Of a stretch of DNA of 33,115 nt, positions 1 to 33,115 are shown in pieces. Position numbers and translations under genes: made by a program. Each line of letters starts with the position of its first letter. The stretch's first letter is position 1. This stretch comes from an uncultured Flavobacteriales bacterium (lineage in GTDB: Bacteria > Bacteroidota > Bacteroidia > Flavobacteriales_G > Salibacteraceae), in contig CAKZKD010000032.1 in assembly GCA_937121175.1 (NCBI GenBank), positions 1 to 33,115 of the forward strand. The letters run 5' to 3'. Under the pieces are notes generated by a model. That model was not told the origin of the DNA. It searched no databases and saw only the letters and a program-made list of their open reading frames with translations.

Positions 1-929
1 CCGTAACGGTAATGGAAGATAAAGCTGGCCTTACCGGTCGTCTTTCTTTGAACTTACCCGAAGGCTGGAAATGTAGTCCTGAAACTCATATTGTTACGCT
101 AAACAAAAAGGAAGCGGCGCAAGTATTCACGTTTGATATTGAGCCGAATGAAAATGCGAAAAGTGGTGAGTTTTCTGTCCAATGTAAAGTTGGCGATAAA
201 ATATTTGACCGCTCTTTGGTCATTATTGATTACCCACACATTCACAAACAAACGCTGTTTCCAAAAACAAGAGGAAAATTGGTAACGGGTGATTTAGAAA
301 TTGCGAGCAAAAATATAGGCTATGTTATGGGTGCTGGTGATAATGTACCCGAGGCAATTGGCCAATTAGGCGCAACCGTTACTTTATTGAATCCGAATAC
401 GTTAGCAGCAACAGACCTTTCGGTATTTGATGCCGTTGTAATTGGAATTCGGGCATATAATACTCAAGAAGCCTTGGGTAGTTATCAATCGGTTTTAATG
501 GATTATGTTGAAAAAGGTGGGCTAATGATTGTGCAATACAACACCAATCGAGGATTGAAAATCGAAAACATGGGACCATACCCCTACAAGCTTTCCAGAA
601 ATAGAGTTACCGACGAAAATGCGACAGCTACTTTATTGAATAAAAATCACCCAATTTTTACAGTACCCAATGCCATGTCAGATGCTGATTTTGATAATTG
701 GGTGCAGGAAAGAGGGTTGTATTTCGCCAACGAATGGGACGATAATTACGAAGCACTAATTAGTTGGAGTGACCCCAACGAAGAGCCGAGTTCAGGTGCA
801 TTATTGGCAACTAAATCGGGAAAAGGCTACTTCGTATTTACCGGTATTTCTTTTTTCAGACAATTACCAGCGGGAGTTCCTGGAGCATATAAACTGTTCG
901 CTAATATTCTTTCTTATGGAAGAAAATAA
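1..929 (+). CDS. PIG-L family deacetylase, C-terminal part (5' end outside window)
   Basis: The reading frame is open from the first bases, with in-frame codons before the first ATG at 12, so that ATG is internal and the gene starts upstream. About 308 residues are visible. The first ~75 form a beta-rich NEW3-like segment. The rest (from about residue 90) resembles the C-terminal domain of large Bacteroidota PIG-L/LmbE deacetylases: GAGDNVPEAIGQLGATV, FDAVVIGIRAYNT, GGLMIVQYNTNRG, WVQERGLYF and SFFRQLPAGVPGAY. The zinc-binding deacetylase domain itself would lie upstream and cannot be checked. Family knowledge: PIG-L enzymes remove N-acetyl groups from amino sugars; the substrate here is unknown. 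The 3' end overlaps the next small gene by 14 bp, and a symporter follows, suggesting one transcription unit for deacetylation and transport. The family call rests on recognising C-terminal motifs only. Confidence 0.8.
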   Translation, partial: VTVMEDKAGLTGRLSLNLPEGWKCSPETHIVTLNKKEAAQVFTFDIEPNENAKSGEFSVQCKVGDKIFDRSLVIIDYPHIHKQTLFPKTRGKLVTGDLEIASKNIGYVMGAGDNVPEAIGQLGATVTLLNPNTLAATDLSVFDAVVIGIRAYNTQEALGSYQSVLMDYVEKGGLMIVQYNTNRGLKIENMGPYPYKLSRNRVTDENATATLLNKNHPIFTVPNAMSDADFDNWVQERGLYFANEWDDNYEALISWSDPNEEPSSGALLATKSGKGYFVFTGISFFRQLPAGVPGAYKLFANILSYGRK

Positions 930-1032
930 CACTCCCACCGCCTTCAACTGGAAACGATTGTACGGGTTTGTAATCGTGTTTTTTGTAGTTCAAATTGCTT
1001 TTTATGCTTGGCTAACTAATCACTTCGCATGA
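916..1032 (+). CDS. 38-aa single-pass membrane peptide coupled to symporter
   Basis: A 38-codon gene starts with ATG at 916 inside the 3' end of the deacetylase gene (14-bp overlap, different frame). Its TGA overlaps the symporter's ATG in an ATGA arrangement. The product has a polar N-terminus (MEENNTPTAFNWKRLYG), one strongly hydrophobic helix at about residues 17-33 and a short tail ending NHFA. The positive charges K13/R14 before the helix suggest the N-terminus stays in the cytoplasm. Overlap on both sides means translation is probably coupled through all three genes. Known analogy: several sodium:solute symporters are preceded by small membrane subunits (for example YjcH before ActP, and DUF4212 proteins), although those are longer. 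A symporter accessory subunit is an inference. The alternative is a short leader that merely carries ribosomes into the symporter gene. Confidence 0.7.
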   Translation: MEENNTPTAFNWKRLYGFVIVFFVVQIAFYAWLTNHFA

Positions 1033-2702
1033 GTGGAATTGATTGGGCGGTATTGCTTGGAACCTTAGGCTTAATTGTAGGTTATGGAACCTACATGACG
1101 AGAAAAAGCGAAAGTTTAGAGGGTTATCTTAAAGGTGGTTCGGATATGAAATGGCTAACCATTGGTCTGTCAGTAATGGCAACTCAAGCTTCGGCAATTA
1201 CTTTTATTTCTACCCCTGGAGTCGCTTATGAGAGCGGAATGGAATTCGTCCAGAATTACTTCGGGCTACCCTTCGCCATTATCATTGTTTGCGTTGTTTT
1301 TATACCCATTTACTACCGACTAAAAGTTTATACAGCATACGAATATCTAGAGCAACGTTTTGATATCCGAATTCGATTAATTACCGCTTCTCTATTCATG
1401 CTTTCCAGAGGACTAGCTGCAGGAATTACGATTTACGCACCAGCAATTATCATAAGTGTAATGTTGGGTTGGTCGCTCCAATTCACGATTTTACTCGTTG
1501 GAATTTTGGTGATTATTTACACTGTTTCTGGTGGCACAAAGGCTGTTAGCCTGACACAAAAATGGCAAATGACGGTCATTCTTATCGGAATGGGAATAGC
1601 ATTTAGTATCGTGCTCAATCGTTTACCTAAAGAAGTTAGTTTCCTTGGCGCACTGGATTTGGCAGGTGCAGCAGGAAGAATGAATATCGTCGATTTCTCT
1701 TTTGATATAGACAAACGTTACACGTTTTGGAGTGGTATTACCGGCGGACTTTTTCTCGCGCTTTCATATTTTGGAACCGACCAAAGTCAGGTACAGCGGT
1801 ACCTTTCCGGAAAGTCGATTCAAGAAAGTCGTTTGGGTCTAATTTTTAATGCCCTGCTCAAGATTCCCATGCAGTTTCTGATTTTGCTTACTGGAGTTTT
1901 GGTGTTTGTTTTTTATCAATTCGAATCGCATCCTGTTTTGTTTAATAAAGGTGCAATTGAAGAGGTTCGCAGTTCCGAATATCAACAAGAATTTTCTGAA
2001 ATTGAACAGCAACACGAGGCATTCCATGCCGAGAAAAAAGCAGCTTATTTAGATTATGTTTCAGCGCCAAGTTCAGCAACTCAATCCGAGATTTTAGCTT
2101 TGGACGAAAAAGCTAAATCGATTCGGAACAATGCCAAAGAAGTCGTTTTAAAAGCAAACCCAAACCAAAGCAGTCGTGATAGTGATTATGTTTTTCTGAC
2201 CTTTATATTAAACTACCTACCGCAGGGATTAGTCGGGTTATTAATCGCTGTAATTATATCTGCTGCTATGAGTTCCACCGCAGGAGAAATAAACGCTTTA
2301 GCTTCCACAACCATGGTAGACTTTTACAGACGATTCAACAAAAAAGAGGTCCCCGAAACGCAGTCTGTAAATACCAGTAAGCTTTTCACATTGGGTTGGG
2401 GAATTTTAGCCATAATATTTGCACTTTCCGCACAAATAGTAGAAAACCTAATTGAGGCAGTAAATATCTTAGGTTCAGTTTTTTACGGTACAATTTTAGG
2501 CGTTTTCTTAACGGCATTTTTCTTAAAGAAGGTAAAAGCAAACGCTATGCTTATCGGCGTAATTGTAGGCCAGCTTTCTGTATTTGCATTGTTCCACTTT
2601 TTTAGTGAGCAAATCGGTTACTTGTGGTTCAATGTAATTGGCTGTGGAGTGGTAATGTTAGTGGCATGGGTTAGTAATCAAATTCTCCCGTCTCAAGACT
2701 AA
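1029..2702 (+). CDS. Sodium:solute symporter (SSS family)
   Basis: The 557-residue polytopic inner-membrane protein fits the SSS/SLC5 family. Hydrophobic helices occur along its length. The family signature reads FGTDQSQVQRYLSGKS at residues 248-263. The helix with AAMSSTAGEINALASTTMVD (412-431) matches the conserved sodium-site region. It would import a solute with Na+; the substrate cannot be told from sequence. A hydrophilic insertion of about 85 residues (about 299-385), rich in Glu, Lys and Gln and probably helical, lies between two membrane helices and is an extra over a minimal SSS transporter. The ATG at 1029 overlaps the stop of the 38-aa gene. The gene is last in the deacetylase unit, so the solute may be a deacetylation product such as an amino sugar or acetate (inference). 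Its TAA overlaps the stop of the opposing gene by 4 bp. Confidence 0.93.
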   Translation: MSGIDWAVLLGTLGLIVGYGTYMTRKSESLEGYLKGGSDMKWLTIGLSVMATQASAITFISTPGVAYESGMEFVQNYFGLPFAIIIVCVVFIPIYYRLKVYTAYEYLEQRFDIRIRLITASLFMLSRGLAAGITIYAPAIIISVMLGWSLQFTILLVGILVIIYTVSGGTKAVSLTQKWQMTVILIGMGIAFSIVLNRLPKEVSFLGALDLAGAAGRMNIVDFSFDIDKRYTFWSGITGGLFLALSYFGTDQSQVQRYLSGKSIQESRLGLIFNALLKIPMQFLILLTGVLVFVFYQFESHPVLFNKGAIEEVRSSEYQQEFSEIEQQHEAFHAEKKAAYLDYVSAPSSATQSEILALDEKAKSIRNNAKEVVLKANPNQSSRDSDYVFLTFILNYLPQGLVGLLIAVIISAAMSSTAGEINALASTTMVDFYRRFNKKEVPETQSVNTSKLFTLGWGILAIIFALSAQIVENLIEAVNILGSVFYGTILGVFLTAFFLKKVKANAMLIGVIVGQLSVFALFHFFSEQIGYLWFNVIGCGVVMLVAWVSNQILPSQD

Positions 2703-3607
2703 TTGAGAATAAGCACTAAACTCAGAATAGAAACTCCGAACCACAGTATCACGCCAAAAAGAAGTGGTTTTGGCCCAACGGATTTAATACTTTTCAGGGA
2801 TAGTCCTGTTCCTACTAAAAATAACGAAGCCACTAAAAGTCGTTTTGAGATAAACACAACATTTTCAGCAACAAAACTTGGAATCTCCACAAATGAATTG
2901 ACCACAACCACCGTCAAGAAAATAAAAATAAACCAAGGGATTTTGATTTTATTTCCTTTCGACTTGAACAAGAAAATAGTAATGAATGAAAGTGGAATTA
3001 TCCAAAGAACCCGCGCTAATTTGACCGAAGTTGCAATCTCCAAAGCTTCATGCCCGTAACTCATTGCTGCACCCACCACAGAAGAAGTATCGTGAATGGC
3101 AATTGCCGCCCAAAGTCCAAATTCGCTTTGAGTCATATTGAAGTACGTTCCAATCGTCGGAAAAATAAAAAGAGCAACGGCATTGAGCAAGAAAACTACT
3201 CCTAAAGAAATGCTCATTTCCTTCTCGGAAGCCTTAATCAAAGGCGAAATGGAAGCAATTGCACTACCTCCACAAATTGCAGTTCCTGATGAAATTAGGT
3301 GGCCTACATTTTTTGATACGCCTAATATTCGGGCAAGGAAAAAACCTAAAACAAGAACAAAAAGGAACGAAACTATGAGGATACTAAGACTGGAGTAGCT
3401 AGCTTCGAGAACTTGGCTCAAACTCATTCCGAAACCCAAACCAATTACCGAAGTTTTAAGAGCCCAATTGAGCCAGGTTTTGTTTTTTTCTTGAAATGGG
3501 TGTTGGAATAGACTCGTGAAAATGATTCCAGCCAATAAAGCCTCAGATGCCGAAATTGGGAAAACCAAAACGGAAATTACAACTAGCGCAAATAATACTT
3601 TGACCAT
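2699..3607 (-). CDS. YeiH family (UPF0324) putative sulfate exporter
   Basis: This 302-residue integral membrane protein has about nine or ten hydrophobic segments. It carries the hallmark YeiH/UPF0324 motif SGTAICGGSAIAS at residues 107-119 and the second conserved stretch AIHDTSSVVGAAMSYG. Members are annotated as putative sulfate exporters, but biochemical evidence for the family is thin, so the substrate is open. The length is slightly short for the family (commonly about 330-350), mainly because the N-terminus is short; the first transmembrane helix begins at residue 3. The ATG at 3607 is the first in the frame. It is transcribed away from the desaturase gene across a 197-bp gap holding two inverted repeats. 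Its stop codon overlaps that of the convergent symporter gene. Confidence 0.87.
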   Translation of the reverse strand: MVKVLFALVVISVLVFPISASEALLAGIIFTSLFQHPFQEKNKTWLNWALKTSVIGLGFGMSLSQVLEASYSSLSILIVSFLFVLVLGFFLARILGVSKNVGHLISSGTAICGGSAIASISPLIKASEKEMSISLGVVFLLNAVALFIFPTIGTYFNMTQSEFGLWAAIAIHDTSSVVGAAMSYGHEALEIATSVKLARVLWIIPLSFITIFLFKSKGNKIKIPWFIFIFLTVVVVNSFVEIPSFVAENVVFISKRLLVASLFLVGTGLSLKSIKSVGPKPLLFGVILWFGVSILSLVLILN

Positions 3608-3659
3608 TACAGCAATACTACAACTCCAAAATCAAAGTGTTGACTTCTCTTAAGAATAA

Positions 3660-3712
3660 ACAGTAAACTGTGAAGAGCTAAGCAAAGTCACATAATACTC
3701 CATGTTATTATG
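3660..3712. promoter_or_regulatory. Two inverted repeats in divergent intergenic region
   Basis: ACAGT-AA-ACTGT at 3660-3671 is a perfect 5-bp inverted repeat. CATAATA (3691-3697) and TATTATG (3706-3712) form a perfect 7-bp inverted repeat around 8 nt. Both lie between the divergent YeiH and desaturase genes and upstream of the desaturase promoter. They have the geometry of operators for a dimeric regulator, but neither matches a site I can name, and short AT-rich palindromes arise by chance. Confidence 0.3.
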
Positions 3713-3745
3713 GTTAAGTTTGCACCTAGCAATTTCAGGAATTGC

Positions 3746-3776
3746 TTTGATGTAAAATTGTCATTTTTTATTTTTG
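3746..3776 (+). promoter_or_regulatory. Bacteroidota-type promoter of desaturase gene
   Basis: TTTG at 3746-3749 is followed after 19 nt by TATTTTTG at 3769-3776. This is an exact match to the Bacteroidota sigma-A consensus TTTG-N19-TAnnTTTG. Transcription would begin near 3783, leaving a leader of about 22 nt before the ATG at 3805. Confidence 0.65.
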
Positions 3777-3793
3777 ACTCTTACATTTTGAAC

Positions 3794-3798
3794 AGGAG
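3794..3798 (+). promoter_or_regulatory. Shine-Dalgarno-like AGGAG before desaturase
   Basis: AGGAG lies 6 nt before the ATG at 3805. It stands out because the other starts examined here have AT-rich leaders with no such motif, as is usual in Bacteroidota. It supports the chosen start and may mean stronger translation. Confidence 0.5.
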
Positions 3799-3804
3799 AT
3801 TTTT

Positions 3805-4899
3805 ATGAGCGTGGACGCGGTAAAATTTAACGTAAAAGATAGACCAGAATTTTTCAAAGTACTTAGAAAAAGGGTTAATCAACACTTTAAAGAGAACAAC
3901 ATTTCCAAGTATGGTAATGCTAAGATGCAAATAAAGTCCGTCTTCATGATTTGCCTTTATTTCTTGCCATTAGTTGCAATGCTCTCAGGAACAGTCACTT
4001 CGTTTTGGGGCGTTTTTTCAATGTGGATTTTAATGGGATTCGGCATTTCTGGTATTGGCTTGGCAATCATGCATGACGCAAATCACGGAGCCTACTCCAA
4101 AAACAAAACACTGAATTCTGCCATGGGGTTCATATTGAATTTTATAGGAGGCTACCCGGCAAATTGGAGAATTCAGCACAATGTATTGCATCACACGTTT
4201 ACCAATATCGATGGACACGATGAGGACATTGAAAAACAAGGAATAGTTCGATTCTCGCCAAACCAACCAAAGAAAGGCATCTTTAAATTTCAAGTGTTCT
4301 ACGCACCTATATTGTACGGAATATTAACTATTTATTGGTTTCTTGGAAAAGATTTTGAACAGTTGGTCCGATACAATAGAATGGGTTTACTTCAAGGTCA
4401 AAACCTCACATTTGGAAAGGCTCTTGCGGAGATTATTTTTCACAAGTTGTGGTATGCTGCTCTTGTTATTGTGCTTCCTCTTCTTTTAATCGACCTGCCT
4501 TGGTGGCAAATCTTGATTGGGTTTGGGGCAATGCATTTTTTAAGCGGCTTGATTCTAGCACTTATTTTCCAAACTGCTCATGTTATCGAAGAAACAAACT
4601 TTTACGAACCGGATGAAAATAATAGCGTCGAAAACAATTGGGCCATTCACCAATTGCATACAACCGCGAACTACGCGAATGGGAGTACATTCTTTTCTTG
4701 GTTTATTGGAGGCCTTAATTACCAAATTGAACACCATCTGTTCCCAACTATTTGTCACGTTCACTTTAAGGAAGTTTCTAAAATTGTAGAAAAGACCGCG
4801 AAGGAATATGATTTACCCTACTATCAGCATCGGACTTTTTATGATGCACTGAAGAGTCACTTCAGCCTATTGTATAAATTGGGTACTGGTAAAATTTAG
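3805..4899 (+). CDS. Membrane fatty acid (acyl-CoA/acyl-lipid) desaturase
   Basis: This 364-residue membrane di-iron enzyme has the three histidine boxes of the desaturase superfamily: HDANH (90-94), HNVLHH (125-130) and QIEHH (307-311). A Gln in place of the first His of the third box, followed by LFP, is typical of the linoleoyl-CoA/delta-6 (DesA3-like) branch. Hydrophobic segments lie near residues 45-90, 105-118, 165-182, 215-230 and 235-256. No cytochrome b5 domain is fused, so the electron donor is separate. The expected role is inserting a double bond into membrane acyl chains, for example in response to cold; regiospecificity cannot be read from sequence. It is monocistronic, with its own promoter, an SD-like AGGAG and a strong terminator. 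Confidence 0.92.
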   Translation: MSVDAVKFNVKDRPEFFKVLRKRVNQHFKENNISKYGNAKMQIKSVFMICLYFLPLVAMLSGTVTSFWGVFSMWILMGFGISGIGLAIMHDANHGAYSKNKTLNSAMGFILNFIGGYPANWRIQHNVLHHTFTNIDGHDEDIEKQGIVRFSPNQPKKGIFKFQVFYAPILYGILTIYWFLGKDFEQLVRYNRMGLLQGQNLTFGKALAEIIFHKLWYAALVIVLPLLLIDLPWWQILIGFGAMHFLSGLILALIFQTAHVIEETNFYEPDENNSVENNWAIHQLHTTANYANGSTFFSWFIGGLNYQIEHHLFPTICHVHFKEVSKIVEKTAKEYDLPYYQHRTFYDALKSHFSLLYKLGTGKI

Positions 4900-4921
4900 T
4901 TTTGAAATTGAATTAGAATTT

Positions 4922-4953
4922 AAAAAAGAGCCTCAATTTAGGCTCTTTTTTTT
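4922..4953. terminator. Bidirectional intrinsic terminator
   Basis: A perfect 12-bp stem (4922-4933 with 4940-4951) has core AGAGCCT/AGGCTCT and a 6-nt loop. It is flanked by an A-run on the left and a T-run on the right, so it works on both strands. It ends the desaturase transcript (stop at 4899) and the convergent MFS transcript (stop at 4968). Confidence 0.9.
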
Positions 4954-4967
4954 GCTCTTTTCCTCAA

Positions 4968-6200
4968 CTAATCCAGTTCCTCGGTAATCATTTTGGAACC
5001 GTATAAATGGGCTATAAGAAGACCAATTAATGGCATTGCGCACATAACGTAGTACAATCTAAATTCTAAGAACCCGTAAAGAGCTGCTGACAAAACCGGA
5101 AACAAGGCCATTGCCAAGGAGTTTATGGATTCGCTTATACCCAATATTTCACCTTGCTTTTCTGGATTAGCATGAATAGAAATCAAACTATTAAAGGTTG
5201 GAAAGAGTAGTGATAATCCCAAATTCATAATGTAATAGCACCCGATAAAAAGCCAAAGTTTATCGGTTAAAGTAATGCTTAACAAGCCAACAAATGAACA
5301 CGCTAATCCAATCTTTAGAGTATTAAACTCACCGAATCGTTTTATTACTCGTTTGGATAAAAAGGCTTGGTTAAATGACAAAAATATGCCTACTACAAAC
5401 ATGAATAAGCCAAGTTCTTTCTCATCAAACTGAAACGTATCGATAAGAAACAGGGCTATCGTGCCAATGTAAAAAGCCATCATGGTTGAAAATATGAGCT
5501 TAAGTAGAAATAGCAATTTGATAGTAGAACCTGGATTTGTCCCGCTAATTTTTGCAAAGACATTAAAAGAACCTGCAAATGAAAAATTATCTCTTTTGTT
5601 ATAAGTTGCTGCTGGTTGATGCGATTCTTGAAGCCAAAATAATATTGCAATCAAAGTAATGACAGAAACAGCAATTGCCACCCACAATGTTCCTGCATAC
5701 CCTAAACTGGTCGATGCTGCTAATCCACCTAATCCCGGCCCTACAATCATCCCTAAACCAGCAATTCCACCCAAATAACCAAAAATGTATGACTTTTCTT
5801 TACGCGTGGTTATGTCAGCAACGTAAGCATTAGCAACCGAGGTATTCCCGCCTGTAATTCCATCAATAATTCTAGAAACAGCGATGATTATTATCGGAAT
5901 AGCAACTCCCCAAATAGGAATATTAGGCAGGTATAATGCCGCTAAAAATATGATCCAACTTAATAATGTCCCTGCTTGACTAATTAATAAAATTGGTTTT
6001 CTTCCCCTCTGGTCAGATAGTTTTCCGAGGATTGGAGCACCGATAAATTGAAAACTAGAATATAGTGTTATAAAAAAACCATAAACCCATTTTGGTGCTC
6101 CAAAATGCGCTACAACAAATGGCAAAATGGGCATAAGGATACTGAATCCAAGTACATTGACGAAAGTCAACAAGTAAGCAGGAACAAATTTTTTATTCAT
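4968..6200 (-). CDS. MFS transporter, TetA/multidrug-efflux type
   Basis: The 410-residue protein has about 12 hydrophobic segments in two halves. It carries the major facilitator motif A, GKLSDQRGRKP, at residues 59-69 between helices 2 and 3. The early LGFSILMPILPFVV and the ISRIIDGITGGNTSVANAY stretch are typical of the TetA/drug:H+ antiporter (DHA1) group. The expected role is proton-driven export of a drug-like compound; the substrate is unknown, and closeness to TetA does not show tetracycline resistance. It starts at the ATG at 6200, only 8 nt past the U-run of the hairpin that follows the giant gene, so it either depends on read-through or has a promoter overlapping that hairpin. It ends at a bidirectional terminator. 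Confidence 0.88.
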   Translation of the reverse strand: MNKKFVPAYLLTFVNVLGFSILMPILPFVVAHFGAPKWVYGFFITLYSSFQFIGAPILGKLSDQRGRKPILLISQAGTLLSWIIFLAALYLPNIPIWGVAIPIIIIAVSRIIDGITGGNTSVANAYVADITTRKEKSYIFGYLGGIAGLGMIVGPGLGGLAASTSLGYAGTLWVAIAVSVITLIAILFWLQESHQPAATYNKRDNFSFAGSFNVFAKISGTNPGSTIKLLFLLKLIFSTMMAFYIGTIALFLIDTFQFDEKELGLFMFVVGIFLSFNQAFLSKRVIKRFGEFNTLKIGLACSFVGLLSITLTDKLWLFIGCYYIMNLGLSLLFPTFNSLISIHANPEKQGEILGISESINSLAMALFPVLSAALYGFLEFRLYYVMCAMPLIGLLIAHLYGSKMITEELD

Positions 6201-6208
6201 ATAGAGAC

Positions 6209-6239
6209 AAAAAAAAGAGGCTCACCAAAGTGAACCTCT
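6209..6239 (-). terminator. Hairpin with U-run after giant gene
   Basis: Read on the minus strand, AGAGGTTCAC and GTGAGCCTCT pair over 10 positions around a 4-nt loop and are followed by eight T residues. The single imperfect pair is a G-U wobble on the minus strand but a C-A mismatch on the plus strand, so the hairpin is oriented to end the giant gene's transcript. It lies between that gene's stop (6263) and the MFS start (6200). Confidence 0.8.
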
Positions 6240-6262
6240 ATATTCTTTGAGCTGTAATTGGG

Positions 6263-9200
6263 CTAACGTTGTATTATCAACCGCTCCTTATAAACTCCTT
6301 TAGTACTCGAAAGCTCAAATTGATACATTCCACTAGGCAATTCTTGCAATAGATAATTGCGAGCAATTTGTGTGGTTGTAGGCTTAATGTTTTCTTGATA
6401 AACCACTTTACCTTCAAAAGAGAATATTCTCAATTCAAATTCCTGTAACTCTGAAAGATTTAACGTCATACCAAAAACACCATTCGATGGATTTGGGTAT
6501 ATGCTAAACTCTTGAACCCAACCATTAGAAGCATCAGCAACTCCAACAGAAGTATATGTATAAGGTTCTGAGAGTACTGTGCAACCAGACGAATTCGATG
6601 TTTCAACTTGGTATACTCCATTCTGAGACGGACGAATTAATGAGCCAATTTCACCGGCCTGTGGAACACCACCCAAATACCATTGATACGAACTTGCTGT
6701 TGTACTTACCAGGTCTTGACCAATTTTACTAATGGTAGAAGGAGCAGGTGCGGAAATGATAGAAACTATAACTTGATTCGAGGATACTGCACATCCATTA
6801 TGGTCTGTATGATTTACAGAAAATACACCTGCTGTGTTTACCAATTGAGTATCTGCTGGGCTCTGGTCATTCGACCATGATAAACCAGTTTTAATATCAG
6901 ACGATAAAACAATATCATCACCTGCACAGATTTCTACTGAACCTCCCGGGGAAACAAATGGTGCGTTTGGAGCTGGAAACAATCGAACAGCAAGTGGATT
7001 TGAAACTGCACGACAACCATTAGAATCAGCATGTGTAACCTGATAGCTTCCGCTACTCTTAACTACAATAGAAACAGCATTACCACCTGCATGTGACCAT
7101 GTATTACCGTTGGCATAAGATGAATGCAATTGAACACTATCTCCAGGACAGAATGCAGTATCACCAGTAAATGTAATGAGTGGTCTACTTGGATTAGCAT
7201 TCACTTTTATTGATTCACTAGTACTGTTACTTAAACATCCATTGTCAAATAATCCTAGCGAAACAATTCCAGGGCTTTTTACAACAATAGAACTTACGGT
7301 ATCACCAGTTGACCAGCGACTCCCAACCGAAGCAGAAGAAACTAACGTGACACTATCTCCAGCACAGAATTCTGTGTTTCCAATGGCACTAATTACCGGT
7401 GTTGACGGTAAATTACCAACACTCACACTTATAGAGTTGCTTATTGCCTCACATCCTATTGTGTTGATTAACTTGACCGAATAGGTTCCCGAAGTCTTTA
7501 CAGTAATACTTTGAACGGTATCGCCTTGACTCCAATTGTTTCCTGTTTGAGCACTAGAAGTCAGAACAACACTATCACCTTGACAGAATCCAGTTGGGCC
7601 ATTTGCAGAAACAATTGGCGCTGAAGGAACGGGATTTACTAGCACCGATTGCGTTGCTAGAGTTGACTCACAGCTATTTGCATCCACAATTTTAAGAGAA
7701 TAAACTCCTGTGCTTTTCACCGTTATCGAATTAGCGGTATCAGTAGTTGACCAAAAATTACCGTTTAAATTACTTGAAGAAAGAATAACGCTATCTCCTT
7801 GGCAAATAGTAGTTGCTCCACTCGCATTTATTGAAGGCAATGCAGGAACGGGATTAACAGTTACCAATAAATTTTGAGATGTTGCTTCACAACCAAATTG
7901 ATTGTATGTAGTAACCGAGTAGTTTCCATTTGCATTCACCTGAATTGCAGCCGTGCTATCATTTGTTGACCACTTATTATTCGAAGCCGAACTTGAGTTT
8001 AGCGTAATCGAATTTCCTGCGCAGAATGTTGTTGCACCACTTGCCAAAATCGTAGGTACAACTGGTGTAGGGTCAGAGGTAATTTGAAGCACAGACGAAG
8101 AAGCCGAACAGCTGTTAGTGTCTGTATATGTCAACGATACCGTTCCGCTTACTTTTCTGACAATCGAAGCCGTTGTATCTCCGGTTGACCATAAAATACC
8201 AGAATTGAGACTGGAAACAAGAGTTACACTATCACCCGAACAAAAAGTAGTGTCACCAATCACGGAAATACTTGGAACGACTGAAAGTTGATTCACTTTG
8301 ACAAAAAGATTTTGAGAAATAGCCTCACACCCATTCGCATTAACCACTCTAACATTGACATTACCAGTGGTGCTTACACTAATAGAATTATTAGTATCAC
8401 CTGTGGACCAAACATTATCTGCGGCTGAACTAGAGTTTAACGTAACACTATTTCCTGCACAGAACTCAACCGGACCAGAAGCCGATATAACTGGCACGGC
8501 TGGAACGCTATAAACTGTTATTGCTCTGGCATCTGAAGTACTCACACAGCCGTTCATATCAGTGTGCTGTACAGAATAAATACCTGCAGCTTTTACTGTT
8601 ACTGAGGTGGTTGTGTCTCCTGAACTCCAAACTATACCAGAAGAGTAATTTGTTACTAAAGTCACACTATCTCCTGCGCAGAATGTACTATCCCCTATCA
8701 GGTTAATAATTGGTTTCACTGGTCTTGGATTCACATTTACGATGGTTGGTAGTGAACTCGATTCACAGCCGTTTGCAGATTGCACAACTACCGAATAGCT
8801 ACCACTTGCTTTCACCGTTATTGCAGAACTCGTATCTCCACTAGACCAAGTGTTATTGAGTGGAGCAGAGCTGCTCAACAAGACGCTTCCTCCATCACAA
8901 AAAGTGGTAGCACTGTTAGCTGTAATTACAGGAACAGCTGGTGCATTAAAGACTGAAATACTAACAGGCTCAGAGGTTGACTCACATCCACTGCTGTTGG
9001 TTGTTTGTACATCATAAGTCCCTGCCGATTTTACAACTATAGAATTCGTTGTGTCTCCACTACTCCAAAGCAAACCTGAGTTTATACTTGAGCTCAACAC
9101 CACACTATCTCCAGAGCAGAATGAAGTGTCTCCGTTTACAGTAATGAGCGGTTTAGCTGGCTCTGGTCTTACATTAACAAAAATACTGTTAGAGGTAGCA

Positions 9201-12200
9201 GAACAACCGTTTGAAGTACTCACAGAAACTGCATAATTTCCAGTAGTCTTAACGTTCAGCGTATTTGAAGTATCACCGCTAGTCCAAGTATTGTTTGACA
9301 ATGCTGTGCTCGATAGCAAAACACTATCCCCAACACAGAAATCAATTGAACCATTTGCAGTAACAACTGGTGCTGTCGGTGAATTGAACACTGCAATGCT
9401 TACAGCATCTGAAATAGCTTCACAACCTACGCTATTTGTCGCTTTTACATCGTATGTACCAGCTGTTTTTACCACAATAGAATTAGTTGTATCACCACTA
9501 CTCCAAAGAATTCCTGAATTAACGCTTGAACTCAATACAACACTATCTCCAGAACAAAACGAGGTATCACCGTTAACTGTGATAATTGGATTAGTTGGAT
9601 GGGGTTTAACGTTAACCATTATGCTGTTGGAGGTTGCTGAACATCCATTTGGTGTTATCACGGAAACTGCATAGTTTCCTGTAGCGGTTACACTGATAGA
9701 ATTCGTAGTATCCCCATTCGTCCAATTATTATTTGTTAATGCTGAACTAGTAAGTAAAACGCTACCTCCGTCACAAAAATCTACAGAACCATTAGCGGAA
9801 ATAACAGGAGCAGACGGGGAGTTAAACACTGAAATATTAACTGCCTCTGCGCTAGCTTCACACCCATTTGTGTTGGTAGTTTTTACACCATAAGTGCCTG
9901 CGGTTCTGACGATAATCGAGTTTGTGGTATCACCCGTACTCCACAAAAGACCACTATTGATAGTTGAACTCAATACTACACTATCGCCAGAACAGAAAGA
10001 AGTGTCTCCGTTGACGGTAATTACTGGTTTTGTCGGCTGAGGCCTAACATTAACCATAATACTGTTTGAAGTTGAAGAACAACCGGTTGCCGAGTTAAGT
10101 GTAACTGCGTAATTACCAGAAGCTGATACAACTACTGTATTTGTTGTATCACCCGTTGTCCAGAGGTTATTTGTTGGAGACGAACTGATTAACAATACGC
10201 TTTCGCCGTCACAAAAATCTACAGATCCGTTTGCTGAAACAACAGGTGCAGCTGGACGTGCATTTACTGTGATATTGGTTGGCATTGAGGTCGCGTCACA
10301 TCCGAACTGATTCGTTGTTTTAACAGAATATGACCCCGTATTTTTAACCACAATGGAAGAACTAGTAGCTCCTGTACTCCACATCAGGCCAGCATTAACA
10401 CTAGAAGTGAGCTGAACACTATCTCCTGAACAGAATGTGGTGTCGCCGCTTACCAAAATTGTTGGAACAGCAGGCTGGGCGTTAACTTGCACCGCAACAG
10501 GATTAGAGGTGCTACCACATGAACTGGACGCTCCAACAGAGACAGTGTATTGACCAGAAGTTTTCACATTGATACTAGAAGCAGTTGAACCATTAGACCA
10601 TAATACGTTAGATGCATTCGTACTTAGTGTTACTGAATCTCCCGAACATAAAACAGTGTCACCCGAAACCATAATTGAAGGTTTTGATGGCACTGAATTG
10701 AAGCTCACTATTTCGCTTACCGTGCCACTTTCACAACCAGAGTTACTCTTTACATGCAATTGGTAAGTTCCGTTGGTTGAAACTATAATACTTGAAGTTG
10801 TGTCTCCCGTTGACCACACATTCCCTGTAGCAGAAGACGAGAATAGTAAAATGCTGTCTCCAACACACAAATCGTTCGTATCGCTCCGAGTGATGGAAGG
10901 TGTTTGTGGTATTGTATTTAAGCCAATTGAAGTAAAGTCTGAAGTTGTAGAACAACCATTAACTGCAACTGCCGTTACCGAATAATTACCAGCATTCTTC
11001 ACTGTAATGGAATTCGTGCTTTCACCAGTGGACCATTGTACCGTGCCACCAAAGCTGCTAGAAAGCGTAACACTATCTCCTACACAAATTTGATTTAAAC
11101 CAGAATTAGTAATCAACGGCTTCGCAGGCGCATTGTTCACCACAACATTTGCCGGTTGAGAACTACTAGTACAACCAAACTGGTTGGTAAAATCAACGGT
11201 ATAGCTTCCAGCATTTTTCACTAAAATTGAAGTAGAAGAATCGCCGGTTGACCATTTATTACCATTTGGTTGATTTGAAATAAGAAGCACACTATCTCCT
11301 GTGCAGAACGTGGTATTTCCAGAAGCGTTAATAACAGGACTACTTGGCGAAGGATTTACTGTAACTAGAACTGGAACTGAAGTTGACTTACAACCGTTTG
11401 AGCCTGTTGTAGTGGTTGCATAGTATCCCGTTTGTTTTACGGTGATTGTATTAGAGGTAGACGAATCGCTCCAAAAATTACTAACCGTATTTGATGCCAG
11501 AGAAACTGAATCCCCTGAACAAATAACGGAGTCCCCAACTAAGGTAACCAATGGTTTTGATGGCTCTGGAAGTAAAGAAATATTTATCGGATTTGACTCA
11601 GATGCACACCCACCAGCATTCGTATATTTTACAGTTATTGAAGCAGCGGAATCAACAGTAATCACTGAATCTTGGATGCCATTGCTCCATGTAACATTGT
11701 TAGATGGTGAAGCTTTTAATTGCACACTTTCTCCTTTACAAAAAGAGGTAGAACCCAAAGCAGTAATTATTGGCTTAGCTGGGGGCGCCAAGAATAACAC
11801 AGTGTCTTCATTTGAAGTAGAAACACAATTGTCGGCATCCGTTACCTGAACTTTGTAGTTTCCGTTGGTCGATACTTTTATTGTTTGAGTTGTATCGCCA
11901 GTTGGGAACCAAACATTGCCAGAAGAGCTACTTGAAGAAAGCACTAGGGAGTCTCCTAAACACACACCTGCCGATGAGCGGTTAATAGCAGGTATTGTAT
12001 TCGTTGTGATTTGTAACGGATCGGATGTCGAAGAACATCCACTTCCATCAGTGTATGTTACCGTGTAAGCTCCACCTTGGGTTGCAGTAATAGTTTGTGA
12101 AGTTTGTCCACCGGGGTACCATTCAATTCCTGATGTTTGATTAGTTGAAAGAATTACGCTTCCTCCTAGGCAAAATTTTACAGGCCCAGAAGCTGTTAAC

Positions 12201-15200
12201 GTTGGTTTGGCTGGAGGCGTACCAGCCGTAACAGGAATCGAATTAGATTGAACAGAACAAGAGTTAGAATCAGTTGCGATAACATAATAATTTCCTGGAG
12301 TGGTAACGTTCACCGTTTGCGTTGTCATTCCACCTGGATACCAAGTAATTCCAGTACTCCTATCGGCTGTTAACGTAACCGAACTACCACTACAAATAGT
12401 TGTGACCCCTACAGCCGTAATCGTAGGTGTAACCGCTACTCCGACTTTGAAAGTACTATCACTTTGATCTGTTTTTGTTGCATCAGAAGCATCTGAAACA
12501 CGAATTAGGTATTGAGAACCTACTTGAGAAGGTACATTCCAATCGTAGGTTCCTGTTGCACTTCCGTATGCATTTTGAATGGTCGTCCAAGAGAGTCCTG
12601 CATTACTGCTGTATTCGATTTTATATGCCGCTGAATTACCTGAATCTGTCCAACGAATTTGTTGCTGGGTACATCCATTCCAGAATTCACCACCGCTTGG
12701 CTGGTTAACAGTAATTTTCTGGGAACCTGCAACAATCTTGAACGCAACAACACTCTGAGTTTGCTTACAATTTGCAATGTTATCGGTGATTCTAATTTTT
12801 GCGTTGTTTGTAACTGTACCAGGAACTATCCATTGATATGTATTGCCACTAGTGTTAAAGTTAAACGCAATGTTTGTCCAAGTACTTCCACCGTTAGTGG
12901 AGTAATCTATGTTGTAGTAATTTGAAGTACCGTTACTGGTCCAATCCAACAATACAGTGTCGCCTACATAATATGTCTCTCCATTATTGGCCGTGTTTAA
13001 TTTTAACGGAAGAGAAATCGCAAATGGATTATCACTTTCGTCTGACTTAGATGCATCGTTTCTATCTCTTACACGAACCTTTACCTTAGCAGAACCCGTA
13101 TTTGGCATGGTCCAGTTATAAATTGGATTGGAACTGGAAGAATAGAAGTTACTATTGATAGTTGTCCAATTAGTTCCTCCATCAAGCGTATAAGCAATAT
13201 TGTATCGGTTCGATGTTCCGCCTGCTTTCCAAGTAATGGAAGTAACGGTACATCCTCTGTAGTTCACTTGGCCATTATTTCCATTTGGAGAAAGAAGAGT
13301 AATGCTTGGTGTGATAAAGAAATTGGCGTTGCTTATGTCGTACATAGAAGCATTTCCATATTCAGAAACTCTAACTAATGCTTTTTCCGTAGAAACATTT
13401 GGTACAGACCAAACTTCAGAACCATCGTTGTTGGTAATGTTTGAAATCACGTTCCATGTAAGGCCTGAATCCAAGCTATAATCAAGTCTTACATAGGGTG
13501 ATGTAAGATGAGAGCTTGACCAGCGAACCGTATAGTTTTGACCTTGATAAAGTGTGTTTGCGCCATTGGGTGCAGTTAATGTTAAAGTAGGCGTTGGAGG
13601 GGTTACCTCAAATACGGAATCACTTTCGTCGTACTTGCAACTGTTGTAATAATCCTCTACCTTAATTTTATAATTTACACCAGGATTGTTTGGTACCGAC
13701 CAATTGACACTATTAGCATAAGTATTACTCGTTACATAACTATAAGATAAACCATCATTCGTAGAGTACCTTACTCTAAATCTAGAGACACCGTTATCTA
13801 CCCAAGTGATAAGGTTCGTAGTTGAAGCCTCCCATTCTTCCCCTCCAAGTGGAGAAGTTACAATGATATCTGAGTTAGGCACTATTGTAAACTTTGAATC
13901 ACTTTGATCAGAAAGATTTCTTGAAGCGTCACTAACCCTAATAAAAGCGTTTGCGCCTGACAATTTAGTTGGCAGACTCCAATTAAAATTTGAACCTGAT
14001 CTATTCGAAATGAATATCCAAGTAGCTCCACTATCCAGAGAATATTCAACCCGCACCGTTCCAGAAGTTCCTCCACTCAACCACGAAATATTTTTTGACT
14101 CACAGCCTCTCCATAATTCACCGCCATTGGGTGATGTTAAGGTCAAATATGGTTCTCTAACTGTAAATCTTCCACTCCAATCATACACTGAAGGACTCCC
14201 TGATTCAGTTACCCTTACAAAACATTTTGTAGAAATAGAATCTGGTACAGTCCAAGTGTGGCTTCCGTCGTTCGAGGTAGTTTGTACAACACTTTTCCAC
14301 GTTGTACCCGAATCCGAAGAAAAATCGATGTTTACAAACGAAGAATTCAAGTATTGGCTTGACCACCGGATTGAGTATGCACTTTGAGGGTATAGTATAT
14401 TTCCGTTTGGCGCAGTTACAGTAATTACTGGTTGCGGGGGTAATACACTGAAAACAGAATCGCTCTCATCGTATTTACAACTGTTGTAATAATCTTCTAC
14501 CTTTATTTTGTAGTTAGCGCCGGGATTATTAGGTACAGACCAATTGTGAAAATTACTGTAGGTGTTTGAGGTGATGTAGCTGTATGATGCTCCGCCGTTA
14601 CTTGAAAATCGAACCCTAAATCGAGAAACATTATTATCAACCCAAGAAACACGTTCCGTCGTTCCTGCTTCCCATTGTTCACCACCAACCGGGTCAGTAA
14701 TAATAATATCTGTGTTCGGAACGAACGTGAATTTAGAATTACTTCTATCCTCAGTTCCTTTACTAAAATCGCGGATTCTTATGAATCCTTTTGTGGAGCT
14801 GAGCTTTGAAGGAACGCTCCAGTTAAAATTTGTACCTGATCGGTTGGTAATAAAATTCCAAGTTGCACCGGAATCTAAAGAATATTCTAATCTGTATGTT
14901 CCAGAACCTCCACCAACTGACCATGAGATAGATTGTGTATTACAGCCCTTTACAAGCTCACCTCCGTTCGGAGTATTCAAAGTGATGAAGGGAGATGCAA
15001 TTGAAAATGTAGCGTTGCTAATGTCGAATAGCGAAGGATTATTGTATTCACTAACCTTCACTAAGACATTGGTTGTTATAGAATTCGGAATTATCCAAGG
15101 GTCACTTCCATCATTTGCGGTCACACTGCTGTTCACAACCCAAGTAGCACCAGAATCTAATGAGTATTCAGTTCTTACAAAAGCCGAAGTCAGGTAAGAA

Positions 15201-18200
15201 GAGGACCAATTAATGCTTCTAGACTCTCCAGGATAAAAAACATTTCCACCGTTCGGATAGGTTACATTAAGAACAGGTGTTGGAGGGGTAATAGAGAACA
15301 CCGTATCACTTTCATCGTATTTGCAAGAGTTGTAATAATCCTCCACCTTTATTTTGTAACTAGCTCCAGGACTATTTGGTATGGTCCAATTTTGTGAATT
15401 ACTGTAGGTGTTTGACGTAATGTATGAATAGGATGTTCCTCCATTTGAAGAAAAACGCACTCTAAACCGAGATACGCCATTATCAACCCAAGTAATAGTT
15501 TTACTTGTTCCAACTTCCCATTGCTCACCTCCATTTGGAGATGTTACAATTATATCCGAGTTAGGTATAAGGCTAAACTTAGTGTTACTTTGATCACTCA
15601 ACCCTCTTGCCGCATCACTTACTCTTACAAATGCATTTGATGAAGATAGTTTAGTTGGCAGACTCCAAGTAAAATTAGACCCCGAACGATTGGTAATAAA
15701 AACCCAAGTAGCCCCACTATCTAGTGAGTACTCCACTCTTACAGAACCAGATGTTCCACCACTCGTCCAAGAAATACTTTTGGACTCACAACCCTTCCAA
15801 ACCTCTCCTCCATTCGGAGAAGTGAGGGTAAGATAAGGCTGTGCAATCGTAAATTTCCCGCTCCAATCGTAAATAGTTGGACTACCGCTTTCAGTAACTC
15901 TAATAAAACAATTCGACGAAATTGAATTTGGCACTGACCAAGAATGAATACCATCGTTAGCTGTAGTTTGCGCAACACTATTCCAAGTTGTCCCAGAATC
16001 TGATGAAAAATCAATATTAACAAAGGAAGAATTTAAGTATTGACTAGACCATCTAATGGAGTAGGATTGTTGTGGGTAAAGCGTATTTCCATTTGGAGCC
16101 GTAACCGTTATTACAGGCTGTGGAGGTAAAACGGTAAAAACTGAATCACTCTCGTCATATTTGCAGCTATTGTAATAGTCTTCAACTTTAATTTTATAAT
16201 TTGCTCCTGGATTATTGGGAACAGACCAATTGTGAAAATTGCTATAGGTATTAGAAGTAATGTAGCTATACGATGCACCACTATTAGAAGAAAAACGAAC
16301 TCTGAATCGAGATACGTTGTTATCAACCCATGAAATTCGTTCTGTTGTTCCGGCTTCCCATTGTTCACCACCAACTGGATCTGTGATGATAATATCAGTA
16401 TTAGGCACAAAGGTAAATTTCGAGTTACTCTGATCTTGAATTCCTCTGCTTATATCCCTTACCCTAATAAAACCCTTTGTGGAACTTAACTTTGAAGGAA
16501 CAGTCCATGAGTAACTTGTTGATGAGCGATTATTTATAAACACCCATGTAGATCCTGAATCCAAGGAATATTCTAGTCGATACGTACCAGATCCGCCACC
16601 CACTGACCATGAGATAGACTTCGATTCGCAACCCTTCCAAATTTCGCCACCATTAGGAGCGTTGAGCGTAATAAACGGAGAAGCAATATTAAATGTGGTA
16701 TTACTAACGTCAAATAGAGTAGGATTTCCATATTCACTAACTCTAACAAGAGCATTTGTAGTAATTGTATTAGGAATTGTAAAAGGATCGCTACCATCGT
16801 TTGCAGTTACACTGCTATTTACAACCCAAGTTGCTCCTGAATCTACTGAATACTCCGTTTTCACAAAAGCAGAAGTTAAATATGACGAACTCCAGTTAAT
16901 ACTTCTGGACTCTCCAGGATAAAAAGTTTGTCCACTGTTAGGATAAGTTACGTTTATGATTGGTGTCGGAGGAGTTACGGTAAATGTGCTATCGCTTTGA
17001 TCTTCGAAACAAGCTGTGTAATAATCTCTAACGCGAATCAAATAATTTGAGGATGGAGTATTAGGAACTGTCCAGTTAACCGAATTTCCGTAGGTGTTTG
17101 AGGTAACGTAACTCCAAGTACTTCCTGCATTACTTGAATACCAGACCCTAAACCTTGACCTTCCATTATCAACCCAAGTAATCGTTTTGGTTGTTCCTGC
17201 TTCCCATTGCTCGCCACCCGTCGGAGAAGTAACTATGATACTCGTATTATTTGAAATATTAAGAGAGTTATCCGAAACATCATTTGTACTTGCATTGTTT
17301 CTGTCGCTAACTCGAATCAATGCCGAACCCTTAATAGTATTTGGCACCGCCCAGGTGTAACCAGCGTTTGTAGTGCTTGAACTGTAAACATTTGTTGCTA
17401 TTGCAGTCCATGTAGAGCCGTTATCGATCGAATAATGGATATCGTACCGTCGGTTAGTTATACCGCCGTTTGCCCAACGAATGGTGTAGCTATTACAACC
17501 CTGAAAATTCTCGCCTCCATTTGGGTAGGTCACTGTAATAAATGGGTTTTTAATGGTAAAATAATTATTACTTGAATCAGCCAAATTTGACCCTACTGCC
17601 TTTACTTTCACCATACAAGCGTTTGATGGTGTATTCGGAACTGTCCACAAATGACTTCCTGTATTGGCTACCCCTGTAACAATTGGAGTCCAAGTATTTC
17701 CAGAATCGGTAGAATAATCAAGTGCAATTAAGTTCGTTGTCAAGTTTGCTGCGCTCCACTGAATATTATAGCCTGTACCTGAGTAATAGGTCTGACCTCC
17801 ATTTGGTGTTGTTAGTGATAATGTAGGCGTAGGAGGGTCGATAGTAAAAACATTATCACTTTTATCAGTCATACAAGCATTGTAGTAATCCGTGATTTGC
17901 ACCAATGCAGTTGTGGACTGATTGTTAGGTACAGTCCAGTTATAAATTCCCGTAGTGTTGTAGTAGTTGGAACGAATGGTTGTCCAGTTAGAACCCCCGT
18001 TGATAGAATACTGAATATTGTAACGGTTCCCAGTTCCTGTAGCTGCCCAGGTTATGCTTTTTGAAGTACCAGCTTCCCATGTCTCGGAACCATTTGGAGA
18101 AGTTAGAATGAGCGGAGCAGTAATGGTAAACGAAGAATTACTTTGATCGACAATTGACGGTGTGTTCGAATCCTGGATTCGAACTAAGCAGTTAGAGGTG

Positions 18201-18460
18201 TTAATGTTAGGAACCGTCCAAGCGTAAGAACCGGAAGTAGTATTGTAAAAACTCGTTACAGAAGTCCAATTAGTTCCCCCATCTGTAGAATAGTCAATCG
18301 AATAAAAATTTGAAGTTCCACTTGCAGTCCAAGTAATGTTCTTACTTGTACATCCGGCCCATATCTCACCACCGTTTGGCGAGGTAATGGTAATGGACTG
18401 TGATATTGCAAAAAGAGAGGCGAATAATGATAAAACGGTTGTAAGTAATATTCTTTTCAT
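6263..18460 (-). CDS. Giant multidomain T9SS-secreted surface protein (adhesin-like)
   Basis: One uninterrupted 4,065-residue frame. Residues 1-21 are a signal peptide (MKRILLTTVLSLFASLFAISQ). Residues 22-2010 are 21 tandem domains of about 94 aa with the pattern SPNGGE.W..G....ITW, Y.S.D.G..W, W.VPN and VRV.D, resembling Kre9/KNH-type Ig-fold repeats. Residues 2011-3973 are 26 complete domains of about 73 aa (FC.GDSV.L.SS, W.SGDTT.SI.V, G.Y.V, GC) with one Cys pair each, plus a final copy lacking the first Cys. The last ~93 residues are a type A T9SS sorting domain (SIYPNPSNGVF, LPSGMYQFEL). The predicted route is Sec export, T9SS translocation and surface attachment or release; adhesion or matrix function is inferred from the architecture. 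No enzyme domain is visible. It is probably monocistronic, with a hairpin terminator at 6209-6239. The repeats make assembly collapse a concern, but the frame is intact. Confidence 0.93.
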   Translation of the reverse strand: MKRILLTTVLSLFASLFAISQSITITSPNGGEIWAGCTSKNITWTASGTSNFYSIDYSTDGGTNWTSVTSFYNTTSGSYAWTVPNINTSNCLVRIQDSNTPSIVDQSNSSFTITAPLILTSPNGSETWEAGTSKSITWAATGTGNRYNIQYSINGGSNWTTIRSNYYNTTGIYNWTVPNNQSTTALVQITDYYNACMTDKSDNVFTIDPPTPTLSLTTPNGGQTYYSGTGYNIQWSAANLTTNLIALDYSTDSGNTWTPIVTGVANTGSHLWTVPNTPSNACMVKVKAVGSNLADSSNNYFTIKNPFITVTYPNGGENFQGCNSYTIRWANGGITNRRYDIHYSIDNGSTWTAIATNVYSSSTTNAGYTWAVPNTIKGSALIRVSDRNNASTNDVSDNSLNISNNTSIIVTSPTGGEQWEAGTTKTITWVDNGRSRFRVWYSSNAGSTWSYVTSNTYGNSVNWTVPNTPSSNYLIRVRDYYTACFEDQSDSTFTVTPPTPIINVTYPNSGQTFYPGESRSINWSSSYLTSAFVKTEYSVDSGATWVVNSSVTANDGSDPFTIPNTITTNALVRVSEYGNPTLFDVSNTTFNIASPFITLNAPNGGEIWKGCESKSISWSVGGGSGTYRLEYSLDSGSTWVFINNRSSTSYSWTVPSKLSSTKGFIRVRDISRGIQDQSNSKFTFVPNTDIIITDPVGGEQWEAGTTERISWVDNNVSRFRVRFSSNSGASYSYITSNTYSNFHNWSVPNNPGANYKIKVEDYYNSCKYDESDSVFTVLPPQPVITVTAPNGNTLYPQQSYSIRWSSQYLNSSFVNIDFSSDSGTTWNSVAQTTANDGIHSWSVPNSISSNCFIRVTESGSPTIYDWSGKFTIAQPYLTLTSPNGGEVWKGCESKSISWTSGGTSGSVRVEYSLDSGATWVFITNRSGSNFTWSLPTKLSSSNAFVRVSDAARGLSDQSNTKFSLIPNSDIIVTSPNGGEQWEVGTSKTITWVDNGVSRFRVRFSSNGGTSYSYITSNTYSNSQNWTIPNSPGASYKIKVEDYYNSCKYDESDTVFSITPPTPVLNVTYPNGGNVFYPGESRSINWSSSYLTSAFVRTEYSLDSGATWVVNSSVTANDGSDPWIIPNSITTNVLVKVSEYNNPSLFDISNATFSIASPFITLNTPNGGELVKGCNTQSISWSVGGGSGTYRLEYSLDSGATWNFITNRSGTNFNWSVPSKLSSTKGFIRIRDFSKGTEDRSNSKFTFVPNTDIIITDPVGGEQWEAGTTERVSWVDNNVSRFRVRFSSNGGASYSYITSNTYSNFHNWSVPNNPGANYKIKVEDYYNSCKYDESDSVFSVLPPQPVITVTAPNGNILYPQSAYSIRWSSQYLNSSFVNIDFSSDSGTTWKSVVQTTSNDGSHTWTVPDSISTKCFVRVTESGSPSVYDWSGRFTVREPYLTLTSPNGGELWRGCESKNISWLSGGTSGTVRVEYSLDSGATWIFISNRSGSNFNWSLPTKLSGANAFIRVSDASRNLSDQSDSKFTIVPNSDIIVTSPLGGEEWEASTTNLITWVDNGVSRFRVRYSTNDGLSYSYVTSNTYANSVNWSVPNNPGVNYKIKVEDYYNSCKYDESDSVFEVTPPTPTLTLTAPNGANTLYQGQNYTVRWSSSHLTSPYVRLDYSLDSGLTWNVISNITNNDGSEVWSVPNVSTEKALVRVSEYGNASMYDISNANFFITPSITLLSPNGNNGQVNYRGCTVTSITWKAGGTSNRYNIAYTLDGGTNWTTINSNFYSSSSNPIYNWTMPNTGSAKVKVRVRDRNDASKSDESDNPFAISLPLKLNTANNGETYYVGDTVLLDWTSNGTSNYYNIDYSTNGGSTWTNIAFNFNTSGNTYQWIVPGTVTNNAKIRITDNIANCKQTQSVVAFKIVAGSQKITVNQPSGGEFWNGCTQQQIRWTDSGNSAAYKIEYSSNAGLSWTTIQNAYGSATGTYDWNVPSQVGSQYLIRVSDASDATKTDQSDSTFKVGVAVTPTITAVGVTTICSGSSVTLTADRSTGITWYPGGMTTQTVNVTTPGNYYVIATDSNSCSVQSNSIPVTAGTPPAKPTLTASGPVKFCLGGSVILSTNQTSGIEWYPGGQTSQTITATQGGAYTVTYTDGSGCSSTSDPLQITTNTIPAINRSSAGVCLGDSLVLSSSSSSGNVWFPTGDTTQTIKVSTNGNYKVQVTDADNCVSTSNEDTVLFLAPPAKPIITALGSTSFCKGESVQLKASPSNNVTWSNGIQDSVITVDSAASITVKYTNAGGCASESNPINISLLPEPSKPLVTLVGDSVICSGDSVSLASNTVSNFWSDSSTSNTITVKQTGYYATTTTGSNGCKSTSVPVLVTVNPSPSSPVINASGNTTFCTGDSVLLISNQPNGNKWSTGDSSTSILVKNAGSYTVDFTNQFGCTSSSQPANVVVNNAPAKPLITNSGLNQICVGDSVTLSSSFGGTVQWSTGESTNSITVKNAGNYSVTAVAVNGCSTTSDFTSIGLNTIPQTPSITRSDTNDLCVGDSILLFSSSATGNVWSTGDTTSSIIVSTNGTYQLHVKSNSGCESGTVSEIVSFNSVPSKPSIMVSGDTVLCSGDSVTLSTNASNVLWSNGSTASSINVKTSGQYTVSVGASSSCGSTSNPVAVQVNAQPAVPTILVSGDTTFCSGDSVQLTSSVNAGLMWSTGATSSSIVVKNTGSYSVKTTNQFGCDATSMPTNITVNARPAAPVVSANGSVDFCDGESVLLISSSPTNNLWTTGDTTNTVVVSASGNYAVTLNSATGCSSTSNSIMVNVRPQPTKPVITVNGDTSFCSGDSVVLSSTINSGLLWSTGDTTNSIIVRTAGTYGVKTTNTNGCEASAEAVNISVFNSPSAPVISANGSVDFCDGGSVLLTSSALTNNNWTNGDTTNSISVTATGNYAVSVITPNGCSATSNSIMVNVKPHPTNPIITVNGDTSFCSGDSVVLSSSVNSGILWSSGDTTNSIVVKTAGTYDVKATNSVGCEAISDAVSIAVFNSPTAPVVTANGSIDFCVGDSVLLSSTALSNNTWTSGDTSNTLNVKTTGNYAVSVSTSNGCSATSNSIFVNVRPEPAKPLITVNGDTSFCSGDSVVLSSSINSGLLWSSGDTTNSIVVKSAGTYDVQTTNSSGCESTSEPVSISVFNAPAVPVITANSATTFCDGGSVLLSSSAPLNNTWSSGDTSSAITVKASGSYSVVVQSANGCESSSLPTIVNVNPRPVKPIINLIGDSTFCAGDSVTLVTNYSSGIVWSSGDTTTSVTVKAAGIYSVQHTDMNGCVSTSDARAITVYSVPAVPVISASGPVEFCAGNSVTLNSSSAADNVWSTGDTNNSISVSTTGNVNVRVVNANGCEAISQNLFVKVNQLSVVPSISVIGDTTFCSGDSVTLVSSLNSGILWSTGDTTASIVRKVSGTVSLTYTDTNSCSASSSVLQITSDPTPVVPTILASGATTFCAGNSITLNSSSASNNKWSTNDSTAAIQVNANGNYSVTTYNQFGCEATSQNLLVTVNPVPALPSINASGATTICQGDSVILSSSNLNGNFWSTTDTANSITVKSTGVYSLKIVDANSCESTLATQSVLVNPVPSAPIVSANGPTGFCQGDSVVLTSSAQTGNNWSQGDTVQSITVKTSGTYSVKLINTIGCEAISNSISVSVGNLPSTPVISAIGNTEFCAGDSVTLVSSASVGSRWSTGDTVSSIVVKSPGIVSLGLFDNGCLSNSTSESIKVNANPSRPLITFTGDTAFCPGDSVQLHSSYANGNTWSHAGGNAVSIVVKSSGSYQVTHADSNGCRAVSNPLAVRLFPAPNAPFVSPGGSVEICAGDDIVLSSDIKTGLSWSNDQSPADTQLVNTAGVFSVNHTDHNGCAVSSNQVIVSIISAPAPSTISKIGQDLVSTTASSYQWYLGGVPQAGEIGSLIRPSQNGVYQVETSNSSGCTVLSEPYTYTSVGVADASNGWVQEFSIYPNPSNGVFGMTLNLSELQEFELRIFSFEGKVVYQENIKPTTTQIARNYLLQELPSGMYQFELSSTKGVYKERLIIQR
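6542..12430 (-). repeat. Array of 27 Ig-like two-cysteine repeats
   Basis: I count 26 complete coding repeats of about 219 nt plus one degenerate copy next to the sorting domain. Each complete copy has one Cys near the start (FC.G) and one near the end (GC or SC), a conserved W in the middle and a G.Y.V strand. This suits an intradomain disulfide as in Ig folds. Linkers are proline-rich (NP.P, N..PA.P). Confidence 0.85.
8936..10249 (-). repeat. Three tandem copies of a two-domain (438-bp) unit
   Basis: Ig-like domains 11-16 alternate between two subtypes: APV.(S/T)ANGS.DFC and (K/N)P.ITVNGDTSFCSGDSVV. The 1,314 bp divide into exactly three 146-codon pairs. This is the most homogeneous part of the Ig array and probably the most recently expanded. 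Confidence 0.75.
12431..18397 (-). repeat. Array of 21 Kre9/KNH-like domain repeats in A-B-C order
   Basis: I count 21 coding repeats of about 280 nt. They fall into three types repeating in order. Type A has a GC dipeptide before the first W strand. Type B has EAGTT..ITW and a late Cys, usually in YYN.C. Type C has YPG....INWSS..L and usually a GS/DGS stretch. The order is (ABC) six times, then A, B and a final A-like copy. Confidence 0.85.
13307..16675 (-). repeat. Tandem six-domain super-repeat (2 x ~1.68 kb)
   Basis: Domains 7-12 (14990-16675, 562 codons) and 13-18 (13307-14989, 561 codons) match position by position. Examples are SISWSVGGGSGTYRLEYSLD in domains 7 and 13, DPVGGEQWEAGTTER in 8 and 14, and RWSSQYLNSSFVNIDFSSD in 9 and 15. 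The likeness between blocks exceeds that between neighbouring triads, so a six-domain block was probably duplicated as a unit. Confidence 0.8.
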
Positions 18461-18479
18461 AGTTCATTTTTTAGCTACG

Positions 18480-18507
18480 CGAATTTACCAACTTTCGTGC
18501 ATTCAAA
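18480..18507 (-). promoter_or_regulatory. Candidate promoter of giant gene
   Basis: On the minus strand, TTTG (18504-18507) is followed after 16 nt by TAAATTCG (18480-18487), one mismatch from TAnnTTTG, ending 19 nt before the ATG. The spacing is shorter than consensus, so this is weak support only. Confidence 0.3.
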
Positions 18508-18638
18508 CTATTATTTTATAAAGCATAACACATGATTTACATGGCCGTAAGCTTATTTCAAAACAAATCGCCACAAAAGACAATTATCTAGTGATATTGC
18601 GGTTCATGGATTAACCATAAAATTTCGACCATATCCAA

Positions 18639-18646
18639 TAGCTTTG
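18639..18646 (+). promoter_or_regulatory. -7 promoter element TAGCTTTG
   Basis: This is an exact TAnnTTTG match followed by C, ending 17 nt before the ATG at 18664. No clear TTG lies at the -33 spacing. Transcription would start near 18653, leaving a leader of about 11 nt. Confidence 0.5.
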
Positions 18647-18663
18647 CAAAAATTTTTTAGACT

Positions 18664-19566
18664 ATGATTCGAATAATTACAACAGCATTATTTTGCCTTA
18701 TTGGACAACTCATTTTCGCTCAACCAGGCCACACCATTGAACAGAAAAAACAAACTTTTGGGTCTTTTGGAGAGTTAGAAACCTACGAGCTTTTGATTAT
18801 GCAGGCCAACAAGGCTGATGTAATTAAAGGTCTTGTAAAACAATTAGAAAAAAAGACCAAACTTAAAACGGTTGAAACCAAAGAAATGGTTTCTATCGAT
18901 AAGGTATTTTATGAAGACTATTGGTTGGATTCCCTGAGCATAAAGGCTATTCCTATCCAGAAGGAAAATGGAACCATGGTGACTTTTTCTTTTGATAACG
19001 AAGGACAATCGGTTGGCAAAACCACCCATCCAGAGCTTCATTTATCCATTAAAAAATACCTCAAAAACTTCGGGCTAAATATGTACGAAGATGCGGTTAA
19101 AGATGAACTGAAGTCGGAGGAGAAAAAATTAAAGACACTCGAAAAAGAATTAAAATCTGCGATGAACAATGAAGACAAGATTCGTAAGAAAATTCAAAAT
19201 GAGGAAATCAACAAAACCGACAAAAAAGAAGAAATAGCCCAAAACCAAGCTTCAAGAGAGTCCAAAGTTGCTGAAATTCAAACCCAAAAGGATAAAATGA
19301 ATGCAATCACCGACGACAAAGAAGCTAAGGCTGTCGAAAAAGCTACTTTAAAGACTATGAGCAAGGAGCTTAAGGTTATGAAAAAGGACAACAAAAAAAT
19401 GCACAAAACGGTCTTTAAAATCGATAATCACATTAGAGATTTGGAGCTTGAAAAAGAAGGTTCGATAAAGGAACAGGAGAGTATTAAAGGCCGAATAAAT
19501 AACAAAAAAGATGAAATAATTGCCGTTAAAAATAAGCTGTACGCAATTACTGAGGCACGAGATTAA
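18664..19566 (+). CDS. Secreted coiled-coil protein of unknown function
   Basis: I do not recognise the family of this 300-residue protein. Residues 1-19 form a signal peptide (MIRIITTALFCLIGQLIFA). Residues 20-135 form a mixed alpha/beta segment with the charged stretch EKKTKLKTVETKEM. From about residue 140 to the end the sequence is very rich in Lys, Glu, Asp and Gln with heptad-like spacing, strongly suggesting a long periplasmic coiled coil. No lipobox Cys and no T9SS sorting domain are present, so a periplasmic location is most likely. It is divergent from the giant surface-protein gene, with 203 bp between the two starts, but nothing else links the two. The ATG at 18664 is supported by the signal peptide and the -7 element 17 nt upstream. 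A bidirectional terminator follows. Confidence 0.8.
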   Translation: MIRIITTALFCLIGQLIFAQPGHTIEQKKQTFGSFGELETYELLIMQANKADVIKGLVKQLEKKTKLKTVETKEMVSIDKVFYEDYWLDSLSIKAIPIQKENGTMVTFSFDNEGQSVGKTTHPELHLSIKKYLKNFGLNMYEDAVKDELKSEEKKLKTLEKELKSAMNNEDKIRKKIQNEEINKTDKKEEIAQNQASRESKVAEIQTQKDKMNAITDDKEAKAVEKATLKTMSKELKVMKKDNKKMHKTVFKIDNHIRDLELEKEGSIKEQESIKGRINNKKDEIIAVKNKLYAITEARD

Positions 19567-19583
19567 ACTTATTATTTAGGTAC

Positions 19584-19614
19584 AAAAAAAGGGGGCAATT
19601 TGCCCCCTTTTTTT
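19584..19614. terminator. Bidirectional intrinsic terminator
   Basis: A perfect 14-bp stem has core GGGGGCA/TGCCCCC and a 3-nt loop, with seven A on the left and seven T on the right. It serves both the upstream + gene (stop at 19566) and the convergent - gene (stop at 19634). Confidence 0.93.
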
Positions 19615-19633
19615 ATTTAATAATCATTCTATT

Positions 19634-20413
19634 TTACTTTACGTAAACCTTTTTCAAATCTGAATCGGTTACAGTAAATGCTCTTAGTAAGTAAAAACCC
19701 GGAGCTACTTCTTCCGATATAGCTACTGAACCTTCTTCTTCAGCAACATTCTCCGAAAGAATTACTTTTCCTGTTAGGTCAATAAGTTCAATTGAATTTG
19801 AAACATGGCTAGAAGCAAACTTAAACTCAATGCTTCTATCGTTAACATAGAAATTACTTAGACCATGAATATCAATTAAATTGATAGAAGTAGCGTTAGT
19901 GTCTCCACCACCAGTGCCGCCACCGCCGGTTCCACCGCCACCGCCGCCACCGCCAGTCGTCTCACTTTTTGTTTTAAACGTGGTACAATGACGCCCCACC
20001 ATAGGGTCTGTATTCGGCTGATATGGATTGTAAAGAGGCCAAGTACACACTTCAAAGTTTGTTCCTGCCGTATTTGGGACTAAAAATGAATTGGTTAAGT
20101 ATGCATTCAAGTTTGAACCATTAGAAATATTAGCACTTAGGTTATTCATAATTAGGTTACCTCTATTGTTTCCATCCACAGACCACCCAAACGTTAATGA
20201 ATCGCCCATAGTTAAGCCTTGCATTCCCGATAAGTTATTGGTAACAATAAACCAAAGTCTAGCCGTGTCACCTTTTTCTAATGCTGTGTCATTCATTGGC
20301 GACTGAAAATTACCTCCTGGCTCAGAGAATAGTAAATCAATAACGTCTAACTGTTGTGCATTAATTGCTCCTGCAAATAAAACAGCAGCGCAAATTGAAT
20401 AGATTTTTTTCAT
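19634..20413 (-). CDS. T9SS-sorted secreted protein with polyglycine hinge
   Basis: The product has 259 residues. A signal peptide covers residues 1-19 (MKKIYSICAAVLFAGAINA). It is followed by a beta-rich domain of about 130 residues with two Cys (EVCTW and GRHCTTF) that may pair. I cannot name this domain. Next is an almost pure Gly/Thr linker at about residues 153-170, then a C-terminal domain with ELIDLTGKVILSENV and APGFYLLRAF ending in KKVYVK, which matches a type A T9SS sorting domain with a divergent start. The predicted fate is export across the outer membrane. The linker probably separates the folded N-terminal module from the sorting signal. It has its own promoter and a strong terminator, so it is probably monocistronic. 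Confidence 0.83.
   Translation of the reverse strand: MKKIYSICAAVLFAGAINAQQLDVIDLLFSEPGGNFQSPMNDTALEKGDTARLWFIVTNNLSGMQGLTMGDSLTFGWSVDGNNRGNLIMNNLSANISNGSNLNAYLTNSFLVPNTAGTNFEVCTWPLYNPYQPNTDPMVGRHCTTFKTKSETTGGGGGGGGTGGGGTGGGDTNATSINLIDIHGLSNFYVNDRSIEFKFASSHVSNSIELIDLTGKVILSENVAEEEGSVAISEEVAPGFYLLRAFTVTDSDLKKVYVK
19905..19956 (-). repeat. Low-complexity GGN tract encoding Gly linker
   Basis: GC-rich trinucleotide runs (CCG/CCA on the plus strand) encode runs of eight and then four Gly broken by Thr. The tract contrasts sharply with the AT-rich surroundings and could vary in length by slippage while keeping frame. Confidence 0.7.
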
Positions 20414-20435
20414 AATTAAATTTTTAATGTTTGCT

Positions 20436-20468
20436 CAAAAGTAAAAATCAAAGCTGAACTTTCGCAAA
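20436..20468 (-). promoter_or_regulatory. Bacteroidota-type promoter of T9SS cargo gene
   Basis: On the minus strand, TTTG (20465-20468) is followed after 21 nt by TACTTTTG (20436-20443), an exact TAnnTTTG match. Transcription would begin near 20429, about 16 nt before the ATG at 20413. Confidence 0.65.
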
Positions 20469-20498
20469 AAAATTGGTTGGGCGGTAAATAGGATGACA

Positions 20499-21848
20499 TT
20501 AATTTTTTTTGTACCGTTGGTTAAATCCCTTGTCCCCTCTCGATTTAGGCTTTTTGTATTTCTTACCTTCTCGCTTCCATTTACTACCCAAATTAATTTT
20601 TTGGTTTTTAGCTTTCTTCTCATGGATGGCCTCTCCCCTTGCATCTTGCTTTGAAACTATTGAAATTTCCCTAACCCTATCTTTCTCCTCTGGAGCTAAC
20701 TGTTTTGAAACCTCCACCTCTTCCGGAAATTCCACAACAGGAATTTCTAAATTCATCAATTCTTCAATACTCTTTTTGTAAGGCTCTTCTTTTTCTGTGA
20801 AAAACAAAATGGTTTTTCCTTCATTTCCTGCCCTTCCAGTTCTACCAATACGGTGCATGTAATTCTCAGGAAAATCTGTGGTGTCGAAGTTAATTACATG
20901 AGAGGTATTTTCGATATCCAACCCACGCGCCATTACATCGGTCGAAATGAGAATACGCTTCTCCCCTTCTTCAAATTGCTTTACAGAACGCAAGCGGTAA
21001 TTCTGAGACTTATTTGAATGTACTATAGCGAGTTCTGAACCAAAAAATTCATCCATCAACTCATATAATCTATCCGCTTGTCGCTTGCTAGAAAGAAAAA
21101 CTAAAACCTTTGAAAATTCGTTTTTGTCCTGAACCAAGTGCATCAACAAGTTGGCTTTGGTGTAGAAATTTGGGACTAAAAAACTAGATTGGTCGATATT
21201 ATCTAAAGGAGTACCGCTAATTTCAATGGTAATTTTCTCTGGCTTCACAAAAAAATCGTCTATCAATGTACTAATATCAGTAGTCATTGTAGCCGAAAAC
21301 ATAGTGTTTTGGCGCCTAGGTGGCATAAGCTCAAATAAGTTTGTCAATTGAAACCGAAATCCTAAATCCAACATGATATCAACTTCATCAATAATAAGTT
21401 TCTGAATCTGTTTCAATTGAATCGAACGTGCCAATACTAGGTCGTATAACCTACCAGGAGTCGCTACTAAAATGTCCATTCCATGAGAAACTTCAATTTT
21501 TTGGGTATTGATATTAACTCCACCATAAACCCCCTTTATGCGACAATTCATAAATTTTGAATACGATTCCAATTGTTCAACTACTTGAGTAACCAGTTCT
21601 CGAGTGGGAACTAAAATCAATACACGAGGATGAATTTGTTCAGAGTACTTTAAATCTTGCAGAATCGGTAAACTGTAAGCCAGGGTTTTACCTGTTCCTG
21701 TTTGCGAAATACCTACCATATCTTTGCCCGAACGAACAACCGAAAAGGCTTTTACTTGAATGGGAGTAGGTTCTGTAAAGCCTAATTCTTCAATCGCATT
21801 CAACAATTGTTTAGATAGTCCTAGGTCAAAAAAAGTGGGTGTTTCCAT
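20499..21848 (-). CDS. DEAD-box RNA helicase
   Basis: This 449-residue ATP-dependent RNA helicase has all the expected motifs: Q motif FTEPTPIQ (24-31), motif I QTGTGKT (49-55), Ia PTRELV (81-86), Ib TPGRL (130-134), motif II DEVD (154-157), III SAT (185-187), V ARGLDIE and VI HRIGRTGRAG. Motif II reads DEVD rather than DEAD; both acidic residues needed for Mg-ATP remain. The C-terminal ~55 residues form a Lys/Arg-rich tail that probably binds RNA. It is closest in character to the RhlE/CsdA-like helicases that act in ribosome assembly, RNA decay or cold adaptation; the exact orthologue cannot be decided. The start at 21848 gives the expected Q-motif spacing. Confidence 0.93.
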   Translation of the reverse strand: METPTFFDLGLSKQLLNAIEELGFTEPTPIQVKAFSVVRSGKDMVGISQTGTGKTLAYSLPILQDLKYSEQIHPRVLILVPTRELVTQVVEQLESYSKFMNCRIKGVYGGVNINTQKIEVSHGMDILVATPGRLYDLVLARSIQLKQIQKLIIDEVDIMLDLGFRFQLTNLFELMPPRRQNTMFSATMTTDISTLIDDFFVKPEKITIEISGTPLDNIDQSSFLVPNFYTKANLLMHLVQDKNEFSKVLVFLSSKRQADRLYELMDEFFGSELAIVHSNKSQNYRLRSVKQFEEGEKRILISTDVMARGLDIENTSHVINFDTTDFPENYMHRIGRTGRAGNEGKTILFFTEKEEPYKKSIEELMNLEIPVVEFPEEVEVSKQLAPEEKDRVREISIVSKQDARGEAIHEKKAKNQKINLGSKWKREGKKYKKPKSRGDKGFNQRYKKN

Positions 21849-21865
21849 AATCGTTATTCGAAAGG

Positions 21866-21895
21866 CAAAGAACTGCTTTTTTATTTAAAAATCAA
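21866..21895 (-). promoter_or_regulatory. Candidate promoter of helicase gene
   Basis: On the minus strand, TTG (21893-21895) is followed after 19 nt by GTTCTTTG (21866-21873), which keeps the CTTTGC part of the -7 element but not the TA. It ends 17 nt before the ATG, the same distance as in two stronger promoters of this window. Confidence 0.4.
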
Positions 21896-21935
21896 TTGTC
21901 ACACAGAAGTATAGAACCAGGTGTTGGAAATCATA

Positions 21936-21943
21936 TAAATTTG
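21936..21943 (+). promoter_or_regulatory. -7 promoter element TAAATTTG
   Basis: This is an exact TAnnTTTG match followed by C, ending 15 nt before the ATG at 21959. It lies downstream of the TTG at 21896 that would open a longer reading frame, so it argues for the ATG as the true start. Confidence 0.55.
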
Positions 21944-21958
21944 CACAAAATCTCTATA

Positions 21959-22756
21959 ATGAAGTTGAAAAACCTACTCGGCCAACTATTTTTATTCGTT
22001 GCTTTTTTAAGTGTTTCAAGTCTTTTCTCTTTCTCAGCAAAAGCACAAAAGTTGGACACTATTATTACCAAATATGGTGAACTTACTTTAGGAACTGTTC
22101 AAATTCAAAAGAACGAAGCCAATTCTTCTATCAACGTTGAATGTTTTATTGATGGTGAAAAATATGAGAACAGCCTTATCCGTTTTGTAATTAAAGACGG
22201 AAGCAAGTATGCTAATGTTGACTTCATTGAATCTTCTGATAAGTACATGAATGTTATTCGCGAACTCAATTTTATAGAAGCTTGGAAAACAAATCTTGAA
22301 TTGTCAATCTATAAAATCATCGTTTTTACAACAGATAAAAACGCCATCGAAAAAGGAAAATATGAAGCAATACTGTTCTATGGCCAAGAAAATAATGAAG
22401 TGAAATTTGGTAACGTCCAAAACATGAGTTCTGATTATGCCACTATGCCTGAAGTAATGAAGTACGTCAACAAAAAGAAAAGAAAAGACATTATTCGAAA
22501 CGTAGCGAAATCAATGATTTTTGTTGCTGCTGGTGTTGCCGCTGTCGGGTTTTATGTTGACGCGCCGGCTGTTACTTATGGTGCGGCAGGTGTAACGGCA
22601 GCAAGTGCTATTGCTTTTTTGGCAGTTAGCATCAAAGCCGACAAAAACATTACTAAGGCTTTTGATATTCTTGGAAGTGGTTCTGACACACATCCAAATG
22701 CAATTGTGTATTTCAAAAAAGAATACGTAAAGTCCAAAAGCGGAAAAATTCTGTAG
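21959..22756 (+). CDS. Exported/membrane protein of unknown function
   Basis: The product has 265 residues from the ATG at 21959. A longer frame from a TTG at 21896 exists, but it would bury the signal peptide and include the promoter. Residues 1-29 are a signal peptide (SLFSFSAKAQ at the end). The following ~130 residues are a beta-rich domain beginning LDTIITKYGELTLGTV. After a basic stretch (NKKKRKDIIRN, 171-181) come two hydrophobic Ala/Val/Gly-rich helices (about 185-200 and 205-224), then a short tail. The topology suggests a periplasmic domain anchored by a C-terminal helical hairpin. I do not recognise the family. It is divergent from the helicase and convergent with the YheT-like gene 10 bp away, with no terminator visible between them. 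Confidence 0.78.
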   Translation: MKLKNLLGQLFLFVAFLSVSSLFSFSAKAQKLDTIITKYGELTLGTVQIQKNEANSSINVECFIDGEKYENSLIRFVIKDGSKYANVDFIESSDKYMNVIRELNFIEAWKTNLELSIYKIIVFTTDKNAIEKGKYEAILFYGQENNEVKFGNVQNMSSDYATMPEVMKYVNKKKRKDIIRNVAKSMIFVAAGVAAVGFYVDAPAVTYGAAGVTAASAIAFLAVSIKADKNITKAFDILGSGSDTHPNAIVYFKKEYVKSKSGKIL

Positions 22757-22766
22757 CTTGATTTGC

Positions 22767-23708
22767 TTAGAAAAGCACGGCTTCTCTTTCTGTAATTAAG
22801 TGTTCCTTCCATTTAAAACTTGACCCAAAGCCAACATGTCCGCCATATTTTGGCGTTTTTAAGGAAAACCATTCGCTGGCATCAGCAATTTCTCTTGGGT
22901 AACATCTATCTCCCAAAAACGGGTCATTGATAGCGTTGATGAGTAAAGTCGGTATATTAATATTCTTTAAAAACGGCAACGAACTGCACTTCAACCAGTA
23001 GTCCTCCGCATTTTTAAACCCATGAACAGGTGCGGTGTAAAGATTATCAAAGTCCACAAAGCTGTTGCACTCCAATACCTTTTCAGCGGTTATTTGTAAT
23101 TCAGGAAAGTCCTTTATTTTCTGTAAGGTTTTGATTTTTAGTGTTTTTAAAAAACGTTTCATATAAATTAGGTTACTCCTTTTGGCCAACTGTTCAGCAC
23201 TGTCTTTTAGGTGTACTGGCACAGAAATACCAATAGCCTTCTTAACCTTTTCAGAAATTTGATATTCTCCATCCCCCAAATATTTCAGTAACATGTTACC
23301 GCCTAAACTAAAACCCACCAATACTATTTCATCGTAATCAGCAGCTATGGTTTTTATCCCAAAATGAACATCATCAGTTTTACCGGAATGATAGGCCGAT
23401 GGCAATTTATTGGGTTCTCCAGAACAACTGCGGTGATTCATAACAACGCCATCATACCCATTTTCATTAAAAACCCGAACCATTCCTCTAGCATATTGGC
23501 GGTCTGAGCTACCTTCTAGTCCATGAAAAATTAAAACAACTTTTTTACTGCCGATTTTAGAGTAATCGAAATCAATAAAATCGTTATCCCAGGTCTTAAC
23601 TCGCTGTCTCGTGTAGTGAACGGATTCTATTTTCCGAAATCGATTAGTAAAAATTGTGTTTAAGTGTCCACTTCGTAACAACCATGTGGGCTTAAAAGAA
23701 TTAGTCAT
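22767..23708 (-). CDS. Alpha/beta-fold hydrolase, YheT family
   Basis: The 313-residue cytoplasmic hydrolase matches the YheT/UPF0017 branch from its first residues (WLLRSGHLNTIF, 9-20). The oxyanion-hole region is HGLEGSS (62-68), the nucleophile elbow GFSLGGN has Ser134, and the likely acid and base are Asp262 (INAINDPFLG) and His291 (YGGHVGF). The family is annotated as esterases of unclear natural substrate. The gene starts 6 nt after the AraC-type gene and reads the same way, so it is the last gene of a topoisomerase III-AraC-YheT unit. The AraC protein may be a local regulator, but no operator can be assigned. Confidence 0.9.
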   Translation of the reverse strand: MTNSFKPTWLLRSGHLNTIFTNRFRKIESVHYTRQRVKTWDNDFIDFDYSKIGSKKVVLIFHGLEGSSDRQYARGMVRVFNENGYDGVVMNHRSCSGEPNKLPSAYHSGKTDDVHFGIKTIAADYDEIVLVGFSLGGNMLLKYLGDGEYQISEKVKKAIGISVPVHLKDSAEQLAKRSNLIYMKRFLKTLKIKTLQKIKDFPELQITAEKVLECNSFVDFDNLYTAPVHGFKNAEDYWLKCSSLPFLKNINIPTLLINAINDPFLGDRCYPREIADASEWFSLKTPKYGGHVGFGSSFKWKEHLITEREAVLF

Positions 23709-23714
23709 TTTGTA

Positions 23715-24557
23715 TTAGGACATTTGCTTATGTTCAGCCCTGAACTGGCTAGGCGAATTGCCGGTGTGCTTTTTAAAGAATCGATTGAAGTACGCTACGT
23801 CATTAAATCCACAATCAATACTAATTTCCTTAATCTGTTTGCTGGTATATACCAACATGCGTTTGGCACCAAGTACTTTCTGTTCATGTAATAATTGCAA
23901 GGCTGTTTTACCCGATTCCTTTTTACAAAGTTGGTTTAATCTTGCTACTTGAATCTTTAATTTTCCTGCCAATTCTTCCACCGAATTCAGTTCTAATGCA
24001 ACCAATTTCAGTACTTTTCTGAAAGCAAAATATTCTTCCGAAAAACCAGAAATAGGGCTGCTTTTTTTGCCATAGACATCGCGAAGCTTGCCCAAAAAGG
24101 CAAAGAACAAAAACTTACTTACATCTAAAGACTCAGATTTTAAAGAGGCTCTGATTTGCTCCAAAATTGGTAAAAGTGTTTTCAGTTCATTGGCATTTGG
24201 CTGAAGAATAGGTACACTCCCACTTCTGAAATAGGACAAAGAGTCCAACAATGCCATTTCAGTTTCACTAGCGCTAAACAACACTTCAGGAAAAGTAAAA
24301 ACGTCACCTTTTGTATCTCCTGTAAAATCAACCCTATGCACTCGCCCTTTACCTACAAAGTGGAATGATCCAGCTTTGGCTTTATACTTTTCAAAATCAA
24401 TTTCGTGACAACCACTACCTTCCTCTACAAAAAGAACCTGAAAAAAATTGTGACGGTGCGCTATCTCAGGATAACGTGCATCCATTTTTATCCTTCTGGC
24501 CGAGATATAAGCTCTCGACAATCCGTACTTATGTGTTGGAATATCCGTGTTTTTCAA
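23715..24557 (-). CDS. AraC-family transcriptional regulator
   Basis: This is a 280-residue regulator. The N-terminal half is a cupin-like sensor; EIAHRHNFFQVLFVEEGSG (31-49) is typical of AraC N-domains in Bacteroidota. The C-terminal ~95 residues hold two helix-turn-helix units, including ELAGKLKIQVARLNQLCKK and IKEISIDCGFNDVAYFNRFF, the classic AraC signature. The frame starts with TTG at 24557. The first ATG is 24 codons later (24485), but the intervening residues (IPTHKYGLSRAYISARR) look like the usual start of this family, so I keep the TTG. It lies 39 nt after the topoisomerase gene and 6 nt before the hydrolase gene. The ligand is unknown. Confidence 0.9.
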   Translation of the reverse strand: MKNTDIPTHKYGLSRAYISARRIKMDARYPEIAHRHNFFQVLFVEEGSGCHEIDFEKYKAKAGSFHFVGKGRVHRVDFTGDTKGDVFTFPEVLFSASETEMALLDSLSYFRSGSVPILQPNANELKTLLPILEQIRASLKSESLDVSKFLFFAFLGKLRDVYGKKSSPISGFSEEYFAFRKVLKLVALELNSVEELAGKLKIQVARLNQLCKKESGKTALQLLHEQKVLGAKRMLVYTSKQIKEISIDCGFNDVAYFNRFFKKHTGNSPSQFRAEHKQMS

Positions 24558-24596
24558 TGTTGTTTAGTTTGATTTTCCAATAAAGACTTCATTTAT

Positions 24597-26630
24597 TTAT
24601 TTTTTAATCGCAAGCTTCAACTTATCGTTTAACACAATCTTCTTCAGGTCGTTTGGTTTCTTTTTGTTGAAAATGTAGTTGTACTTAGATTCCCCTGTCT
24701 CCAATAAGTTATCCAGTTCGCTGTCGCTTATGGTAATGCCTTTGTATTCAAAAGGCAAAGTAAACTTGCAACCTTTTTTCCAATCAGAACAACCCCACGC
24801 AGACTTTCCTCGAATGAGATGACCAATATTACATTTTGGACAAGCCGTCTGTTTGGGTTTGAACTGCTGAGTTTTTACTTGTTCGGTCAGTTCTTTAACC
24901 ATTTGATTCAGCTCATCTTTAAACGATTGAACCTTATATTTCCCATGCTCGATATCTCGTAATTTCTTTTCCCAAACACCGGTTAGTTCTGCCGATTTCA
25001 GCAAGTCATTTTCTATCAAACCAATAAGTTCTTTACCTGTAGAGGTGGCTAAAATCCGCTTCTTCTGACGTACCAAATACTTACGAGAAAACAGTTTTTC
25101 AATAATATTTGCCCGGGTAGATGGTCTTCCAATTCCGTTTTCCTTCATAAGCTCTCGCAGCTCATCGTTATCGACGTGTTTACCAGCTGTTTCCATTGCT
25201 CTTAGCAGCGTAGCTTCTGTGTAATAACTCGGCGCTTTTGTTTGCTTTTCGAGTAATTCTGGCTCATGCGGCCCTCTTTCCCCTTTTTCGAAAACAGGCA
25301 TTACTTGCTCATTTTCTTCGGTCTTTTTTTCCGTTTTACCTGACTCAAACAATACTCTCCATCCAGGTTCTAAAATCTGTTTTCCAGTTGCTCTAAATTC
25401 ATGTTTTTTTGCTTCTCCGATTACGGTAGTATTACTTACCTTACAATCTGGATAAAACACAGCAATGAATCTTCGGGTAATCAAATCAAAAACCTTCTTC
25501 TGGTCAATATTCAACCCCACCTTTGCAGGGTCTTCGCCAGTAGGAATTATAGCGTGGTGATCGGTTACTTTCTTGTCGTTAAAAACCTTGGATGTCTTTC
25601 TAATTTTCTTACCCAACAAAGGCTCAGTAAATTTACGGTATGCAGCCAAATTCTTTAGAATTCCAGAAATTTTTGGGTAAACATCATTGGGTAAATACGC
25701 AGTATCAACCCTTGGGTAAGTAACCAATTTATTTTCGTACAAATGTTGAACATGCGCCAATGTATCCTCGGCAGTATAGCCAAATTTTTTGTTGCATTCT
25801 ACCTGAACAGAAGTCAAGTCGAACAATGATGGGGCCAACTCTTTTCCCTCTTTTTGGATGTACGATTTTATCTCAAATTCTTCATCCTTAATTACCTCTA
25901 TTATCTCTTCACCTTTTTCCTTGCTGCTTAGTTTACCCTTAGTTCCGGCAAAATCAACAGCGCGATACGTGGTTTTAAGCTCATAATAGGTTTCAGAAAC
26001 AAAATTGTCAATCTCACTTTGCCGTTCCACAATAAGCGCTAAGGTTGGAGTTTGCACTCTACCTACAGAAAACACTTGTTTGAATGCTCCAAATTTCAGC
26101 GTGTAAAGCCGAGTTGCGTTCATACCTAACAACCAGTCACCAATAGCTCTAGCCGTTCCCGCTGCGTACAAATTGTCGTAATCTTCTCCTTTGTGTAAAT
26201 TAGCAAAACCTTCTTCAATTGCCTCTTTGGTTAACGATGAAATCCATAGTCGTTTACTCGGTTTTTGGTTTTTGGCCTTTGATAACACCCATCGTTGAAT
26301 CAGTTCTCCCTCCTGGCCTGCGTCACCGCAGTTTATCACTTCATTGCACTTTTCAACTAAACTGGCAATGGTATCAAACTGTTTTTTTACCCCACCATTT
26401 TCTATGACCTTGATTCCAAAATTATCTGGAATCATTGGCAACACATTCATGTTCCATTGCTTCCAATCTGGGGTATAATCAGCAGGTTCTTTCAGCGTAC
26501 ACAAATGACCATATGTCCATGAAACCCAATAGCCGTTCCCTTCCCAATATCCGTCGAAACGGTTGGTAGCACCAATGATTTGGGCAATGTCTTTAGCAAC
26601 ACTTGGTTTCTCGGCAATGCAAAGTTTCAT
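24597..26630 (-). CDS. topB: DNA topoisomerase III (type IA)
   Basis: The product has 677 residues from the ATG at 26630; a TTG three codons upstream (26639) is the only in-frame alternative, and MKLCIAEKPS is the usual start. The enzyme relaxes negative supercoils and decatenates DNA by single-strand passage. The TOPRIM domain has Glu7 in AEKPSVAKD and the acidic loop CGDAGQEGE (101-109). SVGRVQTPTLALI (188-200) is a conserved core motif, and the catalytic tyrosine is Tyr305 in TYPRVDTAYLP. A four-Cys zinc-ribbon-like motif (CPKC and WGCSDWKKGC) follows near residue 600, then a Lys-rich tail. The canonical DxDxE triad reads DAGQE here, with Gly in place of the second Asp. It heads a likely operon with the AraC and YheT genes. 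Confidence 0.92.
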   Translation of the reverse strand: MKLCIAEKPSVAKDIAQIIGATNRFDGYWEGNGYWVSWTYGHLCTLKEPADYTPDWKQWNMNVLPMIPDNFGIKVIENGGVKKQFDTIASLVEKCNEVINCGDAGQEGELIQRWVLSKAKNQKPSKRLWISSLTKEAIEEGFANLHKGEDYDNLYAAGTARAIGDWLLGMNATRLYTLKFGAFKQVFSVGRVQTPTLALIVERQSEIDNFVSETYYELKTTYRAVDFAGTKGKLSSKEKGEEIIEVIKDEEFEIKSYIQKEGKELAPSLFDLTSVQVECNKKFGYTAEDTLAHVQHLYENKLVTYPRVDTAYLPNDVYPKISGILKNLAAYRKFTEPLLGKKIRKTSKVFNDKKVTDHHAIIPTGEDPAKVGLNIDQKKVFDLITRRFIAVFYPDCKVSNTTVIGEAKKHEFRATGKQILEPGWRVLFESGKTEKKTEENEQVMPVFEKGERGPHEPELLEKQTKAPSYYTEATLLRAMETAGKHVDNDELRELMKENGIGRPSTRANIIEKLFSRKYLVRQKKRILATSTGKELIGLIENDLLKSAELTGVWEKKLRDIEHGKYKVQSFKDELNQMVKELTEQVKTQQFKPKQTACPKCNIGHLIRGKSAWGCSDWKKGCKFTLPFEYKGITISDSELDNLLETGESKYNYIFNKKKPNDLKKIVLNDKLKLAIKK

Positions 26631-26808
26631 GACCTTCAAAGCTCACTTTCTAATTTCAATTTGGCAAGAAATAATTCGATTTAATAACAGAAGTTTTCAG
26701 CCTTGAATTCACAATTCCTATTGTCACAAGGATTGCAAAAAGTGTAAATACTTGAAAGTTCCAACGTATATAATTACCATAAGACCCCTACAGTTGTATA
26801 TTTAAAAT

Positions 26809-27789
26809 ATGTCGCAAACGGTTAGTAATTTTTTCATTTTCGAGGTTTCTCAAGAACCAATTTTCTTGTTGTGCGATTCGTTTGAAATTCTCAAAGTATC
26901 ATCTAAAGCCGAAGAAAAAATTTTTGGAAAATTAGGTGCACCAGTTGACTTTAAATTCGAAAACATTGTTGCAGATGAAGACAAAAAGAGGCTGAATCGA
27001 ACCCTTGTATCTTTGGGTAAGGACAAATGCTCAGAAAAAATTCAATTCAGAATAAAAACCTTGGAAGAAACCGTTTGGGTTGAATTTGATTGGCAGTTCA
27101 TAGAAAAAAATGGATTACAATATATTTTGGGTTTAGGTGCCCACGTGCAAGCTCCTGATAAAAAGGAACTCATTACGCTGGAAACAGCAGAAGCATTGAA
27201 AGATGCTGAAATCTTAGGTAAAATGGGTAGTTGGTGGGTAAACCCCAAAACGCTTGAGAATCATTGGAGTGAGGGTAACTACCGAATCTGGAATAGAAGC
27301 CCTAACGACTCTATACCCCCTTTGAGTTGGGTATTGAAGCACATGCCAAAAAAGGACGGCAAACAGATTATGAAAACCATTAAGGAAGTTGGAACAACAG
27401 GTGAGATAAAAGAAGTAGAATTTAGAATGCGTTTGACCCAAAAAGAGAATTATCGACATTTTTATACTCGAATCCGACCGTGGGTTGTCAATGGAGAAAT
27501 TGTTGAAGTAAAAGGTGTAAACTTCGACGTTACCGACCTAATAAAATACCAACAGGAACTTGAAAAACGTAATGAGGCTCTGAACAGAAAAAACGAAAAG
27601 CTATCGAAGTACGTTCAAATGAATTCGCATGACGTTCGAGGACCGCTTTCCAATATTTTGAGTTTACTCGAGATGGAAAAACTAGAACCAATGAGTCATA
27701 AGGAATTTGTCTTTCATGTAGCTGAGGCCGCACTTAAACTCGACAATACCTTAAGACGGATTAATGAAACGCTATTGATTGAAGATTAA
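26809..27789 (+). CDS. PAS protein ending in histidine-kinase DHp domain, no ATPase domain
   Basis: This 326-residue protein appears soluble. Two PAS-like domains occupy about residues 10-110 and 128-245; the second ends in WVVNGEIVEVKGVNFDVTDL, the typical PAC ending. A short coiled coil (246-268) leads to YVQMNSHDVRGPLSNILSLL (268-287), a histidine-kinase H-box with His274 and the following acidic residue. The second DHp helix follows to about 322 and the protein stops at 326. The N, G1 and G2 boxes of the HATPase domain are missing, and the convergent next gene leaves no room for them. It could be a phosphotransfer or dimerisation partner for another kinase, or a truncated kinase. The family is well recognised, the activity is uncertain. 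The ATG at 26809 is the only good start. Confidence 0.83.
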   Translation: MSQTVSNFFIFEVSQEPIFLLCDSFEILKVSSKAEEKIFGKLGAPVDFKFENIVADEDKKRLNRTLVSLGKDKCSEKIQFRIKTLEETVWVEFDWQFIEKNGLQYILGLGAHVQAPDKKELITLETAEALKDAEILGKMGSWWVNPKTLENHWSEGNYRIWNRSPNDSIPPLSWVLKHMPKKDGKQIMKTIKEVGTTGEIKEVEFRMRLTQKENYRHFYTRIRPWVVNGEIVEVKGVNFDVTDLIKYQQELEKRNEALNRKNEKLSKYVQMNSHDVRGPLSNILSLLEMEKLEPMSHKEFVFHVAEAALKLDNTLRRINETLLIED

Positions 27790-28625
27790 TAAACTATTAG
27801 CTTTTCTTTTTTCAGCTCCTGACCAACCGAAATGTGTAGCAGATAATTTCCTGCATTTAAAGATTCGATCGAAAATGATTCTGTGTTGCTCAAAGTTTCA
27901 TTTAAAACTTGGTTTCCAATCATATCAAACACTTTAATTTGAGCGAGAGTAGAACTATTAAACTCAACAAAAACTCGCGACCTAGCTGGGTTTGGGTAAA
28001 ATGAAATTTTGAGAGCTGAAGATTGATTTACTGAACTTGGTTCATTTCCAGTTGTATCTTGTTGTGTCGGTGAAATGTGGATGTTGTCTATTTTAATGTC
28101 TAACCAATTCACAATGGTTTTATACCTAAACGCCAGATAGCCTGATTGAACAGACGAATCAATCGCAAGTTTATTTTCAGTGTACCAAACATTATCGTTT
28201 CTGAAATTTGTTCTTAGAAAATCATAAACAATAGTTTTGGAAGATGCTAATCGCGGGTCTCGATTCCCTTCAATTAAATACAATGCTACTGTATCATCAG
28301 GCTGAGGAGAACCAAAACCTTTCATTAAATGCTGAAGAGAATCTATAACTGCTCCTTTCGAAAAATCAAGTAATTCAGAGACCATCCAATCCTCGCTGAC
28401 TTGGGTGCCACCAACAGGATAATAATGCACCAACGCAAAACTGTCGCCGTTCTGTGGTTTTTCAAATTCCCATTCGTATGGTCCAGTAGATTGCCCAATT
28501 TTATATTGTTTCCAAGAATCTCGCTCAGTTAATCCATCAAAATTGTAGGATTGAGGAAGTGCCGTCTGACCAGATAAAAAATTTACACTCAGAGCAAATA
28601 GGATAATCAGAAATGAAGTTTTCAT
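27786..28625 (-). CDS. T9SS-sorted protein with choice-of-anchor J-like domain
   Basis: The product has 279 residues from the ATG at 28625; an upstream TTG (28646) would add seven residues before the signal peptide and is less likely. Residues 1-19 are a signal peptide (MKTSFLIILFALSVNFLSG). Residues 25-190 form a jelly-roll-like domain (YNFDGLTERDSWKQY, SEDWMVSELLDFSKG, YLAFRY, IKIDNIHI) that resembles choice-of-anchor J/MAM-like domains of secreted Bacteroidota proteins. The C-terminal ~75 residues are a type A T9SS sorting domain (KISFYPNPARSRVFVEF, DMIGNQVL, LNAGNYLLHIS, KLIVY). Predicted to be a surface or released protein that may bind carbohydrate or protein ligands; no catalytic site is visible. 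Its stop overlaps that of the convergent PAS gene through a shared TTAA. Confidence 0.87.
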   Translation of the reverse strand: MKTSFLIILFALSVNFLSGQTALPQSYNFDGLTERDSWKQYKIGQSTGPYEWEFEKPQNGDSFALVHYYPVGGTQVSEDWMVSELLDFSKGAVIDSLQHLMKGFGSPQPDDTVALYLIEGNRDPRLASSKTIVYDFLRTNFRNDNVWYTENKLAIDSSVQSGYLAFRYKTIVNWLDIKIDNIHISPTQQDTTGNEPSSVNQSSALKISFYPNPARSRVFVEFNSSTLAQIKVFDMIGNQVLNETLSNTESFSIESLNAGNYLLHISVGQELKKEKLIVY

Positions 28626-28643
28626 AATTAGGAATTTAATGTC

Positions 28644-28672
28644 CAAATGAACGGATAAAAAGGTGAACCCAA
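28644..28672 (-). promoter_or_regulatory. Candidate promoter of T9SS cargo gene
   Basis: On the minus strand, TTG (28670-28672) is followed after 18 nt by TTCATTTG (28644-28651), one mismatch from TAnnTTTG. It ends 18 nt before the ATG at 28625, which supports that start over the upstream TTG at 28646, which overlaps the element. Confidence 0.4.
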
Positions 28673-28740
28673 TTGTAGAATTGACGTAATGGCTTGCATA
28701 ATTTGCGAACCACTATAAATTCATCCAGAAGATATAAATA

Positions 28741-30621
28741 CTACATCTCCTTTTCACTCAATTCCAACCATCGGTCGGTTTTAATTTCAAGATGTTCAAT
28801 CACTTCACCCAATTCATCAGACAGCTTCATCACCTTATCTGAATCCTCAATTCCGCTTTCAAATGCTTTATTAATTTCGTCTCTGCGCTTCTCCAATTTT
28901 TCAATGTCAATTTCTAAAATTCCAAACTCCCGCTTTTCATTGAAGGACATTTTTAGAGGTTTATCTACCTGCACAATTTTAGGTTTCGATTTTTTCTCTA
29001 CTTCCTTTTTTTCAGTAACATCCTCAACTTTATCTCCGCCTGCTTTCTTCCAATCTCTCCATTGAGAATAGTTTCCGGGAAAATCTTTAATGCTCAGTTT
29101 ATCTTTCTCCAGCACAAAAAGGTGATCCACCAATTTGTCCATAAAGTACCTATCGTGACTAACAATAATCACACTTCCCGGAAAATCTAGAAGAAAATCT
29201 TCTAAAATATTCAACGTCATGATATCTAGGTCGTTTGTAGGTTCATCCAGAATCAAAAAGTTGGGGTTTAGCATCAAAACTTTCAATAGATGGAGCCTTC
29301 TTTTTTCTCCACCACTCAGCTTCTCCACCAAATTGTAATGCATGTTCTTAGGGAATAAAAACCGCTCCAATAGTTGAGAAGCAGACAATTTTTTGCCCTT
29401 GGCTAAAGGAATAAATTCTGCAACTTTTTTTACTACTTCTAATACTCTATCGGCTGGTTTAAACTTCATTCCCTCTTGATTGAAGTAACCAATTTTAATG
29501 GTTTCACCAATTACTACCTTCCCAGAATCAGGTTCAATTTTCTCTGTAATTATGTTTAAAAGTGTCGATTTTCCAGTTCCGTTAGGGCCAATAATTCCAA
29601 CCTTTTCAGCGCGCTTGAATTTGTAACTAAAACCTTCGAATAGCTGCTTATTCTTAAATCCTTTTCCAACATTATGGAATTCGAGAATCTTACTTCCCAT
29701 CCGTTCCATATTAATTTCTAGCTCTACTTGTTTGTTGTCGATTCGCTGTTTAGCAACTTGCTTCAACTCATAAAACGAGTCGATTCTGGCCTTACTTTTA
29801 GTAGTTCTAGCTTTTGGTTGGCGGCGCATCCACTCTACCTCTGTCCGAAACAAATTTTTTGCTTTTTCAATTGTTGCTTGGTCAGAGGCCTTTCGTTCTT
29901 CTCTTCTTTCCAAAAAGAAAGAGTAATTTCCCTTATACGTATAAAGGCCAAAATCGTCCAGTTCGAGAATGGTGTTACAAACGTTTTCTAAGAAGTACCT
30001 GTCGTGAGTTACCATCAATAAAGTGATATTCTCTGCTTTCAAGAACTTCTCTAACCACTCAATCATCTCCAAATCCAAGTGGTTAGTAGGCTCGTCTAAC
30101 ATTAAAAAATCTGGTTCATCAATAAGTACCTTGGCTAATGCAAGTCGCTTTAATTGTCCTCCAGATAGAGAACCCACTTTTGCATCTAACTGATCAATAT
30201 TCAGCTCAGAAAGTATGCTCTTCACTTTTACTTCCTGATCCCAGCCTTTTAACTCCTCTAAGGTATCCATTGCATTTTGAAACGCCTCGCCCGTTTCACC
30301 TACTTCCAAGCATCGTTCGTATTCGCTAATTGCTAGCAGAATTGGGTTGTCCGTTTCAAAAACCGAATCCCAAATAGTTAAGTCAGGATTAATTTTTGGG
30401 TCTTGCATGAGGTATCTTACTTTGATTCCTTTTCTAAAAACTACCCGACCTTCATCTGGCTCTTCCAGCCCAGCAATAATCTTCATTAAGGTAGATTTGC
30501 CTGTTCCGTTCTGTGCAACCAAGGCAACTTTGTCTCCTGCTGCCATGCCAAAGGTTAGGTCGCTTAATATTTCTCTGTCTGCAAAACGCTTCGAGATAGA
30601 TTCAATTGATAAATAATTCAT
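28741..30621 (-). CDS. ABC-F family ATPase (Uup-like)
   Basis: This 626-residue soluble protein has two ABC ATPase domains in tandem and no membrane helices, the ABC-F layout. Domain 1 has Walker A AQNGTGKST (36-44), signature LSGGQLKRLALA and Walker B FLMLDEPTNHLD. Domain 2 has GPNGTGKST, LSGGEKRRLHLL and FLILDEPTNDLD. Between them lies the charged inter-domain linker (WMRRQPKARTTKSKARIDSF) expected of ribosome-binding ABC-F proteins, and the C-terminal ~90 residues form a coiled coil, as in Uup. Family knowledge: ABC-F proteins act on the ribosome to relieve stalling or confer antibiotic protection, and Uup is linked to ribosome assembly and DNA-structure stability. The first Walker A begins with Ala rather than Gly. 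The start overlaps the stop of the upstream HEPN-like gene by 4 bp, so the two are co-translated. Confidence 0.92.
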   Translation of the reverse strand: MNYLSIESISKRFADREILSDLTFGMAAGDKVALVAQNGTGKSTLMKIIAGLEEPDEGRVVFRKGIKVRYLMQDPKINPDLTIWDSVFETDNPILLAISEYERCLEVGETGEAFQNAMDTLEELKGWDQEVKVKSILSELNIDQLDAKVGSLSGGQLKRLALAKVLIDEPDFLMLDEPTNHLDLEMIEWLEKFLKAENITLLMVTHDRYFLENVCNTILELDDFGLYTYKGNYSFFLERREERKASDQATIEKAKNLFRTEVEWMRRQPKARTTKSKARIDSFYELKQVAKQRIDNKQVELEINMERMGSKILEFHNVGKGFKNKQLFEGFSYKFKRAEKVGIIGPNGTGKSTLLNIITEKIEPDSGKVVIGETIKIGYFNQEGMKFKPADRVLEVVKKVAEFIPLAKGKKLSASQLLERFLFPKNMHYNLVEKLSGGEKRRLHLLKVLMLNPNFLILDEPTNDLDIMTLNILEDFLLDFPGSVIIVSHDRYFMDKLVDHLFVLEKDKLSIKDFPGNYSQWRDWKKAGGDKVEDVTEKKEVEKKSKPKIVQVDKPLKMSFNEKREFGILEIDIEKLEKRRDEINKAFESGIEDSDKVMKLSDELGEVIEHLEIKTDRWLELSEKEM

Positions 30622-31169
30622 GAATGGATATATCCTAATTTTTTAAAGACTTTCTGAAAACGTTTTTGCAGTTCTGTTGAAGTTTTCATTTCGGTTTGAT
30701 ACTTTTCAATGCATTCAAACAGTCGAGCATGTAACTCTTCTGTATTAATTTCAAACCGAACATTACTTTCTTGACTCAACAACGGGCCATCATTGCTCAA
30801 CTTAAAACGAACTTCTCGTTTCGAACTTGCATCAAAGGCAAATAATGAAACCGAATGGGTTACAGCATTTCTAAAAAGCAATAAAGTTTGTGTGTCTCGT
30901 CGGTCATGACGATAAAAGGCTTTCAAAAACTTCTTTATACGCACCATACTTCCTTGGTTCTCTAATTGTCCGGAATGATAACGGGCCAGCAAATCAATAA
31001 TAGACCAAAACAACAATGGAAAAGCTTGATTTATCGACAAATTTGCTTCTTTGAGTTCTTCAAACTCCAGCAACCCTTTTTGCAAACTTGACTTTGCTTC
31101 ATCCGAGCTTGTGACTCCAAAAAAGAAGCCCATCTGTTCTTCAAGAGTAGTTAATTCTTCCTTAATCAT
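30618..31169 (-). CDS. HEPN-like domain protein of unknown function
   Basis: This 183-residue, probably all-alpha protein belongs to no family I can name with confidence. The stretch LLLFRNAVTHSVSLFAFD (97-114) fits the R-N-x-x-x-H core (Arg100, Asn101, His105) of HEPN domains, which are four-helix domains often acting as RNases or nucleotidyltransferase partners. Helices before it (about 35-67 and 75-90) and a following strand and helix (KREVRFKLSNDGPLL, then 139-160) fit that layout. It is cytoplasmic, with no signal peptide. Its TGA overlaps the ATG of the ABC-F gene, so translation is coupled. No nucleotidyltransferase partner or toxin-antitoxin layout is visible. The HEPN assignment is an inference from one motif and helix order; RNase activity is unproven. 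Confidence 0.72.
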   Translation of the reverse strand: MIKEELTTLEEQMGFFFGVTSSDEAKSSLQKGLLEFEELKEANLSINQAFPLLFWSIIDLLARYHSGQLENQGSMVRIKKFLKAFYRHDRRDTQTLLLFRNAVTHSVSLFAFDASSKREVRFKLSNDGPLLSQESNVRFEINTEELHARLFECIEKYQTEMKTSTELQKRFQKVFKKLGYIHS

Positions 31170-31280
31170 TACGTGGCAAAGGAAAGGATTTGACTCAAAC
31201 CAACATCCTAATCACATTGGAGGAATGTACTGACATAATAAAATCAGTATTACTACGGATGAGAATACCAAAATCCTCTA

Positions 31281-31312
31281 ATTGACAACCACTTAGACCC
31301 AAAATAGCTTTG
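31281..31312 (+). promoter_or_regulatory. Bacteroidota-type promoter
   Basis: TTG at 31282-31284 is followed after 20 nt by TAGCTTTG (31305-31312), an exact TAnnTTTG match followed by C. It ends 17 nt before the ATG at 31330, leaving a leader of about 11 nt. The element is identical to the one at 18639-18646. Confidence 0.65.
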
Positions 31313-31329
31313 CTTCAAAATAAAACACT

Positions 31330-32403
31330 ATGAAAAATCTATTTAAATTATCACTCGCATTACTGCCAATGTTTGCAGTTGCCCAGACACCATTTGCCGA
31401 AAAAAACGCAGATGTAGAATCTTCTTTAAAGAAAATCAGATATGATTTTCCCAAAGAAAAAATTAATAAGAAAAACGGCGCTGGTTACAGCCTAAGGCCT
31501 GAATTACTAGCAAAGCCTATCAAAAAAATTGCATTAATAACCTACTTCATTGAAGATGTTGGTATGAGTAAGGAAAATGAAATCGTAAACATTGCTAAGG
31601 CATGGCGTACCTCCGATGCATTAGCACAAGTCATTAGCAACAAATTCTACGATTCTTCTATCACCGCGTTAAAATCCACATTTGGAGAGTCGGGCATGGA
31701 GCTCCTTACTCCAGCTGAATACCTGAACACTGAAGAGAAAATGGAGTATTACAAAATGATGCGCGTACGCCATTCTATACTCAAAAAACAAAAAACCATG
31801 GGCGCTTCGGCATCTGTATCATCAAAGTCTTCTATGCCAGTTGGAGGAGGTTGGGTGCAAACAACTACTACCACCACTTCTGCCAGTGTTTCAAGAATAC
31901 GAGTTACCCCACAAGGTAAAGGATATAAACCTTTGTTCTTTTTAAATGAAGCCCCATATACCAAAAAATATAAAGGTGACCCTAAACCGATGTCATTTCC
32001 TGTAATTGGATTGTATGATAAAAAACAGGCACAACACCTAGGCGTAGAAATGGCTGAAAAATTTGATGTTGATGCAGTGCTAGCAGTTTATATCGTGATA
32101 AACAAGATGCACAAGAAAAAAGAAATCTATGCAGTAAGAAGCATTACAGGTTATATGTGGGGACCAAACCCAATTCAGAGAGAAGAAGGTAAAAAAGGCA
32201 TTCTGTATTGTAGAGGATTAATGTTTTGCGGTGCAAGAGGGTTTTACGGAAAAGGTTTAATAATTAAACATCACAAAAAACACCCAGAATTGAGTTTTGA
32301 TGGCACATCTAATGCTATGAAGGCACTCGCGTATCGCATGACAAATTACCTTACCACAGGTAAACGTAAAATGACAATTCTTGACGAAGAATCTGAAGAG
32401 TAA
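31330..32403 (+). CDS. Secreted protein of unknown function
   Basis: The product has 357 residues with a signal peptide at 1-18 (MKNLFKLSLALLPMFAVA). After a charged linker, the segment IKKIALITYFIEDVG (about 59-73) starts an alpha/beta domain; a later strand, FDVDAVLAVYIVI, and the repeated strand-helix order recall CsgG/TolB-N-like folds, but the resemblance is too weak to assign. A Ser/Thr-rich insert with six consecutive Thr (WVQTTTTTTSASVS) sits mid-protein. Two Cys close together (LYCRGLMFCGARG) may pair. There is no T9SS sorting domain and no lipobox, so it is probably periplasmic. It has its own good promoter and stands alone. The ATG at 31330 is fixed by the signal peptide and the promoter distance. 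Confidence 0.8.
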   Translation: MKNLFKLSLALLPMFAVAQTPFAEKNADVESSLKKIRYDFPKEKINKKNGAGYSLRPELLAKPIKKIALITYFIEDVGMSKENEIVNIAKAWRTSDALAQVISNKFYDSSITALKSTFGESGMELLTPAEYLNTEEKMEYYKMMRVRHSILKKQKTMGASASVSSKSSMPVGGGWVQTTTTTTSASVSRIRVTPQGKGYKPLFFLNEAPYTKKYKGDPKPMSFPVIGLYDKKQAQHLGVEMAEKFDVDAVLAVYIVINKMHKKKEIYAVRSITGYMWGPNPIQREEGKKGILYCRGLMFCGARGFYGKGLIIKHHKKHPELSFDGTSNAMKALAYRMTNYLTTGKRKMTILDEESEE

Positions 32404-32741
32404 TATCTAGTTAAAAAACCAAACCATGAGCGAATTAACTTAGCCAACTTGTTCTTCTTTTCTTGAATCACTGAATAAAATCTTAGTGTTTTCCCCGTGC
32501 GAATAATGATTGTTTTGTTTTCGCGCGGGGTTAAATTCTGAGTTTCATCTACAATAAATCAAACATTTAGGAGGCTGCGCCTCTCAGGTATGCCAAATGC
32601 GTAACCACAAGTTTTTCTTGATCCACCATATCCCCCCAACTTTCTATAAGCCTTTACGGTTTCTTTAAACTGATTTTAATTGAAGGAGGGTTGTTTTTTA
32701 ACTTGTTCTAGGAGTGTGAAATTTATAGCCGGCGATTAACT
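32404..32741. other. 338-bp intergenic region without a convincing gene
   Basis: The region lies between two convergent genes. It contains the GC-rich imperfect hairpin at 32493-32530 and a short inverted repeat GAGGC-TGC-GCCTC near 32571-32583. On the minus strand an open stretch of roughly 35 codons crosses the second repeat, but it has no plausible start, promoter or recognisable product. No standard intrinsic terminator for either flanking gene is obvious. Confidence 0.6.
32493..32530. other. GC-rich imperfect hairpin
   Basis: CCCCGTGCGA (32493-32502) pairs with TCGCGCGGGG (32521-32530) across a 19-nt loop, with one G-U wobble if transcribed on the plus strand. T-runs occur inside the loop and before the stem but not after it, so it is not a typical terminator. 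It is the GC-richest spot in this gap and could be a read-through barrier or a structured RNA element. Confidence 0.45.
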
Positions 32742-33115
32742 TTATTGAACGGTGAAACTACCTTGCTTTAGAATCTTTCCAGACGACAGAACTCTGATAA
32801 AATAAAGTCCTTTATTCAAGTGTCTTAAATTAAGTTGAAACCTATCGACCCATGTCGTTTTTTCCACACAAATCTTACCTGAACTGTTTATTATTTGGAT
32901 TTCCCTTTTTTCTGACCCTTTTACATCTAAATCAATTGAAATATAGCCTTTGGTAGGGTTTGGATAAACTATTAAAGAATTTATTGCCTCTTTTTGCTCA
33001 CCAATTGATATTGGATTTACATTAACATAATACGCTGGAGGAGCTGATATTTGGCAACCAGTAGAATCTGTAAGTGTTAAAAAGTACGCAACTGAAGTGT
33101 CTGGTTTTGCCCAAA
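32742..33115 (-). CDS. T9SS-sorted secreted protein, C-terminal fragment
   Basis: On the minus strand an open frame enters from the right edge and ends with TAA at 32742-32744. It gives 123 visible residues with no start codon needed inside the window; the N-terminus lies beyond 33115. The first ~45 residues (WAKPDTSVAYFLTLTDSTGCQ and on) look like the end of a PKD/Ig-like domain, in which such a W...T..Y.L...D..GC pattern is common. The last ~75 residues form a type A T9SS sorting domain: LIVYPNPTKGYISIDL, IINSSGKIC, LNKGLYFIRVLS, KQGSFTVQ. It is therefore predicted to be surface-exposed or secreted. The functional part of the protein is not visible. Confidence 0.88.
   Translation of the reverse strand, partial: WAKPDTSVAYFLTLTDSTGCQISAPPAYYVNVNPISIGEQKEAINSLIVYPNPTKGYISIDLDVKGSEKREIQIINSSGKICVEKTTWVDRFQLNLRHLNKGLYFIRVLSSGKILKQGSFTVQ

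Follow-up and report, generated by a model that had tools for sequence, protein, structure and literature searches.

Super-repeats of titin and fibronectin arrange domain types in a higher-order repeat along a tandem Ig/FnIII chain, as does the protein described here, and we know of no neighbour-domain cysteine code in either of them. Closer to this protein is grappling hook protein A (GhpA) of Aureispira sp. CCB-QB1, likewise a giant tandem-Ig protein, which is reportedly the subject of a study by Lien et al. in 2024. GhpA is represented in the PDB by 9flp and seven further entries; it is 5898 aa long and heptameric according to the available part of PMC13319060, and the corresponding part of PMC11205867 presents grappling hooks as heptamers of a protein secreted by the type IX secretion system (T9SS). 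It matches the C-terminal tail of our protein with an E value of 1.9e-49, is the nearest solved relative of that tail, and in the stretches examined has C-x-G and GC cysteine motifs similar to those of the tail. No match of GhpA to a profile of the shaft triad was obtained at E values up to 1, and homology to GhpA along the whole length was not found.

Two other systems offer partial parallels. The E-G5 repeats of SasG from Staphylococcus aureus, as described in the available text of PMC4458895, form a long monomeric surface stalk of alternating domain types whose interfaces keep it extended, in that account without covalent cross-links, whereas disulfides between Ig/FnIII-like domains are proposed here. 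Intramolecular isopeptide domains of surface fibres, some of which carry Por_Secre_tail or CHU_C anchors, provide covalent stabilisation, but in the part of PMC12617251 available their bonds lie within one domain, in contrast to a disulfide between neighbours. Our search of the open-access literature, a scope outside which most subscription journals lie, returned no recognisable description of interdomain disulfides in Bacteroidota Ig arrays or of this protein; the inter-domain disulfide of PMC5029526, to judge from the available portion of that article, belongs to a synthetic pilin linker and is unrelated.

Results

The window, by which we mean the whole 33,115-nucleotide stretch analysed, from an uncultured Flavobacteriales bacterium (contig CAKZKD010000032.1), contains a giant protein encoded by a single ORF and made up of a leader, a shaft of 21 tandem Ig-like domains (aa 22-2007, window positions 12440-18397), 27 tail domains and a T9SS sorting tail. 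Its features, with the three domain types A, B and C, are as follows.

6263..18460, minus strand: giant ORF, 4065 aa (ORF call and profile matches)
18398..18460, minus strand: N-terminal hydrophobic leader, aa 1-21, putative signal peptide by eye (translated sequence)
17543..18397, minus strand: domains 1-3 (A, B, C); A Cys37, B Cys196, extra Cys91 and Cys282 (alignment)
16676..17542, minus strand: domains 4-6 (A, B, C); A Cys322, B Cys484 (alignment)
15836..16675, minus strand: domains 7-9 (A, B, C); A Cys611, B Cys766, extra Cys851 (alignment, modelled)
14990..15835, minus strand: domains 10-12 (A, B, C); A Cys891, B Cys1046 (alignment, modelled)
14150..14989, minus strand: domains 13-15 (A, B, C); A Cys1173, B Cys1328, extra Cys1413 (alignment)
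13304..14149, minus strand: domains 16-18 (A, B, C); A Cys1453, B Cys1608 (alignment)
12719..13303, minus strand: domains 19-20 (A, B); A Cys1737, B Cys1898 (alignment)
12440..12718, minus strand: domain 21, A-type in C position, Cys1930, with Cys2068 of the first tail Ig domain as proposed partner (alignment and relatives)
6530..12439, minus strand: 27 Ig_7-like tail domains, aa 2008-3977, 26 of them with A-like and B-like Cys (Pfam match, Cys positions)
6530..6736, minus strand: last tail Ig domain, aa 3909-3977, with B-like Cys3960 only and no A-like Cys (Cys positions)
6272..6502, minus strand: T9SS type A sorting domain, aa 3987-4063 (PF18962, TIGR04183)

The sorting domain scored 35.7 bits against PF18962 (cut-off 27) and 33.1 bits against TIGR04183 (cut-off 23), and in the window's genome the T9SS sorting tail is matched at least 150 times, with 150 of the 239 candidates having been scored. 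Pfam families were assigned to eight of ten neighbouring ORFs scanned and to none of the other two; they are mostly household families (SSF symporter, Cons_hypoth698, desaturase, MFS, DEAD helicase, hydrolase, topoisomerase and ABC protein), and no partner gene was apparent among the ten. Because its neighbours are mostly of this kind or lack a Pfam family, the giant gene appears to stand alone. A second giant ORF in the same genome, of 11,098 aa, has a T9SS tail and Ig_7-like stretches (G000:C4:155796-157763).

A preliminary description of this DNA had claimed 21 tandem domains, and our alignment agrees; it places all 19 shaft cysteines in exactly three columns. The A-type column, always within a GC dipeptide, is filled in domains 1, 4, 7, 10, 13, 16 and 19, that is, in every A domain as had been claimed, and also in domain 21. 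Domains 2, 5, 8, 11, 14, 17 and 20 have their cysteine in the B-type column, so that the motifs noted earlier near the ends of B domains (YYNAC, YYTAC, YYNSC four times, and IANC) prove to share a single column, while domains 1, 3, 9 and 15 have one in the extra column. In an identity matrix domains 5-18 group by type as well. The strict order of three types described earlier is upheld by the cysteine columns only as far as domain 20: domain 21, at a C position, has an A-type cysteine in the window and in four other complete 21-domain relatives (L048, L049, L051 and L071), contrary to the statement that C domains have none. With domain 21 as A-type, the shaft order is (A-B-C)x6, A-B-A, and a three-type code strict to domain 21 is ruled out.

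The label Kre9/KNH-like, given earlier to these domains, fits them poorly. With a cut-off of 24.6 bits, PF10342 scored 15.2, 14.5, 14.4 and 18.6 bits in four of seven single domains tested and had no match in the other three, nor was it among the Pfam matches of the whole protein at E 0.001. We rejected this identity on those sub-threshold scores. A model of domains 7-12, like the structures that it matches, is an Ig/FnIII-like chain. It had a mean pLDDT of 92 with a weakly determined inter-domain arrangement (pTM 0.53), and aligned with 6xi3 (Z 10.0, rmsd 12.6, 333 aligned) and 3t1w (Z 10.0, rmsd 8.8, 341 aligned); domain 9 aligned with a whole antibody V domain (2znw_A, Z 8.2, rmsd 2.8, 90 aligned). 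Foldseek and VIA-align returned many complement, Ig and FnIII chains, and GhpA was not among the matches listed, VIA-align covering chains of up to 3,000 residues. As modelled, domains 7-12 form a tandem chain of seven-strand Ig/FnIII-like beta-sandwiches.

Within this model the A cysteine (model residue 15) is in the AB turn, flanked by strands 11-13 and 17-23, and the B cysteine (model residue 170) is in the FG region, which follows the long F strand 156-165 and precedes strands 172-174/179-182. In the Ig/FnIII fold the AB loop is at the C-terminal pole and the FG loop at the N-terminal pole, so the two cysteines would both be directed to the A-B junction and, on this topological argument, would face each other across it. 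A-B linkers are of 1-3 residues in 37 of 44 junctions. The mean number of prolines around the junction is 2.5 for B-to-C, compared with 0.7 for A-to-B and 1.1 for C-to-A; the flexible C spacers proposed earlier find no support in these proline-rich B-to-C linkers, judged by linker sequence.

No giant relative was found in the three other genomes of the genus; a search of 35 genomes of the family yielded two orthologues, L071, which is complete with 3711 aa and 21 domains, and G011, which is cut, and a scan of named genome contigs yielded 24 loci, among which L048, L049 and L051 have 21 domains each, L052, L053, L055, L057 and L061 are cut or shorter, and L050 has 21 domains but is split by an in-frame stop. 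This stop, a TAA inside domain 10 (L050:9281-9283), represents either a sequencing error or a pseudogene; both pieces keep the cysteine code. Across the phylum, 60 of 395 genomes (the window's own included) gave a match at E 1e-30, and among 20 stretches fetched from these 60 the A/B code was present only in L075, which has 15 domains. The resulting census comprised 52 ORFs from 47 loci and the window, with 723 domains. Records carrying the A/B code are named Flavobacteriales, Bacteroidales, Marinilabiliales, Chitinophagales and others.

Both A- and B-type cysteines occur in 14 ORFs, with 73 A, 62 B and 55 other domains, and B follows directly after A in 58 of the 73; 5000 shuffles within proteins, a comparison that ignores shared descent, gave a mean of 23.8 (s.d. 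3.2, maximum 36). Fourteen more A domains end their array, 2 at a cut (L047 and the first part of L050) and 12 before a tail Ig domain, which has a B-like cysteine in all 12 cases; the one exception is domain 4 of L052, whose A-column cysteine has no B after it. The B domains comprise 58 after an A, 3 that start a cut contig and 1 after the L050 A domain split by the stop. Among testable domains, a B-type cysteine thus follows 70 of 71 A domains and an A precedes 59 of 59 B domains. The preliminary description had named regular absence of one cysteine while the other stays as an outcome that would tell against its proposal; such absence was seen for one of 71 testable A domains (L052 domain 4) and for none of 59 testable B domains.

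This adjacency survives changes in spacer number and array length: L053 has two C domains between B and the next A (ABCC, compared with ABC in most), and L053 and L075 have 15 domains as against 21 in the window and four intact relatives. Outside the 14 ORFs, 533 domains held a single A-column cysteine (L066) and no B-column cysteine. Pairing of B with the next A across C was considered and rejected, since two C domains intervene in L053 and none between domains 20 and 21.

The tail beyond domain 21 is built of shorter domains that resemble PF19081 (Ig_7, CHU_C-associated Ig-like), which scored 43.1 bits in the whole protein (cut-off 27.3) with aa 2012-2078 as best stretch. Its 53 cysteines are 26 A-like and 27 B-like, and with the A cysteine of domain 21 the count becomes 27 and 27; as the last tail domain is B-only, the cysteine of domain 21 closes the count exactly under a rule pairing A of domain n with B of domain n+1. 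The last Cys-bearing tail domain is likewise B-only in 8 of 9 family members with an intact end (the window, L049, L050, L051, L055, L057, L061 and L071; L075 ends otherwise). The model covering domain 21 and the tail was poor (mean pLDDT 68.5, tail mostly under 50).

Over 42 tail-type arrays the n-to-n+1 rule was broken at 24 of 290 junctions and pairing inside the domain in 57 of 332 domains; 21 arrays favoured the former, 7 the latter, and 14 were ties. These figures follow a cleaning chosen after the raw result, which removed 2 of 44 ORFs as well as array ends that were partial or lacked Cys; before it, the rules were broken at 36 of 321 junctions and in 86 of 387 domains, respectively. 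Eleven of the 24 broken junctions belong to L104, which has other repeat types and is fitted by neither rule. The L104 protein (L104:2219-10390, minus strand), encoded in the window's genome, is a repeat protein of 2724 aa with 86 cysteines at a different spacing, some repeats having four. In the Ig array of L093 (L093:2005-6930, minus strand), which reads XBABAXBAB, each domain without an A-like cysteine is followed by one without a B-like cysteine, so that the n-to-n+1 rule is broken at none of 8 junctions, as against 7 of 9 domains for intradomain pairing. L095 and L099 end with both cysteines, and in each the linker that follows the final Ig domain has a lone cysteine, which in L095 immediately precedes a PNAFTPN motif; by its position this linker cysteine could cap the last A-like cysteine.

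The extra cysteine has a position of its own, where strand F begins. Within the family, 31 of 73 A domains, 30 of 62 B domains and 40 of 55 others have it, as do 169 of 533 domains outside the family. Where it is missing, the usual residue is Ala, Val, Tyr or Leu; from these substitutions it looks like a buried core residue. The preliminary description had located it correctly in domains 1, 3, 9 and 15, but its spacing of six is no rule. A segmental duplication of domains 6-11 gave domains 12-17 (77-97% identical as protein, 0.68-0.79 as DNA), and this duplication together with losses at domains 6, 12 and 18 accounts for the six-domain spacing in the window; orthologues differ, most of their C domains having the extra cysteine. 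We thus rejected a six-domain cysteine period as a functional feature.

Among five 21-domain proteins, with domain 21 counted as its own type, the best cross-species match was of the same type in 387 of 420 comparisons, while domains 1 and 20 matched by position in 20 of 20 and inner domains mostly did not; the types are therefore old, the ends fixed and the middle mixed. Despite this inner mixing by duplication, the shaft has 21 domains and 1984-2008 aa in five lineages, a constancy that hints at selection on length.

Discussion

We conclude that a disulfide between the A cysteine of domain n and the B cysteine of domain n+1 is the best explanation of the conserved cysteine pattern, and put its probability at roughly 0.77. 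The A-to-B bond of the preliminary description thus remains the best reading, with co-occurrence of the two cysteines kept across relatives, although the strict code to domain 21, the six-domain period and the flexible spacers attached to it have fallen away. What that description missed is that the same pairing seems to run through the whole C-terminal Ig tail, an extension that we regard as plausible and hold with less assurance than the shaft part, at somewhat better than even odds.

Alternatively, one could envision that the cysteines bond in another way, or not at all. For the tail, the two cysteines of each Ig_7-like domain might bond inside that domain, leaving domain 21 and the last domain as orphans. 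Both cysteines are indeed present in 26 of 27 tail domains of the window, and this pairing is the better fit for the 7 arrays counted above, with 14 ties, but an Ig domain has its AB loop at one pole and its FG loop at the other, a B-only domain closes the tail in 8 of 9 relatives with intact ends (window included), and 7 of the 9 L093 domains have a single cysteine without breaking any n-to-n+1 junction; we consider intradomain tail bonds unlikely while giving them real weight. It is improbable that the A and B cysteines instead form intermolecular disulfides between parallel shafts of an oligomer, bundled like the heptameric grappling hook. The resemblance of the tail to GhpA, heptameric as stated in the available part of PMC13319060, is in favour of such a bundle, and a lone cysteine per domain suits dimer bonds; adjacency would not be needed for it, yet is held in 70 of 71 testable cases despite changes in spacer number, and homotypic pairing would leave A untied to B.

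Nor do we give much credence to the view that there is no bond, the pattern being a frozen by-product of triad duplication and the cysteines free thiols or attachment sites. Segmental duplication is evident in domains 6-11 and 12-17, and a search of the window's genome found neither DsbB nor VKOR, although neutral thiols would be expected to decay independently, whereas A and B are kept together across several orders and the F-strand cysteine, by contrast, has been lost piecemeal. Only two DSBA-family proteins with CxxC motifs were found in that genome, which weighs against the preferred bonding as well. Where it is present, the F-strand cysteine is a possible alternative bond partner. That an A- or B-type cysteine generally bonds the F-strand cysteine of its own domain is very improbable: domains with both number 31 of 73 for A and 30 of 62 for B, but more than half of A and B domains lack an F-strand cysteine, which is commoner where A and B cysteines are missing (40 of 55 in the family), frequent in relatives without the code (169 of 533), and replaced by residues expected at a buried core position.

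Under the preferred pairing of neighbours, the protein would be a T9SS-exported and probably surface-anchored fibre of about 48 Ig-like domains stacked end to end. The AB-loop cysteine of domain n, at its C-terminal pole, would be oxidised together with the FG-loop cysteine at the N-terminal pole of domain n+1, making the shaft a series of stapled A-B pairs separated by C domains on proline-rich linkers. From domain 21 onward every domain but the last has an A-type cysteine that would face the B-type cysteine of the next, and the tail would accordingly form a continuous daisy chain of 27 disulfides ending in the B-only domain. Such bonds would be expected to stiffen the fibre, whose role may be that of a load-bearing, non-unravelling stalk holding something off the cell.

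We further propose, tentatively and at slightly less than even odds, that giant surface fibres throughout the Bacteroidota are built to a single construction code, the pairing of AB-loop Cys(n) with FG-loop Cys(n+1). A domain with A only would then be a start, one with both A and B a link, one with B only an end, and one with neither an unstapled spacer, and stiff and free stretches, those of grappling hooks included, could be read from cysteine positions alone. If true, a very long cargo would have to be folded with dozens of correct interdomain disulfides before or during type IX export, and would be so in a genome in which DsbB and VKOR were not found by our search. It would also mean that the locked and bendable junctions of many uncharacterised giant surface proteins could be read from sequence.
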